Part shown: positions 1-64,000 of the stretch, in pieces | How positions within the stretch are numbered: position 1 is the stretch's first letter | Layout: each line of letters opens with the position of its first letter | Assembly: GCA_038373865.1 (NCBI GenBank) | Contig: JAXGGA010000071.1 | Location: 1-64,000 of the forward strand | Source of the DNA: Uloborus plumipes | Taxonomy: Eukaryota > Arthropoda > Arachnida > Araneae > Uloboridae | Direction of reading: 5' to 3' | Length of the DNA: 64,000 bases | Position numbers and translations under genes: made by a program | The notes under the pieces: generated by a model | The model's database searches: none | What the model saw: the letters and a program-made list of their open reading frames with translations, nothing else | Told to the model about the DNA's origin: nothing

Positions 1-430
1 AGCAAGGATACTTCATTACCGCATTTAAATTTTCCATTTGAGCATTTTTTTCGTTCAACATTGAACCGTTCAAGCAACCTTTCCCCACCTAATAACTTGA
101 GTGAACCGTCAGAATGGAATAAACTTTTTTTTGTTTGAAAGATCTCGGAGAGGCTTTCCCATACATTCCCATATTTCGCTTTTTGATTTGAACCATTTTT
201 CGTTCAATATTAAACCGTTCAGAACAAAAATTAACATTAGCGTCTACGGGGAATTTAAGTTGAATGCTGATCCTGAACTTAAAGTCGGATTTCCTTCAAA
301 CTAACTTTGTAAGAAAATGGTTTTGATAAATAATGTTTGTAAAGTACTTTTCTGAGTAATCTTATGTGAGGACTCTGATTCCGACTCCGACTCCGCAAAC
401 ATGGCGGAAATGCGGGCTCAGAAAAAAAAT
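1..430. repeat. Dispersed repeat with ~140-bp internal units, copy A
   Basis: Two diverged units follow each other. Each carries the phrases TTCGTTCAACATTGAACC, 'aacttttttttgtttgaaagatctc' in shortened form, and CCCATATTT. The same order of phrases, the same exit sequence (GATCCTGA, CGGATTTCC, TGGTTTTGAT) and the same closing run of TCCGACTCCGACTCC occur at 52390-53360. The block is therefore one mobile or amplified repeat family seen twice. I see no terminal inverted repeats and no credible protein; short open frames here are AT-rich and do not persist in the second copy. The class is unknown. Confidence 0.6.
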
Positions 431-1029
431 GATTGACTGTGCAGACGAGTTTTTGTTTATTTATTCATTTGTTTTATTTTGTTTATTATTATTATTATTT
501 TTTTTTTGGCAGACGATTTTTTTTGTAACAAAAAATTTTCATTCACGAGAACATTTTATTCTTTATTTATATTTAACAACTGGCAACGGATTAAAAGTGA
601 AATTCGAGACATTTTATTAACAGACGAGTTTTATTTTTCTTTTTTATTTTTTCTTTCTTGGATAAAATGTGTTTTGATGCTCTTTGTACTTTTATTTATT
701 TATTTTATTATTATTATTTTTTTTTTTATTTGAAAACGATGGAGGATTTTTTCTGCGGAGGAACTGTAACCGTTACATTCTTTAAAAGGTGCGACAAAAC
801 TTTATTTATTCGCTAATTACTTTTTACGTGTCTATTTCATCTGATGAGAGGGGTATATTTTGCTTTTCGAAATCAGCTCTAAGTGCTAAAAAGGTATGTT
901 TGACATAATTTTCAGTCTCAGATAATCAAGAGACAGATGCGAGAATGCCGATGTCGATGTACGGGAAAGTAGGCTCGTTCAGTTCTTGTCAGAACTTCTT
1001 GTTAATATTTTCGATTCTATCGAAATCAA
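431..1029. other. No gene; T-rich low-complexity DNA
   Basis: Long T and ATT tracts (about 474-510 and 690-731) dominate the first 300 bases. The rest is ordinary AT-rich sequence. Open frames through the T tracts encode only Phe/Leu/Ile-rich low-complexity peptides and are not supported as genes. Confidence 0.5.
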
Positions 1030-2150
1030 TAAACTAATGAAATTATAATGTTAACCTTTTTAATACCTTAGTGCACTCCATTATCAACTCGTTTCTCGTT
1101 CGGTTTGAATTCTCAGGAATCTTGATAGGGCAGACGATGAGCTTAAAAGAAATAGGTCGTGCCTTGAGACGATGAAAATACACTTCTGAAAATCAAGAAA
1201 TTTTAATTGAAAATACAGCTATCTTCAAATAGTGGGAAACTTAATTACGTACTTTTGACATTTACGTATCTCTTTACGTCGGTTTTGCACTAACTAAAAC
1301 ACTTTTTTGACTACAAGGATTTGACTAATAATACTCGTGAATATTCAGTAACCACAACAAATTAAATTTTGGAGAGAGGTTTGGTTTTCAATATTTGTTT
1401 TTTAATGTGATTGGCAAACTAAAGAAATGATGAAATGTCAAACCTTTTTGATTGTTTAGTGCAAATGTACACTGTAACTGAGCTAACTAGTGCCTTAACT
1501 AAATGAGAAAAATGTTATTCTAAATTTAAAATTAATTAATGTAAATTTTAAAACAATGGGAGGCTTAATTACGTACTTTTGACATTTTCATATCTCTGTG
1601 CATTGATTCGACATCAAGAACACATTTTTTACATCGACACATTTTATATTTTTACACATTTAATATTTTTGGACTGACATTTTATGTTTATGGTTTTACA
1701 AATAATTTTCATTAATGCTCAAATAACCATGGTAAACTAGTTTTCAGAGAGAAGTTTGCTTTTTTATTTCTTTATATTTTGCATTAATCAATAAAGTAAC
1801 GAAATGATAAAATATCAAGCTTTTTTTAATTGTTTGGTACAACTGTATACTGTAACTGAGAGGACACAGCTCGTGCCTTAACATAAAAGGAAAAATTTTG
1901 TTTTGAAAAAAAGGAAACTGCAATAAACTAAAATTTTAATTTATCTTTAAACAGTGACAGATTTTATTATGCACGTTTGACATTTGAGTTGTTTCATGTT
2001 TCAGTTTTGTTAGTACAACAGACATTCTTTATTTTCAATATTTATTTTACTACACAAATTTAAAAAATAGCAATCGTAACTATTGCTAAAACTAGCATTC
2101 TCATTATTAGAAATATATCTTTAACTGTTTTACATTGAATCGCAAACGGT
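1030..2150. repeat. Degenerate tandem repeat, ~330-390 bp unit, about three copies
   Basis: A recurring order of phrases appears three times: 'gtgcctta', an A-rich run, then TTACGTACTTTTGACATTT near 1247, 1566 and (diverged, TTATGCACGTTTGACATTT) 1962, then a T-rich run. TACTGTAACTGAG recurs at about 1470 and 1850. Unit spacing is irregular, so copies are old. No protein or terminal structure is visible. Confidence 0.55.
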
Positions 2151-2742
2151 AAACTGGAGAAATTTCAAGCAGTTTTAAATGTTCTGCTCAGTTGAATGCG
2201 CAAGGAGTTGCGAAGTAAACGTTTTCCGAAACAAGTCATGTTTAAAACTAAAACACAAATACAAAAATACACGACGAAACTTCTCATCAATTCGTATAAA
2301 AAAGCACATAATAAACACTCTTGAAAATATCAGTAAAAATTAGTTTCATCTATGGAACGCCATTTTCAAACATATGCGTAAATAAAAGAATCACATAGCC
2401 TCTAAATTAGCGTCCATGCAACCGAAAAATGAATTTGCGACACTCCTTAGAGCATCCATTATTGCTGCTAGTAGATTAACACGCAAGTCAGCAAAGCGCT
2501 CAGACGCAATTCTAAATTAATTACGGACTTTTCGTTCAGATGACGCTTTACTGCGCAATAAAAATGAACACTGCATGAGCAAAAAAGAATAAGTGAAAGC
2601 ATTCAGAAATTAGGTTTTGAAAAACAATGTGCATTTATTCCAATTAAAATACTAGTTTTTCTTTATAAATTTCCGTTTGTTTCAAGAAGTTTCTATTTTT
2701 CTAATGAATTACGCGTTATTAATGCCTTAAATGAAATCAATA
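2151..2742. other. No gene seen
   Basis: AT-rich sequence without an open frame of note, terminal repeats or RNA-gene motifs. Confidence 0.5.
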
Positions 2743-2744
2743 TA

Positions 2745-3292
2745 CAGTGAACTCTCACTTATACACCACCTCATTTATGCGCCTTTTTCACTTATACGAC
2801 GATTTTCAGTGGTCCCAGCACATTCCATAGTAAAATAATGATAATTTCATTCGTTTATGCGTCGCTCTAAAGATAAATATTTCACTTATGCGCCGAATTT
2901 TTCGAAAAATGTAAACAATTTAATTTATTTTCTTGGAAAATGAGCATGTTTCTTGACTTTCCTCTTTAATCCTTGTCTTTTATTGCTCACGGAAGGCATT
3001 TTTTCCACATGAACTAGAGTTCGGTGAGGGACAATTATCTATTATGGATCGTTTTAAAAGGACCAGTTTGTGATTAATTTTTGTTTTCTCCTTATCATTG
3101 CAATTAGGTTTCAGTATTTGCCAAACCATAGTAATATGACCATTTTCTATATAAACATTCTTATTCATGCTCTCATTAGAATTTATGTTGCATTTTACAC
3201 TTTTAAATAGGCTTGTTCACTTATGCGTCTCTCTCACTTATGCGCCTTTTTCTGTTGGTCCCTTGGGCCGGCGCATAAGTGAGAGTTCACTG
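2745..3292. mobile_element. pogo/Tigger-like non-autonomous DNA transposon, 548 bp
   Basis: Terminal inverted repeats CAGTGAACTCTCACTTAT (left) and the complement of ATAAGTGAGAGTTCACTG (right) are flanked on both sides by TA (2743-2744 and 3293-3294). This is the target duplication of the Tc1/mariner/pogo superfamily. Subterminal direct repeats of CACTTATGCG-type sequence lie inside both ends, as is usual in pogo/Tigger elements. On the minus strand a short Lys/Arg-rich reading frame near 2930-2998 might be a relic of a transposase N-terminus. I cannot confirm that, and the 62-residue frame at 2980-3168 is not recognisable. A non-autonomous deletion derivative is the best reading. Confidence 0.75.
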
Positions 3293-3574
3293 TAAATAAT
3301 TTATTCTTTTTGATCCGAAAATTTTAATACATTTCGTTTATCCTTTCAGTTTCCATGTCATGTATATCAGTGTTTGCCATTATAACAAACCTAAATTGAG
3401 AAGTACAGATGCACTAATGTCAATACGTGTTATTGGAGCAAATAAAAAACAAAGCATACATTAGTTTCTTGTTAAAATGAACTCCAAAGGACCTTCAAAT
3501 ATCAAATCATCGAAAGCGTAGTTCATCACATTCGATAACTTAATGACATTCCTTCGAAATTAAAGCTAAAAACT

Positions 3575-3838
3575 TAAAATTAAGATTTTTCAACGCTCAA
3601 AGGCAAAAAATTGCAGAATGCTTCAAACACGTGCTTGAGAGTTACGTGGAACGCCTTCTTCAATGCAAAGGATGGGAGATTATGCATAAAAAGATATCCA
3701 ACAAAATATTTAGATTCAATTTCATTCGTAATCTCACATTCTTTGCATTGAAAAGGCGTTCCTAATGACGCTTAAAACACGTATATGCAGCGTTCTGCTG
3801 ATATTGTGCACTTTAACGTTGAAAAACCTAAATTAATT
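3575..3838. repeat. Imperfect ~260-bp palindrome
   Basis: The left arm (about 3578-3685) reads TTTTTCAACG, CACGTG, GGAACGCCTTCTTCAATGCA, GGGAGATTA. The right arm (about 3730-3835) is its reverse complement with several mismatches and small indels: TAATCTCACATTCTTTGCAT, AAGGCGTTCC, CACGTA, AACGTTGAAAAA. The centre is near 3705. It could be a foldback MITE or the DNA of a long hairpin RNA. No target duplication is evident. Confidence 0.7.
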
Positions 3839-3951
3839 TTTCTGCATAAAGGTATGTATTGCTTAAAATTTTGCTTAGTGTCAATAGAAACAGGATGCAA
3901 AAATACGAATAATTGTTAACTTAAAATAAAATCGTATCTTGATGAACTGTC

Positions 3952-4085
3952 AAGGCCCTGCTCCACGTCATCAGAAAACGCGACCGAAACCGAATGCAGA
4001 AACCGAAAATCCGGGTACTTTCCATAGGAACACCATTTAATCCATTTTACGTTTCTGCTTTACGTCAATGTGGAGCAGGCCCCTT
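3952..4085. mobile_element. Small MITE, copy 1 of an adjacent pair
   Basis: Ends are AGGCCCTGCTCCACGTCA and, inverted, GTGGAGCAGGCCCCTT. The interior (CGACCGAAAC, CCGGGTACTTTC, ACACCATT, TCCATTTTACG) is shared with the copy 65 bp downstream. No coding capacity. Superfamily uncertain; the CAGGGCC-type ends are hAT-like but no 8-bp duplication was found. Confidence 0.65.
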
Positions 4086-4150
4086 ATGCTTAAAAGATAA
4101 TTATAAAGATTTTGAAAATGCCCAAGAATAAGTCCCGGGAAAAGTAGTGT

Positions 4151-4298
4151 AAGGGCCATGCTCCACATCAGCGTAAAACGCGACCGAAACTGAAGGCAGA
4201 AACCGAAAATCCGGGTACTTTCTATAGGAACACCATTGAATCCATTTTACGCTTCTGCCAAATTTTTCTGCTTTACGTCGATGTGGAGCATGGCCCTA
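4151..4298. mobile_element. Small MITE, copy 2 of an adjacent pair
   Basis: Inverted ends AAGGGCCATGCTCCACATC and GATGTGGAGCATGGCCCT enclose the same interior as the copy at 3952-4085, plus a short insertion around 'gccaaatttttctg'. Same orientation as its neighbour. This fits local re-insertion or a tandem duplication of a MITE. Confidence 0.65.
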
Positions 4299-5941
4299 AG
4301 TCGTATAAATCGGTTACATCAAAGCAGAAAAAAAAATTCCATGTTTCGTTAAGAAACTGGTTAGTTCTAAGAAAAAGAAGTAGACACCATCATGTCGGTG
4401 ATTAGTTTAAAAACTGCTTTTTTTGCCATTTCATTATATTAGTCTTATCGGTAAACCCGTTTTGTGGTTTAAGTTTGAACCAATTTAAAGGTGTTTCTCT
4501 CCAGAATATAAACTGAGGTATAAGCTGGATTACTAAAGCACCAAAAGTGTTCTAACTTGTCTATTCCTCTCCCCACGTCCTTCCCTCAGCGATCTAGTCA
4601 TTAGGTCGTGAGAAAGTTTAAGCACGAAATCAAGTGTATCTTTATGAAATGATTTGTTATCGTCAGGAAGAAATTTGCTTAAACAACTGGGGGAGACTTT
4701 AGATTCTGTATGTCAGAGTTTGCATTGTTCACAGTTTTACCTCACTTGGTGTAGTGTTGCCTCTCTTACTAGTTTAATTATTAATTTTAAGAAAATGAAA
4801 TTCCAATGGAATACATATTTAAAACAATTACATAAAAAAATTCAGAAAAATTACCAAGAGTTCGGGTCAGTAAAATTAAAAATTTTAAATCATTAAATCA
4901 CCATTTTTGATGCTTTAAATATAGAATATTAATCGAGTTTTCCCGATACAGACAATGGTTATTGGGGATATCCTTCGTCTCAAAACAAATGGTGGACAAT
5001 ATTTGTTCATACGACGTGAAACAGTTTCTCAGCACATGTCAACTACTTGAATTGTCATTTTGAACCAAATGTCGTACTCGGTAAAATGAAATTTAGGTTT
5101 TAAAAAAGTTTTATCCGTAGACTATGTAAGGGAAGCAAATAAGTATTGTATTATATTTTAGGTCTAGGAATTGTAAAGATGACCATCTTGTAAAACGTTA
5201 CCTTTGAACATTGCAATTAACAGTAATATTTCAAGATAACTTACGTTAGCAATCGGAGAGGAAATGTAACTGAGGATTTCCCCCAGTGCAAAACACGTAA
5301 GCAAAGTAAATTAAGTTCTTAGTAGCTCCAAACCACTTTCAAAGATAATTTTTAAATCCATTCGCAGCTAAGATGTTATTCCCACATGTTTCCGTTTCAA
5401 AGGCATAGTTTTACTATGCAGCTTTATGAATGTATGCAGTAGTTCACAATACAATTACAACCACCTCTTTCAAAGTTAAAATATTTTTTATTGCAATCAC
5501 TTAAAACATACAGATAAAATAAAATAATTATGTATGATAAATATTTTTTTTTATAGAAAAAGGCGTAAAATATGCAATAAAGTTTTCCCGGTTAGGATCT
5601 GAGCTTTCTCAAATTCTGAATTATAGTCAACTTTAGTCTTCGCTTTCTTTTACGAGCGATATTTTCCAGATTTTTCCCTCGCAAGTGGAAGCCATAATAG
5701 TTTATGACACCTCATGCTTATTATTTTTCGCAAAACATTAAATAAGTATTTTCCTCACTAAGTTACTGATCCGATATTCTTCTATTTCATAATACTTCAC
5801 GTTAATAAATCATTCCTCAGTCCCCTCCGTTCAGATTTTTAGAAGATTTGCCAATTTCTTAAGCGAAGGAATATCTTATATTCTTTATTTTTTAACCAAG
5901 CAATTAAACGCAAAATAAAAGTTAAAAAAGCAAAGCTTATG
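4299..5941. other. No gene seen
   Basis: AT-rich sequence with only short, unsupported open frames (for example an 80-residue frame at 4654-4896 with no recognisable motif). Nothing repetitive beyond homopolymers. Confidence 0.45.
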
Positions 5942-5943
5942 TA

Positions 5944-7363
5944 CACTGCTCGACATTGAAAATGCAACACCAAGAAGGAGTGGTCAGAAATTGATGAAAT
6001 TTGGTAAGAAGACAGAGACAGCATGGAACAATAAGTGATATTTATTTCAAAATAAATAAGCAAAATTTAGAGCGAGGACGGCGTCGGCTCAGTAAGAAGT
6101 AGAACCACCGCGGACAGCGATGCACGAAGAAACACGTCTAGGCATGGAGTCAATAAGCCTGCGGATGGTGTCCTGAGGGATGGCACTCCATTCCCTTTCA
6201 ACCATTTGCCACAGTTCGTCCTCTGAACGAGGCAGTGACAGGTTCTGCAAACGGCGTCCAATCACGTCCCACACATGTTCGATTGGTGACAAGTTAGGAG
6301 AGTATGGTGGCCAGGAAAGCATCTGTACACCTCGTAGAGCATGTTGGCTGATTCGAGCACTGTGAGGCCGGGCGTTATCCTGTTGAAAAATTGCATTTGG
6401 CAGACCCTGAAGGTAGGGGATTGCCACCGGCCGCAGTACATTATCTACATATCGTTGGGCCGTCATAGTGCCCCGAATACGAACTAGAGGTGATACGGAA
6501 TTGTATGCAATAGCGCCCCAAACCATTATGCCACGTTGTCGTGCTGTGGGGCGTTCCACAGTTACTGCCGGATTCGATCTTTCTCCACGTCGACGCCACA
6601 CACGTATGCGATGACTATCGCTGGACAAACAGAAGCGGGATTCATCTGAGAACACTACGGTTTGCCATTCTGCCATCCACGTCGCTCTGGTCCGGCACCA
6701 TTCCAAACGTTGGAGTCTGTGCTGTGAGGTCAATGGCAGTCTTCTTAGCGGGCGCCGTGATTGCAGGCCACGTGCAACCAGTCGACGGGAAATGGTTCTG
6801 GTCGACACAGGAACATCCAGGGTACCTTGCACGTGCTGCAGAATCGACGTACAAGTGACTTGCGGGTCCGCCCCAGCATTTCGGTGAATCCGTCGATCCA
6901 AGCGGTCTGACGTCACTCTGGCTGCACCTGCACCCCTCAATGTGGCTACATTTCCTCTTTCCAACCATCTCCGACACAGCCGATGCACAGTGCTTGCATC
7001 CATGTGGGTATCAGCTGCAATTTGACGTATGGACCAACCTCCCCTTCTCAGTCCGATCACCATACCCCTTGTAAAGTCGTCTATATGCTGGAAGTGTCTT
7101 CGTTGAGGACGGCGTGGCATTTCCTCCTATCACACGTATCCTTCGAGACAAAAACCAAATTTCTCCGATAATTAGTCTGGCAGAAAAACCAACATGAACA
7201 TAGCCCACTTTTCAACTTCATTCTCTTATATCTTACTTCACGTGCGTCGGAGAGCTGCGCATTTCATATCATTTGCATAACTCAGTGACGTGCGTCTACG
7301 GTAAAATTTGCATGAATTTCTGACCACTCCTTCTTGGTGTTGCATTTTCAATGTCGAGCAGTG
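5944..7363 (-). mobile_element. Complete Tc1-like transposon, 1420 bp (copy 1)
   Basis: Perfect terminal inverted repeats of about 49 bp begin CACTGCTCGACATTGAAAAT and end GTGGTCAGAAATT. They are flanked by TA on both sides (5942-5943, 7364-7365), the hallmark of Tc1/mariner insertion. The element holds a single intact transposase gene on the minus strand. Two further copies lie in the window: 36183-37601 (1419 bp, nearly identical, one base missing) and 14652-15800 (diverged and truncated). Intact ends plus an intact gene make this a candidate autonomous, recently active copy. Confidence 0.93.
6089..7120 (-). CDS. Tc1/mariner-superfamily transposase, intact
   Basis: The 343-residue protein should bind the element's terminal repeats and catalyse cut-and-paste transposition at TA sites in the nucleus. 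The N-terminal ~120 residues hold two helix-turn-helix (paired-like) regions: GWSIRQIA with STVHRLCRRW (28-52), then LDRRIHR to TISRRL (74-114). The catalytic domain follows, with first Asp in FSDESRF (D159), the MVWGAI signature (199-204), second Asp in QQDNARPH (D248) and Glu in SPIEHVW (E281). By my count 32 residues separate D248 and E281 rather than the 34 usual for Tc1. The decayed copy and the frameshifted copy show the same spacing, so it is a family trait. The ATG start gives MPRRPQRR, conserved in the other near-identical copy. The length is typical of Tc1 transposases. No frameshift or stop is present. Confidence 0.93.
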   Translation of the reverse strand: MPRRPQRRHFQHIDDFTRGMVIGLRRGGWSIRQIAADTHMDASTVHRLCRRWLERGNVATLRGAGAARVTSDRLDRRIHRNAGADPQVTCTSILQHVQGTLDVPVSTRTISRRLVARGLQSRRPLRRLPLTSQHRLQRLEWCRTRATWMAEWQTVVFSDESRFCLSSDSHRIRVWRRRGERSNPAVTVERPTARQRGIMVWGAIAYNSVSPLVRIRGTMTAQRYVDNVLRPVAIPYLQGLPNAIFQQDNARPHSARISQHALRGVQMLSWPPYSPNLSPIEHVWDVIGRRLQNLSLPRSEDELWQMVEREWSAIPQDTIRRLIDSMPRRVSSCIAVRGGSTSY

Positions 7364-7365
7364 TA

Positions 7366-10300
7366 TTTAAGAAATAAAAAAAAACTAATATTTTCTTAAA
7401 AAGAGTCCTCCATCAGTCAGCCTCACATCCCCATATTGAGGTATTTTTTGAGGGAAACTTGTAGATTTAATTTCAATGTATTACTGTATTTCAAACGAAA
7501 TAAAAATATTCTTTATGCATACACGTTTTCATTGCAAAGCGTACGATATAGTTTTTTTTTTTTTTTTTCAATTTCTTTACTAAAGGTAAACTTTAAATTT
7601 CTATAGGAATGATGTTTTACTAAAATCAGATGTCAGCCGCTTAAAAATACTTCCTTTTCGGCTTATGAGAGTTGTCACTCATCAGTTAACTAGGTCAAAA
7701 TAAAAAAGATTGATGAGATTTATTTTTGTTTCGAAACAATTTTGTATAAATATAAATATGTGAAATAAAAACCATAAAAGAATATTATCAATAGAACCCA
7801 GAACCTTAAAAAAGCAATTAAGACACTTCACCCTCTAATATGTCAAAAAATAGCGAAATAAAATTAAATATTAAAATCAAAGAATAAATAAATACAGCAG
7901 AAAATTGGCAAAACAGAAGTCAAAACTTTATCGTCAGTGAATCTTTTATATGCATATTTATTCGTTAAAAATATTTTAAAAAAAAAGTATTTACATGTAA
8001 CTTTTAAAATGCGAAAATATTTTCCTGGACAATTTACGTTAGATCTCAAATTTTATTTTAATGTTGAAAATGCTATTTATTTAATTCTATCTGTCATATT
8101 TTATAAATCTTTGACAAAATGATGCGGCAAGCACGTTTTGTTAAATTCGCTTCACTTATGGTATGCTAAATTTTTTTTTTCTGTATTTTAATATTTGAAT
8201 ACTGTATAGAAATTTTATTTCATTTGTTTATTTTTTCTTAAGTCTTTTCATATAATGTGGTAAAATACTTATGAGGACGAAGTTTGATACACTTGCATAC
8301 TACATGGGATACTTATGTTTGCAAAAAGTTTTATTGATTTCTTGTTTATAAATTTATTTATTGTAGTTTTTTTCTTCTTTTTTTAAGGAGTACTGAATTT
8401 AATTTTATTTAAAACATTTTTCCACCGTGTATTCGGCAAAATTGGACTGATTAGAAATAAAATGTTAATACTCATGTTTTCGCATTCCAATTTTAAAGTA
8501 CAAGAACTCACTAATTCATATTACTGTTACATGGACATCAGCTGTGAGAGCTATTTTTTAATATTTCCTTCAGTTTTATGCACGTTATGAACTAGTGTTC
8601 CGTTTTCACTCAGTACAGTTTCATACTACATGTTATAGTAAGAATTGCATAAAATTACATTTATTCACTATGGATAAAATTATTCATTATAGTTTCCTGG
8701 TGAAAGTATACTTTGAAAAAGAATGTTTAAAGAATATTTTTCCGCAAATACATCTGCAAAGTAGCCGATTTTGGCCGAACTCTAATATTTAGTACGAACA
8801 GAAAATCTTGAAAGATAGACTAAATTTTTTGTAAAATTACCTTCTTCAGAATTATTAAAAAATCAGCTACAGAGCATAAAAGTTCAAAAAAAAACATAGA
8901 AATTCCGTTTCTAAAAACTTAAAAAGTGAAAAAAAATGATTCCAATGTTTCATTGCAAAAACTTTGTCAAAATTTTCTTGTGAAAGCTTTTTTTTAAATT
9001 TATTTATTCATATCTGATTATTTTAACCTTGCATGAAAAAATAGGTAAGTAAGACAAATATTAGTCTAATCATATGCAGCTCTAATGCCACTCAATGTAT
9101 CAAATTATGTTTTTGAACTACGATTTGAACAAAAAATTTGGTTTTAAATGTAACCACAAAACAAATAGAATGTTTTAAGTATAGTTTTGTTTTAAAAATT
9201 GACATACTTTATTCGTTATTTTCAAGCCAACTTTTTAAGTTCATAGCGTCATCATGATAAAAAAATAGTCTAACATAAAACACGAAAAGTGAAATATAAT
9301 TGTTTCTTCAAGTAATTAAAAATTTAATATTTGTTCAGATTTCAAAAATCTGTAAGAGGCAGACTTAAAAAGCAGTGCAAAAATCTTTCGAGAATACGGG
9401 AAAATTGTCACATGGAGAATAATGAAAGCTAGAAAAAATATAAACTGTTTTTTCTGTAAGTGATTAAAGGAACTTACATAAAAAGATATAGTTTTCAATG
9501 CTCACTAATAATTTGGATGCGTATAAACAATGTTTCAAAAATTTGTTTTCGCATTATTTTTAATAAAATATGGAAATACCATAATCATTACTTTCGAATT
9601 TAAATATTTCAAAACATTTTCTTTTAAACGAAATATCATCAAAATCGGCAAAAATTTGTTTTATTTGTTTTTGAAAAAAATACTTCATCACGCATTCCAT
9701 TATTAATCTTTTTTTAATATCATTTGAAAAAGGAACCTTAATTACAAAGAGTAAAACTTATGTTAATAATGTTGCACAGAAATGACATTGTTTAAGAAAA
9801 ATTGCTTTTTAGTGATAATAAATTACATATTGCATTGAATATAAGAAACAATTTTGACGAAAAGAAACAAATGAAAAAGTAGGATATTGTTCAATAGAAA
9901 AATACCACATATATAAGAAGTGTGCCTAAACATTTTTCGAAAATAAAAAAAAGGATAAATTGCTTCGATATTTACACGTGCTGTGAACATTTCAAGTTTA
10001 AGGGAGGGATCTTAAAGTTAAAGTCTTTTAGAGCTGAAAATAAGATTTTAGGGGTCAAAGAAAATAGAAAAAAACAATAAATGCTAAATGCCTCTATTTT
10101 TAAATGAAAAAAATTTTGATGTACAATCGGTTTTGCAAAATCATTCATTAATGCATATAAATATAATATTTTGGATCTGTTGAACTCTCCAAAACATAAT
10201 ATGAACTCAAAATATCAAAAAACGTATTTTTTATTACACATTGCTTCCGTCTTTTTAATAAAAGGGTTCTAATGTATTCAACTACTAAGGTTTCGTTCGT

Positions 10301-13040
10301 TATGTCAAGTAGCTTCGCTTCTTTGTTTGTTTTACAAATTCCATAAAATGTGTACTTATAATCTTTATTTTGCATTCACCACTGCCTGTTGCAGTTAGAT
10401 ATGATCAAGAAGGAAGTAAATAAAGGGATGATTTTGGTCAATGGTTATATCAAGAGACTTAAACTTACGTCGTTTCTAGTAAGGATACTAATTTTGTTAT
10501 TGACTTTACATTATCGACAAAAAATGACGTAAAAAAAGTGCGTGTTCTCTTAAAAACAACCAAATGAGAAATCTTAGAGATATTTTCATGTAAATAATGT
10601 CCTAAAGACTAAATATTTTACAGTAATAATTAAAAAAAACACCTTAATATTTAAGAACGAAAAACTTTGTAAACTGCTTTTTCAATAACTTAATCATGAC
10701 CTAGCTTCAATAACTGCGTCAAAAATATTCGAAAAACACATGTAACAAAAAAAAACTAATAATTTGTCAACATTATATTATAGCATGCAAATTTTAAAGT
10801 CAATGTCAGCGTGCAAATTGAAATATTGCAGAAGATTTGCTGCTCAGAGCTACTGGAAGTCCTTTTTCAATGGGTGGTATGTTTTTAATCTTCAAGTCTT
10901 GAACAGTAATCAAAGAAACGGAAAAAAAATGAAGTAGAAGATTCACTTAAGTCAAAACATGTTTCTTCAGTAGCTTTGCAGTATTTGGCTGAATAAAGTT
11001 AATTTATCAATTACTTATTTTTCGGCAGATTTTTTTTTTTTTTTTTTTTTTTTTTCATTTCTAGCGTTACCATCCACCGTTCGCCACTGGTAAAATTTTA
11101 AGGGCAAGAACGAAAAAGGCCTGCGAATCCATTACCTCCGCAGTCGCTTTTTTTATAATTGACGGATTAAAAAAGTGAGTTCTACTGCTCTGGGTATATT
11201 GGGGAATTAAAAAGTTAAATCTTACCAGACTATATACGGTTTTGAAAAAAAAAAACTTAAATAATTATGAAAGTTAAACTCGCTTCCGACCAATTAAAAG
11301 TTTTCACAGTCAAGAATAGCAGCCAATTGTTCACTCTTACCTCTTCGAAAGCTATTATTTTACACAAATTTAAGTTTACCTTTTTTATTTTTTTTTTCTT
11401 TTGGCGCACCATTTGGTGATGCATCGCCAAAAAAATGAAATATTATAGCGAGAAATATTCACCAAATAATTACTTTAAAGCAGACAAACAAATTTGTTTA
11501 GTAGATGTGTCATAAAAGATTACTAAGTTGGAACTAAAAATTATGGAGAAAAAGAAAAAAAAGGCTGATTGGGGGACGCATTTTTTTTTTACTATTTTTC
11601 ATTAAATAACATCGAAGCTTGTAATTTCGTTAGCTAAACAGCTCGGTGAGTTTTTTTTAGTGTCGCCAAGATTTTTAATGATATAAAATAGGAATTAATG
11701 CTTTACGGTCTTTTTATTGCCAATGTATTAAACTGAAACTATCATTTTCTAACATTTCGTGATTCTGTCAAAGTTTCAACTACGTGATTAAACAAAATAT
11801 ATATTTAATGTAGTTGTAGCGAAATTAGGATCTGGTAGGGTGACTTTTAAAGAAGCTCTAAGAGTTATCGGTTATGATAATTATCTCAAGCTGGAAATAG
11901 TTTTCAAGTACCTAATTTACTTATTGGGGTATTTTTTTTTTTCTCTCACTTGACGAAGAATCATCATAACTTGGAACATGTCAAATCGGTTATGTATTTC
12001 CTATTCAGTACTCATTAAGATTTTTTTCACTGCTTGATTGAACTTTTTTGTTTTTGTAAACCAAATTTCTTTTAACCATCACTTTTTTTTTTTTTTTTGA
12101 AAACATACCATATAATTGAATCTCTCGTGAGATATTTTTTTTTATTGCTCCAACAGTAGAAAATTCAAAGTTGTCACAAAAAATATTTTTTAAGCAAAAC
12201 ACCTGTTTAAAAGGTTTATATCTGCTAATTGGAGAACAATAAGGCTTTCTATAAAACGTACTCTTCCTTTAAAAGTCATAACATTGGGCATAGAAAAAGC
12301 TGACGTAATATAAAATTAACTAGAGTTTTGAAATTAGAAAGCCTAATTTAACGCTAAAACTGCTCAAAAATGAAACTCTACAGAAATTGGGTTAAAAATT
12401 GGTCCCCAGTGTAATTCTCTTTGTTATAAAAACGCAAAACATCAAAGATCATTTGAGATGCATTATGGTAATGTGTTTTTAATATTCTCACTAAAAGTAG
12501 AACTTTATAGATTATTTTCAGTTTATTATTATTTATTTACATTACATAACGTCTTATTTCTGCTTTAAACATTAAGAAGTGCCTTATTTTATAACATAAA
12601 AACAAGGTAGTACATTTTTTTAGTTACATTTCCCCTTTATATTTTAAGACCGAACAGAAAATACGAATCACCACTAATTCCAATCTTCAGTGTTTTCTTA
12701 CCAAATAATAAAATAGAAACATCTAAATAGATTTGTACTTAGTTCTAGCTACGGGAAATACATTTATTTTCCTTTCAGGTCCTTTAAAAATAGTGGTTTA
12801 AAGAATTGAAAGCTCAAAGGAAATGCCTAATATAATCAGTGAATTTAGACTCAACTATACTTTTAAAAGAAGTTAGTTAAAATCAAATTAGCTTTTGTTT
12901 AGTCTGTAAGGAATAGTAAAATAATGATAGAGCTCTCGAATCCATAATTAGCAAATACGTTCATGTTTTATTTTTATCTTTATATCACTTCCATATAAAA
13001 TTACAATTGCTTAATATGAAAATTAAAATACTTTAAACAT
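7366..13040. other. Long AT-rich intergenic stretch, no gene seen
   Basis: About 5.7 kb of AT-rich DNA with homopolymers (T runs at 7551-7568, 11031-11055 and 12086-12098; A runs throughout). Open frames are short and of low complexity. I found no terminal inverted repeats, tRNA-like boxes or recognisable protein fragments. Old unrecognisable repeats are likely but cannot be shown by eye. Confidence 0.4.
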
Positions 13041-13357
13041 ACAATACACCCCCAACTCGGCTATTTCGATCCATGGACTGCACCCGAGCTCTGCTTTAAA
13101 ATTTACGATTTGTACCGTACCAAGTGCGGTCGCTTGCTGGTATTCTAATTTCACATTAGCTACCAGTTTTTTTCGGCTCTCTTTCCTCTGTGAGAGGATT
13201 TTTGCCTCCAACTCGGTTACTTTCGTATTCCATACTGATGTGTGCATAATTAGTACGAAACTGCAGTCCATGGATCGAAATAACCGAGTTGAAGGTGTAT
13301 TGCATGTTCCTGCCTTAGACCTTGCTTAGGGGCGATTATTCACTGCTTTATACTCTG
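13041..13357 (+). mobile_element. Hammerhead-ribozyme element, copy 1 (~317 bp)
   Basis: The left arm (13041-13083, CAATACACCCCCAACTCGGC then GATCCATGGACTGCA) is the reverse complement of the right arm (13262-13308, TGCAGTCCATGGATCG then AACCGAGTTG, GTGTATTGCATG). The right arm is part of a hammerhead ribozyme on the plus strand. The tail, CCTTAGACCTTGCTTAGGGG to TTTATAC, matches the tail of the copy at 52446-52680, where the middle segment and the full ribozyme lie in the opposite orientation. No protein is encoded. A retrozyme-like or Penelope-derived non-autonomous element is the best interpretation. Confidence 0.75.
13209..13291 (+). ncRNA. Type I hammerhead ribozyme, core slightly mutated
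   Basis: Core: CTGATG at 13235-13240 followed by T where A9 is expected, a 4-bp stem II (GTGC at 13242-13245 with GTAC at 13253-13256, one G-U pair), GAAA at 13257-13260, a minimal self-complementary stem III in CTGCAG, and the cleavage triplet GTC at 13266-13268. Stem I is long: the inner part TCCAT pairs with ATGGA, and the outer CAACTCGGTTA (13209-13219) pairs perfectly with TAACCGAGTTG (13281-13291). The A9-to-U change should weaken or abolish cleavage. The very short stem III resembles animal hammerheads that are thought to act as dimers. Confidence 0.8.
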
Positions 13358-13480
13358 AACTTAGTTTCAAGTTTGTGAAAAGTTAAGATATTCTTAGCCA
13401 TTTGGGGTTTGTAGAGTAATAAGACTTTTCGCCATTGTTATTTTTCCTTTAGAAATTTTTATCTCAATAAAATTATTTTC

Positions 13481-14416
13481 TCTATATATTAAAAAAAAGT
13501 AAGCTCAAAGATATTGTGAAAGGATGTTTGTGGCTGGCCTTCGTCTAGGCTGCCCCATAGCACCTACAGACTTGAAATTTGGTACAAAATTAGTTCGAGC
13601 TCCGTAGATTTGCACCTCTGAGCCATTTTTCTTAATTTCGAATTAGGTTTTTTATAATATAATTTTTTATTCATAAATTTCACATATTTCACCAAATTAG
13701 GGGACAAAAAAATCCCCGCACCCTTTAATGTTGCATATCGTTGGAAAGAGTTTTTTTTTTCTGAAAAAGGAGATGTTTGTTCCATTTCTCTCCGTTTGTT
13801 ATAATAGGAGATTTTTCAAGGCTCACCTCGAGCAAAATTAAATTACATTCAACCAAACTGCTCCAAAGGTCGTGTTCGACAAACAAAACCGGTGACTCTT
13901 CGTTTTGTTTATTGCTCTTCGTAATTCAACAAAATATACACGATTGCGTTTATCTCATTTTTTTTAATATAACATTTAAGAAAGGTTGTCATTATTCTTA
14001 CGGTATTTTATTTTGTTTACGTGATTCTGGGTTACGTGGGTTAGATATTTTACTATTTTTACTATGTTTTTTAATTATGTACATTTTTTTTTCATTTTTT
14101 ATATCAGGATGGGGGTTGGGGGTCTCTTATTTATTAGGCGAATTATTTTAAACTGTAAAGGAACGGTTACTGTGCTTTTAAAGGGTATGCGAGCATTTCA
14201 GTTAAAGAAAATGATTGTTTTATATCAAGATGGGGGAGAGGAGGGTTATTATTTCCTTTTTCAGCGGGGACGCCGTATTCGGTGGCATATATAGTAGATT
14301 TGACTCCAAGCCACCAGAAACAGCTTTCTGATCGAGCCGCCGAAGGTGGTGAGGTAGTCCTTGCAGGCGACGAACGGGGGTTGGTGAGCGAAGCGAGCAG
14401 GGGGCGGAGCCCCTAG
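13481..14416 (+). mobile_element. Non-autonomous Helitron, ~936 bp
   Basis: The left end begins TCTATATATT and the right end finishes with the hairpin GGGGCGGAGCCCC running into CTAG, followed by a T (14417). This is the classic Helitron 5'-TC ... CTAG|T-3' structure without terminal inverted repeats. Internal blocks (ATAGCACCTACAGACTTGAA, TTAATTTCGAATTAG, CATATCGTTGGA, TTTCTGAAAAAG, GGAGATTTTTCAAGGC) are shared with the second Helitron at 16198-17679. No Rep/helicase is encoded, so it depends on a partner for rolling-circle movement. The exact 5' boundary is less secure than the 3' end. Confidence 0.8.
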
Positions 14417-14651
14417 TGTATGATAAAGTACATTTTCAATCAAAAATGGTTGGCTTGTCTAAGACTGAGAAAACTCTGGGTCATAATATGTGGTTATTTC
14501 ATATGAATTAAGTTTGAATTATTTACTCCAATCGTAGGAAATCTGTCAGTAATGGTTGTAAGAAAAATGTTTTAATGCTAAAAAAAGGTAAAATATAAGT
14601 ATTTTTAATAACAAGGTATTAATATTAAGACTTTTTCTAAACTGCTATATA

Positions 14652-15800
14652 CACTGCTCGACATTGAAAATGCAACACCAAGAAGGAGTGGTCAGAAATT
14701 TATGCAAATTTTTGAGTAGCTGCACGTCACTGAGTTATGCAAATGATGTGAAATGCGCAGCTCTCCTACGCGCGTCAAATAAGATATAAGGGGAGGAACT
14801 CGCAGAATAGGCAATATTCGTGTCGTTATTTCTGTTAGACAAATTATCAAAGACATTGTGCTTTTGTCTCGGAGGATACGTGTAATAGGAGATAATGCCA
14901 GGCCACTGTCAACGAAGGCACTTCCAACAAATAGACGATTTTACGAGGGGTGTGGTAATCGGAGAAGGGGGAATTGGTCCACACGTCAAATCGCAGGTGA
15001 TACCCACGTGGATGCGAGCACGGTGCATCGGCTGTGTCGAAGATGGTTGGAACTAGGAAATGAGGCAAGATTGAGGCGTGCAGCTGCAGCCAGAGTGACG
15101 TCAGCACGTGTGGATCGACGCATTCAGCGACAAGCTGTGGCCGACCAGCAAGTCACTTGTACCTTGATTCTGCAGCATGTGCAATATACCCTGAATGCTC
15201 CCGTGCAGACCAGAACCATTTACCGTCGATTGAGTGCGCGTGGCCTGCAATCACGGCGTTCGCTAAGAAGACTGCCATTGACGCCACATCATAGACGCTA
15301 ATGTTTGGCATGGTGCCGGACTAAAGTGACGTGGAGGGCAGAATGGCAAAATGTCGTGTTCTCAGATGAGTCGCACTTCTGTTTATCCAGTGACAGTTGC
15401 CGCATACGTGTGTAGCATCGACGCGGAGACAGATCTAATCCGGCAGTAACTGTGGAACGCCCCGCCGCACGACAACGTGGCATAATGGTTTGGAGCGTTA
15501 TTTCGGACAATTCCATATCACCTCTAGCTCGTATTCTGGGCACTGTGACAGCCCAACGGAACTTGGAAAATGTACTGTGGTTGGTGAAAATCCCCTACCT
15601 GCAGGAACTGACTAATGCAATTTTTCAGTAGGATAACGCCTGACCACACAGTGCTCGCATCTGCCAACATGCTCTCCAAGTGACTCAGATGTTTCCTTGG
15701 CCACCGTACTCTCAAGATTAGTCACCAATCGAACATGTGTGGGATGTGATTTTACGCCGTTTGCAGAATCTGCTCCTGCCTCGTTCAGAAGACGATTGTT
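14652..15800 (+). pseudogene. Decayed, 3'-truncated Tc1-like element (copy 2)
   Basis: The left terminal repeat is intact (CACTGCTCGACATTGAAAAT, preceded by TA at 14650-14651). Homology to the transposase of the complete element then runs to about 15800, where it stops inside the region encoding LPRSEDELW; the right terminal repeat is missing. The start region is frameshifted. Recognisable blocks STVHRLCRRW, then the stop in CATAGACGCTAATG near 15300, and further stops at 15631 (CAGTAG), 15643 and 15718 show long decay. The second-Asp to Glu distance is again 32 residues. Not functional. Confidence 0.9.
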
Positions 15801-16141
15801 GAATATTATTACAGGATATTATTAAGTTTACTTCATATTATTATAGTGCACAGATTCAATTTTAAACAATTTCTTGTTATACGAAAATAAATACTGAAAC
15901 ATATTTGCTGCTTTTATTTAAAGCAGAAAACATTATTTAAAATGAGTGATATTTAAAAAAAATTGATGGTTTCCAATGATCATTACAATGTTTCTACGCA
16001 GTTTTTAATAAACGTGTTATTAACTTCTCATTATAGAACATTTTTTCAAACCCCTGTCAAAGGAGAGTTTAAAAAAGCTTAAAATTGCTTCAAGTGAGTA
16101 ATGGTTATGGTAGTCTTTAAGTGCTTTAAATTTTTATGCAT

Positions 16142-16142
<1 letters not shown>
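15801..16142. other. No gene seen
   Basis: AT-rich spacer between the truncated Tc1 relic and a (CA)n(TA)n tract. Nothing recognisable. Confidence 0.4.

Positions 16143-16197
<55 letters not shown>
16143..16197. repeat. (CA)n-(TA)n microsatellite
   Basis: About nine CA units run straight into about eighteen TA units that abut the Helitron. The TA tract may be an expansion of the TATATA at the Helitron's 5' end. Confidence 0.95.
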
Positions 16198-18576
<2,379 letters not shown>

Positions 18577-18798
18577 GTGGTGATACATAAAGACGGGACA
18601 AGGGCGTATTGCCTCTGCAAAAATTGCCCAGACACAGAACTAAGCCCCGAGCACCTTTTCAACTGTCTCGCTATCCTGGCGCAATTGCAACAAATAAGTA
18701 ACAATCCGTGGCCAGACTTATACAAAGAAAATTATCTTCAAATCGCTGATGCTGTTTTTCTATCTGTGACACGAAACCAACCAACCAACTATTCATAA
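18577..18798 (+). pseudogene. C-terminal fragment of a non-LTR retrotransposon polyprotein
   Basis: The 73-codon frame carries a Cys/His knuckle: CKNCPD, then SPEHLFNC (pattern C-x2-C-x8-H-x4-C). It is followed by LAILAQLQQI and LYKENYLQIADAVF. In spider and other arthropod genomes I associate this knuckle and this ending with the extreme C-terminus of Jockey-type/I-type LINE reverse transcriptases with an RNase H region. Upstream sequence is not open, so only the 3' end survives, as expected for a 5'-truncated LINE insertion. The family assignment rests on recall of the motif and was not searched. Confidence 0.55.
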
Positions 18799-19502
18799 CT
18801 AAATCATTTTACGAGGAAAATGTTGTGTCAAAAACATATTATTTTCAGAGAAAAAATAATTTTTTTACAAATAAAATGTGTTCTAAAAATAGAATCAAAT
18901 GGGCACAGTCAAAATTTGTTTTATTTAAATTCAGTTTTAAATAAACCAAACTTCTATTTATTTCGTCGAAGGAGTTCATGTCCAAAAATAGCTCGAGCAC
19001 AAGATATCTTCACTCGTCTCAGGCATCTATTTGATAAGTCTTTCTTGGGAAGTCAAATAGAGCGACAAGGCACAAGTTAATAATGCCGAGTGTGGTTTGA
19101 CAGCCACTGATATTATGTGTGTTTCTATGCTTAAATTCATACAACAGTATGTTTGCCCCGAGCCGATGAAAGTTTTCCCTCATTGATTCCAATCAAAGTG
19201 TGAGTTCTGACGAGCGGAATATCATGACTTGAATAGAAAGTTTTTTGTTTCTTTTTTTTATTTCTATTGTATTTATTCGTTCACACCTTATAAAAGTCCA
19301 ATAAAGGTAGTGAATCAGTTAAGGACAGAACAAAAAATCCTAAACATTATTGAGTAAGCAGTTTATTTTTTCGGATTTGATTTCTTGACCATTCGATTTT
19401 TAAAACAAGTCAATATTCTTTTTACAAACTAAACAAAACAAAAGGTTTGTTTGGCAAATATTTTTATTGTGAATAAAATATAAAATATTGACATTGGTAT
19501 AA
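18799..19502. other. No gene seen
   Basis: AT-rich spacer between the LINE fragment and the hammerhead element. An 86-codon frame at 18820-19080 has no recognisable feature. Confidence 0.4.
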
Positions 19503-19677
19503 GCAAATATACCTACAGCTCGAGTAATCTTTGCTTCAGCTCGGTTACTGACTATTCATGACTGATGAGTTCTTAACAAGGACGAAACTGTAGTCTCATG
19601 ATGTCATGAACGAGCTCTAGAAATATTTACTTATAGTTCTGCTTTTGCCTTAGCTTATAGTCTGTAATTTACTACAT
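19503..19677 (+). mobile_element. Hammerhead-ribozyme element, copy 2 (~175 bp)
   Basis: A short left arm (GCAAATATACCTACAGCTCG, 19503-19522) is inverted relative to the right arm (ACGAGCTCTAGAAATATTTA, 19610-19629), enclosing the ribozyme. The 3' tail (GTTCTGCTTTTGCCTTAGCT then TATAGTCTGTAATTTAC) corresponds to the tail of the copies at 13 and 52 kb. Ends are approximate; no target duplication was identified. Confidence 0.65.
19538..19616 (+). ncRNA. Type I hammerhead ribozyme with complete catalytic core
   Basis: All core elements are present in order. CTGATGA is at 19562-19568. Stem II is GTTCT (19569-19573) pairing with AGGAC (19579-19583) around a five-base loop. GAAA is at 19584-19587. 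A minimal stem III lies in CTGTAG. The cleavage triplet GTC is at 19593-19595, so the predicted cut is between 19595 and 19596. Stem I is a perfect 6-bp helix, TCATGA (19556-19561) with TCATGA (19596-19601), followed by an internal loop and an outer helix, AGCTCG (19538-19543) with CGAGCT (19611-19616). It probably self-cleaves when transcribed, with the tiny stem III suggesting dimeric action. This is the best-preserved of the four copies. Confidence 0.88.
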
Positions 19678-20940
19678 ACTGGTTAAGGACACATGTGTCC
19701 TCCATCAACAAGACCCTACTACTACACCAAAACAACCAAACACACACTACAAAAGAAAATAATAGAAAAAATGCAATAACGTTAAAGAATGAAATAAGTG
19801 AAAAATCGTAAGTCTAGCTCTGTGTCACATTACACCTTTGGACAGATGTTTTCCACATAGGCTCTGCAGACCCCTTGGGTTGTCTGTCACTTCGACAGAG
19901 ATATGCAACTAATCGCTCTTTGCATGTAAAAAAGCCAAAACTTCAACAACAAAAAATCTATTAAAAAGTTTGAATTCTTAAAAATGCAGTTTTTCTGTTG
20001 AATAAATAGACTGGCTGACGGAACTTCTTTAAAATTTAAAGTAATATTACATTTGTTTATTTATTTGCAGGGTAAATTTTAAAGTGCTGAAAAACCCCAT
20101 TAGCAAACTTATAATTCATTACATTATAAAAATGCTTGTACTAGTGTAAAATAGAGATGCAATAAAATATATGTTTTTTTTTTAATTTAGGTACCATAAA
20201 GCGTGGCTATCCTTTTTCTACTCTTTGACCAAGAAATTCCTTCTCTAAAAAAATCTAGCTCAAAGGTTTCCCGAATTTATCAAAAGCTGAATATCAGTTT
20301 CAAGACATTAAAGAAATACCGTTATTTCTTTATCAGAGTCTGGATGCAATGATAAAAGAGTTAAAATAAAACAGTGGTTAAAGGTCTTGTTCGCATATTA
20401 TTTGTTCCGAATATGAAATATAATTTTTCTTGTAATTCGTATGATAATTTTTATTTTTGTAAATTATAAACTAAGATGAAATGTGCGCATGAATATTCGT
20501 ACTTGATTCGTATCAATTTGTGCTTTTTTGTCTTTTTATTTAAAGTATATTAAGAAACTTTCAGCCGGAAATTAGTTGACGCTATAGAACTAAGAAAAGC
20601 AATGCCATTCGGTGATTTTGTGTTGAACTCAATTTTCAGTCCTGATAAAATTTGCAGTAGAGACTTTCAGAGAAGAAATAAATACCATAGTGTCGAAGGT
20701 AAATAACAACATTTTAACGGTAGTTAATCCTGTATGAACGGTAAATAGTCCCACTATATTTTCATAGATTTTTTTTTCCTTTAGTTATAAAATAAGTTGC
20801 TTTTGTATGATTGAAACTTTAAAAAAAGAGTACTGTGTCATATTTCTCCTATCCGAGAAAGTTCTTTGTAGCAATAGAGATTTTAATAAAAATTATAGTA
20901 ATAATCGTTTTTTAGGGTAGATTAATTGTTTATTTTGACA
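19678..20940. other. No gene seen
   Basis: AT-rich DNA without recognisable proteins, terminal repeats or RNA genes. Confidence 0.4.
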
Positions 20941-21125
20941 CTCGGTTATGGTGGCCGGAACGGTAAGGCATCGAACTCGCAACCCGAGGATCCCGGGTTC
21001 TATACTAGCCGGTCAAAGATCCACCGTCTTCACTAATGGTGGCTGGGGGATGTTAAAAATAATCCTGGGCACTAAGCCCTTCAAGGGACTCCTCCAACTT
21101 TCCTGCACAAGCTTTAATTATATTT
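20941..21125 (+). mobile_element. tRNA-derived SINE
   Basis: A GC-richer block opens with a tRNA-like head. The A-box-like segment is TGGCCGGAACGGTAAGG (20952-20968) and the degenerate B box is GGTTCTATAC (20996-21005). A possible 7-bp acceptor pairing joins TGGCCGG to CCGGTCA. The anticodon arm is degenerate and no CCA-type 3' end follows, so it is not a functional tRNA gene. A ~100-bp unrelated body follows (CCACCGTCTTCACTAATGGT, AATCCTGGGCACTAAGCCC, GGGACTCCTCCAACTTTCCT). Head-plus-body organisation and internal pol III boxes indicate a SINE; mobility would depend on a LINE. Confidence 0.65.
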
Positions 21126-22281
21126 CACTTAAAAAAACATTATCAGTTTTACTTTGGAAAATTACATAAAATGCATGATTTTGATATCAGTGCACATAAT
21201 TGTGTTTTCCTTTTTGTACAAAAAAGGAAATTTATGCTGCGACGTTTAGTTTTACCCACTTTGTATTAAATAAAATAAAATTCTTTAATTAAATTATTAA
21301 ATAATAGGAAACACATTCGCTCGTTGTCGTTAAAAAGCTTGCTTATCTTTTTCTAAAGTAATTCTAGATTGGTTTTGTTTTTATTGGAATTTAATTTTCT
21401 TGCAAAGTTTCTCCCACTAATAAGCAATTAAAAATAAATTTGCTCAGACATTAATTTCAGAAGGTAACTTTAATTTAGATTGGATGGCACTGTATTGATG
21501 AAAGGAATATTTTACTTTCAGACAATTTATGGTAAAGTACACAATTTATTTTTGTTTCCATCAAAAATGAAACGTAATTGAATTTCCAAGTAAAGCAAGA
21601 AAGTGAAACCCATATATCTTAAAGCTATGACGTGAAAAACGCAAACATATTTTCGTTTAGGAGAGCAGATTTAGAAACCAAGTTTGCAGTGTAGTTGTAT
21701 GCATGGTTTTATCGAGTAACATTTTTTGTGGAGAAATATATGAAAGAAATAATTAAGAGTTTTTGTAACGTGTTCATTTGATCATCCATTTATATTTACC
21801 ATATTATTGCTTATCAGTTAAAAATTATATCTGGTATCAGAAGCGCCCAGAAGTTAGGTCCCACTGGAATATCCCAAAAATGTTCTTCATTTGGCAAATT
21901 CGGACTGACAATTCCGTACATTCAGGGATAGTATTGCAATTTATTTATTTATTTATTTATTTTTGTAATTATTCATATTGTGTGTACCTGTAGCTGCATT
22001 TTTTTCTTTTTTTATGTATTTGTTACCTTTGAAAATAAGGAGAACCAATTTATAAAACTTAATTCGGTTGTTGATCTGTCATGCAGTCAATATGTTTGTG
22101 TTCCAATCAATCGTTTTGACAGTTCAAAATACACACCTGTTGTTACTTACCCAAGTTCAAATATTTGTCAATCATCTGAAGAAAGGATTGAAAATGCTCG
22201 TTTTTTTTCTCTATTTTTTGTATTTATTTTATTAATGTTTTAGTGATACCTATTGTCCTTTCCCATAAAGTAATGGTATAA
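21126..22281. other. No gene seen
   Basis: AT-rich DNA with an (ATTT)n tract near 21938-21965. Frames at 21778-21993 and 21980-22243 are open but without recognisable features. Confidence 0.4.
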
Positions 22282-22629
22282 GGTAAGTGCAGGGCCGCGC
22301 CGTGCCAATGTGCAAAGCCGTGCGGCGCACGGGGGCGCCAGAGCCTGAAAGACGCCGAGCTCTTCCGACCAAAAAACCAAAAAAGCTCCAAACAGAAAAA
22401 AAGTAATAAATAAGTAAATAAAAAAAAAATTCAAAAAAAAAATTGAACTTTTCATTTCAACGAACTTTGACGATGAAATTATATTGCTCAGTGAGACAAG
22501 CAATCTGTCTCCTTGCCTACCCATAAAGGAAAAGTTAGTGCCTTGTTGTGTCTGAACAAGCTATTCAAAAGCTTAATCTTTTACACTGGAAACACTTGAT
22601 GTTAATGCATACATCAACACTTTTCTTCT

Positions 22630-25305
22630 AGTCCGTGGAGTTAGTGCAAAAATATTTCACTTCCGGATACCAGTCTAAAATTTTATGTGGGGCTTATATT
22701 CACATAGGAGGACAAAAAAACGCCGGGAGACACTTGATCGGAGGTCAAGGTCATTCTGTGATGACGTCATCAAAATGGCCGCTTTTACAGGTAAATACGT
22801 TCGTTTAACTGCTTAAAGCTCCATCACAGATTCAAATATTGCAAAACTCAAATATATCATTTGAAAGCTCTTTAAAAAATTCTATTTAGAAAGATTTAAT
22901 TTTTCCTTCTGAGGTCAAGGTCTCACCTGTTATAACGTCATCAAAATGGCCGCTTTACAGGTAAATACGTTTGTTTAACTCCCCCTAAAACTCCATCATA
23001 GATTGAAATCTTGCAAAACTCAAATATATCATATGAAAGCTATTTAAAAGAGCTATTTAAAAGGATTTAATTTTTCTTTCTAAGGTCAAGGGCCCACCTG
23101 TGATGACGTCATCAAAATGACCGCTTTTACAGGTAAATACGTTTGTTTAACTCCCCCTAAAACTCCATCATAGATTCAAATATTACAAACTAAAATGTAT
23201 CATCTAAAAGCTCTTTAAAAGAGCTATTTAAAAAGATTCAATTTTTCTTTCTGAGGTCAAGGTCCCACCTGTAAGGACATCATCAAAATGGCCGCTTTTA
23301 CAGGTAAATACGTTTAACTCCCCCTAAAACTCCATCATAGATTTAAATATTTCAAAACTCAAATATATCATCTAAAAGCTCTTTAAAAGAGCTATTTAGA
23401 AGGATTTCTTTTTTCTTTCTGAGGTCAAGGGCCCACCTGTAATGACGTCATCAGAATGGCCGCTTTTACAGGTAAATACGTTTGTTTAACTCCCCTTAAA
23501 ACTCCATCATAGATTTAAATATCTCAAAACTCAACTATATCATCTGAAAGCGCTTTAAAAGATCTATTTAGAAAGATTTAATTTTTCTTTCTGCGGTCAA
23601 GTGCCCACCTGTGATGACGTCATCAAAATGGCCACTTTTACAGGTAAATAAGTTTAACTCCCCCTAAAACTCCATCATAGATTCAATTATTGCAAAACTC
23701 AAATACATCATCTGAAAGCGCTTTAAAAGATCTATATAGAAAGATTTCATTTTTCTTTCTAAGGTCAGGGTCATTCTGTGATGACGTCATCAAAATGGCC
23801 GTTTTTACAGGTAAATACGTTTGTTTAACTCCTCCTAAAACTCCATCATAGATTTAAATATTTCAAAACTCAACTATATCATCTGAAAGCGCTTTAAAAG
23901 ATCTATTTAGAAAGATTTAATTTTTTTCTGAGGTCAAGGGCCCATCTGTGATGACGTCATCAAAATGGCCGCTTCTACTCGCAAATGCGCTCATGTAACT
24001 GTTTAAAACTCCATCATAGATTTAAATATTGCAAAACTGAAATATATCATCAGAAAGCGCTTTAAAGGAGCTATTTAAAAGTGCTTGGTTTTATTTTCTA
24101 AGACAAATAGTTGAAAAGTTATAACAATTTTAATTTGAAAATTTATAAAAAAGACAATTTCTTTGTATTTGCCGACTTTGAGGTGAAAATTTCGCTGTGA
24201 TGCATGCATTAAAAAAATCTTTCCAATTTTATTACATTTAAGAATAAATTGGTAGAACTACGTACTACTTATCGGTATTTTATGTAGATATTGAATGTAA
24301 CAGTTTTCCTTGTAACAGAGTTATTTTTTCCGTATTTCTTTTATGTAAATAAAATGCAAGCATTTTTGACACAATTTTTGATGACGATATTATTAGTTAC
24401 ATCTCAGCCTCTTTAGGAGCTTTGGCTCTGCTTGTTTCTGCATTGCAACATCTGTTACATTCAATATCTACATAAAATACCGAATAATAGTACATAGTTC
24501 TACTAATTTATTCTTAAATGTAATAAAATTGGAAAGATTTTTTTATAATGCATGCATCACAGCGAAATTTTTACCTCAAAGTCATTTCAATACAAAGAAA
24601 TTGTCTTTTTTATACATTTTCAATTTAAAATTGTTATAACTTTTCAACTATTTGTCTTAGAAAATAAAACCAAGCACTATAAAATTACTCTTTTAAAGCG
24701 CTTTCGAATGATATATTTCAGTTTTGCAATATTGAAATCTATGATGGAGTTTTAAACAGTTACATGAGCGCATTTACCTGTAAAAGCGGCCATTTTGACG
24801 ATGTCATCACAGTTGGGCCCTTGACCTCAGAAAGAAAAATTAAATATTTCAAAATAGATCTTTTAAAACGATTTCAGATGATATAGTTGAGTTTTGCAAT
24901 ATTTCAATCTATGATGGAGTTTTAAGCAGTTAAACGAACGTATTTACCTGTAAAAGCGGCCATTTTGATGACGTCATCACAGGTGGGACCTTAACCTCAG
25001 AAAGAAAAATTAAATCTTTCTAAATAGCTCTTTCAAAGAGCTTTCAGATGATACATTTCAGTTTTGCAATATTTCATTCTATGATGGAGTTTTAAGCAAT
25101 TAAACGAACGTATTTACCTGTAAAAGCGGCCATCTTGATGACGTCATCACGGGAGTTCATGACCCCTGATCAAGTGTCTCCCGGCGATTTTTTGTTTTTA
25201 TATATGTACATTAGCTCTGTACCAAATTTCACACTGGTATCCGGAAGTGAAATATTTCGGCTGTTTTTGTCGCTAACTCCACAGACTATTCCGAATAAGG
25301 CACCG
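22630..25305. mobile_element. Long palindromic (foldback) element with CRE-like tandem repeats
   Basis: Outer arms: TCCGTGGAGTTAG, TATTTCACTTCCGGATACCA and GCCGGGAGACACTTGATC at 22632-22735 recur inverted at 25180-25290. The arms next contain ~170-bp tandem units (left, about eight units, 22736-24110; right, three inverted units, about 24690-25180). The inner arms (24112-24305 and 24450-24660, including GTGATGCATGCAT and ACATTCAATATCTACATAAA) are again inverted copies around a ~150-bp unique centre. No protein is encoded. Such architecture (long terminal inverted repeats made of subterminal tandem repeats) is that of foldback-type elements. The outermost ends and target duplication are not resolved. 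Confidence 0.82.
22736..24110 (+). repeat. ~170-bp tandem array, eight units, each with a TGACGTCA motif
   Basis: Each unit reads, in order: GAGGTCAAGG, a GTGATGACGTCATCAAAATG core, GCCGCTTTTACAGGTAAATA, AACTCCCCCTAAAACTCCAT, AAAACTCAAATATATCATC and AAAGCTCTTTAAAAGAGCTA. Cores occur near 22761, 22931, 23101, 23271, 23441, 23611, 23780 and 23948, with minor mutations at 22931 (AACGTCATC) and 23271 (GACATCATC). TGACGTCA is the CREB/ATF palindrome, and the adjoining AAAATGGCCGC resembles a YY1 site. Inverted copies of the same units lie near 24796, 24966 and 25137. Confidence 0.9.
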
Positions 25306-25428
25306 TGTAAGCTATTTCAGCATGGTTATAAGCAAAAGAGTCCAAGCAAAACTTCTACTCTTCAATTGGTTTCTTCCTTCCGTTGAATCAATACTACGTA
25401 GGATTTTCTCTAGTGCAATGTATTTTAA

Positions 25429-25927
25429 CCCTTTACTGCACGGTGTGCCAGATCTGGCACAAACCAAATAAACCCTCATATATTCCTATGATTTTTAAAT
25501 GCAGTTAAACTGAGCTTTGTGCCCCTTCTGGAACATTGCTATAACAGTTTAGTGTGATTTTTATGCACTAGTTAGCTGCACTAGTCTAGGTATTACAGTT
25601 CTTGCTTTTTTAAAAAAAAGGGTCTGCATTTCCGTTAGAAGTGTGCTTAGTCATTATTTCCTTTGTTCCAAAAATGTTTAAATACACTTAGTGGAAAGTT
25701 TGTTTATACCACTTATGACACAAAAACATTGTAGATTATTACACTTATCGGTATACAAAGCATATGCTATGTGCTTTGTGCCATATATAGAACAAACAAT
25801 TCAAACATCATTTTTGGTGCACGTTTTTAAGATTAATTTTTTTCTTCATTTTTCCTGAACTCAGGGTTATTTAAAAGGTAACAAATGATATTTTTCATGA
25901 AAATATAAAAAATCGTGCAGTGAAGGG
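25429..25927. mobile_element. piggyBac-like MITE, 499 bp
   Basis: Terminal inverted repeats CCCTTTACTGCACG and CGTGCAGTGAAGGG are flanked by TTAA (25425-25428) and TTAG (25928-25931). CCC-starting ends at TTAA sites are characteristic of piggyBac. Immediately inside the left end is an 18-bp perfect palindrome, TGTGCCAGATCTGGCACA (25444-25461). No transposase fragment is visible. Confidence 0.75.
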
Positions 25928-25931
25928 TTAG

Positions 25932-27340
25932 TATTTTAACAATTGTTCGTGGTGATTCGACTGCTTTATGTTATCGTACATAAAAAAATACGGTAAGCAT
26001 ATTTGTATGTTATTTACTTGTGCGTAATATTTACATATTATAGAAAACAGTTTAGGTAAACTTTTCAGTCTCAAAAAGTAACAGTTTGACCATAATCACA
26101 CGATTATCTCCTCTTTGCTTCAAACACTAGTTTTTTTTTTAATTAAAAAAATGACCTTTGGACAATGCATTTGTATTTCATATTAAACTTTGTATTAAAA
26201 TTTGTATTTCATATTTTTTACTAATTCGGATTTTATTGGTTTTCCGGGAAAGAGATTTCAGTTTCCGATTTTAAGGGGAATATCCACCACTTTATACTTC
26301 AATTCAGAAATATAATCAGTGTCATAACCTCTTGTTATATTTTGACTGACAAAAAAGTGTGATAAAATTATTTATCAAATGCAAATTCGAGAGATATTTA
26401 GAGCTACTTTAACTTTGATATTTAAAATATTTATATTTCCAAAACACAATGGGTGTATTCAAGGAGATATTAAACTCGACATAACTTTGAGATATGAAGT
26501 AAAAGTGTACAGGTAGTCCAAAATTAAATATTTGTCATTTTCCGATTTTTGGCTACACGAAAAAATGGACGTTACGCTCGATAGGAATTGAAGTGAATCT
26601 GAAAACTTTTTAAAAGTAGTAGTTTGGTTTTATAAGCAGTAGTTAAAATTCAGAGTTATTCCTTTATTTTTATAGTTAAATGTTTAGAGATATTTTTAAT
26701 CACTTAAATTATTACATTTTATTAATATTTTATTTTCAATGTCAAGATTTTCACATTTCAGCTTACAAATGTTTCTGTTTATGAATTTTTATTCTATCCA
26801 GATTGGCCACAATAGAATAGTCACATCCTTTTCAATTGTGTTAGAGCACTTGACACTAGGTTTCGTATAGCTCATGCCGAAAACGTCGTTCGTTTTTACC
26901 CCAATTTGTTGAGTTATTTGCAGTAAGAAGGTTATGTGTGTGTGTCCTCTCGCACGTGCAGTTTTTAAAAAACTTACAATAATAATAATTAGTATTGACT
27001 TTTACCCAGCCTCACACATTTTAAAATTTGTAATTATTTATTTACGATAAAATGATGAAGTCTATATGGGACACGGTAATAAAGGAGTGTTATTTGAGAC
27101 AGAATATTAGTTTGAAATGATTGAGAATTGACTGCAATTTTCGAAAACCAGGCGCGTCGTGGGAGGGGGGGGTGATAAATCAATATATTAATAGTAGGCG
27201 TGATTTTTGTTGTTTACCGATAAAATTTGCACCCTTTGACCTCGCTCCCAGGACAACTTTAAAACAACGAGCCTGTCTATGTGCTAATTTTAGCGCATTT
27301 TCTAATTTTCAAAAGAAATAAAAATAGTGTTTAATGTGAA
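25932..27340. other. No gene seen; probably interior of the old hAT element
   Basis: AT-rich DNA with no readable protein. Its position between nested insertions suggests it is residual host-transposon sequence. Confidence 0.35.
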
Positions 27341-27363
27341 TATATAATATATATATATTATAT

Positions 27364-27403
<40 letters not shown>

Positions 27404-27458
27404 AATTATATATATATATATATAATATATATATATATTATAATATATTATATATATA
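27341..27458. repeat. TA-rich low-complexity tract
   Basis: Irregular TATATA/ATTATA repeats run up to the left end of the AGGGTGATTC transposon. A shorter TA run also follows that element's right end (31416-31428), consistent with insertion into a TA microsatellite. Confidence 0.9.
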
Positions 27459-28009
27459 TTAGGGTGATTCAGAAATGTATGGAAAAAAATAAACTTTGTA
27501 TTTTTGTGCGTCTTACCCTCTTATTTTGTGCCACTATATACACTGATTATTTGTGCAAAATTTTGGCAAAATATATTAATATTTAGAGGTCGCTCAAACG
27601 CCTTGAAATTTCGTGATATTGACAAAAACGTGATCGTAAATGATATCTATAGAAAAAAGTAGCCTTTGTATTTTTATTCGTCTTACCGTCTTATTTAGGC
27701 CCTTTATATACACTGAATTATTCGCCCAAAATTTTAGTAAACTATATTTACATTTAGGAGTACTTCAAATTTTGTGATAGTGGCACAAATGCGAACGTAA
27801 ATAATAATAATAATAAAGTTACTTTATTGCTTTTTTATATCTCCGAAGAAAAAAAGCGTGCAATCACAAAATGAACTATATATCTGAAAAACCAATGAAA
27901 TGCAGAAAAGTATGAAAACTAATCAAATACGGAAAAAATATAAAAAACAAATTTAAATACATTAAATATATAGTAATTCGCTCATTAATTCTTGCAATAC
28001 TTTTTAAGG

Positions 28010-28560
28010 TTACTTTTTTGCAACTTTGAAACCTTTTCTGTGTTCCTGTACCACTTGAAGAAGACACTGTCTTTGTTTTTCGTCGTTAGTGATAGTCTTA
28101 ACAAATGCTTCAATAAGGGCCATGCCACGCTCCGTATTGTCGTTTACAATCCTCAGTTTCTTTGGTAGTATAAAGCCTTGTTGGTAGCTATCTTAAAGAT
28201 TCGAATGCTCAGGATCAAACAGCTGATATATTTTGAGTTTCTTCTTTACATGAATAAGGACGCTAAAAATATTCCAAATCATTTCTTAGTGCTTGCACAA
28301 AAAGGGTTGCTGGGAACCCAGCTCTTAGATATTCTTTCCCATTAACGATAAGAATGTGAAAGAAATCACATTCATATGTTACGAATACCTTTTGTTTGTC
28401 CAGCTGCAAGTTTGAACTGGTTGGGAAATATCCATAACTTGAAGCCATAAAGAATCTTTAACACAGATATAACACGAGAAACCACTCCTGGGACACGAAA
28501 ACATACACCAAGAGAAGATGCTCTGCTCAAGAAAATCGCACTAAGCTCTAGTATCTTCCT
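28010..28560 (-). pseudogene. Relic of a multicopy arthropod transposon-associated protein
   Basis: Frameshifts and stops break the reading frame, but blocks remain. The last ~60 codons read KLRIVNDNTERGMALIEAF, then TNDEKQRQCLLQVVQEHRKG, ending at a stop near 28010. Upstream fragments include FVQALRNDLEYF and GVVSRVISVLKILYGFKLW. I recall this combination ('NDxxERG ... QRQ.LLQVV..HR', with an upstream 'ARW..K.IY.LK' region) from a large family of uncharacterised, repeat-borne proteins in arthropods. The biochemical role is unknown. It lies inside the AGGGTGATTC transposon and is probably its former protein. The assignment is from memory and not checked. Confidence 0.45.
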
Positions 28561-28740
28561 TGGACACTTCTTTTACATGGGTCATCAGAAGTTAACTTTG
28601 CGCAACTTCCATTACTAGTTGCACGTTGCTCTGAATGTGCTACCAACTCCTCAACCTCATCGTTCCTCACTCCAGGTTTAAAATTAGAATGTTTTATTCT
28701 GGACTATGATTGCTAAAACCGCTTAAAAGGCAGTATTGTA

Positions 28741-30304
28741 CAGGCAGTTATCAAAATAATGGAAACACTTGAGATTCATAGAAAAATATACCGTTCATCG
28801 CAAAATAAGCGATCAATTGTTCTTTAACTTTAGTCATACAAAATATAGACTTCGCCGGACATTTCCACATTGAAATTAAATCACTCATGCATTTGGGGAA
28901 CGACAAGAAGGGGGGTCGGAAGAAAAACAGCTTTTTGACCATAACTCTTGGAAAATAGCTCGGAATAAGCTATAAATTTCAGTAATTAATTAGCATACTA
29001 TGCATAAATACTGTACAAATTTTTTATGAACGTACCACTTATACTTCCGTAGATATGAAACATTTTTTAAAAAACGGCAATTTTATTTGATGGGTTTTAA
29101 CTCATAACACGCAGAATTTTTGACCAAACCTTATCCAAACTTCAGGAAAGATGACAAAATACAAGAGAAAGAACATACTAAAACGGTAAATAAAAATATT
29201 AAAAATCCGATGAGATATGAATATTAAAAGAAAATAATTTTTCACGGCGCATGCGCGAACGACAGAAATTTATAACTACACAAACATTGTAGCCTGGTTT
29301 ATACTGCATCTTATAAAAAAAGTCTCAGTTGAATATCGTAAAAATTGAAAAAGATATCAGCGATCTAGTGTGCTGTAATTCATTCTTTCGCAGACAATAC
29401 ATAAGTGGCGAGGGGTTGTCCACAAATAGTGTGGAGACATGCGAGCATTTTTTTCAATGTTAAATTGTATGCAGTTTGAAAATTTATATTCGGCATAGAA
29501 GTCACATTTCGCCTATTCGGCCAAAAAGACCTTATACGTAGGTGGCCAAAAGTCTCCGGACACCTCTTGAAACGTTAATTTTGAGCGATGACGCAATAAC
29601 CTTTAATTTAAAAATAGCTCTTTGTGGACAGTCCTTCACTATTTGTGTGTTGTCTACGAATGAATGAAATACAGCTCACTAGATCGCTGATATCTTTTTC
29701 AATTTTCATGATATTCAACTGGAACTTTTTTTATAAGATGCAGTATAAACCAGGCTGCAATATTTTTGTAGTTATAATTTTCTGTCGTTCGCGCATGCGC
29801 CGTGAAAAATTATTTCCTTTTAACGTTCATATCTCATCGGATTTTTAATATTTTTATTTACCGTTTTAGTATGTTCTTTCTCTTGTATTTTGTCATATTT
29901 CCTGAAGTTTTGATAAGGTTTGATCAAAAACTCTGCGTGTTATGAGCAAAAACCCTTCAAATAAAATTGCCGTTTTTTAAAAAATGTTTCATATCTTCGG
30001 AAGTATTAGTGGTACGTTCATAAAAATTTGTACAGTATTTATGCATACTATGTTAATTAATTACTGAAATTTATAGCTTATTCCGAGCTATTTTCGAAGA
30101 GTTATGGCCGAAAAGCGGTTTCTTTTCCGACCCCCTTCTTGTCGTTCCCCAAATGCATGAGTGATTTAATTTCAATGTGGAAATGTCTGGTGAAGTCTAT
30201 ATTTTTTATGACTAAAGTTAAAGAACAATTGATCGCTTATTTTGCGATGAACGGTAGATTTTTCTATGAATCTCAAGTGTTTCCATTATTTTGATAACTA
30301 CCTG
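28741..30304. mobile_element. 1.56-kb palindromic foldback element at a TA site
   Basis: Ends CAGGCAGTTATCAAAATAAT and, inverted, ATTATTTTGATAACTACCTG are flanked by TA (28739-28740 and 30305-30306). The left arm (to about 29400) is repeated inverted in the right arm (about 29640 onward) with high identity. Shared blocks include TTCATCGCAAAATAAGCGAT, AATGCATGAGTGATTTAAT and the CG-rich palindrome GCGCATGCGC at about 29250 and 29790. The centre (29430-29600) is unique and contains GGTGGCCAAAAGTCTCCGGA, which resembles the end of a Tc1 element. No transposase. It is a Tc1/mariner-type foldback nested in the AGGGTGATTC transposon. Confidence 0.85.
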
Positions 30305-31882
30305 TAGATCCAATGGCAGTGGATGGTTCCACGCAATTGCGTGAACATCGCATCTGACATTGCACGCAATCAAATACCCCAATTCTACCTATTTCTTGGT
30401 TTATCGGTTAAAATACCGAGAGACCAAGAGTAGAATAGATTTCGGTTGTAATACCACAGAAAACACAATGTCTAAAATATAATGGCGGAAAGCACAATAT
30501 AAAAGTTGCTTCCCTAGTTTTTTTTTCCCAAGTTCAAACATGCTCCGACTTTAGTACCGGCAATGCATGTCGTATTGAAACACATACCACGTACGAGCTC
30601 AGTAAGTTCCCATTTATCTAACTGGTTATCGTATAGCAGCATTTTCCGTAGCAATTCCAATGCCTGACTAACTTACTAGAACCCAGAAGTAAATCATCAA
30701 TGCTTGTGGTCCTGATACTAATACTGGTATGAAACCCCGCCGATCATCCTTCATTTTCCCAATATATTTTGCATAAGTGTTTCGTTCCAGTGAACTATCA
30801 AAGGAAGTCCTAGATTTAAACGACTTTTGTAAGTTAACGGCCAATTCAGAGCGAATAGTTTGCATTTACCGTTTTATGGACGTTGTCAAATCCTCCCCAT
30901 TTTGACCCATACTTTGTACTGTAGCAGCTACTATCAAAGTGGCTTTCTGTCACTTATACTGGGCCCTGTCTAGAGTGGATGCTAGGTGTTTTAGCCAAAT
31001 AAACTCATACACCTCAAACAACCGAAAAGAAAACAGAAACCACAGCCCGAGCTTGCAGCTGCATTTTCTACCCAAACTCAGGTAAGAGATAATGCAGCTT
31101 TGGAGCAGGGGGGGGGGGTTAATCGTTACAACTCACTTTGAGCTATTAATTTATTGACTAATTACTTAGTAGAGTAAACTAACGTTTTAAGTTATTCCAT
31201 TTTATATGAAGAATAATATTATTTCGGGTAATGAAGCTATATACTCCAACTCTTGAAATTGCTAATTTTCAACAGAATTCGATCGCGTTGAGCGACCTCT
31301 AAATATTATTCAATTGAGCTAAAATTTTACATACATCACATTCATGAATAGTGTAAAAAAACTGCGGGGTAAGACCAGAGAAATTCAAAAAATTTTTTTT
31401 TTGAATCACCCTAATTATATATATATATAATGCATATATTTTGTGCATGCTGTATGCTTTGTAGTTGGATTGAATGGGATTGCGTGCAATTGTAAAAATG
31501 TGATATTATAATTTATTTTGAACATTTAATTAAATGTGTAGGCTACCTCATTTACATTCACATATGTTTTAAGTTCCATGCTTTCAAATTTAAAAAATGT
31601 ATACATTCTTTGTAGATATTTTGTAATATTTTTTTTTTCTTCCAGAACCATTTTTTGAAATCTAAAAAAGTATGTTTCAATAAATGTATTTCAGTTTGAT
31701 AAAACACAAGTTGTTCACGCTTTTTTATTTCTTAAAAAAAATTATACGCGAAACTTATTTTTTCTAAATTATATTTAAAAAACATCAATGCTGGTGTTAA
31801 CTATCGAACGCTACTGCATAAAGCGCTCAGAAGACATTTGCACGAGGGCGCCGATCAGGCTTGGCGCGGCCCTGGGTATGTG

Positions 31883-32271
31883 TATATTCTCGTATTTTAT
31901 CATTCAGAACAATCTGGAATTTCATTCGGCAATTGAGAATTTTCCTCCTCCCAAAATTTTAAGCTTGTTGCGTGCCTGTTTGGGGTAAGTGATTATTTTC
32001 GCAATTCATAATGATGGTGTAAACTCATTTAACGTTACGTCATTCAAAGGCTGCTATGTCTCCTCTTTGCTATGTGGAAGCCTTACCTGTTAGTAGCTTA
32101 AGAAAGCAACCAATTACGACTCTTTCGACAACTAATTACAATCGTTTAATTAGCAATATGCGCATATTTTGATAACAAAATTTAGAGAAATAACATTCAG
32201 CCTGTTGGATTCTGTCATTTCATTGTTATTTGTTGATTGAATAATGACATTTGACAACTCATTACACGACA
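31883..32271. other. No gene seen
   Basis: AT-rich spacer after the right end of the hAT nest. Nothing recognised. Confidence 0.4.
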
Positions 32272-32273
32272 TA

Positions 32274-32590
32274 CACTGTAAAAAATGAATATTGTTTTGA
32301 CAGTATAAATTGCTAATTTATCAGTAATAAACTGTAAAACTGCTAATTTTACAGTTTATTACCGTGTATTTTACAGTTTTTAACTGGAGCCTCTGCTGCC
32401 AGTAGTATACTGTGTTTTTAACAGTATAATATAGCTAAATTTTACGGCAATAAACTGTAAAATTTCAAACTCTACAGTAAGAAACTAAAATTGCAAATTT
32501 TACTGTTTATTACTGTGCCTTTTACAGTTTAAATTGGAACCTCTACTGCCAGTATTATACTGTAGAAACAACAGCTCATTTTTTGCAGTG
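32274..32590. mobile_element. MITE with ACAGTAATAAACTGT palindromes, copy A (317 bp)
   Basis: Terminal repeats CACTGTAAAAAATGAATATT and, inverted, CTCATTTTTTGCAGTG are flanked by TA (32272-32273, 32591-32592). The interior is built of repeated short palindromes (ACAGTAATAAACTGT-like, TTTACAGTTTATTAC) and the marker CTGCCAGTATTATACTGT. The same family occurs at 50837-51289. TA duplication points to the Tc1/mariner superfamily. Confidence 0.75.
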
Positions 32591-32592
32591 TA

Positions 32593-35500
32593 TACTTTTG
32601 GTAAAAATTAATGTATAAGTCATTCATTTGAGAAAAAAATGTTTACTTATTTTTTTAACCTTATGCAACATTTGCATACAAGTTCCATTCAAATACAAGT
32701 ATAAATTTTATTAGATCCGCAATGAAAAAGTGGGAAAAAAGGAAATTCAGCAACTGAAGGACAGCGCGAGCATTATAAAATTAATAGCAGCTGCTATAAA
32801 AATGTGTAATTGTTTAAAAATATAAAAAACTATTCAAACAGAAGCCTGCATTTCAGTACAAGGTGATGGTTTTGATAGCTGGGCCATAACATTTATCTCT
32901 TCAACCATTTATTTCAGTTATGGTTTCTCCATCGTAAATATTTTATAACATGCTTCTTTTAAAGTATTAAGATAAAATGTCCTTTCTGCAATGTTTTGCA
33001 GAAGCAATTCATTTCTTTTTATTGTTATATCAAGTCTTTTTGATTGTTTAAAGATGTTGAAGACATAAAAATAAAAAAGATTACATGTTGTCAAAACTGA
33101 AGAAGTGTGTTGACATATTTTACGGTTATAAATTGCTGCAGTTAATAAAAATATGCTCAGAAGCAGAAACGCGAAGAATATTTTATTTAATAGAATACTA
33201 AATGCGGGTTTATAGCTCCTGCCCAAACTTTAATCAGTTTTTAAACTCGTTTATAGTTATTGCGAAAAAAAATATTAAATCATATTAAAAATAAAATTTC
33301 CAACTACGTGCAAATCGTGGAATAATAAAATAAGCATTTTTCAATTAAAGAGTGATGCTGTACGTAAAAAAAGTGTTCAATAAGTTTATCGAAAAAAGCG
33401 ATGAAATTTATTCCTTTCAAAGATTAGCATTAATTGCTATGTTAAAATATTCATATTAATTGTTAAATAATTATGTATCCCTAAACTTAGAATTCACTCT
33501 TTCATTTTCTTTGGATCTTAAGTTTTGACATAGCAATCCCGATTAATGTCAAAAAATGACCAAGTGAAAAAAGAATGCATAAAATATCAGTGAAATTCAG
33601 CTATCATTGAGCACTTGTAGTCTTCTAGAGGGCTGTAATAAATGCATGAATACGGGTGGATATTACAAGCTTGCCATGACCAGTTAGTTGTTAGCTTTAA
33701 TTAGGCGGTGTGGCGGTTAGTTTTGTGTGACCTAGTTCAAAACTTTTACTTAAAAAACTGTTGTTTATACTATACCTTTTGGTTTATGATTTCAAGCAAA
33801 TTCTATATTTGCGCATAATTTAATACATTTATCCGTATATTTCTGCAAGAATAAAATTGTAGTACTATTAATATCAGTACACGCACGGTTTAGCCGCCCG
33901 GGGTATGAAAGTATACGGTCATTTGGTAATAAATTGATATCTCAGAAATAATACTCAATTTTAGTTATAATTCAACTATAATTCCTTAAAAGTAGGATAT
34001 AAAAATAAGCCAAATAAGAAATTAAGAGCAATTTTGTTACTTGCAGAAGCGAACAGAAATTTTACCAAACTTTAAAAGAAGAGGGAGGCTTTCTTTTCTA
34101 TCTTTAAAAACAAAGTAATTCATTTTTCGAAATGAAACATTTTAGAAAGAACATTGTAAAACCGCAATTCATACAATATTTTTATAATTTGCCGCGTTCT
34201 AATTTCTTAAAAACTGAGAAAGTAAAAGCAGACGATTTTTCCAATAGTTAAAATATTTCATTTAACTCATTTAATAAGGCTTGGAGTTTGGATTGCTACA
34301 AAAACAAATACATTTCAAAAATCATTAAGGAAAAAGGAAGAAACAAATAACATTTATAAAATCGTAACCATGGTAACAACATGAAAAGTTAATTTCTGTT
34401 GATAAAATTATGTCATTTTTTTTTTTTCAAATTTTATTCTCGAGCTTAATCACTTAAAATCATTTGGTTTGCTCAAGGCAAGCCTTGAATTCCGGGATTC
34501 TAAAAGCAATTATTGCAGCCCTTCTAATGCTCGTAGGGACTTCGCACTGACATCATTTTTAGCAGAAAATTTTAAGCTTTCAAATGGCATAAGACTTGAA
34601 AATGTATATGCAATATTTCTTCCCAATGATATAGAATTTGTATGAAAAATGAGTTAAGAATTAGAATAGAAAAAGAACGAAAAGAAAAAACGCTTCGAAG
34701 TGCACAGAACCATGCTACAAACTAATTTTATGCCCAATTTTATGAAAATCGACCGATCGGTTTGGGTGCTACGCACGTAATAGACGGAAAGGAAGAAGGA
34801 AGACAGACCCATCTTCAGCTTCATTGTTAGTAGAGATTGCAAAACCACATGAATACTGCACGATCAATTTCAATGAAAAAGATAGGAAAAAAATTTAAAA
34901 GGAGCTTTATGAAAGAAAAAAAAAAGAAAGACAAGAGAGGGGGGAGTAAGATACCTGTTTCTTGGGCAAAAGTTGTCTCTCATGTAGGTATAATCTTACA
35001 GTTGAAGAGAGGGTAGAAATAGGTCTTGGCGTATCGCCAAGGAAATGGACAATTAAAGAGCGAGAAAGCAGTTTATTATAGGATGGTTTAGGGATTCAAT
35101 TTATAAGTTTTAGTTTTCGTTAATCTTGTATTGCATCAATTTCATTTTCGTAAATAAAGCATATATTTCTACTACTCGAATGGTTCATGTTTCAAGATTA
35201 ACTGAAAAGTAGTAAAGTGCAGATTTTAAAATGCTTGAAAAGAGACGACTCTATAAAATCAAATAAAATAAACCCTTGAGATAAGAAAAAAAATACCAGA
35301 TACTCTTAAAAGAACCTTTTAAAAAATAAAAATCATTGTACGAAGTTATAATACAAAATTCATCAATTAGCAGTTTTTTCGGAAGAAAATAATAACTTTA
35401 TGTTTAAAAAGTAAGTATTTAATTTTTTTGTAAAACGAATGATTTTAATTTAAGCTCTTTTAGCTTCCTCGTCATGTTTCATGTATACGCGTAACTTCAG

Positions 35501-36180
35501 AAATAATACTCTTTCATAGTACACAACATTGTGCTTGAAGGCTCGCTCATTCGTCAAGAGAAAAATAATTAAAAAAGCAATTACTGCTCTTTGTTCGCAT
35601 TAATATGGAAACTAATTTATCATTGAGTTTGTTTGAAACTAAATGGCATCATTATATTTAAGCGGAAAACAATTTTCAATGTAAGCAAAACAAAAACAAC
35701 ATTAAAAATAAATCTAATGTAACTTTTATCAAATTTCAATAACTGTGTTGTAAAAACTGAAATTAAAAACCATCGTGGTTTTTTTTCCGAATTTCTTTGG
35801 TTTTCGTGTGAAACTTTTTTCTAAAGCTTACGGCTAACTATTCGCAGTTAGTGACTCCAATGATTTTATGCATTTTTGCAGACGTCATTTGCAAAACTTT
35901 AACTTTTTTGACTCTTTCATTAATATTCATGAGGCAGTTACAAGTGCATCAGGCTCCTTCCTTTGATGAAAACATTCTGAACGAATAAAATGACCAAAAA
36001 TTTAATTATCACAGCGAGAAAGCCTGATAAAGCAATTATGTGTGCTGATGGATTTCCTACAAGAAAAAGCGCATATCATGCCATGTTTTCTATTTGTGTT
36101 TTTTTTTTCTTGTCATAGGGGGATAGCTTGTTGTTAGAATGAAAGATAGTAACTGACATTAAAAAATTGAATTTGTATTA
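32593..36180. other. Long AT-rich stretch, no supported gene
   Basis: A 102-codon minus-strand frame (32918-33226) with a hydrophobic segment (FFAFLLLSIFLLTAAIY) is the longest open frame, but no family motif is evident. Otherwise only homopolymers and short frames. Confidence 0.4.
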
Positions 36181-36182
36181 TA

Positions 36183-37601
36183 CACTGCTCGACATTGAAA
36201 ATGCAACACCAAGAAGGAGTGGTCAGAAATTCATGCAAATTTTACCGTAGACGCACGTCACTGAGTTATGCAAATGATATGAAATGCGCAGCTCTCCGAC
36301 GCACGTGAGGTAAGATATAAGAGAATGAAGTTGAAAAGTGGGCTATGTTTATGTTGGTTTTTCTGCCCGACTAATTATCGGAGAAATTTGGTTTTTGTCT
36401 CGAAGGATACGTGTGATAGGAGGAAATGCCACGCCGTCCTCAACGAAGACACTTCCAGCATATAGACGACTTTACAAGGGGTATGGTGATCGGACTGAGA
36501 AGGGTAGGTTGGTCCATACGTCAAATTGCAGCTGATACCCACATGGATGCAAGCACTGTGCATCGGCCGTGTCGGAGATGGTTGGAAAGAGGAAATGTAG
36601 CCACATTGAGGGGTGCAGGTGCAGCCAGAGTGACGTCAGACCGCTTGGATCGACGGATTCACCGACAAGCTGTGGCGGACCCGCAAGTCACTTGTACGTC
36701 GATTCTGCAGCACGTGCAAGGTACCCTGGATGTCCCTGTGTCGACCAGAACCATTTCCCGTCGACTGGTTGCACGTGGCCTGCAACCACGGCGCCCGCTA
36801 AAAAACTGCCATTGACCTCACAGCACAGACTTCAACGTTTGGAATGGTGCCGGACCAGAGCGACGTGGATGGCAGAATGGTACACCGTAGTGTTCTCAGA
36901 TGAATCCCGCTTCTGTTTGTCCAGCGATAGTCATCGCATACGTGTGTGGCGTCGACGTGGAGAAAGATCGAATCCGGCAGTAACTGTGGAACGCCCCACA
37001 CCGCGACAACGTGGCATAATGGTTTGGGGCGCTATTGCATACAATTTCGTATCACCTCTAGTTCGTATTCGGGGCACTATGACTGCCCAACGATATGTAG
37101 ATAATGTACTGCGGCCGGTGGCAATCCCCTACCTTCAGGGTCTGCCAAATGCAATCTTTCAACAGGATAACGCCCGGCCTCACAGTGCTCGAATCAGCCA
37201 ACATGCTCTACGAGGTGTACAGATGCTTTCCTGGCCACCATACTCTCCTGACTTGTCACCAATCGAACATGTGTGGGACGTGATTGGACGCCGTTTACAG
37301 AACCTGTCACTGCCTCGTTCAGAGGACGAACTGTGGCAAATGGTTGAAAGGGAATGGAGTGCCATCCCTCAGGACACCATCCGCAGGCTTATTGACTCCA
37401 TGCCTAGACGTGTTTCTTCGTGCATCGCTGTCCGCGGTGGTCCTACTTCTTACTGAGCCGACGCCGTCCTCGCTCTAAATTTTGCTTATTTATTTTGAAA
37501 TAAATATCACTTATTGTTCCATGCTGTCTCTGTCTTCTTACCAAATTTCATCAATTTCTGACCACTCCTTCTTGGTGTTGCATTTTCAATGTCGAGCAGT
37601 G
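36183..37601 (+). mobile_element. Tc1-like transposon, 1419 bp (copy 3)
   Basis: Both ~49-bp terminal repeats are intact (CACTGCTCGACATTGAAAAT ... GTCGAGCAGTG) and flanked by TA (36181-36182, 37602-37603). The sequence is nearly identical to the complete copy at 5944-7363 but lies in the opposite orientation and is one base shorter. That difference equals the deletion that breaks the transposase. The close similarity implies recent transposition. Confidence 0.93.
36426..37456 (+). pseudogene. Tc1-like transposase broken by a single-base deletion
   Basis: The frame opens with the same ATG (MPRRPQRRHF) as the intact copy and stays colinear through the helix-turn-helix region to about residue 124. 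There a base is missing in CCCGCTAAAAAACTGCC near 36800-36806 (the intact copy has CCCGCTAAGAAGACTGCC). Downstream, the catalytic domain continues in another frame from LPLTSQHRL through FSDESRF, QQDNARPH and SPDLSPIEHVW to a normal stop at about 37456, with no other stop. At residues 81-83 it reads QAV where the intact copy reads NAG. The protein is not made in full, but the termini could be mobilised by copy 1. Confidence 0.92.
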
Positions 37602-37603
37602 TA

Positions 37604-37788
37604 TTTTGTCTTTGAATTTTGGTAAGAATTGATTGCAAGAACTTTCAGTTACATAAAACGTTGCAGCAATATAGTAAAAACTCGTGTGTTGAATCAAAAA
37701 TGCATTATATATAATTAACAAAGTGCTTGAATAAATTGCAATAGCCATGAAAATTTCAAAATTTCAATTTAGTACAAATAACAACACA
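37604..37788. other. Spacer, nothing recognised
   Basis: AT-rich sequence between the Tc1 copy and the next inverted-repeat element. Confidence 0.4.
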
Positions 37789-39050
37789 GGGGAGACTGTT
37801 GTACCTTGAAACGTTTCAACCAGCCCCGGCTGGTGTTGCTATGTATTGGATTTTTCAGGTCTAAAGTCTTCTCTTGGGAGGCATAACTTGTCGGTGTAGT
37901 TTTATCAGTGCAAGACAACATTTGGATTGCGAACTGATAAAAGTGTTTAAAAAGTAACTTTCATAGATTGTCGAGTTTGACTCATGTCTCCCACATTTTT
38001 GAAGGTAAGTGCTTCATTGTTATCCATTATGGTTCTTACTAATCAAAATTTCATACCAAAACCAAATTTCATACCAATTTTAATGAAAAAAATGAGGTTT
38101 GGGTAATTTCCATTTTTCCAAAATGTAAGTTCATGTTGTACCTTGGAACAAAAAGGGTCTTGTACCTTGGAACATCTGAAGAGCTGTTTTCTTTTACAGA
38201 AGACAGTTTTTGATATGTTTTTTACAAGGAGAAGACGACGAGGAAATAAACCCACCTTCTTGGAGCATTAGTTTTGGTAAAATTTCTCGGCAAAAGAAGC
38301 ATAATTCATTATGTAGTCTGTATTACCAAAAACCTGTCACAAAGAGAGTTCGAAGTGACATACTTGAGAAAATCTCTCAACAATTCATTTATTTACCCAT
38401 TAGTGCCTGATATCGCTTCTTTAAATATCCAAGACATTACTGCTCTTCTTCCTGATCCAGCTGCAGGAGGAAGCGACCGGACCAAAGGAAAGAAAATCTC
38501 TAAATTCTCATTTTACAAAATTATTGTGATATAAAAAAAGGAAAGTCTCAGGAGAAAAATTCCCAAGTCAAAGTGGCAGTCATAGTCAACGTCAAAGCTC
38601 AGGGAAAACTCTTAAAACTTCAACTTTTTTTTGTTCATGTTTTCTCAGTTTATTGATTCGTTTTTATTGAAAGATTTGCGTTTGTTGTATTACGACGTGG
38701 TTTTTGATACAGAATTATTATTTCTTTTAACGTTTTCAAGGTGTTTTTTACTGCTATTACTAAGAATAAAAGTGTTGTCATTTACTGTGTTCTTAATTTT
38801 TCCTCAAAAATACCAAGCGTTCCAAGGTACGACGCTCCCCATTTCAAGGTACATGACCGTTGTTGTACCTTGCAACAAAAACGTCCCTTTGGATTTCCTT
38901 CATAGCCTCTCCTATGCATGACGGAATAACAATTTTGGTACGCATAACTGTAAGTCGAGACTGTTGTAAGGTGTTGGAACCAAAAGTCGGACAATTCAAA
39001 GCTTTATCTCCAAAAAACTGAAAAGTGTTTCAAGGTACAACAGTGTCCCC
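37789..39050 (+). mobile_element. pogo-like DNA transposon, ~1.26 kb, internally deleted
   Basis: The left end GGGGAGACTGTTGTACCTTG and the right end, inverted, CAAGGTACAACAGTGTCCCC form terminal repeats of ~24 bp. The right flank is TA; the left is CA (probably a mutated TA). Several internal subterminal copies of GTACCTTGGAAC/GGTAC...TTGTACCTTG occur at both ends (38134-38175, 38820-38880), as in pogo/Tigger elements. A decayed transposase C-terminus lies inside. Confidence 0.7.
38210..38534 (+). pseudogene. C-terminal relic of a pogo-type transposase
   Basis: In frame at 38274-38534, the block FEVTYLRKSLNNSFIYPLV then DIASLNIQDITALLPDPAAG resembles the conserved C-terminal ending of pogo/jerky-type DDE transposases in arthropods ('Y.V.FLRK', 'F..P...D....V...DI...LP.P'). 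An overlapping frame (38210-38410) carries QGEDDEEINPPSW, compatible with the preceding part after a frameshift. The catalytic core and the DNA-binding N-terminus are missing. The assignment rests on motif recall. Confidence 0.55.
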
Positions 39051-41045
39051 TATTTTCGGAATTCTGCCAAAAATCATTAAGTAAGCAAAAAAATGTGATA
39101 AATCACTCCGATGAAGTAGACGTTACAGTTTGCCGTGACTGTACTTGATGATGAGATCTTCAAGCCTTATGGTGTAAACCAATTATACAATTAAAAAGCT
39201 ACAAGAGTGCACTCACTGTAAGAGATACGGTTCTGAAAATTATTGTTTGCTTCTTTTTATAGCAATTTGAAAATTTAAATTAAAAATATAGCAAAACCTA
39301 GAGCGCTGGACTTAATGACTTTCGTCTGAACTTTAAAGATACGTGAGGTTTAAACAAAGAATTTATGTTACTCTTATAAGTACTGTTTAAGATAAATCTT
39401 AACTCCGTCAATGAAAAATTGTAACGGAAGTGTGACTAACTTCTTACTCTAATTTCCACTACTGCACTTTACAAAAATACTGCATATGCTTCTTGGAAAC
39501 GGATCATTGCTTCGAAAACGCAAAATGATTATGATTCGAACTTGAATAATTGACTGAAATAAAAAACAAATGAGTAACAGAAATTCTTATGTATATTGAT
39601 CATATGACAGTCGCTAGAAAATTAACATAAAGAGCAGCTTGTTTAAGAAAAACATAATTTCATTCTGCGAGCTAATGTAGAGATTAGTTACTAGTCTAGA
39701 TTAGTTTTACGTTTAATGTAAATAAAAATGACCGTTAACTATCTCACATTATACTTGCATTCATCTGTTTTAAATAGAGATGATTCAGAATTTTTTAACA
39801 TTGAAAATATGCTAAACTGTTTTTTTGCTTGGAATTTGTTATCCAGTTATCTGTTAAAATTTTCTCTTGTAGTTCCCTTAATATATTTTTATAACAAGAA
39901 TAATTCAGTTACTACTTTGCACCACTGATAAAAAAAAGCATATCAGAGCTTTAAATGGGCTTAAAATAGAACTTATGTAATCAAGCTAAAAAAAAGGGGG
40001 GGGGGGAAACACCTGCATTTAAATATCAAATAATCCCAACTTAGCGTAGTACAAATAAGCCATGAAAGTGTGACAGGAGCATTGCCCAACGGATACAATG
40101 ATTTAAGGCCGTTAAAACAAATATCTTTTAAGATACAATTAAAGCAAAAAATAACAATAGAGAGAACAAAATTACAAAATCATTGCTTCAAAAATGAGAA
40201 ATAACGTTTACTACTATTTTTTATATTTTTATATCTCTAATTCCCAATTGATTTTAAAGAGACATAAAACACGGGTAAGAAAAAAATCATGAATGCAAAT
40301 ATACTCTATGAGAAAGTTAATTTGATGCAGACCTTCGAATGCTGTGTTGACCTTCCGACTCAGCGAAGCAAGTTAGTTTTCGATGAAAATTGAAGAATAG
40401 TCCTACCAAATCCAGGCGTTCAAAAGTTGCTGTCCTCAAAATGTACATTTGCCTGACAAATTCTTAAAGCCAACTTCTCCACTTAATACGTGGCCTGGCG
40501 TCTTTTTGAAGGTCAGAATTTTCCCGTTAAAATCCATCAGTGTGTAAAAAACCTATTTAGAAATTTGAATTTAAAAAGATGTATACAAACTCACTGCTAT
40601 GTTGTTAATTGATTAATCTTAATTAACATTGATTAAAATATTATTTTCTCACCGTATAAAGAGAGAGTACAAATCTTATGAAAAATTACGTATATATCCC
40701 CCCGGATAATACTTAGAGTAAAGTAAATGTGGAATTAAAGAGCCAAAAATAAAATTAATGTACTTGAAACTTAGTAGTTATTGCTTTCTAAAATCAACAC
40801 AGCAAAAATATGATTTTCCTTAAGCTTCAGGCTTAGGGATGTATGAACCAGAAATATTTAATCTTGGATTTAAACCCTTTTCGCTTTATACGATCATTTC
40901 TGCTTCTCGTTTTCAAACACTGGATAAACAGAATAAAAGTGGCATACATTAAATCAAATAATTCAACTATAAAATAAAAATTAGATTCAAACACTAAAAG
41001 ATTCAAAGTTTAAATATCCGAGTTTAAACTTTTGAAATCGATATA
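39051..41045. other. No gene seen
   Basis: About 2 kb of AT-rich DNA; an A8G10 homopolymer junction sits near 39990-40007. No supported frame or repeat end. Confidence 0.4.
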
Positions 41046-41048
41046 TAA

Positions 41049-41687
41049 CACAGGCCAACAAAAAAAAACCTTTTTGAAAACTTTTTTAATTTTAATAGCT
41101 GATCTTGATAGATTTTTATGTGCTGAATCCAAATCTGCTTGTAGTTTTTATGTATCACCCTTAGTTTCCAAGCAAAATGTATTTTATTATATAGTCTAAT
41201 ACCCATTTACAGTATATAGGGAAATCAATGAAACACTGTAGAATCGTAAAAATGGTTTGTATTTACAGTAAAATACTTGGAATAGTAATTTTATGTGATG
41301 ATACAAGGTTCACTTGTCAACTGGAATTGCTTTATATTTTCTTTCCCTTTTTTCCTTGAAGCTTCTTGTGTAGCTTTTCCTGCGATGAATAGCTTGCTGA
41401 ACTTCCCGGTGAAGTGACCAACAGTAATCCCCCATCATGTTGTAGCATGTGTTTCAGCAGTGCTGCCAACATCATCTTTGTTCATTAGACCTATTTTTTC
41501 ATGTTATCTTAACTATGAAAAAGCTGTTAAATTCTAAAAATGTTTCTTTATTTCATGAATGTAACTATAAAATGTGAATAAATGGTGGGTGATACAACTT
41601 TTTAAGCATCATATTTGGATTCAGCAACCTAAACAACATAAGAATAAGGTATTTTCATTAAAAAAGTTTTTTCATCGTTGGCCTGTG
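41049..41687. mobile_element. MITE with ~115-bp terminal inverted repeats and TAA duplication
   Basis: Ends CACAGGCCAAC (41049) and GTTGGCCTGTG (to 41687) are flanked by TAA on both sides (41046-41048, 41688-41690). Inverted similarity continues inward for over 100 bp: AAACTTTTTTAAT, GCTGAATCCAAAT, TTTTTATGTATCACCC versus the complement of GGGTGATACAACTTTTTAAG and ATTTGGATTCAGCA. A 3-bp TAA/TTA duplication is typical of PIF/Harbinger, which is a tentative assignment. No transposase. Confidence 0.75.
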
Positions 41688-41899
41688 TAATTCATCTCAT
41701 TAACTTAGTTTTTAAAAAACTGCTTTTTTTTTATGTTTTTGATTAAAGTACTTGCAGTTTACAGCGCTCTACAAGCATATGGTATTTCTTGTGACAACGC
41801 AAGTAAGTCGAGGTGAAGCACAAAAGAATATATGATACGAAATATATAGATAGTAAGCAGTAAGGTACCTTACAATAACCTTTAGCAATAATTAAGGCA

Positions 41900-42085
41900 G
41901 AATTACATGGTGTACTCAATTTACATTAGCTACCAGCTTGGTAGCACTTTCAGCTTCTTTAAACGGACATCTACATTCAGCTAGGTTATTAGCTATTCCA
42001 GCCTGATGAGTCCATAATAAGGACAAAAATGCAGTCTCTGGATGGTGTAACTGAGATGACGGTGTTTTGCAAGTACATGCATATT
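41900..42085 (+). mobile_element. Hammerhead-ribozyme element, copy 3
   Basis: The segment starts with TTTACATTAGCTACCAG, also found in the 13-kb element (13151-13168), continues into a degenerate hammerhead and ends in GACGGTGTTTTGC, corresponding to the arm of the other copies. Boundaries are approximate. Confidence 0.6.
41979..42058 (+). ncRNA. Type I hammerhead ribozyme, G12 mutated
   Basis: CTGATGA is at 42003-42009. Stem II is a perfect GTCC (42010-42013) with GGAC (42021-42024). Where GAAA is expected there is AAAA (42025-42028), which replaces the catalytic G12. TGCA stem III remnants and the GTC triplet (42034-42036) follow. Inner stem I pairs TCCAG with CTGGA, and the outer stem (CAGCTAGGTTA with TAACTGAG) is imperfect. 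Probably inactive, but clearly homologous to the copies at 13, 19.5 and 52.5 kb. Confidence 0.75.
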
Positions 42086-42658
42086 GTTTAATTTAAAAGA
42101 ACTTATTAAAATGTCCAAAATAAAGCACAAAAAATGACATAAGAGTCGAAATATTTATTACGAGACAAATAAAAACAAGATTCTTCAGTGCACCTTGTCT
42201 ATTAACTCGCTATCTTTCATGGTTGTTGAGAAACACTTAATAATTTTTAATTGTTAAAAAGGTTGTCTTTATTAGGCTCGAAACGGCTATTTGTGAATGT
42301 TATGTGTATTTTCATATTTTTCGTATAGCTCTCTATCACTCATAAGCTTGGAGTTATTTAACTTTCTGGATAAATACAATAAAATGCACTATTGTTGTTT
42401 CTAAAGATATAGTTGATGTAAATTACAAATCGCAAAATAAGCCAAAACGTAAACAGTAAATAAAAATAAAAAATATATAATCTCAGTTGGAATACTTGCT
42501 ACTTCAATTTTTAAAGATAATACACAGAAAATACATTGAACAGTGCTAAATATTGTTTTGAAACGCATATCAATATGGACATTTTTCGTAAACACAGATA
42601 CTAATTCACATTAACGAACACAGTGCCATTTAGTTGATTTCTTGCTACCTTTTAGTTA
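42086..42658. other. No gene seen
   Basis: AT-rich spacer between hammerhead copy 3 and the hAT MITE. Confidence 0.4.
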
Positions 42659-42666
42659 GTTTAGAG

Positions 42667-43154
42667 CAGCGGTTCCCAAACCGTCGATCGGGATCGACCG
42701 GTCAATTTCGAGCTCTTGTTGAGTCGATCGTTAATATCTTTTGGGATTTTCTTTCTGTCTGAGTAGATTTGAAAAACTTTTTTTTTTTTTTTTTTTTTGC
42801 GACGGAATTTGTTTTAACGTCTGATCAAAAGTTTCCAAACTTTTTATAGTCACTACAAATGTTTATAGTCACTATTTTATCACTCTTGAAGCAAACATTA
42901 TACTTGTGTTTGGAAAAATTTTAGGTGTGTTAACATAACACTATTTTAGTATTTTAAAGCAACTGCCTAATAAGTATCTACGTGCTTTTTGAGAAGAGTT
43001 AACCTACAGTTTTAAGTTAGCACAGTGGCACACGTTTAACCGTGTTGGCAACACATCCGTAATACATCATGCCCCCCTCCCCCCACTAGTCGATCTCTTG
43101 TTCACACCGAATTTAGAAAGAAGATCTTCAGTCAATTTTGGTGGCCGATCGCTG
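42667..43154. mobile_element. Non-autonomous hAT element, 488 bp
   Basis: The left end CAGCGGTTCCCAAACC is a typical hAT terminus and the right end is GATCGCTG. Perfect 8-bp target duplications GTTTAGAG flank it at 42659-42666 and 43155-43162. Terminal identity is only the first five bases (CAGCG), common in old hAT MITEs. A long T run (42779-42798) and AT-rich interior hold no protein. Confidence 0.88.
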
Positions 43155-43162
43155 GTTTAGAG

Positions 43163-44130
43163 TGTGAATCACGTGATAGTTCTCATTCCTTCAAAACATA
43201 TGATTGGTCATCGGGACGATGCAAAAAGAACGACTGGTTTATTCGGATAAAAATGGTCCGATGAACGATATGGGATTAACAGAGACAATACAATCGTTAT
43301 TGAATTCATAGAATCGAAAAAAGCATATGTAATGCATTTTGCAGGTGCCAGTATCGGATAGCGACAACGTGTACAAATTATCGCCGTCGAGTTGAAAAGT
43401 GTAAAAAATTACTAAATATTTCCGATGACATCAACTTTCTTATACTTTACGGTTGTACTTTATTCAAATTGAATAGAAAGTTTTTCCTTCTTGCCTTTTG
43501 AGTCTTGGACTTGAGAATTGAATCGAAAGAGAACAACACTACGTGTGTGAATGCCTTAAAACTAGTGCAATTGTAAAAAAATATACTGTGGTTAAAAACG
43601 ATTGTTCAAATCACAATTATTTGCGTATGAGTGTTCTTTAGGAGAAGGGGGGCATTACGCGTGCAGATAGACAAAGATTGAAGTAAGTGAAAATAAAGTA
43701 TAGATAAAAAAATGCGAACGGAATGTAACTCCGATTCGATAAAAAAATTTATATAGACTATGCATAGAATGTTTTTCTTACTTTTATTAACTTAAAATTG
43801 TCAATAAAGATATAAAAGCTTGTTAAGGATTTTTTTTTTTTTTTTTTGACGTTTCAAAACTGACTTTCCTCTTTTTTAATTCAATTCTCTTTTTTTTACG
43901 ATGGCTGCTTAGATTCTTTTGTCCTATCAATCAAATAATTTTCTTTTTAAGACACTGAGCATTTTCAAACGGATTTAGAAGTACATGTGTTATTATCAAA
44001 ATTAAAAAACAAAAAAAAAAAGCTACTTTCCTTTTTTTGTCAAATTTGATCAAAAAAAAAAATCATCGAGATGATATTTTGAAACTTATACTTTTTTCGT
44101 GTAGGCAAATTTTGACATGAATAAAAAAGA
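43163..44130. other. No gene seen
   Basis: AT-rich with T runs near 43830-43848; no supported feature. Confidence 0.4.
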
Positions 44131-45157
44131 AATTGGCAACAGTTAAAAATTTCAAATCATTGAAAGTTTTCAGCTGTTTTGATAATTAAATAGCGTGAAA
44201 GCGATTTTTTAAAGAATTAATTTTTCGCATTGTTGACTAAGCGCAAAAATCACCCCACCCTCCCCCTGGGGCGATTGGCGCCAAAATTTAATCGATGCTT
44301 GCTTCCATATTGGGTTAGTGATATTCCAAATTTCATTCAAATCGCAGCAATATTTCTCGAGATACAGTAGGTGCAATGACAAAATAAGCACTTTTGATTG
44401 CTCCACCCCCCTTTGAGATATTGACACACAAATTGAATCAGCACTTGTACTCAATAGGGTCTACCTATGGACCAATTTTCGTTTAATTCCGCCAGTTACT
44501 TCTTGAGATATAGCAATCACCCCCCGCGCAGAACACGTGCGATTGCTCCACTCCCCTTTGAGATATTGACACGCAAATTAAATCATCACTTGTACATGGT
44601 AAGGTCTACCTATAGACCAATTTTCGTTTAATTCCGCCGGTTACTTCCTGAGATATAGCAATCACCCCCACGCAGAACACGTGCGATTGCTCCATACCCC
44701 TTCGAGATATTGACACGCAAATTGAATCAGCACCTGTACTCAGTAGGGTCTACCTATGAACCAATTTTCGTTTGATTCCGCCGGTTACTTCCTGAGATAT
44801 AGCAATCACCTACGCGCAGAACACGTGCGATTGCTCCACCCCCCTTGGAGGAATTCGCTAAACAAAGTCAGGTGCACCAGTTCACATGGTGGTACATATG
44901 TGCAAAAATTTTTGTTCGATTTCATGCAGTAGTTTTTGCTCTAGCGTGGCCACAAAAACTGGTCACACACATACAGACTCACACACAGACAGACACACAG
45001 ACGGACACACAGACAGACACACAGACAGACATTTTTCAAAAATAGTCGAAATGGACTCAGCGCACCTCAAAACGTGCAAATCCGTCAAAATTCGACATTC
45101 GAAAATTTTCACGAAACCAATACTTTCTTCTATATATTAGATATAGAAGAAAGTAAA
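44131..45157 (-). repeat. Hairpin-ended dispersed repeat with ~144-bp tandem units, copy 1
   Basis: Read on the minus strand, it begins with the hairpin TACTTTCTTCTATAT/ATATAGAAGAAAGTA (about 45120-45157). It continues with GTCGAATTTTGACGGATTTG, a (CTGT)n/(TG)n tract and GTGCACCTGACTTTGTTTAG. It then runs through three ~144-bp units (TGATTGCTATATCTCAGGAA, AAACGAAAATTGGTCC, ATATCTCAAAGGGG) and ends in a conserved block near GAAATTGGCAACAG. Copies in direct orientation occur at 61121-62431 and 62960-64000. The class is unknown; I see no terminal inverted repeats between the two ends. Confidence 0.8.
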
Positions 45158-47424
45158 AACGTTTTATTTGTTTGCATATTAAAAGTCTGTCAAAAAATTT
45201 GCTACATAGAAAAAATACATATTTTAATTTTCATTAATCGTTATCCAGCTCTCCCAATAGTAAAGAAGGGAAAAGTTTCACCTCTTTCGTCGTCAATTTC
45301 CTTTTACTCAGAATATTTGATTCTGATTAGTTGATTCCTTAAAGTTTACGAGATCTATTTTCTGTTAAAATATTTTTGCAAAGGTACATTTAAATATTTA
45401 TTTAGCACTTTGTCTTAGAAGAAATATTTGTTTTTTAATAGCACACGAAGCTGGTACAAGTGAAATTTATAGTCATAGAACAATCTGCACTAGAGGAAAC
45501 GCGGGAGGTTTGAAATACTATTTACAAATACATTTTTCCATATTTTTTTTGACGAATAAAAAATTTCTAAAATGACATTTTTTATTTGCTTATCATGTCT
45601 AGCAAATTTTACATTACAAATTTTTAGTTAAATTAGCTATTTTTTTATCACTATGAAGCAAAATCTACATTTAAATCAGAAGACACGAACTTTCCACCGA
45701 CAGCCAGCTAATTGATACCTAGTTGTCCAGCAGAATTACAACAAAACAACAATTTTTACTTATGTTATTTGTGCATCATCGGCTAAGAAGTCTTATCTGA
45801 TAAGACACAAATAAGATTAGATCATGGGATTAAGTTCATTAGGGTGGATGGAAAAATTCTTTTTTTAAATCAAATTTCCAATACTGCGGTAAAGTTACCT
45901 TATGTCATTAAAGAAAACTTTTGTTTGTTTGAGTCTTCAGTTTCTGCTAGAGTCAGTCATTAAAAAAAATCCGTTAATTTTCAGCACTTTCAAAGAGAGG
46001 AAAAATAGGAATATTTAACTTTCACTGTGATAAATACGACGCAAAATTTTGTTGACCTAAATTAAAATCAACAGTTACCTATGGGGCCGATCATTATAAA
46101 AAAAATTCGTTAATACTGTTGCTTTTTCAAGATTCTGTCCTTTTTAAGTAAGAAACAATAACCCTTAGTTCTAATAATGCCAAAAAGGTGCCACATGATA
46201 GCTTCAGAAAGTGTGCAAATTTTCATTAATGTGAGCCAATGGCTTCGGTTACCTTTGGGGCCGATCACTGTGCAAAACACGTTTATGTTATCCTTTTTTT
46301 TAATTTTCTCTGAAAATAGGATATTAACTGAAATCAAAAAACCAGACTGAGATCAATGTTTCTGGTACAGTTAATATAAGGATTCCTATTTCTTATTTCT
46401 GAAAAAAGTAAGAATAAAAATTTACTAAATTTGTTTTTCCTTTTGTTTCAAAATTGGTTAGGTTTATTTTTTAATTTAAATACTTACAAAAGTTATTGAA
46501 ATGCAAGGATAGTGTGTCCAATCTTTATTTTGTCTCTGCTTTGATATTATTGTATGTAGTTTTGCACCAACGAATGATATAGCATCAAAGCAAAGTCTCT
46601 TGATAGAAAAATAAATAAATTTCAGTTCTTCACGTTGAATCTCCAACTATTATCACGAGCCCCATTTTTTAATATTTTCTTTACGCAATATTTTTGTAGC
46701 AAGATTAAAGCGATTTCTTAGAACTTTACGCTTTGTTAATAGATTTCTTTTATCAAGCCTTTACGAGAAATAACTAGAGTATTTACACGCGAAGTTCTTT
46801 AAGTGCTCTCAGGATATTCTACCAAAATGAAACATATAGCACTCATGGGAGCGATATTCCATAATTGGAATCCAAGCTCTTTTTACTTTTGGAAAGAATA
46901 ACTATGATTTTCTTTCTTTAATTAAGACTCGAAAAGTAATCTCTGTCTCTGGAGCTCTATAAAAAAAGAAATGCTGTAAAAACATTTCTTCTATCAGAAC
47001 CACAGATTGTCAGAAGTAAAGGTAACGGCCAATAAGTTCCTCTGAAGATTTTGCTTGCTTCAACTATGTGTGAAAGAATGAAAGATAAATTATAGTTGCG
47101 AGATTGTAGTCGGTATTTCTGATGCTTTGAGCCTAATTGTTCAGCATAAAGTGTAGCAGCTCTCAGAAAATTAAATTACTTATCTGTGTACGTAACATTA
47201 TTAAGCTTGCCATATCACTATGACTATCTATATTACATCATGTGTGTGTGTGTGTATCTTATATTATATATCTATTTTATATATCTTATATATATTTAAC
47301 TCAATACAGGTTGATATATATTGACAGTTAGAGATAAATTACTAAGCATCAAAATATAAAAATAATATATAGAGATGGATACAACGATTGAAAAACTATG
47401 TCTGTTTAAATGGACTGCTAGATG
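45158..47424. other. No supported gene; possible solitary transposon end
   Basis: TTAGGGTGGATGGAAAAATTC-like sequence near 45839 looks like one end of a transposon, but no inverted partner is present. A phrase GGGGCCGATCA with neighbouring GGTTACC recurs at 46083 and 46258. Otherwise AT-rich. Confidence 0.35.
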
Positions 47425-47426
47425 TA

Positions 47427-48724
47427 GGGTCACTAGGGGTATTTATGAACAAATTTTTACACTTTCTTACGCTAATTGCTCTCTGGAGCACCATGTTCTA
47501 TTTAAAAATCTGGACATAAATCAGAAACAACTATTAACTCCTCTGCTATACTGCGCGACCGCTTTTTTTAATTTTTTGGCTGATGGAAGTTTTTTGAAAA
47601 TTCTTGTTCTTAATTACCCTCATTGTTCATAACTACCCCATAGTACATGGGTCAAATATGAACAAACTTTCCCCCTGTCTTACCCTGGCTTTTCAGTGAA
47701 TTCCTTGACTTTATCATAAAAATGATATACCACGAAGGGATATCTAGGGGGGAGGAGAAAATTCTTTCTGGATTTTCGTAGGAGTTCTGTTTTTTTTAGA
47801 GACATGTTCGAATACCTCTTCATGAAACTAATGTGTCAGTCATCACCTGGCTTTCCATCTTTGAATCGGACGTGCAACTCATTAGCTATAGCAAAGTCTT
47901 GAATAAGGCTTTTTCAGTCTTCCTTGTCACAAGGGAACCCCATACGAGCCCTAGCAATTAGATATTTTGCTTAAGTTATCTCCACATCAGTTGGTATGTC
48001 CGTTGGGCGACCTGCTCATATCCTATCAATTTTGACTTTACCTTTAACTCTATTGTAAAAAACCAGAGGGATGGCGTAGGTGTCCACTGCTTCTCTGTAG
48101 ATCATATTCCTATTTATAATATCATTCAGAGCCTTCAATAAGTCTTCACTCGTGTATTGAGGAGGTGGCTTCTTCTTCACATAAGTGCGAGGCATTTGGA
48201 CGTTCAAACGTGCAGACAAGTTTATATAAATCATTACAAAAATCAGGCTTAGTTAAATGGTCAAAATAACTGTCTGGATCATAAAATTTGACTTGAAGTG
48301 GAAGAAACTACTTTGAAAAAATGTTCGTAACTACCCCTACCTAGAAAAATATGGGGTAATTATGAACACCTTCCTGCAGGATGCTAAAAATAAAAGACAT
48401 CAAAACTCCAGTTAATTACTGTTAAAGGCTTAATAACTGAAGGCAAATATAATGAAAACAATAAGTTACCACAATTTTATCAGTCCGAACAGGATGGAAA
48501 TTGAAGACTGAGAAAAACTGTTTGACAACTTTTGTAAAAAGGGTTAGGATAACTAAGGAAATAGCGGGTACAATGTTGCCACATCAGTGAAAAAACATCC
48601 CTAACCTAATAATAATGATGTGAACTTCCAGTTGCTACTGCTATTTGGGTCCTTCATTGTTTACAGAAGCGATAATGTCGTTTGCTCTGAATTACCCCAT
48701 TTTCACAAGTACCCCGCTTGACCC
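47427..48724 (-). mobile_element. pogo-like DNA transposon, ~1.3 kb, decayed
   Basis: Ends GGGTCACTAGGGGTATTTAT (47427) and, inverted, the complement of GTACCCCGCTTGACCC (to 48724) are flanked by TA (47425-47426, 48725-48726). Subterminal repeats of GGGGTA.TT.TGAA occur near both ends (47433-47450, 48345-48370, 48690-48715). The minus strand holds the N-terminal half of a transposase. Confidence 0.75.
47640..48195 (-). pseudogene. N-terminal half of a pogo/CENP-B-like transposase, broken
   Basis: From an ATG at about 48195 the frame reads MPRTYVKKKPPPQYTSEDLL, then NMIYREAVDTYAIPLVFYNR. This is a psq-type helix-turn-helix domain as in pogo/jerky-family transposases ('A...YGIP...L..RV.G'). 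After a stop, other frames contain ARMGFPCDKED, NELHVRFKDGKPGDDWHISF and NMSLKKTELLRKSRK-like blocks, the usual CENP-B-type second DNA-binding domain of this family. The catalytic region is missing. It would have bound the element's terminal repeats. Frames had to be changed at least twice to follow it, so it is dead. Confidence 0.7.
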
Positions 48725-48726
48725 TA

Positions 48727-49268
48727 CAGCTATATGAAGATCGATTGAATCTCTCTTGCAGCAGCTGAATTGATTTACAGTCTTCGAAGGCTGTGTTTTT
48801 ATTTTAAATAGGCAAATACCATGACAACAAATTGTGAAAAATGAAAAACACTCTATCTACCAAAGGGTATTATGTAGACATAAACGGCAAACGTAAATAC
48901 GTAATTATTTTTAGTGAAGAATATTTGCTATAGCCTAGTTTAGAAAATTCACAGCAACCTTACAAACATGTGTAACACAGTACTTAAACTCGTGGTTTTA
49001 GCTTTTCTGACGCCTGAGTTCAAACGTTTTACTATAACTGTGTAAGATGGAGTACTCTCACCGTTTTGAAGAACACTCACTGCACTGCGTTCTGTTCATT
49101 TTTAATCAGATGTCAATTCAAAGACTACAGTAAATAAGTGTTGTAGCATGTACGGAGAAGTATATTAAAAGTTAATAAGGGACCACAGATGATGACCGTA
49201 TACAAATTTTCAAGGTGGCTATCAAAAGAAAAAAAATGTAATAAAATATAATTTTTGGTGCTCTACTG

Positions 49269-49269
<1 letters not shown>
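48727..49269. other. No gene seen
   Basis: AT-rich spacer, nothing recognised. Confidence 0.4.

Positions 49270-49319
<50 letters not shown>
49270..49319. repeat. (TA)n microsatellite
   Basis: About 24 uninterrupted TA units. Confidence 0.97.
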
Positions 49320-49322
<3 letters not shown>

Positions 49323-50836
49323 ATTAAACTTTTCATGTAATCGAACATTATATTTCTCTTCCAAAAATAAAAAAAAAGTCCACTGCTAACTTTTCCCGTA
49401 TTTTCGAGGTTATTTCAACATGTGGAAATCTTTTGGGGTTCTATACTTCAAAGATGGCGAACAAGCTACAATTTTAAAAAGTTATTAAATTTTTTTAAAT
49501 GCTATCCTACAAAAAATTGGCACTTGATTCGTGTTACAGGTAAAAAATCTACGTAAAACAATTCAACCAAATACACACCTAAGCAGAAAATTTGAAAAAT
49601 GCTGAAAGCTTAACTATTGTCACCTTTGAATCACCTACCTTACTTGTATTAATTTTGATGTGGTAAATATCAAATCGTTTTAGTAGTTTCATAGTTTATA
49701 AATGAACTGAAAATGTGTGTTTGCTCAGATTTCAAAACTTCTGAAATCGTATTAAGTTCAAATGTACAGAAATGCGCCAATGGTGAAAATAGCTGCCATT
49801 AAGGATCATCTTTGCAGAGAAAATGAAAGGAAAATAAGGATGATGGAATTTTAATGATTTGCGGAAAAGATTAAGGAATGTATCCCGCTGGGATTAGGGT
49901 TTTTGATTAAAATTCCAAATGCGAATGGCACTCTTACATGATTTCTCTCGCCAAGCTGAAGCAGACAGTTTGATCAGAAAATCATGCTTGGCTAAATTAT
50001 TAATAGATAAACATTTATAGGCACGTGTAGCAGAAAGAGGTGTACAGTATAGTTTTGTAAGCTGTGAAAACATGATGATGTTTACAATTTAAAGGGTGAG
50101 GTATATTTGTCCAAACTTGCATATTTGTTTGTGAAACTTATCACGGATATTTTTAGCTAAACTGTTCTTGATTTGACTACTTTCTATGTAAAACATTGGA
50201 CCTTATTATTACGAGTATTATTTTTAAAAGAATGGACATTTGCTGCAATAAGCTCCAAACGAAAATAAATATATTTAGGGAGAAATCATATTTTTGACAT
50301 TTAGAGTAAAGCTATTTTGACTATATTTACAATATTATTTTAACAAAACATATTTATTTCTTAAGTTTTAAATGATCAGAAGCAGCTATAATAACAACAA
50401 ATTGTAGAGAAATCGTGCTTCGAAAAGAAAAAAGATAATGCAGATTCTATTAAGTAAGTAAATACCTCTTTAATGGGAAAGAAGATTCACAAATAGCATA
50501 AATGCCTACAACATGCAGCATTTCGGAAGAACAAGAGAGAAACGAGCCCGCATAACCCGTTCATGAGTTCTGCAATTACCTCTTAATGTGGAAAAGAAAA
50601 CTATTACTTTACCGAGGCATACGACAAATAAATTAATAATACATGAAATAGTGGAACGGTAAATGAAAAACATATCTCTTTGAGGCCAAGAACACTACTT
50701 TTCAAGAAATACATTTTTAAAAATTTCAAATGAAGTAGTGTATATCAGAGGTAAATTGGTGTCGGAACACCTAAAGGGAGTTAAGGTATTTCGTGGTTCT
50801 TTTTTAACGTAAAATATGCTCTGTTTAATTTTCCCA
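49320..50836. other. No gene seen
   Basis: AT-rich DNA without recognisable features. Confidence 0.4.
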
Positions 50837-51289
50837 CACTGTAAGAAATGAATGTTGTTACCTTTAACAGTTATATAGCTGTATGATGCAGCAAATTTAG
50901 TACAGTATAATACAGCTAATTTCACAGTAATAAACTGTCAGAATTGCTAATTTTACAGTAATAAACTGTAAATTTAACAGTAATAAACCGTAAAATTGCT
51001 AATTGTACAGTTTATTACGATGCATTTTACAGTTTGAAGCTGGAACCTTTGCTGCCAGTATTATACTGTTGTTATTACAGTATTATACTGTTGTTTTTAC
51101 AGTATTATACAGCTAGTCCTGAGGAAATAAACCGTAAAATTGTTGTAATAAACTGTTAAATTGCTACTTTACAGTAATAAACTGTAAAACTGCTAATTTT
51201 GCATTTTATTACTATGCATTGTAGAGCTCTAAACTGTAACCCCTGCTGCCAGTATTATACTGTAAAAACAATAGTTATTTTTTGCAGTG
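50837..51289. mobile_element. MITE with ACAGTAATAAACTGT palindromes, copy B (453 bp)
   Basis: Ends CACTGTAAGAAATGAATGTT and TTTTTTGCAGTG match those of the copy at 32274-32590. The interior again consists of many CAGTAATAAACTGTAAAA-type palindromes, with CTGCCAGTATTATACTGT present twice. It is longer because the palindromic module has been amplified. The flanks read CA rather than TA, perhaps by mutation. Confidence 0.72.
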
Positions 51290-51295
51290 CATTAA

Positions 51296-51694
51296 ATATC
51301 TGTGGCTTGGTTCTAATAGGGCATAAGTCAAAAATGTTAGTTTCGAGAAAAAGGCGATGAGGGTCACAGATATTTGAGATTTTTTAGAATGCTATAACTT
51401 TCTTATATTCAGATTCCCATTATTATTTTTTGGTATTTGTTTATTGTTAGTGTAAAGAAACATTATTTTATCATATGAAATTTTTTATATATTATATAAA
51501 TTATATATATTATATACTATAAATATATGATATATATAATAATTTATATAATATATAATACATATATTATTATATATTATATAGACATTGGCTTTTGTAG
51601 AATTAGAGTTTTACTAAATTGGAAACTTTTGATGTAAATAACACAGAATGTGAAAAAATTGACATTGGCCCTTTTAGAACCAAGCCACAGATAT
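51296..51694. mobile_element. MITE, ~400 bp, TA-rich core
   Basis: Left end ATATCTGTGGCTTGGTTCTA and right end, inverted, TAGAACCAAGCCACAGATAT form ~27-bp terminal repeats that continue to an AGGGC block. The core (51480-51590) is nearly pure TA. It begins six bases after the neighbouring MITE ends. Superfamily uncertain (flanks AT-rich). Confidence 0.7.
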
Positions 51695-51738
51695 AATTTT
51701 TGCATCGAACAAAGATTATAATGTTATTTCTTCATGTA

Positions 51739-52047
51739 TCATTTGTCAAAACTGGAGGATAAAAGTCTCCTTCTATTTAAAAAAAAGAAAAGTAGTAAAT
51801 GTTCAACTTTGACCGCAGCTATTCGTTCAATCCAATCTATGCTTCGTATAACTTCGTATACTTCGCGAACAGAAACTGAAGAAGTTAAGTGTATTACTCT
51901 AAACCTTGACTTTGACACTGAAATATTTTTCATTGATTCAAGACTCAATGGTGCAGCCAGAATATCCTCGTGGATAAGGGCAGGGTGCAACAGTCTATAT
52001 ATGCATAAAGGTTTGCATACTGGTATTAACAATAGCGGTCTTGTCAT
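51739..52047 (-). other. Open frame of 102 codons, possible old coding segment
   Basis: Base composition rises and both strands stay open here (plus strand 51734-52120, minus strand 51739-52047). The minus-strand frame (ending VREVYEVIRSIDWIERIAA then VKVEHLL) has the more protein-like mixture of residues, but I recognise no family and see no clear splice sites. The plus-strand alternative is equally unassigned. Treat as undetermined. Confidence 0.25.
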
Positions 52048-52445
52048 ATTTCCGCTAGTTCGTATTGCCGTTCCAACACGGAAAAATTTGCGAATGAACC
52101 CTTTTTCTGCAACATTTTAAACCTTTTCCCTTATTAAATGCTCTTTTTACTCCCTACTATTCACAATATTTAAAACTGCCTTTTGCTTGAGCTTTATGGG
52201 CTTTGTCTTTCCCCGAATCTTTTTTATAACCTACTGAATTTATTCTCGTTTTTACATAGTCTACTTTCCCAGTTAAAGTAAAAGAAAGGCTTAAAAAAGC
52301 ATTAAAAGTGGCTTAATGCATGTTGAAAATATCGCAGTTCCCCAAAAAACAGTCAAAAAGAAAGAAAAAAAAACAAGTATTGAAAACTTAAAAGTTTTTT
52401 TTTTTTTTTGTTCGAAAGATCTCGTCTAGAACACCTAATTCCCAT

Positions 52446-52680
52446 GCAATACACCGCCAACTCGGCCATTTTGATCCATTTACTGCAGTTTCGTGCTAAT
52501 TATGCACTCATCAGCGTGGAATACGAAAGTAACGGAGTTGGAGCAAAAATCCTCTTGTAGAGCAAAGAGAGCCAAAAACAAAACTGCAGTCCGTGGATCA
52601 AAACGACCGAGTTGGCAGTGTATTGTATGTTCCCTCCTTAGCCCTTGCTTAAGGGCGGTTACTCACTGATTTATACCTCG
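52446..52680 (-). mobile_element. Hammerhead-ribozyme element, copy 4, 235 bp with 7-bp target duplication
   Basis: Flanked by TTCCCAT at 52439-52445 and 52681-52687. Related uninterrupted repeat units carry a single ATTCCCATATTT, so the empty site can be inferred. The left arm (GCAATACACCGCCAACTCGG onward) holds a complete hammerhead on the minus strand. A middle piece (GCAAAAATCCTCTTGTAGAG, AAAGAGAGCC) is the inverse of the same piece in the 13-kb copy. The right arm repeats the ribozyme's 3' half on the plus strand (ACTGCAGTCCGTGGATC, GACCGAGTTGGC, GTGTATTGTATG). The tail CCTTGCTTAAGGGCGGTTAC to TTTATACCTCG is shared with the 13-kb copy. Confidence 0.82.
52458..52540 (-). ncRNA. Type I hammerhead ribozyme, core intact
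   Basis: On the minus strand: CTGATGA (complement of 52508-52514), a perfect stem II GTGC/GCAC with loop ATAATTA, GAAA (complement of 52489-52492), minimal stem III CTGCAG, and cleavage triplet GTA (complement of 52481-52483), which satisfies the NUH rule. Inner stem I has mismatches next to the core (only TCCA/TGGA pairs), while the outer helix CAACTC/GAGTTG is intact. Cleavage activity is plausible but probably weaker than at the 19.5-kb copy. Confidence 0.8.
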
Positions 52681-53360
52681 TTCCCATATTTTCTCTTATT
52701 TGAACCACTTTTCTTCAACTTTGAACCTTTCAAACAACCTGTTCCGCGCTACTAACTTTTTAGTGCATAGTTCAATTTGAACGACCTTTTTTTATTCGAA
52801 AGAGTTCATCAAGACTACTTTATTCCAGCATTTAAAGTTTCGATTTAAACAATTTTTCGTTCAACATTGAACGTCTTAAGTAGCTTGTCACTCCTAATAA
52901 CTTTTCAATAAACAGTCCGATTTTAACAAACTTTTTTTGGTTCGAAACATCTCAGCAAGGATACTTCCATTCCCATATTTAAATTTTTGATTTGAATAAT
53001 GTTTTGTTCGATTTTGAACACATCAAAAAAAATTAGAATTAGCGCCTACGTGGAAATTTAAGCTCAATACAGATCCTGATTGTGAGCATAAAGGCGGATT
53101 TCCATCTAAATAATATTGTAAAAATTTGGTTTTGATGGAGAATGTATGGAAAATATTTTTTCTGAATGAGCTGTTTTAAGGACTCTTATTCCGACTCCTC
53201 GACTCCGAGACCGAATCCTTGACTCCAACTCGTCAACCACGGCTCTAATTCAATCTCGAAAAAAATGACCGATTCTTACCATTAGAATTTTAGAGCATTT
53301 ATCGACTCCAACTTATTAACTCCGACTCTGAAACTAAATCCTCAATTTCGACTCTTTAAA

Positions 53361-55139
53361 CATGGCAAAAATCTAGATTTGCGTGACAGAAATGCCAGGC
53401 AAAAATGCACCTGACAGTTTCAAGCTCTGATAACAACACATTCACTTAACTTTTTACAGATTGTGATGTCATTGTAAAAAGCCATAAATGGGTTTTTGGA
53501 CGACATGTAGGTGGATTGATAAGAGTGGTGCTGTAATGAATTGATACCCACCCGGAAAAAAAAAAGTCTTGCGCACTATAAAAAAATTTTTGAAGAAGAA
53601 ATCCAAAGATTAAAAATGGCGGGTTTTAAATATTCTGAACTTAATCTAGATGCCGGGTTTTGCTTGAAAGGACATATATAAATGAGACCTAAGCTAACGC
53701 ATACGTCCATTAGCTTTTATATGTTTTAAATAAAAAGAAGCACGATGTGACCCTGAAACAAATGTCAGTACTTTTTTTTTTTTCAAGTGTCTGATTTTTT
53801 AACGTTGTTTATAATTTTTAAACGTAATTCCTCAAAAATTCCTTTTATTATGATCTTTCCGAATGAGGTCTTTGCAACACTAGGTTGCAGAAAATATAAC
53901 CTTTCCAAAAGCCAGATACAGCTTTGAGTTGAATTCATAGAAAAGGAAAGTTTGCTTGTGACTTGTAAGAAATTTAGGTAATAGAAAGTCTACCGGTTTG
54001 AAAAACGCTAATTAACAAAAAGCCCGCCGTGCTGAACACCAATGCATTTCAATTTTCAATAAGGTGTTATTAGAAACGTGCAAAAATTAAAAATAAAATA
54101 AAATAAATAAAAAAGAAAGAAAGAAAAGAAAAAAAAATAGTTCAATGAAAGATACCAAGCAACAAAAAGTAAGAACTTGATTAATTAAAGCGTATTTTTA
54201 AATATTTCTGATACATTATTCGTCATTAACTATTACATACATTTACAATTAATACTTTAACTATTTATAGTCAAATTTTAAGGTTAAAAACCATTTCTGC
54301 AGTTGTGTCCGTGTTTTATTGTGTACCTCGGAAAATGTGTTGCAAGATCAACAAGAGAAAGATTTATTTAATGCTATGGAATAATTTAAAAATGTATCCT
54401 AAAGCTTATTACTCGCACATGGAAAAATATTATTTTACTAAAATGAAAGTCTATATTTAGTTCACATAGCAAAAATATTTAATTTTAATCATGCTCAGCT
54501 CATTATATTTGTTCAACAATCTAGTTTAGTAAAAATACTTTGACTGGTTTGAATTTCTTTAACCTTTTTTTATCCTCATAAGTAGTTATTTTCTGAAGCA
54601 TTGATTCAGGCATTTTATTTACTTACATTTTGTATTATTTCTCTTCATTTTTGTTAAATCTTAAAATCGACTTTATAAAATATGTGATTAAAAAAAGGAA
54701 TTCTAAATCATCAGAAGAAAAAATATAGGCTTAGTTTCGAAAAATGTCCTTATTTTCGTGTTACAGGGAATCAGTTGCATAACTTGTAATCGTCTAGATA
54801 CAGCATACAGTACGGTTCCGATAATATGACGCCTGACCTTGAGAATGTTTCCTGCTTTGTCTCGGAGTTCAATTAGGGCCCGTTTACATTGACCTAAAAG
54901 CCTATTAAATGTGAGCATTTGCAAACCGCGATGACAAAAAATCCCACGTAGAAAAAAAAAAGAGCGGGTTCTTGCAATTAGAATTTTTGGCGGGTTCGTC
55001 AGCATGTAGAAAGTGATATACTTTGGAGGTGGTATTACTCAACTCTGCCTGTTGACATGAAAACATGTGGTATTGAAAATATCTTCTGTTTAAAGCCGGC
55101 ACTTTGCATGCCCTTTGTAAACACGAAACTAATGCAAAT
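53361..55139. other. No supported gene
   Basis: AT-rich DNA. The GC-richer part 54740-54920 is open on the minus strand (frame 54703-55005) but resembles nothing I know. GGGCCCGTTTACATTGACC at 54873 may be one end of a DNA transposon, without a visible partner. Confidence 0.35.
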
Positions 55140-56000
55140 ACAAATGTGACGACCAGCAGCAGGTTCTGGGCCCAACTGGGCTGGTCGTAGTCAAATTAAA
55201 GACCCCAAAGAAGATCAATGGCCCTCTTAAAGCTATCTACTCCATTACTCATTACCGCCTCTTCCGGTAAACTGTTCCAAGTTCCCACTACCCTGCTAAA
55301 GTAGTAATTTTTTCGAATTTCCAGGTTAGCCTGAGGTTTAAACAGCTTAAAACAATGACCCCTTGTCCTGCTTTCCGTGCAAAAATCTAACCCTGCAACA
55401 TCATTAATTTTAATAAATTTAAATAACTGAATCACGTCCCCTCTGGCTCTCCTTTGCTCAAGACTATACATATTAAGCATTCTAAGTCTGGAATCATAGC
55501 CTAAATTAGAAAATCCGTTTACTAACCTTGTAACCCTTCTTTGTACCCTTTCCAATAAATTTATATCTTTCTTCGAAACAATGGGTACACTGTTAAAATA
55601 CTAGGTTGGCCAACGCTCTTTTAAGGGGGAAGCGCTGTAGCATCAGCGGCACCCCCAGAGGCTTGCCACTTGACTCCCTATGGCACCCTATGGGTGTCTT
55701 ATTGCACCCCATGGGGGACCCATGGCACCCTAAGTAGCCAAATAGGGTGCAAATAGTCAGGGGTGGCATCGGGAGTCAAGTGTCACAGGTGGTGCCACTT
55801 GTGCTGCAACGTTTCACACTTAAAGGTGCCTTGTGCAACCTATATAGTTTTAACAGTGTAGAAGTTCTTTTGGTGATCAGTAGAACTGGATAGCTTTGTA
55901 GTAGTGAAGTAAAGGCATTATATAAATTAGGGGGACGTAATATCGTTTTTTTAAATAAATGAATAGACAAGTTGCATGCTTTCTGAAATTGCTTCAATTT
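55140..56000 (-). pseudogene. 5'-truncated CR1-like LINE, reverse-transcriptase C-terminus, split by a MITE
   Basis: The minus-strand frame 55196-55555 (119 codons) reads ERVQRRVTRLVNGF, SRLRMLNMYSLEQRRARGD, ESRTRGHCFKLFKP and FSRVVGTWNSLPEEAV, then VDSFKRAIDLLWGL and a stop. This is the C-terminal 'thumb/connection' end of CR1/Jockey-type LINE reverse transcriptases ('LE.VQRR.T', 'LERRR.RGD.I..FK', 'TRGH..KL', 'R....WN.LP...V.A..V..FK'). Reading upstream, SKKDINLLERV precedes it. After a 271-bp MITE (55588-55858) degenerate fragments resembling RT continue to about 56000. The GC-rich 3' flank (55140-55195) is probably 3' UTR. The element is dead. Confidence 0.85.
55588..55858. mobile_element. 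MITE inserted in the LINE, 271 bp
   Basis: Ends CACTGTTAAAATACTAGGTT and, inverted, AACCTATATAGTTTTAACAG then TG are flanked by TA (55586-55587, 55859-55860). The interior is GC-rich with repeats of GGCACCCTATGGG-type sequence. Removing it rejoins LINE-like coding sequence on both sides, so it inserted after the LINE. Confidence 0.8.
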
Positions 56001-56138
56001 ACATTTTTTTGGAAGATATTATCACACAAACTGTGAATCAAATCCAAAAATTTCAAAAAAAAAATTTCAAACAATTATAAAATCTACTTTTAAAAGCGAG
56101 AAAAATGTAAATGTCACGTAGTCAATAAACGCCCTCTC

Positions 56139-56154
56139 ATTGGTCGTGACGTCA
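56139..56154 (+). promoter_or_regulatory. CCAAT box plus CRE upstream of the SWIM gene
   Basis: ATTGG (inverse CCAAT, 56139-56143) and TGACGTCA (56147-56154) lie three bases apart, about 170 bp upstream of the first ATG at 56321, in a locally GC-richer stretch (CGCCCTCTCATTGG, GACACGCTCCGTGG). No TATA box is obvious. The arrangement is that of a compact, constitutive pol II promoter; function is inferred. Confidence 0.55.
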
Positions 56155-56320
56155 ATCGACACGCTCCGTGGTTCGCTACGGGAGAAACATACGCATTCAA
56201 TCACATGTGAAATTTCGCGGCTGTTTCGCTCATTTGCTTTTGAGATTTTTGAACATTTATTTGATTATTGATCTACCAAACTGTTGCACAAGTCGATTCA
56301 GAAACTTATTGATATTTACA

Positions 56321-58083
56321 ATGGAGCCTGGGTTTTCCAAAGGCCAATCGGATAATTTGCCGAAATTGGATTCTCTTACCCTTTTTTCATTTTTGGGGAA
56401 AAATCCCGATTTCACTAGCGCCGAAATGAAAGGAGTCAAGGCAAAACGGTAAGTTTTTTTCTTAAATAATCCATTTAATTAATATTACAACTGCTATCTC
56501 ACTCGATTCACTCGGATATATACGCGAAGTTCTGAATCTTTCTGACTATCTTTTGATATGTGGACAGAGAACATGCGGTTCTGAACCTTTTTTTTTTTTT
56601 TTGACTTCACTTCACCCCAAAAGAACAAGTAGTTAGAATTTACGACCTGAATATCAGATGCATCAGTTCAAATCAAATTTAACATATAGCACAGTAGTTA
56701 ACTATTAATACAAAATAAACTAATGAAAATTTGCATGAGTTGAACATCAAATAAGAGTAAAATGAAATTAAAGAAAAAAGCTTATTTGCATGAGAGCTGG
56801 TATGTGAAAATCATAAAGGTACCTTTCAATTTTTTTTTTTTTTTTAATTTTCAGTTACAATGGTTTGAATTTCATGACAAGAGCTATTTCATTTTCCAAT
56901 ACACTTTTAAAAACACCCACATTTTAGCTAAGAACTATAAAACTGCAATAACTTTCTTTAATACCAAAAGAACCCCAACATAAAATAGGGATAAGTAATT
57001 AAACCAAAAAAAAAAAAAAAGAACTAAGCCAGTGGTTGCTGTCAAAGAATTAATTTTCAGGTTGTTTTTGAATATTGGCATTGTTGCTTAATCTGGTAAC
57101 AGATAGAGCAATACAAATAGGCTTATAAGAATAAAACATTCTGGAACTGAATATATATATGCTAAAAATCCATCCCCTGAATAATCTAATAAAACTGGTC
57201 TGCCTGTGAAAGTATTTTTGCTAAGAAAAATTCTGAATATATTTTCAAAAACCTACAATTGGATATAGTTTATGAAAAGTAAAAAAAATGTACTTTGTTT
57301 ATTGCACAATGTTATAAGGCTCTTAAATGTGAAGCTGTTGCCAGAAAACCCAACTGTTGAAATGCAAGTAGATTTTGATCTCCCTCCCCCTCCCCCCATT
57401 AAAATTGTCATTTCTAGCACTTTTCTTACCTTTGCAAAATTTTTCACCCTTACTTGCAATGTTTTTTTTTTCCTTGTTGAAATTGAAGAATTACGACAAA
57501 ATTAAATCAAAACCTTAGATGATCAATAAACTCATGATGTATTTACATGTATTGACAGGTCAGCACGAGAAAATTATGGCGATAATGCTGTAGGATACGT
57601 GCAAGTTAAGAGAGACGGCGTTTTATGCATTGTTAAAGCCAGAGTCACTCCTGAGCATAAAGTCAGGAAAAAAGCCTACTCGGTGTGTCTCATTTTAAAT
57701 GAAACAGAAGAAGAAATTCAGTCGGTGAAATGTGAAGATTGTGCAGCTTCAATGGGCAAGTTTTTCAGACATATTTTAAGTGCTGCTTTAATGCCCTACA
57801 CACAGGGCATTGTTACATTGGGTTTAAAAAAAAACTACACTCATACACTTTTATTCTTAAAACAAATGAATGGTTCAAAAAAAAAAAAAAACTGAAACAT
57901 CAAGTTAAAACAAAAAAAATATATTTCCAGGAATTTTAGTTGTTGAACTCGAACAATGTGGAACGATGCAGTATTTGTATGCAGGTTTCTTGGATGCTGA
58001 CATTTTTAAATGACTTTGTAGGATGTTTAAATCACGAGACGAAGAATGTCATCCGAATTCGCCGTAGCAAAGGAGCTGAATAG
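56321..58083 (+). CDS. Spliced gene for a SWIM-type zinc-finger protein (YqaJ-associated family), probably truncated
   Basis: Exon 1 (56321-56448) starts ATG and encodes MEPGFSKGQSDNLPKLDSL, then TLFSFLGKNPDF and EMKGVKAKR. It ends at a strong donor, CG|GTAAGT. Exon 2 starts after TTGACAG at 57559 in phase: SARENYGDNAVGYVQVKRDG, CIVKARVTPEHKVRKKAYSV, then KCEDCAASM. I recognise this as the N-terminal part of arthropod proteins with a SWIM zinc finger ('CxDCAAS.GGCKH') that often precede a YqaJ-type nuclease domain. Exon 2 appears to end at ATGG|GCAAGT (57755), a GC-AG intron. A third exon from 58022 (after TTTGTAG) would add GCLNH, supplying the C and H of the finger (C101, C104, C110, H113), and stop at 58081. 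Total 128 residues, much shorter than relatives, so the downstream part is lost or elsewhere. Exons 1-2 are firm; exon 3 is inference. Confidence 0.75.
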
Positions 58084-58110
58084 AGCTTCCCCACTTTTCC
58101 TCGTGTCGAC

Positions 58111-58155
58111 TGACGTCACATCCCTTCTACCGCGTTTGCATAGGATGTGACGTCA
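58111..58155. repeat. Inverted repeat carrying two CRE palindromes
   Basis: TGACGTCACATCC (58111-58123) and GGATGTGACGTCA (58143-58155) are perfect 13-bp inverted repeats separated by 19 bases. They sit just 3' of the putative third exon of the SWIM gene. A hairpin or paired ATF/CREB site is possible. Confidence 0.8.
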
Positions 58156-58159
58156 CAGC

Positions 58160-61115
58160 ACTTTAAATATTAATTTAAAAATAGTTAAACATCGTTTTTT
58201 GGTTTAAAACTGGTACTGCTCGACATATTTTTTAATGTTCTTTCAATTTCAGGCAAAATTAAAAATTATGCAACTTGTCCAAAGATCAACGATGTAATTA
58301 TCTTCGTTATCATGGGACTTATGCCACCTAGTAGAAAATTTTAAATTTAAAAAAAAAATGATTTTTGAAGCAAAATATCTTCTAATCTTGATATATTTAC
58401 CTAACATTGTGCCATTTGATTTCATTTTATTTATACAATATAGAAGAAAAAAAGAGCTTGAAAATTTGGCTTGTATCAAAGATGCCATGTCAAGATATTT
58501 TTCTCCGACAATCATTTGTTTAGAAATCTGTCTGGAATTTAAAATTTACTACTATATGGCAAAAGGCCCTTGACAATGAAAATAACTGCAACATCAATTT
58601 AAAACGAAAAATTTTAATAATTGATTAGTTTGAAAAAAAGGACATTACTTACCAGTCCTCTAACATAATAGCTGTTAATATACAAATTGCGAACTTATTT
58701 TTCGAAAAGGTTATGGCAGATAAATAAGCAGATCTCATTTGAAATTCTACATTTGCTTTAGCCATAACTGCTAAAACGATTCAGGAATTTTCTAAGTAAA
58801 CCCAGATGGTGCAGAGCTCTTATGAGAAACATAACTAAGTTTTCTAAGTAGTTACTGATTTATTCCAAAAACGTGACTCCCTTTCCGTGGGTTGATTCCT
58901 GAATTCTTCAGGGAGAATGCAGGTTAATTTCAGGAAGGTTATTGACTTTCACGCAAACGTTCTTGATTTTTCCAGATATGCTACCGACAGAATTTACGCA
59001 TGTTAGCTGTCCATTCTTTTTAGGAAGGTCTATGATTTTTTTACAGTATATATTTTAATTCCAAAATTAGAAAACCTCATTAAAACAACTAGAAATATAT
59101 AGCGGTGGTAAGTCGCGTTTTTTCTGTTGAAGCTTGATATCTATTTCGTTAAGTCTTTTAAGAAACAATATCCCATAACATGAATATTCAAGAAAAGTTT
59201 TTGCATTTATAGTAAGATAATCTAAGCACCTAATTCTGTGTGCATTTTAATTTTTAAATTAACAGCTAATTTAAAAATAGCAATTGTAACAAAGGAATAG
59301 TTCTTTCGTAGTGATTTTACAACATATGTGTTTGCACATTTTGTAAACTCATATCGATTTTTCTTTGCTAATGTTATTTTTTTTTGAGTATGAATTTATT
59401 TCTTTGCTATCTATGAGTTGTGGATATAGAACGTTGCAACACTACTGGTTATTTTTATACTGATTAAAAAAATTGTGCATTTAATTTATAAGATTTTCAT
59501 TTGTACTTATAAGCTTTAAGAATTATAAAAACAGCAACAAAAAATTTAAATAATTAACGTTTTCGATGATTTAGCATATAAAATAAAGCTGTTCAGTTAC
59601 TATAAACGTTTTCTCGAAATGCCATTAGGAAAAAAGTAAATCATAAATATTTTTAAACAAATTTCAGAAATCATTCAAAATATGCTCAAAAGATTTTATA
59701 TTACTGACAACATAAAGCTAGTTAGTCGCCATAACATTCCTTTTTACATACAATGAGTACTAATTGAATATTTTTCTTTACTAGTGGTAACTATCTAGAT
59801 AAATATTTAATTAAGAACCTGAAAGATACCGGCTAATCTAATTGATTAAGAACTAAAAAAATGTACTTGAGTAAAAAAATTGAAGACCACGGTAAGTAGA
59901 TTTAGCGATATAATGCAGCCAGCCTGAAAATATATACAGTATTCACGATGTCAACGCTACGGTTAATAGTAATGTTTTACCGCAAGAACAAAAGTAATTA
60001 AATATATGTTTAGAAAAGAAATAGGAGGAACAAAAAAGAACAGTAACACGGGGTATTTTTCTTTATTTAACCTACATTTCCTTAAAAGGTTTTATAAAGT
60101 ATCTACGCTTTAGCATCAAAAAAAGCTAAAAGCAAAAAAAGACAATTTAGTCAAAAAAAAAACAATAAAAATAAATAAATAAATAATAATAATGAGAGTT
60201 ACTAGATGACTTGTGCGAAGTATACTCGCTCGAGGGAAGACATTCTAATCCCTGTTTTTTTTTCTTTAGTTTTACTTTTTATAATAATGGCCAAACTGCA
60301 ACTACTTCATAGTTTTTTGCTAGTGGCAAATAGCAAGTAGAAAAAATTATTTAAAATTATGTCTTACTTTTGTAGTCTAATGAAGTATTAACGGGCCATC
60401 AATACGTTCCAGAAAAATCTGTAATCGTGCCTTGAGGAAAACCTCAAAATATCCGCGGGAATTTCTCAACAGAATTCACCATATACCCTTACAGGTTTTC
60501 GTTGCATATCAATGACACTTAAGAAAGCTCAGGTGGTACTCTCTTCCCCCAAACCACCTTTAAGAAATAATGCATAGAGTATATCGGGGGAAGGTGCTGT
60601 ATAGTTTTTAAATTTCATTTTATACACATGAGTTTAATTTTAATCAACCATTTATAAATAATGGATGCACTTTAGTGATAAAACAAAAAATAATTTTCGT
60701 TTTGTAGAATTATTACCTGAAAAAAATAATAATTTAACCTGGGGTAAAATGCCCAATACCTTTGGGGTGAAATGCCGTATGGAGAATCAACTCCGTGCTA
60801 CTAAATGAATTCCTATTTACTAAAATATAATACATTTTTGAATATATTACACGTGCATCCTTCTAACATAATTTTTTTTCACGATTTCACTTTTATCTTT
60901 AAGTAATGTTTCTTCCCTCCAAAGACTACATATTCGTTCTCAAATGTCGAACATGATTCATGGGGCCTACTGCACTTAATTTAATCACATTTTTCTGATG
61001 TTTCGTTGTATTCTTCAAGGCACCGATAGCACACACTCGCTTTTATTTAATCACATCACGCCGTCTTATTCTAGATATTTAATGTCAAGTTCATTTATTT
61101 TGCGGTCGAAGATTC
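58160..61115. other. AT-rich stretch, no gene seen
   Basis: About 3 kb of AT-rich DNA. Short simple repeats (AAAT/AAT near 60170-60192) and a phrase GGGGTAAAATGCCC (about 60740), reminiscent of pogo ends but unpaired. No supported exon of the SWIM gene was found here. Confidence 0.4.
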
Positions 61116-61120
61116 TTTTT

Positions 61121-62431
61121 TACTTTCTTCTATATCTATTATATAGAAGAAAGTATTGGTTTCGTAAAAATTTTCGAATGTCGAATTTTGACGGATTTGC
61201 ACGTTTTGAGGTGCGCTGAGTCCATTTCGACCATTTTTGGAAAATGTCTGTCTGTGTGTGTGTGTGTGTGTGTGTGTCTGTCTGTGTGTGAGTCTGTATG
61301 TGTGTGACCAGTTTTTGTGGCCGCGCTAGAGCAAAAACTACTGCATGAAATCGAACAAAAATTTTTTCACATATGCACCACCATGTGAACTGGTGCACCT
61401 GACTTTGTTTAGCGAATTCCTCCAAGGGGGGTGGAGCAATCGCACGTGTTCTGCGCGTGGGTGATTGCTATATCTCAGGAAGTAACCGGCGGAATAAAAC
61501 GAAAATTAGTCCATAGATAGACCCTACCGAGTACAGGTGCTGATTCAATTTGCGTGTCAATATCTCGAAGGGGGTGGAGCAATCGCACGTGTTCTGCGCG
61601 TGGGTGATTGCTATATCTCAGGAAGTAACCGGCGGAATCAAACGAAAATTGGTCCATAGGTAGACCCTACCGAGTACAGGTGCTGATTTAATTTGCGTGT
61701 CAATATCTCGAAGGGGGGTGGAGCAATCGCACGTGTTCTGCGCGGGGGTGATTGCTATATCTCAGGAAGTAACAAGCGGAATCAAACGAAAATTGGTCCA
61801 TAGATAGACCCTATAGAGTACAGGTGCTGATTCAATTTGTGTGTCAGTATCTTGAAGGGGGGTGGAGAAATCGCACGTGTTCTGCGCGGGGGTGATTGCT
61901 ATATCTCAGGAAGTAACAGGCGGAATCAAACGAAAATTGGTCCATAGGTAGACCCTATTGAGTACAATCGCTGATTCAATTTGTTTGTCAGTATCTTGAA
62001 GGGGGGTGGAGAACTCGCACGTGTTCTGCAACGGGGGTGATTGCTATATCTCAGGAAGTAACAATCGGAATCAAACGAAAATTGGTCCATAGGTAGACCC
62101 TATTGAGTACAATCGCTGATTCAATTTGTGTGTCAATATCTCAAATGGGGGTGGAGCAATCAAAAGTGCTTATTTTGTCATTGCACCTACTGTATCTCGG
62201 GAAATATTGCTGCGATTTGAATGAAATTTGGAATAACACTAACCCAATATGGAAGCAAGCATCGATTAAATTTTGGCGCCAATCGCCCCAGGGGGAGGGT
62301 GGGGTGATTTTTGCGCTTAGTCAACAATGCGAAAAATTAATTCATTAAAAAATCGCTTTCACGCTATTTAATTATCAAAACAGCTGAAAACTTTCAATGA
62401 TTTGAAATTTTTAACTGTTGCCAATTTCTTT
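61121..62431 (+). repeat. Hairpin-ended dispersed repeat, copy 2
   Basis: Starts with the 15-bp hairpin TACTTTCTTCTATAT (61121-61135) and ATATAGAAGAAAGTA (61141-61155). Then come TTCGTAAAAATTTTCGAATG, a (TG)n/(CTGT)n tract and GTGCACCTGACTTTGTTTAG. Five ~144-bp tandem units follow (GGTGGAGCAATCGCACGTGT at about 61430, 61573, 61719, 61862 and 62004). The closing block (TTTTGGCGCCAATCGCCCCA, GGGGAGGGTGGGGTGATTTTT) ends near CTGTTGCCAATTTC. Nearly identical to copy 3, which starts 1839 bp downstream in the same orientation. A frame through the closing block (62103-62348) is also open in the inverted copy at 44209-44454. Confidence 0.85.
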
Positions 62432-62517
62432 TTACTAACAAATAAAATGTTTGCAATTAATCTAAACAAGGCTTTTACAATGATTTCCAATTTCGCTCAT
62501 TGATTCTGCATTTGCAG

Positions 62518-62688
62518 GGCTATTACGATAATTGGGAAATTGTAGCTGTCTCCAATTACTTGGGCGAGTACGTATTTTATTTTGTAACCGGAATTCATAA
62601 GATAGATACAGAAGAAAGTTTCGTGACGGCCACGACAGCTAGTTATAAGGTGGTATTAAGCATTTTAAGGTTTCAAAACCGGTTATAA
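62518..62688 (+). CDS. Possible exon of an unidentified host gene
   Basis: A good acceptor (CATTTGCAG, ending 62517) precedes a frame of balanced composition: GYYDNWEIVAVSNYLGEYVF, then YFVTGIHKIDTEESFVTATT, then ASYK. The frame either stops at 62686-62688 after SILRFQNRL or uses the donor AAG|GTGGTA at about 62649, giving a 132-base internal exon. It lies in the only unique sequence between two copies of a dispersed repeat. I recognise no domain. Codon composition (ACGGCCACGACAGCT) is unlike the surrounding AT-rich DNA, which is the main argument for it. Confidence 0.35.
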   Translation, partial: GYYDNWEIVAVSNYLGEYVFYFVTGIHKIDTEESFVTATTASYKVVLSILRFQNRL

Positions 62689-62959
62689 ATCAAGAAATAA
62701 TGAAGATATGGGAATTTTAGCGAATCCATTTGTTGTAACTTTAGTAGCCCCCTGCACTATTTTCGGGGGTGACAACATCCAAATTCGTGCTCCTGGTGCA
62801 AATACCTTTCAGAAAAACTAACTCTAATAGTTGCATCACAAAAACCGCGCGGAAATAAAAATTTGACCAGTTGCTCCTTCATTATGGAACAAAGTTTCGC
62901 AGAAAACTTTTTTCTATAGCTTCAATAAACCCAGGGTTGGTGCAATTTTTCTTTCTTTT

Positions 62960-64000
62960 TACTTTCTTCTATATCTATTATATAGAAGAAAGTATTGGTT
63001 TCGTAAAAATTTTCGAATGTCGAATTTTGACGGATTTGCACGTTTTGAGGTGCGCTGAGTCCATTTCGACCATTTTTGGAAAATGTCTGTCTGTGTGTGT
63101 GTGTATGTGTGTGTGTCTGTCTGTGTGTGAGTCTGTATGTGTGTGACCAGTTTTTGTGGCCGCGCTAGAGCAAAAACTACTGCATGAAATCGAACAAAAA
63201 TTTTTTCACATATGCACCACCATGTGAACTGGTGCACCTGACTTTGTTTAGCGAATTCCTCCAAGGGGGGTGGAGCAATCGCACGTGTTCTGCGCGTAGG
63301 TGATTGCTATATCTCAGGAAGTAACCGGCGGAATAAAACGAAAATTGGTCCATAGATAGACCCTACCGAGTACAGGTGCTGATTTAATTTGCGTGTCAAT
63401 ATCTCGAAGGGGGGTGGAGCAATCGCACGTGTTCTGCGCGGGGGTGATTGCTATATCTCAGGAAGTAACAAGCGGAATCAAACGAAAATTGGTCCATAGA
63501 TAGACCCTATAGAGTACAGGTGCTGATTCAATTTGTGTGTCAGTATCTTGAAGGGGGGTGGAGAAATCGCACGTGTTCTGCGCGGGGGTGATTGCTATAT
63601 CTCAGGAAGTAACAGGCGGAATCAAACGAAAATTGGTCCATAGGTAGACCCTATTGAGTACAATCGCTGATTCAATTTGTTTGTCAATATCTCCAAGGGG
63701 GGTGGAGCAATCGCGCGTGTTCTGCACGAGGGTGACTGCTATATCTCAGGAAGTAACCGGCGAAATCAAACGAAAATTGGTCCATAGGTAGACCCTATTG
63801 AGTACAGGTGCTGATTCAATTTGTGTGTCAATATCTCAAATGGGGGTGGAGCAATCAAAAGTGCTTATTTTGTCATTGCACCTACTGTATCTCGGGAAAT
63901 ATTGCTGCGATTTGAATGAAATTTGGAATAACACTAACCCAATATGGAAGCAAGCATCGATTAAATTTTGGCGCCAATCGCCCCAGGGGGAGGGTGGGGT
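62960..64000 (+). repeat. Hairpin-ended dispersed repeat, copy 3, cut by the window end
   Basis: Same opening hairpin, TG-rich tract and GCGAATTCCTCCAAGG junction as copy 2, then four ~144-bp units (about 63270, 63412, 63556, 63701) and the start of the closing block. The window ends inside GGGGAGGGTGGGGT. Confidence 0.85.

Follow-up and report, generated by a model that had tools for sequence, protein, structure and literature searches.

We analysed a stretch of 64,000 nucleotides from the spider Uloborus plumipes (contig JAXGGA010000071.1, positions 1 to 64,000 of the forward strand), hereafter referred to as the window. Within it lies a type I hammerhead ribozyme with a complete core, carried by a short insertion, c19. 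This insertion is a dispersed copy of a non-LTR metazoan retrozyme; such elements are non-coding and short, here with units of about 270 nt that each contain a single type I hammerhead. Positions in the unit are numbered from the first base 3' of the cleavage site (u1). The features of the insertion are:

19498-19680, plus strand: whole family B retrozyme insertion c19, a short inverted fragment followed by a forward fragment; the right end is at about 19678-19680 (u82-84)
19498-19522, minus strand: inverted fragment, all 25 of whose bases match another copy, L046, read as reverse complement over about u16-u40
19538-19616, plus strand: type I hammerhead ribozyme with complete core (core check, Rfam and sequence reading)
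19556-19601, plus strand: match to Rfam RF00163 including inner stem I, 28.2 bits
19617-19680, plus strand: 3' tail, the part of the unit that follows the hammerhead, reaching u82-84 approximately

The hammerhead has its three stems in order and is open at stem I, and 13 of 13 core positions fit (checked over 19535-19620). Outer stem I pairs AGCTCG (19538-19543) with CGAGCT (19611-19616) and can be lengthened to 19547/19607, which gives 10 positions, 9 of them paired. Inner stem I pairs TCATGA (19556-19561) with TCATGA (19596-19601). The core elements CTGATGA (19562-19568) and GAAA (19584-19587) enclose stem II, GTTC/GGAC (19569-19572/19580-19583), which includes one G.U pair and can be lengthened by U-A pairs. 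Stem III (19587-19594) consists of three pairs and a 2-nt loop, and the last base of the GTC is 19595; by homology to known hammerheads, cleavage is predicted at 19595/19596. The sequence-only reading, which described a full-core type I hammerhead with all parts in the right order, is borne out on this point by the core, both parts of stem I, stems II and III, and the GTC.

A covariance-model search, proposed in the same reading as a check, gave a divided answer. The RF00163 score of 28.2 bits does not reach the curated gathering score of 34, and a search at the gathering threshold did not list c19. The match is nevertheless significant, with E=4.9e-5 for the 351 bases searched and E=0.009 for the 64 kb window and 4227 Rfam families. 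Among 20 other sources, one match scored at least 34 (34.1, in L033). The bare core pattern says little by itself, because it was present at least once in 21 of 100 shuffled windows as well. Chance is excluded for c19 because of the 144 family matches and the covarying stems described below; the ribozyme motif and its membership of a retrozyme family are secure. Since every core base is kept, c19 may plausibly cleave when it is transcribed by read-through. Energy models, which are blind to the hammerhead core, give lowest-energy folds for the c19 segment, alone and with flanks, that differ from the full hammerhead. The activity of c19 could be reduced by such alternative folds, or if 19498-19522 paired with the 3' strand of stem I.

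The insertion is about 183 bp long. After the inverted fragment it runs from about u203 to u271 and then from u1 to u82 of a 271-nt unit, so that it comprises one hammerhead and about 151 of the 271 unit positions in a single partial unit. No target-site duplication (TSD), flanking direct repeats or neighboring tandem copy was found at c19. With one hammerhead and a partial unit, c19 cannot release a unit-length circle, and the earlier suggestion that this copy gives rise to small circular RNAs is not supported; tandem arrays elsewhere could release unit-length circles. A Pfam scan of all six frames of 12-27 kb in the window returned a Tc1-type transposase only, with no reverse transcriptase (RT) or GIY-YIG domain, and the idea that the hammerhead belongs to a Penelope element sited at c19 was rejected on this ground.

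The window contains other repeats as well. Similar transposase-like ORFs lie at 6089-7126 (minus strand), 14783-15301 (plus) and 36420-37456 (plus), and the copy at about 15 kb matches DDE_3 and HTH_Tnp_Tc3_2. A stretch between two TA repeats, at about 16200-17680, ends in a GC hairpin and CTAGT, resembling the end of a Helitron. At 22756-25150, a 170-bp tandem array is followed by its inverted counterpart round a short centre, in a fold-back-like arrangement with arms of up to 249 nt that are 93% complementary. Arrays with a 144-bp period, whose units look similar, occur at 44396-44850, 61420-62161 and 63259-63856.

Three further copies of the retrozyme are present in the window, at 13207, 41976 and 52455. 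When 19400-19800 was compared with the window by blastn, 30 of 36 bases were identical at 42003-42038, and c19 aligns with the corresponding copy, c42, over 86 positions without a gap. A model built from c19 and c42 then found 13207-13294 (plus strand, E=2e-14) and 52455-52542 (minus strand, E=2e-10). The features of these copies are:

13036-13353, plus strand: family A insertion c13, with a left inverted fragment from u40 and a right forward unit to u85
13207-13294, plus strand: c13 hammerhead, A9 lost
41976-42061, plus strand: degenerate hammerhead c42, with G12 changed to A; in stem I, both partners of pairs 1.3 and 1.4 have changed and still pair
52443-52677, minus strand: family A insertion c52, with ends at u38 and u86
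52542-52455, minus strand: c52 hammerhead, core kept, cleavage-site base A

Damage in c42 extends to pair 1.1, one stem III pair and parts of the outer stem, in addition to G12; the shuffle control for covariation between the two rows c19 and c42 was weak (122/500). Cores are intact in two of the four window copies, c19 and c52. A further model match on the minus strand (13293-13206, 20.4 bits) was discarded as a copy, since it is the outer stem of c13, a palindrome, read in reverse.

Searches of the whole 1.42-Gb assembly showed that the retrozymes form two related families, A and B, whose units of about 270 bp occur in tandem arrays; this agrees with the earlier assignment of the hammerhead to the retrozyme kind. 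The c19 segment served as the query for family B and the 13-kb copy as the query for family A. For the former, 40 of 1086 first-look candidate places were scored and yielded 50 matches; for the latter, 40 of 3358 were scored and yielded 175. These figures are not copy counts. In the window and 60 fetched loci, the model found 144 matches at E<=0.01: 75 in 20 family A loci, 65 in 40 family B loci (among which the A-like L080 is counted), and 4 in the window. The core is intact in 94 of these 144 rows (66/75 in A loci, 26/65 in B loci, 2/4 in the window), and 30 of the 60 loci hold a single hammerhead. Tandem units measure 256-278 bp in both families (seen in L047, L048, L049, L067 and L068). 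For one unit of each family, GC content was 0.456 (A) and 0.435 (B), and self-pairing of the unit RNA exceeded that of shuffled sequences, with z of -4.95 (A) and -2.74 (B). The units have no long ORF, the longest stop-free stretch in doubled units being 89 aa (A) and 45 aa (B). The core base most often lost is G12 (17 of 144 rows). Its usual context, GGACGAAA, makes it part of a CpG; thus, CpG decay may silence old ribozymes. First exact-pattern scans of viral and prokaryote collections returned no match, and a later scan returned 18 loci in the viral collection, whose loops differ and in which no relation to the retrozymes was seen.

The fold of the family was examined in a MAFFT alignment of 34 copies chosen from the 144 rows of both families, which was not fitted to the structure. 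In this alignment, 96.7% of cells were paired, compared with 23-32% in slid controls. Nine of the 23 pairs had changed on both sides, a result matched by 11 of 500 shuffles, and the covariation score was reached by none of the 500; these shuffles leave the relatedness among copies in place. A middle helix of stem I added 5 pairs, 3 of them changed on both sides. When the 52 rows of family B were taken by themselves, 88.9% of cells were paired, compared with at most 37% when slid. Here 10 pairs had changed on both sides, which is weak evidence for covariation because the version slid by one also gave 10 such pairs. Compensatory changes among genomic copies are thus present in the mixed A/B alignment and weaker in B alone. 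The RNAalifold consensus, computed without knowledge of the hammerhead core, departed in part from that core by pairing its CTG with CAG.

Dispersed copies are fragments, frequently with an inverted part. Hammerheads at most 500 bp apart in the 60 fetched loci formed 58 tandem, 22 divergent and 0 convergent neighbor pairs, so that close inverted neighbors were head-to-head in 22 of 22 cases; L028 and L030 are copies of one segmental duplication, and dropping L030 leaves 21 divergent pairs. Some loci had been fetched for inverted neighbors in the match lists, with direction being no criterion; because loci were partly picked in this way, the share of inverted pairs is not an estimate of their frequency. 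Among the listed matches that were not fetched, read by eye, there was no convergent pair, and four more were divergent (C1606, C9787, C3731 and C3551).

The outer ends of the insertions favor two sites, approximately 37 and 85 nt downstream of the cleavage site. We mapped 84 outermost downstream ends by anchored extension, leaving out L030, and dropped four for which the stretch ended at <60 nt. In family A (n=30), 10 ends fell at u34-42, 14 at u79-87 and 6 elsewhere, placing 24 of 30 within these windows; in family B (n=50), the numbers were 20, 6 and 24, placing 26 of 50 within them. None of the 80 ends lay beyond u130. Family B copies are more diverged and their ends less exact, and the 24 ends outside the windows represent either diverged copies or real scatter. 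The two windows were fixed after the first end data had been viewed; the best two 9-nt windows placed anywhere hold 25 (A) and 29 (B) ends, numbers that in 300 simulations with uniform ends never rose above 14 and 19. The inverted fragment of the A query, which ends at u40, may favor left ends near u37 in L056-L058. The queries ended near u44-45, and therefore query selection cannot create the peak at u85.

The two sites are usually divided between the two sides of an insertion. Thirty-one head-to-head insertions were classified by their BLAST ends, with site windows of u34-43 and u79-88. Of the 14 with both ends at a site, 12 had one site on each side (expected 49%, P 0.005), which leaves a one-sided tail of about 48 nt. 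No pair was predicted when a conserved stem-loop was sought in the tail (19 sequences). Clear TSDs directly flank such ends in 3 of the 24 insertions examined: two were detected by script, in L054 (up to 14 bp) and L062 (up to 13 bp), where 2-3 of the bases may be the element's own, and one by eye, in L028 (10 bp). The other 21 had no clear TSD. The mean longest flank match was 5.25, compared with 4.27 in re-paired flanks.

The same genome harbors Penelope-like elements. A GIY-YIG domain was found at 81 places, from 138 scored in the genome. Eight ORFs or parts of ORFs were scanned: four whole ORFs have an N-terminal GIY-YIG and a C-terminal RT, and two further ORF pairs, each split by one TGA, have GIY-YIG in the first part and RT in the second, with three of the GIY-YIG and RT matches below the curated cut-off. 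The arrangement of an N-terminal GIY-YIG with an RT is presumably of the Naiad type; no Penelope-like element whose endonuclease is C-terminal was found. A single in-frame TGA splits the ORFs of two families at each of the nine places read (L099-L103, L109 and L113). Selenocysteine is encoded in the Naiad elements of spiders and clams. A scan of 8 loci, among them L101 and L109, gave no SECIS match up to E 0.5.

Neighboring Penelope-like matches, picked from the GIY-YIG table, were divergent in 9 cases, tandem in 3 and convergent in 0. In one near-identical family there are two end sites, one after ACACCTA(A) and the other about 80 nt further on, after TTTCACCC, and TA repeats adjoin them. In all 4 of the 4 head-to-head insertions for which both ends were seen (L100, L101 with L117, L102 and L103), one site was found on each side. 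A TA microsatellite is present on both flanks of these copies.

The sequence-only reading had also connected hammerheads of this form with Penelope-like elements. The connection holds for insertion layout, as head-to-head inverted copies and a one-sided tail are traits of the Penelope type that the retrozyme has; it does not hold for the ribozyme, since the examined Penelope-like loci contain no convincing hammerhead of their own. A descriptor search of 18 such loci found no hammerhead, model R1 on the same loci matched a retrozyme relic (L103) and one further place at chance level (L111), and the Rfam hammerhead model found none in 8 of the 18. No convincing sequence shared between the retrozyme and the Penelope-like elements was detected in the 18 loci; two matches of 21-23 nt occurred in L105 (E 0.007 and 0.086). 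A Penelope-type ORF, with telomerase-like RT and GIY-YIG, is absent from the retrozyme units. The retrozyme thus behaves in a Penelope-like way in its insertion layout and is not itself a Penelope-like element.

From the insertion footprints, we infer that retrozyme copies are made in trans by a Penelope-type RT and primed from both strands of the target. The process would begin with multimeric transcripts of tandem arrays, which hammerheads would cut into unit RNAs, and these may circularise. A Penelope-type RT would then copy the retrozyme RNA in trans, starting cDNA synthesis internally at the two preferred sites, near u37 and u85. With one such start on each strand of the cut target, two cDNAs would meet head-to-head. 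We assign this reading a probability of roughly 0.7; the selection of loci slightly reduces our confidence in mobilisation of the Penelope type. A broader proposal, towards which we lean only slightly, is that animal retrozymes are SINE-like partners of Penelope elements: they would carry a downstream module with two RT starts, one site being used on each cut strand, under a rule common to these hammerhead-bearing elements and to the hammerhead-less Penelope elements with an N-terminal endonuclease in the same genome.

The strongest rival, which we nevertheless think unlikely, is that head-to-head copies form by self-priming (snap-back) of a single cDNA. This has already been proposed for the head-to-head repeats of rotifer Penelope elements (PMC3846280). 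It also accords with the finding that the two arms of family B insertions are more alike within than between insertions: for 14 pairs, none of 2000 re-pairings gave a similarity as high, while for 7 pairs of family A, 342 of 2000 did so. A single template would give the same likeness in family B. Against self-priming, the two sides stop at different sites in 12 of 14 insertions, and one snap-back alone leaves the split between u37 and u85 unexplained.

Mobilisation by a LINE RT, with the head-to-head copies being 5' inversions formed by twin priming, appears less probable still. Twin priming is expected to yield divergent inversions only, as is observed here, and RT genes of other classes are abundant in the genome (9691 RVT_1 candidates, 150 scored, in a search that is not informative on Penelope-like elements). 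Under twin priming, the inverted arm should also end at variable positions. Both outer ends favor fixed positions instead, including that of the inverted arm, and no recurrent poly-A was found at the tabulated insertion ends.

It is very improbable that the element is a DNA transposon (MITE), bounded by terminal inverted repeats and carrying hammerheads by chance. At first look, c13, c52 and palindromic B copies do resemble such elements. However, units also occur in direct tandem arrays, a finding that led us to drop this identity; moreover, the two ends usually lie at different unit positions, 30 of the 60 loci have a single hammerhead, and no linked transposase was seen. Least probable of all is a lone hammerhead domesticated within an intron, like HH9/HH10 of amniotes, which the lack of a tandem copy beside c19 might suggest. 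We rejected it in view of the three relatives in the window and the 1086 candidate places in the genome, with the Tc1-type transposase as the only Pfam result in 12-27 kb.

We compared the retrozyme with known systems. The metazoan non-LTR retrozymes of Acropora, Mytilus and axolotl have units of 150-450 bp, tandem arrays, and TSDs of >4 bp when present (PMC7229834). The families described here share with them one type I hammerhead per unit, tandem arrays, several families per genome, a GC content of <50%, the lack of a long ORF and a strongly self-paired unit; the TSDs, of about 10-14 bp in 3 of 24 insertions, fit as well. They differ from that account in their inverted head-to-head insertions, in their two preferred end sites and in an extra covarying helix in stem I; the word 'inverted' is absent from the main text of PMC7229834. 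As in the satellite hammerheads of newt and axolotl, stem III is very short, whereas the unit is about 270 bp here and 330-350 bp there (PMC7229834). The stem III loop has the palindromic family consensus TGCA (TGTA in c19), and this palindrome may favor cleavage as a dimer. The LTR retrozymes of plants (PMC4918200) are likewise non-autonomous elements cut by hammerheads and differ in their type III hammerhead, LTRs, PBS and PPT.

The closest parallels in layout come from Penelope-like elements. Rotifer Penelope elements have head-to-head inverted pLTRs, one of which bears a 31-bp tail, with TSDs of 8-10 bp, and one inverted pLTR is 37 bp shorter (PMC3846280). In Anolis PAc, RT starts at 111-118 in the ORF and the hammerhead cuts at 26 (PMC11167929), which by our own subtraction places the RT start 85-92 nt after the cut. 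Two start sites bound the tail in PAc, both target strands are extended, and hammerhead mutants still insert in vitro (PMC11167929). The u37 and u85 sites of the retrozyme resemble these starts, and an end site 85 nt after the cut is common to both. Head-to-head copies, short TSDs and a one-sided tail are likewise shared, the tail being about 48 nt here compared with 31 bp and 30-40 bp in the Penelope elements (PMC3846280, PMC11167929). Unlike Penelope-like elements, the retrozyme lacks an ORF, and every stem is present in its hammerhead, in contrast to the minimal kind reported for them.

As the source of the enzyme that moves animal retrozymes, their original description names LINEs or Penelope-like elements, the latter being a strong candidate on indirect grounds (PMC7229834). 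What appears to be new is the combination of a head-to-head layout with two end sites at a fixed distance from the cut, usually one on each side, in common with Penelope-like elements; no statement of such a footprint was found in the literature searched, in which subscription papers are mostly absent. The insertion footprint is evidence of another kind as to which enzyme this is, and it predicts where the cDNAs of animal retrozymes start.
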